Assembly (NCBI GenBank): GCA_031266495.1 | Contig: JAISAX010000080.1 | Coordinates: 1 to 5,986, forward strand | Length of the DNA stretch: 5,986 nt | Direction: 5' to 3' | DNA from: Opitutaceae bacterium | GTDB lineage: Bacteria; Verrucomicrobiota; Verrucomicrobiae; Opitutales; Opitutaceae | Part shown: positions 1 through 5,986 of the stretch, one piece after another | How positions within the stretch are numbered: position 1 is the stretch's first letter | Layout: each line of letters starts with the position of its first letter | Made by a program: the position numbers and the translations under genes | Notes under the pieces: generated by a model | Database searches by the model: none | What the model was told of the DNA's origin: nothing | The model's input: the letters and a program-made list of their open reading frames with translations, nothing else

Positions 1-60
1 CTGCCCGCACCAGCAAAAAGAATCCCTCCCGTCCCTCCCCCCTCCCCGCCCCCGGCTCTC

Positions 61-477
61 TCAGCCGAGCACTTCCTCCGGTTTGAAAAAACGGGCGATC
101 TCGTTCTCGCCGTTCGCGACGCTGTCGGAGGCATGCACGACGTTGACCATCATGTTCTCGCCGAAGTCGCCGCGGATCGTCCCCCGGGCCGCCCGGGTGG
201 AATCGGTCGGGCCGAGCAGGTCGCGCACTTTCGCCACGGCGTTTTCCCCCTTGAGCACGAGGGCGAGCACCGGTCGCTGGCTCATGAACGCCTCGATCTC
301 CGGATAAAAGGGTTTTGTCGCGACGTGCGCGTAATGCTCGCGCAGCTGCGCGGGTGTCAGCCGGAACAGCCTGGCGGCGATGATCTCGAGGCCGGCTTTT
401 TCGAAGCGGGTGATCACTTCGCCCACGTGTTTTTTCGCCATGCAGTCCGGTTTGCAGATGATGAAGGTTTTTTCCAT
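61..477 (-). CDS. ndk: Nucleoside diphosphate kinase
   Basis: A 138-residue cytoplasmic enzyme that transfers the gamma phosphate of ATP to other (d)NDPs through a phospho-histidine intermediate, balancing NTP pools. Seen in the sequence: the N-terminal ICKPD (Lys9), the segment GTIRGDFG (residues 99-106) and the active-site motif NVVHASDS with catalytic His115. Length is normal for the family (about 135-150 residues). The reading frame stays open far upstream to about 1047, but the family N-terminus (hydrophobic strand then KPD) begins at MEKTF, so the ATG at 475-477 is chosen. The upstream extension overlaps hisH on the other strand and looks non-coding. Only a weak GGGA sits before the ATG. 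The residues after KPD (CMAKKHVGE) differ from the common forms but keep the Lys-His-Val-Gly-Glu core. The gene is divergent from hisH and its stop lies 60 bp from the window edge. Identification is firm. Confidence 0.97.
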   Translation of the reverse strand: MEKTFIICKPDCMAKKHVGEVITRFEKAGLEIIAARLFRLTPAQLREHYAHVATKPFYPEIEAFMSQRPVLALVLKGENAVAKVRDLLGPTDSTRAARGTIRGDFGENMMVNVVHASDSVANGENEIARFFKPEEVLG

Positions 478-631
478 AAAGTGTCCCGGATCACAAACGG
501 CCCGCCCTCGCTTGGGAAGCCTGATTTTGGCATGAATCAATTCCTCCCCCCCCTCCCCACCCTCCCTGAAGGCTGAACGCAGGCTTGCGGTGCGTGGCGT
601 GTGGCCGGAGTTTTTCCGTTTATTCGTCAAT
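478..631. promoter_or_regulatory. Divergent ndk/hisH intergenic region
   Basis: This 154-bp spacer must hold the 5' ends of two divergent genes. It contains a pyrimidine-rich stretch with a C8 run at 546-553. I see no convincing -35/-10 pair for either gene. hisH has no Shine-Dalgarno sequence in front of its ATG; the bases immediately upstream are AT-rich (TTTATTCGTCAAT). That promoters lie here follows from the divergent layout, not from a recognised motif. Confidence 0.4.
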
Positions 632-1312
632 ATGCCGATCATCGCCGTCATCGATAATGGAATTTGCAATTTGCGCAGCGTCACCAGGGCGCTCGATGTG
701 GTGGGCGCTTCTGTGCGCGTTGTCCGCTCCGCCGCCGATATCTCCGCCGCGCCGCAGGCCGACGGGTTGGTGCTCCCGGGCGTCGGCGCGCTGGGGGATT
801 GTGTGGCTTCGCTGCGGGCGTCGGGTATCGATGATGCCGTGCGTGGCTGGATTCGTGATGATCGTCCGTTTCTTGGCGTGTGCCTCGGTATGCAGGCGTT
901 GTTCGAATATTCGGAAGAGGGTGGCACCGGCGACGGCACACGCGGCCTCGGCGTGTTTCCCGGCAAGGTGATCCGTTTCCGGTTCGCGTCCGGGTCCGGA
1001 CTCGGTCTGAAGATCCCGCACATGGGGTGGAATACCCTCCGTTTCACGCAACCGGCTTCGGTGCTCGCGGCCGGTCTGCTGGCGGTCGGCGAAGCGTTTT
1101 ATTTCGTGCACAGTTACCATTGCGTGCCGGCGGACGCGCGCTTGGTGCTGGCCGAGTGCGATTACGGTGGCGGCTTCACGGCGGCCATCGCCCGCGGCAA
1201 TTGCTTCGCCACCCAGTTCCATCCGGAAAAGAGCCAGGCGAAAGGGCTGCAAATCTACAAAAATTTCGCGACCATCGCAGACAACGCCTCGGGAAAAAGC
1301 GGGGGTAATTGA
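632..1312 (+). CDS. hisH: Imidazole glycerol phosphate synthase, glutaminase subunit HisH
   Basis: A 226-residue class I glutamine amidotransferase. With HisF it forms IGP synthase: HisH releases ammonia from glutamine, and HisF uses it to make imidazole glycerol phosphate and AICAR in histidine biosynthesis. Visible motifs: N-terminal IAVIDNGICNLRSV, the oxyanion-strand region LPGVGALG (48-55), nucleophile elbow GVCLGMQ with Cys84, KIPHMGWN (127-134), YFVHSYH (157-163), and QFHPEKS with His197 and Glu199 completing the Cys-His-Glu triad. Length is slightly above the usual 195-215 residues because of a short polar C-terminal tail. A GTG at 590 would add 14 residues, but the ATG at 632 matches the family N-terminus. 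There is no clear ribosome binding site. No other his gene is visible, so it may be a lone gene or the window may cut off the context. The glutaminase triad is intact, so it should be functional. Confidence 0.96.
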   Translation: MPIIAVIDNGICNLRSVTRALDVVGASVRVVRSAADISAAPQADGLVLPGVGALGDCVASLRASGIDDAVRGWIRDDRPFLGVCLGMQALFEYSEEGGTGDGTRGLGVFPGKVIRFRFASGSGLGLKIPHMGWNTLRFTQPASVLAAGLLAVGEAFYFVHSYHCVPADARLVLAECDYGGGFTAAIARGNCFATQFHPEKSQAKGLQIYKNFATIADNASGKSGGN

Positions 1313-1313
1313 C

Positions 1314-1377
1314 GGGGGGGGGGGGGCGGGTGGTACGGGTTATTTACCTTTTTTTTCCCCCCCCCCCCCCCGCCCCC
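1314..1377. repeat. G13 and C15 homopolymer pair between hisH and the M56 gene
   Basis: A run of 13 G at 1314-1326 begins two bases after the hisH stop codon. It is followed by C and GGG, then GGG again at 1337-1339. A T8 run at 1349-1356 runs straight into a C15 run at 1357-1371, then G and C5. The G and C tracts are complementary and could fold into a 13-bp G:C stem with a loop of about 30 nt. Each strand also has G-quadruplex potential. It may act as a 3' boundary for hisH, although no U-tract follows the stem, or as a slippage-prone spacer ahead of the next gene. Tract lengths could be miscalled by sequencing. Confidence 0.75.
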
Positions 1378-1399
1378 GACATCTACCGGAAGACTCTCC

Positions 1400-2479
1400 A
1401 TGAACTTTCCCGCTATCCTCGCCTCTCTTTCCACATGGATCGATCTCTTGCTCGTTCGTTACCGGATTCTCGAAGTCCATTACCCGCATCTGACCACTTT
1501 TGCCTCATGCGCGGCCAGGACCATCGCCATCGTGTTGCTCGCCTGGATCGCCGCAACCCTGCTGCGCGGCCACTCGGCCCGCGCTCGCTGTTGGGTGTGG
1601 CGCTGCGCCGTGCCCGGACTCCTTGCGGTCCTGCTGCCGGTTATCCATCCTGTGGTGACAGCACGGATACGGATCACGCTTCCCGTCGAGCCGCAACAGG
1701 GACAACAGGAGAAAGCCTATATCCAGATCCGGGAATGGGGCCTGCTCCCGCCCGCCGGCTTCGGCGAAACCCGCTGGCAGGAACGCCGGGCGGAACGCAT
1801 CGCCCGCGATGAACCGCCGTGGATTGTTGACCGGATCGACACTGTCCCGCTTCGCACCGCCCGGGACGAGATCACCGTGCCATTCTGGCGGCAGGCAGAC
1901 ACATGGATCTCGCGGATCTGGGCTGCAGGAGCCGCGCTGCTGGTGACGATCTGGCTCTTGCGGCTTTGCACCGGCCTTCTCTGGCTCCGGCGCAATGCAC
2001 GCCGTCCGGTTCCGGAAGTCGCACAGATCGCCCGAGATGTTGCCCGCGAACTCCGCCTGCGTTCCATTCCCCGCCTTCGGCAAGGTCCGCACATTAACTC
2101 TCCCCTGCTGACTGGCTGGCTGTATCCGCATATCCACCTGCCGCCCGAAGCAAACACCTGGCCCGTCACTCAACCACGCATGGTGTTCCTGCACGAACTG
2201 GCGCACTGGAAACGCATGGACATGTTCTGGCATCACCTTGGACGGCTCACGTCGCTGCTTGTCTGGTGGAACCCTCTGGCCGCGTTCGCTTCACGCCGGA
2301 TGATGCGCGAGGCCGAGGAAGCCGCTGATGACGTTGTCATATTGAAACATTCCCGGCAGATGTCAGCCGATATCATCGCCGCCACCATCACACAACTGGA
2401 GCCGCTCGATGCGCTTCCACCCGGCGCGCTCACTCCGCCCGCGTCACCCGGCGAGGCGTTGTCTCCCGCGAGGCCATGA
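1400..2479 (+). CDS. M56 (BlaR1-type) membrane metallopeptidase, short C-terminus
   Basis: A 359-residue predicted inner-membrane zinc peptidase. Family members such as BlaR1/MecR1 sense a signal and trigger cleavage of a repressor; others have unknown targets. Seen: probable membrane segments around 38-55, 70-87, 172-196 and 281-297; the zinc motif FLHELAHWKRMD (HELAH, residues 265-269); the conserved WWNPL (289-293) ahead of the third-ligand region REAEEAADDVV (303-313), where Glu306 aligns with the ligand position. The usual Cys of the YACDD signature is Ala309. Start ATG 1400 is supported by GGAAGA at 1388-1393. After residue 320 the typical helical continuation is missing. The protein ends in a Pro/Ala-rich tail (LPPGALTPPASPGEALSPARP) without a sensor or transpeptidase-like domain, so it may be truncated or frame-shifted at its 3' end. 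No BlaI/MecI-type regulator lies next to it. The family call is firm; function is not known. Confidence 0.85.
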   Translation: MNFPAILASLSTWIDLLLVRYRILEVHYPHLTTFASCAARTIAIVLLAWIAATLLRGHSARARCWVWRCAVPGLLAVLLPVIHPVVTARIRITLPVEPQQGQQEKAYIQIREWGLLPPAGFGETRWQERRAERIARDEPPWIVDRIDTVPLRTARDEITVPFWRQADTWISRIWAAGAALLVTIWLLRLCTGLLWLRRNARRPVPEVAQIARDVARELRLRSIPRLRQGPHINSPLLTGWLYPHIHLPPEANTWPVTQPRMVFLHELAHWKRMDMFWHHLGRLTSLLVWWNPLAAFASRRMMREAEEAADDVVILKHSRQMSADIIAATITQLEPLDALPPGALTPPASPGEALSPARP

Positions 2480-2531
2480 CCGGCAAAGCTCCTCGACAGG
2501 AAGCCATCAATCTCCACCAGGTGAATGTCGA

Positions 2532-2684
2532 GGGTGTAATTGAAAGGGGTGAAAAAAGGAGGAAACGCTGAACGCTGAACACTGAACGGGGAGTTACCTT
2601 GATTCAGTGTTCGATGTTCGATGTTCAGTGTTTGTTTGTCCTCCGGATGAAACACCGCATCTCCCATCACTTTCAATTACACCC
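2532..2684. repeat. Nested inverted-repeat (fold-back) element 1
   Basis: Perfect 15-bp terminal inverted repeats GGGTGTAATTGAAAG (2532-2546) and CTTTCAATTACACCC (2670-2684) enclose further nested arms. These are GGAGGA (2558-2563) with TCCTCC (2639-2644), and AACACTGAAC (2578-2587) with GTTCAGTGTT (2623-2632). The inner left arm consists of heptamers AACGCTG, AACGCTG, AACACTG (2564-2584). The right side consists of TTCAGTG, TTCGATG, TTCGATG, TTCAGTG (2603-2630). A transcript of either strand could form a long interrupted hairpin. It resembles a MITE-sized or intergenic repeat element; no clear target-site duplication is visible. Confidence 0.75.
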
Positions 2685-2903
2685 CTGAAGTTACGCGGAA
2701 CGACGTGGCACGGACTTCCAGCCCGTAGACGGATCGGCAGTAAAGCGCCGCCTCCCTGCTCACCTTCGTGTCATTCACTGTAAACAACTGTAATTCGCTC
2801 AAACAAATGATCTTGCCTGGTGGCAAAGGGCGACGCTGCGCGTCGTCCACGGGGATTGTCAGAAAAAGCCCGTGCCACTTCAAGGCAGTCCGCGTAACTT
2901 CAG
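2685..2903. repeat. Inverted-repeat (fold-back) element 2, abutting element 1
   Basis: Perfect 15-bp arms CTGAAGTTACGCGGA (2685-2699) and TCCGCGTAACTTCAG (2889-2903), plus inner 9-bp arms GTGGCACGG (2705-2713) and CCGTGCCAC (2870-2878). The first base of this element directly follows the last base of element 1. The interior contains a smaller possible stem, CACGGG (2848-2853) with CCCGTG (2869-2874), and a less GC-rich core around 2760-2820. The right arm is followed by a second tandem copy of TAACTTCAG (2904-2912). Its arms look like two inverted copies of one short repeat, separated by unique sequence. Confidence 0.72.
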
Positions 2904-2926
2904 TAACTTCAGTCTTGATTCCCCTT

Positions 2927-2939
2927 CCCCCCCCCCCCC
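2927..2939. repeat. C13 homopolymer tract
   Basis: Thirteen consecutive C, preceded by CCCCTT. It lies in the convergent intergenic space between fold-back element 2 and the twin-hairpin repeat. It resembles the C15 run upstream of the M56 gene. Confidence 0.85.
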
Positions 2940-2951
2940 GCCGTCCCCGGA

Positions 2952-3004
2952 TTGCCCGGCGAGACGCCGGGCAAGGCACGCGAGACGCGTGCGCTCCCCG
3001 GACC
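2952..3004 (+). repeat. 53-bp twin-hairpin repeat, copy A
   Basis: Hairpin 1 is TTGCCCGGCG, AGA loop, CGCCGGGCAA (2952-2974), a perfect 10-bp stem. After one spacer base, hairpin 2 is GCACGCG, AGA loop, CGCGTGC (2976-2992), a perfect 7-bp stem. The 12-nt tail GCTCCCCGGACC (2993-3004) follows. Bases 2976-3008 are identical to 5890-5922. The element lies about 25 bp past the stop codon of the minus-strand surface-protein gene, so its transcript would fold into two stable stems there and could protect or terminate the 3' end. No U-tract is seen. Confidence 0.85.
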
Positions 3005-3028
3005 TTCCCGATCGACGCTTGACGACGC

Positions 3029-5722
3029 TTACCGTTTACCCGACGCGCTGCGACGCGCTGCGGCCAGCATCAGCATCGCCGCCAGGCCGGCCAGCACCGC
3101 ACACGTGGCTGGCTCGGGCACAGCAACCGCATTCACAATGGCTGTCAGCGTCACATTGCCGTCCAGGTAGCTGATCGTGTAGTCGTTGCCGCCTTGCGAT
3201 GTGTAGGTCGCTCCCTCGCTATAGCCGCCAAATATGCCGCTGATACTGGTGCCGTCGATCAACGTGAATACGTCGCCGTTGTGGAGCGCCTCCGCCTCCA
3301 CTCCGGTGTCATCAAAGACCAGCGTCGCGCCGGCCAGCGTGGACACTCCGCTCACGACCAGCGTCTGGTAGTCGTCCGGTGACTGCGCGCTCACCTCAAA
3401 CGTGCTCGTGGAGGTGAATGTCAGATTGCCGACAATGTCCTGGACGTTGGCGCCCAGGCTCAGCTTGTTGCCGCTGCCCGCAAACACGACATTGCCAACC
3501 ACCTGGGCGGCCCTGTCCCCTTCGAGGCTGGCGGGGCCTCCGGCGAGGACCAGTTCCATGTTGTTGGCCGCGATACGGATTGCCGTGCCGCCGCTGGCCG
3601 TGTTGGACACCGTCCCTTCGTTCACGACCGTGCCCGACCCCACTCCCGTCACATAGATGCCATAGGCGTTGCTCTCGTTGACCGTCACCGTGCCGGTGTT
3701 GAGCAGGTCCACGCTCCCGGTCGAGGTGGAAGCGCCGTACGCGTAAATGCCGTGCGCACCGGAACCCGAGGTCGTGATGTCACCGGTGTTGGTCAAATCC
3801 ACGGCACGCCCGGAGGAGTAAGTGCCGTACGCATAAATGCCGTGGGCACTGGTACCCGAAGTCGTGATGTCGCCAGCGTTGTCCAGATCTACGCTCCCGG
3901 TCGAGGTGCCGTGCGCATAAATGCCGTGGGCACTGGCTCCCGAGGTCGTGATGTCGCCGACGTTGCGAATTTTTGTCTCTCCCCCGCTCGCCGAGCTGTA
4001 GGCAAAAATACCCTTCGCGCCGTCACCGTGCGTGGTGATGGTGGCCGAGTTGTCGATATCGATCTTGTTGCCGGTTCCGGCGTTCCTGGCCAGGATGCCG
4101 CTGGCTCCGTACAAGTCGCCGTAGGTGACGTTGCCAAGGTTGTCTCCCCACGTTTTGATGGTGGTATCGGCACTGGTCTTGATATGAATATTGCCCCCGC
4201 TGGTGCCGCTGGTCTTGATGGCCGCGATGCCCATCGCCACGCCCGCGCCCGTGCCTTTTTCGTTGGCGATGATCTCGGCCTTGCCAACCGAAATATCAAT
4301 GCCACCCGTTCCGGTGCTGTTGTTCACAGTCTGGGCATTGATGACGCCACGTGCAGTGTTGGACTGTGCGTAGGTGGTGAAAAAATCTCCCGTAATCGGC
4401 ACCTCGGCGCCCTCCGCATCGTAACCGATATAGACATGGCCGCCTCCAGTTGCACCCGTGGTAATCGCCGAAGCGGCATCCGAGCGGATGGTGGCGTTCT
4501 GGATGCTTGCATAGACATCTCCTCCATCGTCATTAGATCCCAATACAACGGAACTCCCACTTCCGTTAACGGCAGTGGTAGTGCTTCCGTTCACGCTCAC
4601 AGCGTTGAGGTTCCCGTTGATCCAATTGTGAATGCTGGTACCGTCAATATCGATAACGCGTTTTCCGCTGCCTGCATGCCCGAGGTACATGGCGTAACCG
4701 CCGCCGTTGCCACCCATGTCCTTCGAGCCTATATCGATGCTGCCGCCACGGGTCGTCACGATCATGTCCCCCGTCGAATTCGAGTTCAGGGCAGCAAGAT
4801 GTATGCCGTCGGTGCCGTCGGCGGTCACGATCTCGCTGTGCTGACCCAGGAAGACTTCGATATTGCCCTCCGAAGCGACGTTGCGAACGAACATAGCCCG
4901 GTTGGCACGCCCGGACGCGACCTCGGTGACTTCGAGATAACCGTCGTTATAGATGCGAACCGTTCCGGTCGTGGCAGTAGTACTACTCAGATACGCGTTG
5001 AGTACACCACCAACCACGGAACTCCCGCCGGTAAGGATGCCGGTAGCGATAAGGCTGCCGGTGTTGGAGATGGTGATATTGCCAGTCATCGACTGCGCAT
5101 GAATGGCACCGACAGAGGCGGTGATAGTGCCCGAGTTCTCCACGACAACATCGCCACTGTTTGCCGTGCCGTAAATACCCCAACCATTGGTGCTGGCGAC
5201 ATCGATTGTCAGACCGCTCGTGATGTTGATGTTGCCCGTCCCGCCGTTGGGAGTCGTATTGGTATTTGCGCTGATGCCGTACCTGCTGGCGACAGCATTG
5301 CCGACTGTAATATTCACACCGTCGGCTATAGTATTCCCGTCATCGCCTGTAACAGGCTTGGGTTCAAGATTGATAGTGATATCGCCGCTTGTCTGGGCCA
5401 GGATGCCATGGGCCGCGGATGAACCGGGTGTTGCGACAGATTCTATAGTGTCGATATAGCCCTCAATAAAAATATTCTTGCCCTCAGTGGACGTGACCGA
5501 AATCGCAGGCACGGTTCCCGTGGCACTCAGATTTCCGGCAAGATCGCTGTTAGTCTCGTTGTTGAGGATAATAGCGCCGCTGGATTCATCGGCATTGGCA
5601 TCGATCAGGGAGATGGAGGTCGCTGCGAACACCGGAGAAACCGGCAGGGCCAGCAGCACCGCCAACGCAATCGCTCCGGCGCGAAACCGGACGAATATTT
5701 TACAGGATATTTTTATATTCAT
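3029..5722 (-). CDS. Secreted repeat-rich PEP-CTERM surface protein
   Basis: An 897-residue predicted exported protein of unknown specific function, probably an extracellular or surface-bound beta-helix. Residues 1-33 form a signal peptide: basic start (Lys4, Lys8, Arg12, Arg14), hydrophobic AGAIALAVLLALPV, likely cleavage after VFA at 33. Residues 34-715 are rich in Ser, Thr, Gly, Asn and Asp with alternating strand-turn patterns such as GDITI, GTVRI and GNIEV. Residues 560-700 contain 28-30-residue repeats of the type GDITTSG..AHGIYAYG. Residues 720-865 resemble the closing part of passenger-like proteins (NGDVFTLIDGTSISGIFGG...YTISYLDGNVTLTA). The end is VPEP (868-871), a hydrophobic helix (872-889) and RRSASGKR: a PEP-CTERM signal, processed by exosortase in known systems. 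There is no outer-membrane beta-barrel, so it is not a classical type V autotransporter. The start at ATG 5722 is set by the signal peptide; no Shine-Dalgarno sequence is visible. No exosortase gene is in the window. Confidence 0.88.
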   Translation of the reverse strand: MNIKISCKIFVRFRAGAIALAVLLALPVSPVFAATSISLIDANADESSGAIILNNETNSDLAGNLSATGTVPAISVTSTEGKNIFIEGYIDTIESVATPGSSAAHGILAQTSGDITINLEPKPVTGDDGNTIADGVNITVGNAVASRYGISANTNTTPNGGTGNINITSGLTIDVASTNGWGIYGTANSGDVVVENSGTITASVGAIHAQSMTGNITISNTGSLIATGILTGGSSVVGGVLNAYLSSTTATTGTVRIYNDGYLEVTEVASGRANRAMFVRNVASEGNIEVFLGQHSEIVTADGTDGIHLAALNSNSTGDMIVTTRGGSIDIGSKDMGGNGGGYAMYLGHAGSGKRVIDIDGTSIHNWINGNLNAVSVNGSTTTAVNGSGSSVVLGSNDDGGDVYASIQNATIRSDAASAITTGATGGGHVYIGYDAEGAEVPITGDFFTTYAQSNTARGVINAQTVNNSTGTGGIDISVGKAEIIANEKGTGAGVAMGIAAIKTSGTSGGNIHIKTSADTTIKTWGDNLGNVTYGDLYGASGILARNAGTGNKIDIDNSATITTHGDGAKGIFAYSSASGGETKIRNVGDITTSGASAHGIYAHGTSTGSVDLDNAGDITTSGTSAHGIYAYGTYSSGRAVDLTNTGDITTSGSGAHGIYAYGASTSTGSVDLLNTGTVTVNESNAYGIYVTGVGSGTVVNEGTVSNTASGGTAIRIAANNMELVLAGGPASLEGDRAAQVVGNVVFAGSGNKLSLGANVQDIVGNLTFTSTSTFEVSAQSPDDYQTLVVSGVSTLAGATLVFDDTGVEAEALHNGDVFTLIDGTSISGIFGGYSEGATYTSQGGNDYTISYLDGNVTLTAIVNAVAVPEPATCAVLAGLAAMLMLAAARRSASGKR
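3041..3060. repeat. 10-bp tandem duplication in the surface-protein 3' end
   Basis: CGACGCGCTG occurs twice in a row within the codons for the basic tail after the membrane helix (RRSAS region). Ten is not a multiple of three, so gain or loss of one unit would shift the frame and move the stop codon. The present two-copy state gives the short tail RRSASGKR. Confidence 0.7.
3695..3958 (-). repeat. Three tandem 28-30-codon repeats in the surface protein
   Basis: Residues 589-616, 617-646 and 647-676 are three tandem units with the consensus GDITTSGxxAHGIYAYGxxxxGxVDLxNx. The DNA is also similar: GCGTAAATGC at 3741, GCATAAATGC at 3831 and GCATAAATGC at 3915 mark the same position in successive units, 90 and 84 bp apart. 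Diverged units flank them at residues 560-588 (ITTHGDGAKGIFAY) and about 677-701 (VTVNESNAYGIYVTG). This fits one rung per unit of a beta-helix. The in-frame spacing allows copy-number change by recombination. Confidence 0.85.
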
Positions 5723-5736
5723 ACTGTTTTATTGGT

Positions 5737-5771
5737 ATCAGGAAAAAGAGATTTTTTATATCGATCCTGAT
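5737..5771. promoter_or_regulatory. AT-rich leader with 7-bp inverted repeat upstream of the surface-protein gene
   Basis: Inverted repeat ATCAGGA (5737-5743) and TCCTGAT (5765-5771), spaced 21 bp, lies 15-49 bp upstream of the start codon in an otherwise unusually AT-rich stretch. On the minus strand a TATAAA (5760-5755), -10-like, falls between the arms. No matching -35 is visible. This could be an operator overlapping a promoter or a 5'-UTR stem; the assignment is tentative. Confidence 0.35.
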
Positions 5772-5773
5772 CC

Positions 5774-5826
5774 GGTCCGGGGAGCACACGCGTCTCGCGT
5801 GTGGTGTTCGGCGTCTCGCCGGACAC
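5774..5826 (-). repeat. 53-bp twin-hairpin repeat, copy C (inverted)
   Basis: Read on the minus strand, it has the same order as copy A. On the plus strand it reads the 12-nt tail complement GGTCCGGGGAGC (5774-5785), the 7-bp hairpin ACACGCG-TCT-CGCGTGT (5786-5802), one spacer base, and the 10-bp hairpin GTGTTCGGCG-TCT-CGCCGGACAC (5804-5826) with one T:G wobble. Against copy A, the outer pair of the 7-bp stem changes from G:C to A:T on both sides, which keeps pairing. It sits about 50 bp upstream of the surface-protein start codon. Confidence 0.83.
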
Positions 5827-5834
5827 GGTTCGTG

Positions 5835-5859
5835 TCGGCTCGGATCGGCTCGGCTCGAC
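5835..5859. repeat. Five-unit pentamer array
   Basis: Five consecutive pentamers, TCGGC, TCGGA, TCGGC, TCGGC and TCGAC, lie between the two facing twin-hairpin copies. An overlapping 6-bp hairpin GACACG-GTT-CGTGTC (5822-5836) shares bases with the outer arm of copy C, so those two folds exclude each other. Confidence 0.6.
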
Positions 5860-5865
5860 AGCAAA

Positions 5866-5918
5866 GGCTTGGGCGGGACGCCCAAGCCAGCACGCGAGAC
5901 GCGTGCGCTCCCCGGACC
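5866..5918 (+). repeat. 53-bp twin-hairpin repeat, copy B
   Basis: Hairpin 1 is GGCTTGGGCG, GGA loop, CGCCCAAGCC (5866-5888), a perfect 10-bp stem whose sequence differs from copy A but keeps length and pairing. After one spacer base comes the same 7-bp hairpin as copy A (5890-5906) and the 12-nt tail GCTCCCCGGACC (5907-5918). It faces copy C, 39 bp away. Confidence 0.85.
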
Positions 5919-5986
5919 TTCCGCAAACTGGCACGCCTGGTGCTTACAGGGATATATGTCCCCGTATTAACTATACGAATGGGGGG
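5919..5986. other. Right-end non-coding DNA with two small palindromes and a G run
   Basis: No gene is seen. It contains GGGATATATGTCCC (5949-5962, 4-bp arms) immediately followed by CGTAT-TAACT-ATACG (5963-5977, 5-bp arms). The window ends inside a run of at least six G (5981-5986). The AT-rich palindromes could be regulatory sites for a gene beyond the edge, but nothing in the window tests that. Confidence 0.4.

Follow-up and report, generated by a model that had tools for sequence, protein, structure and literature searches.

A twin-hairpin repeat of Verrucomicrobiota as the probable end of REPIN-like elements, with a RAYT gene housed in frame in alaS of five relatives

Introduction

The closest described counterparts of the repeat reported here are the REP, BIME and REPIN sequences that, with RAYT transposases, make up REPtrons; they share with it hairpins that are short and covary, a large number of intergenic copies, pairing in inverted orientation and a Y1 HUH gene flanked by copies so oriented. 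The present system differs from REPtrons in possessing two hairpins per unit and a RAYT embedded in frame in alaS, and from classical REPs in that GTAG is absent, the nearest equivalent being a GGAG on the reverse strand, one base from the stem. Inteins with homing endonucleases similarly place a nuclease gene that is mobile, and in frame, inside essential proteins, and are patchily distributed; unlike inteins, the chimeras described below displayed no splicing domain in Pfam scans of two of them.

Other described elements are similar in part. TIRtrons, or TIRYTs, also possess a tyrosine transposase bounded by inverted ends, which are longer and in some cases doubly palindromic (PMC3733652). 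Compared through the text description of the TIRtron motif GGGGWSAS, GGGGAGCG fits seven of the eight positions; in-frame residence in another gene does not figure in the TIRtron description itself, whose text accounts for none of this (PMC3733652), and the dispersed units of the present repeat consist of twin hairpins that covary. Palindromic repeats tolerated in frame in genes are exemplified by the Rickettsia palindromic elements (RPE) and the Opitutus terrae intragenic REPs, and intragenic REPs are thus already published (PMC3733652). As described there, the repeat alone resides in the gene, whereas here the transposase gene does too, and the dispersed copies sampled here are intergenic by Pfam. 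REPs inside tnpA-REP genes of subclass 2.4 likewise illustrate in-frame insertion tolerated at the protein periphery; in that account the REP lies in the RAYT, whereas here RAYT and REPs together lie in a housekeeping protein (PMC6006769). RAYTs themselves are described as single-copy and vertically inherited, with function unknown (PMC8049555).

Results

The DNA analyzed, hereafter the window, comprises positions 1 to 5,986 (5,986 nt) of contig JAISAX010000080.1 from an Opitutaceae bacterium (GCA_031266495.1). It contains three copies of a 53-nt unit composed of a 10-bp hairpin, a single nucleotide, a 7-bp hairpin and a GCTCCCC tail (Table 1). The copies and their fold, proposed in an initial annotation from the sequence alone, were borne out by the sequence and by single-stranded DNA folding, with z-scores against shuffles of -5.36, -3.94 and -5.58 for copies 1, 2 and 3. 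The 10-bp stem sequences listed in that annotation were correct, but copies 2 and 3 were given in swapped order: GTGTCCGGCG is the stem of copy 2 (5774-5826, minus) and GGCTTGGGCG that of copy 3 (5866-5918, plus). The one wobble pair it allowed, in copy 2, is a T.G on the plus strand; read in the orientation of the copy itself, it is a C.A mismatch. The 12-nt tail had been regarded as unvarying; among 86 copies recovered with a covariance model, which was itself trained on copies picked by their tail, the GCTCCCC core is kept in 81 (on the reverse strand, GGGGAGC 5′ of hairpin 2, where GTAG would be expected), but the full GCTCCCCGGACC in only 35. Tail invariance in the window is thus partly a small-sample effect.

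Table 1 Features of the window. Scores are those of the covariance model.
Feature	Position	Strand	Details
Copy 1	2952..3004	+	77.6 bits; hairpin 1 2952-2974 (10 bp, loop AGA); spacer 2975; hairpin 2 2976-2992 (7 bp, loop AGA); tail 2993-3004
897-aa surface-type protein	3029..5722	-	ORF between copy 1 and the doublet
REPIN-like doublet	5774..5918		145 nt; complete, with outward-facing tails; lies upstream of the 897-aa ORF (minus strand)
Copy 2	5774..5826	-	75.1 bits; left half of inverted pair; tail 5774-5785; hairpin 2 5786-5802; spacer 5803; hairpin 1 5804-5826 (loop AGA)
Spacer of inverted pair	5827..5865		39 nt; minus-plus order as in 36/36 close pairs of three relatives
Copy 3	5866..5918	+	82.1 bits; right half of inverted pair; hairpin 1 5866-5888 (loop GGA); spacer 5889; hairpin 2 5890-5906; tail 5907-5918

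Copies 2 and 3 constitute an inverted pair, and the doublet folds, with RNA parameters, into a single long hairpin in which both tails are paired together. Copy 1 is positioned just beyond the 3′ end of the ORF for the 897-aa protein, which has a C-terminus that we take to resemble a PEP-CTERM tail and which returned no match in a Pfam scan. The closest relative of the window by HisH (G015, 91%) contains only two copies and is without a close RAYT; hisH was the sole match in a synteny comparison, and for this reason no site lacking the copies of the window could be located there. Neither a search with the M56 protein in viral_contigs nor one with part of the window against plasmids returned a match.

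Beyond the window, a pattern of 21 fixed bases identified 30 stretches in genome_contigs, 26 of them in records whose titles place them in Verrucomicrobiota; the four others were chance matches in which hairpin 1 is absent. Ten of the 11 pattern stretches in viral_contigs were chance or nearly so when re-checked with the covariance model, which recovered two real copies in L034 (59.0 and 45.5 bits), one weak match in L031 (27.4 bits) and none in the remaining nine. The same architecture recurs in Verrucomicrobiota at 1-72 copies per genome with a match; the copy count suggested by the initial annotation yielded 3-72 copies in each of the ten carriers searched, counts that come from relatives, the window itself having three. 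Covariation, judged by pair counts and shuffles, exceeded that of the shuffles. In 29 distinct copies, 9 of the 17 stem pairs had changed on both sides, with 73 such cells against 22.9 in shuffles; in 86 aligned copies (83 distinct; alignment A4), fitted to the covariance model and hence leaning toward its structure, the corresponding values were 10 of 17, and 223 against 58.6. Alignment A2 omits L013, which is cut, and L018, which has no hairpin 1; four copies of A4 are absent from the by-eye comparison of flanks and stems.

The arrangement of the copies is regular. Four genomes (G001, G006, G063 and G101) contain 113 copies in total, and in three of them neighboring pairs within 200 nt are minus-plus without exception (36/36); in G006, the gap is exactly 7 nt in 19 of 21 close pairs. 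Copies inside conserved coding frames, which the initial annotation had taken to speak against its reading, were looked for at 48 dispersed sites, of which the window contributed two; no Pfam domain is split at any of these sites. The in-gene copies found are those of a RAYT unit in alaS, which does lie in such a frame; RPE-type in-frame dispersal was not encountered among the 48 sites.

A search for RAYT/Y1 genes in carriers, also suggested at the outset, identified a close RAYT (Y1 HUH) gene bounded by inverted repeat copies in five of the 252 genomes from the family of one carrier, with copies on both sides in G001, G006, G063 and G101 and on one side in G012, where the contig ends. Each of the five genomes has only one close RAYT. 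The unit is in frame within alaS, where the frame runs for 1,127-1,164 aa without a stop in four genomes, and Pfam scans of two chimeras placed AlaRS domains on either side of Y1_Tnp in a single frame. A chimera model matched the Escherichia coli RAYT-REP structure 4er8 in Foldseek (E 6.8e-6, rank 45); against PDB sequences, the chimera profile matched AlaRS chains only, and the RAYT part alone had no match. On an AlaRS tree without G002 and G005, whose alaS is partial (G008 had no alaS match), the insert distribution required four changes, its clustering was not beyond shuffles, and a single clade was rejected (p 8e-7); given this scatter, the insert appears to have been often gained or lost. 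The sister genomes G012, with the RAYT, and G060, without it, contain 17 copies (including the alaS-unit ends) and two copies, respectively, at E up to 0.01. Their alaS flanks are 95-97% identical while the loop itself is unrelated, so that no clean insertion footprint is visible; in our reading, this segment was probably replaced by recombination.

Across 150 genomes, copies were present in 5/5 with the alaS RAYT and 20/145 without it, a difference that is partly one of definition, the unit ends being copies themselves. Counting only copies beyond the two unit ends, the values were 4/5 and 20/145 (p 0.002); in G101, the copies are only the two flanking the RAYT. In several copy-rich genomes that lack a close RAYT, none of the Y1 matches examined is bounded by strong copies (matches examined: G002 4 of 4, G003 5 of 5, G008 7 of 7, G072 2 of 2, G052 10 of 10, G108 5 of 6, G004 3 of 4), and the loci so bounded among those examined were the alaS RAYTs. 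The variable stems of the alaS flanks matched none of the same-genome dispersed copies with which they were compared. A link between repeat and RAYT is supported at the level of position, orientation and co-occurrence.

Long proteins with a match in a protein search numbered 773. Those listed, 120 in all, are AlaRS, ThrRS, MetH, RecG, HrpB and DnaE, and eight of them contain two RAYTs. The HUH and Tyr motifs are kept in 112 of these 120. In 26 chimeras, the mean distance was 0.385 for the RAYT part and 0.389 for the AlaRS part, and the two sets of distances were correlated (r 0.62, 0/5000 permutations; r 0.61 with P0078 and P0104, left out because their RAYT lies elsewhere in the protein); trees of the two parts are discordant in places. 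Equal divergence, correlated distances and motif retention among the listed chimeras argue for purifying selection on the RAYT part.

Discussion

Taken together, we consider it likely that the repeat marks the ends of a REP/REPIN-like mobile element that a RAYT mobilizes, and that five relatives house this RAYT in alaS. The REP/BIME-like, RAYT-type character proposed initially is supported by copy numbers, covarying stems and a RAYT bounded by inverted copies. The repeat would form the end of a non-autonomous element in Verrucomicrobiota, of which two inverted copies with outward tails would be the full form and single copies partial or decayed forms. Both hairpins may fold on single-stranded DNA and be recognized by the cognate Y1 HUH transposase, which would cut near the conserved GGGGAGC/GCTCCCC end and copy the element, in trans, into new intergenic sites. 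In the five relatives, the presumed cognate RAYT lies between two such ends as a unit in frame in the AlaRS variable loop. The unit would be translated with the essential AlaRS as one protein, in which the repeats may act as flexible linkers, and a RAYT so placed could be protected from decay, since frameshift and stop mutations in it would damage the host gene; this would give the RAYT a retention advantage.

Alternatively, an unrelated DDE-type transposase could have moved the pairs as plain MITEs, and the association with RAYT would then be incidental. Several carriers in which no RAYT is bounded by the repeat would fit, as would G052, where 16 of 20 fetched loci display at least two of three signatures of a MITE-like outer repeat of ~200 bp that has inverted ends of its own (TACTGAG.CTCGC). 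A larger element thus appears to have amplified the pairs in G052 and, as most of its fetched copies sit within that element, the RAYT is not the sole spreading route. However, the 20-nt flanks of pairs outside G052 revealed no common outer element by eye, the Y1 loci bounded by strong copies were alaS RAYTs among the loci examined, and covarying hairpins are the kind of target that Y1 enzymes acting on single strands recognize; we regard the MITE explanation as unlikely.

We find it very improbable that the hairpins are kept for a role in RNA, as terminators or mRNA-stabilizing ends, and spread via ordinary duplication. The hairpins are stable and copy 1 is suitably placed for such a role, but no T-run follows the tails of the copies themselves, and the region 2880-5986 contains 3 terminator-like sites, compared with 2.5 in shuffled sequence. 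Nor would terminators be expected to occur in inverted pairs of fixed arrangement and spacing. One weak terminator-like match, at 5888-5866, corresponds to hairpin 1 of copy 3 on the minus strand. No Rfam family matched the copies at E up to 1; the 22 Rfam matches of the window at that threshold all fall in a low-complexity tract at 1290-1392. We find it just as improbable that both the repeats and the RAYT are relics, long inactive, for which alaS is a passive carrier: a lone close RAYT per genome and the scattered, often gained or lost insert would agree with this, but the matched, correlated divergence of the RAYT and AlaRS parts and the retained catalytic motifs argue against it.

Returning to a RAYT-mobilized element, its combination of repeat and alaS-housed RAYT is a variant of the REP-RAYT system; the open literature that we searched contained no account of a RAYT housed in an essential gene. 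In an earlier survey of the superfamily, proteins longer than expected were excluded as fusions or errors of annotation, and going by that description, chimeras of the AlaRS-RAYT type would have been among them (PMC6006769). A wider possibility, in which we place somewhat less than even confidence, is that in Verrucomicrobiota such elements persist in frame and unspliced in essential proteins (AlaRS, ThrRS, MetH, RecG, DnaE and others) and from there spread twin-hairpin REPINs, including the three copies in the window. The RAYTs so envisaged would be catalytically intact, sometimes two per protein, and expressed with the host enzyme.

Residence in the frame of an essential gene may explain how RAYTs avoid loss: for as long as the host enzyme is needed, translation of the transposase would continue, because frameshifts and premature stops would impair that enzyme. 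In an active chimera, a tRNA synthetase would double as a DNA-processing enzyme.

A covarying twin-hairpin repeat

A check of the sequence bore out the three copies of the twin-hairpin repeat, both in position and in the geometry claimed for them in the initial annotation. Folded as single-stranded DNA, each copy forms two hairpins (z −5.36, −3.94 and −5.58 for copies 1, 2 and 3). Copies 2 and 3 constitute an inverted pair with 39 nt between them and their tails pointing outward, and under RNA parameters the 145-nt pair folds as a single strand into a long hairpin with both tails paired. Elsewhere in the window, two more inverted-repeat units, MITE-like, stand back to back; a long poly-G/poly-C tract separating hisH from the M56 gene accounts for low-complexity Rfam noise; and the BlaR1-type M56 peptidase has no obvious partner within the window.

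Coordinates of the repeat copies and associated features
Feature	Location	Positions
Repeat copy 1	window	2952–3004 (+)
Repeat copy 2	window	5774–5826 (−)
Repeat copy 3	window	5866–5918 (+)
MITE-like units, both	window	2532–2903
MITE-like unit 1, arms	window	2532–2551/2665–2684
MITE-like unit 2, arms	window	2685–2699/2889–2903
Poly-G/poly-C tract	window	1309–1380
M56 peptidase	window	1400–2479
Repeat copies, viral collection contig	L034 (IMGVR_UViG_3300021437_000038)	2790–2843 and 4844–4897
Y1 gene, strong copies both sides	G001 C37	
Y1 gene, strong copies both sides	G006 C122	
Y1 gene, strong copies both sides	G063 C44	
Y1 gene, strong copies both sides	G101 C5	
Y1 gene, strong copy on one side, the side assembled	G012 C18	
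Right-end doublet of alaS unit	L103 (G006)	2931–3045
More distant RAYT upstream of alaS	G055 C1	1040965–1041294

A pattern scan of genome_contigs with the hairpin-2 loop and tail returned 30 stretches, 26 of them in records whose titles name a member of Verrucomicrobiota (Ereboglobus, Opitutaceae, Didemnitutus and others, with two titled Akkermansia), all 26 carrying a 25-nt match. The other four (two Streptomyces, Arachnia and a planctomycete) were set aside, being without hairpin 1. Re-checking with R1, a covariance model of the repeat, found two copies on one of 11 pattern stretches from viral_contigs; this contig may therefore be prophage-bearing or misassigned Verrucomicrobiota DNA, or a virus carrying the repeat.

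R1 and its alignment, A2, were built from 27 genome copies and the three window copies. The proposal that stems vary while pairing is kept was confirmed: 9 of 17 stem pairs in A2 changed on both sides, A2 holding 73 doubly changed cells where shuffles give 22.9, and sliding the partner by 1–3 columns lowered paired cells from 96% to 27–48%. Among 86 copies found by R1, 10 of 17 pairs were changed on both sides (223 against 58.6 in shuffles). Further pair types showed no excess over shuffles in A2 (15 against 15.1). The loop-proximal GGCG/CGCC of hairpin 1 is nearly invariant, though outside the search pattern.

Distribution of dispersed copies

Each of 10 carrier genomes holds 3–72 R1 copies; 1–38 were found in 25 of 150 genomes sampled from the family of G001, these being lower bounds because of the stricter filters of that search. 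In G001, G006, G063 and G101, which together have 113 matches at E up to 0.001, 36 of 36 neighbour pairs within 200 nt were minus-plus (one being an overlapping match), and the gap was 7 nt in 19 of 21 close pairs of G006. The repeat pairs of another genome, G052, are amplified by a second mobile element: at 16 of 20 loci examined (L249–L268), the pair is surrounded by at least two of three signatures of a larger MITE-like repeat (~200 bp, ends TACTGAG.CTCGC/GCGAG.CTCAGTA).

We also checked 48 sites with flanking DNA, mostly the best-scoring and two from the window. At fifteen of them a reading frame stays open for 60 aa or more to either side of the repeat; none of the 20 such frames has a Pfam domain split by the repeat or domains flanking it, so by the Pfam evidence the dispersed copies are intergenic.

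A RAYT gene resides in frame within alaS

PF01797 (Y1) is present in all 10 carriers and in all 16 genomes of a further set, one genome being common to both. A subset of the Y1 matches was searched with R1 as three partly overlapping sets of 34, 72 and 20 loci, and among the loci examined strong copies bound a Y1 gene in one kind of place, alaS (table); in G012, contig C19 carries a damaged copy at its end. Other strong copies near a Y1 gene are 0.9 kb away in G005 and 3.3 kb away in G006 (C96). The carB RAYT of G004 (L097) is bounded by weaker twin-hairpin relatives, and the creatininase RAYTs (L147, L149) have weak matches nearby.

All five RAYT units are in frame in alaS. Copies inside conserved coding frames, which the initial annotation named as evidence against its reading, do occur in this one special place; Pfam shows none among the 48 dispersed sites. 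The frames run without a stop for 1,127–1,164 aa in four genomes and are cut by the contig in G012. In each of the two chimeras scanned, Pfam placed tRNA-synt_2c, Y1_Tnp, tRNA_SAD and DHHA1 in a single protein, although Y1_Tnp in one scored 22.2, just below the cut-off of 23. The insert lies between the GRTLDRG and YDTYGFP motifs of AlaRS, a stretch of 223–251 aa in four inserted genes versus 29–127 aa in 15 others with both motifs readable; given the latter spread, loop length in AlaRS is variable anyway. At its right end in G006, the unit has a doublet that adds in-frame residues to AlaRS. A predicted model of one chimera, P0010, is of moderate overall confidence (mean 72.5, pTM 0.45), with block-mean pLDDT of 62–91 for the RAYT part (461–600) and pLDDT below 50 for the repeat-encoded linkers (425–455, 600–616) and much of AlaRS 25–110. 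The Foldseek matches of the model are to AlaRS and, with E 6.8e-6 at rank 45, to the structure of the E. coli RAYT in complex with a REP hairpin, 4er8.

Searched against 252 family genomes, the G006 RAYT had a match (E up to 1e-10) in 62, and the five matches at 58–100% identity are the alaS ones, G006 itself included. A more distant RAYT sits just upstream of alaS in G055, on the same strand in its own frame. The same search found no close RAYT in G015, the window's nearest relative by HisH (91%), which has two copies. Copy-rich G002, G003, G004, G008, G072 and G108 showed no close RAYT, and no bounded gene among the Y1 matches examined (3 of 4 in G004, 5 of 6 in G108, all in the other four); G101 has the RAYT, and its repeat copies are the two flanks only. 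Stems bounding the alaS RAYT differ from those dispersed stems of the same genome with which they were compared. Dispersed copies beyond the RAYT's flanks occur in 4 of 5 genomes with the RAYT versus 20 of 145 without (p 0.002), a statistic that ignores kinship and involves genomes from which R1 was partly trained.

Co-inheritance and patchiness

Of the 26 chimeras whose RAYT and AlaRS parts we compared, three lack the motif used for placing the insert. Mean divergence is equal (0.385 and 0.389, respectively), distances are correlated (r 0.62, 0/5000 permutations), and both trees recover the same 12-to-14 split with high support; below it they conflict in places, e.g. P0065 and P0015/P0016/P0020. 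On a tree of 22 carrier AlaRS N-termini, with "no insert" denoting frame length plus absence of a close RAYT, the five inserted genes require four changes, a number that shuffled labels often match or undercut (141/500). A single clade of the five was rejected (p 8e-7). Near-identical sisters differ: G012 has the insert and 17 copies, G060 no insert and two copies. Their alaS loops are completely different between flanks 95–97% identical, so gain or loss of the insert by recombination is likely.

Other host proteins

A protein search scored on the chimera's RAYT part returned 773 of 2,141 length-matched candidates (E up to 1e-5), chimeras of the same genomes included. The 120 listed comprise, by Pfam domains, 79 AlaRS, 16 ThrRS, 13 MetH, 7 RecG, 3 HrpB and 2 DnaE, some accessions being ones we take to denote these hosts. 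HUH plus Tyr motifs are kept in 112 of them, and eight (P0001–P0008; AlaRS or MetH) hold two RAYTs in one reading frame. Some source names, e.g. "alanyl-tRNA synthetase/REP element-mobilizing transposase RayT", indicate that annotators' pipelines have seen the fusion. Ten further long frames from Opitutaceae contain more distant RAYTs, nine with a Pfam host domain: chorismate-binding enzyme (five), creatininase (two), Eco57I methylase and adenosine deaminase; Pfam found Y1 only, with no host domain, in L148. In the five chorismate-binding cases (L143, L145, L146, L150, L151; five genomes), RAYTs of other kinds lie in frame ahead of that domain, bounded by their own repeat-like peptides. In L144 a RAYT is in frame in a protein that has an adenosine deaminase domain and the CRISPR-associated domain Cas_NE0113.

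Relation to known REP/RAYT systems

Passages of PMC3733652 report that Opitutus terrae is enriched in GTAG REPs, many of them intragenic, and that some transposases have long inverted ends on either side. Excerpts of PMC6006769 describe tnpA-REP genes that contain in-frame REPs, and the discarding of overlong proteins. Sections of PMC8049555 present RAYTs as vertically inherited and of unknown function, and parts of PMC8266576 describe their cleavage of single-stranded REPs at CT. In our repeat a CT directly follows hairpin 2 on its 3' side, a candidate cleavage site. Searches of the open literature, subscription journals being outside its scope, covered RAYTs of Opitutaceae as well as RAYTs within tRNA synthetases or in the frame of other genes; among the matches listed, none described such residence in a host gene.

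Copies in 10 of 10 carriers, covarying stems and Y1/RAYT genes bounded by copies in five genomes (in one of them on one side) support the REP/RAYT reading first proposed. What is new is where the cognate RAYT resides: in relatives it is in frame inside AlaRS.
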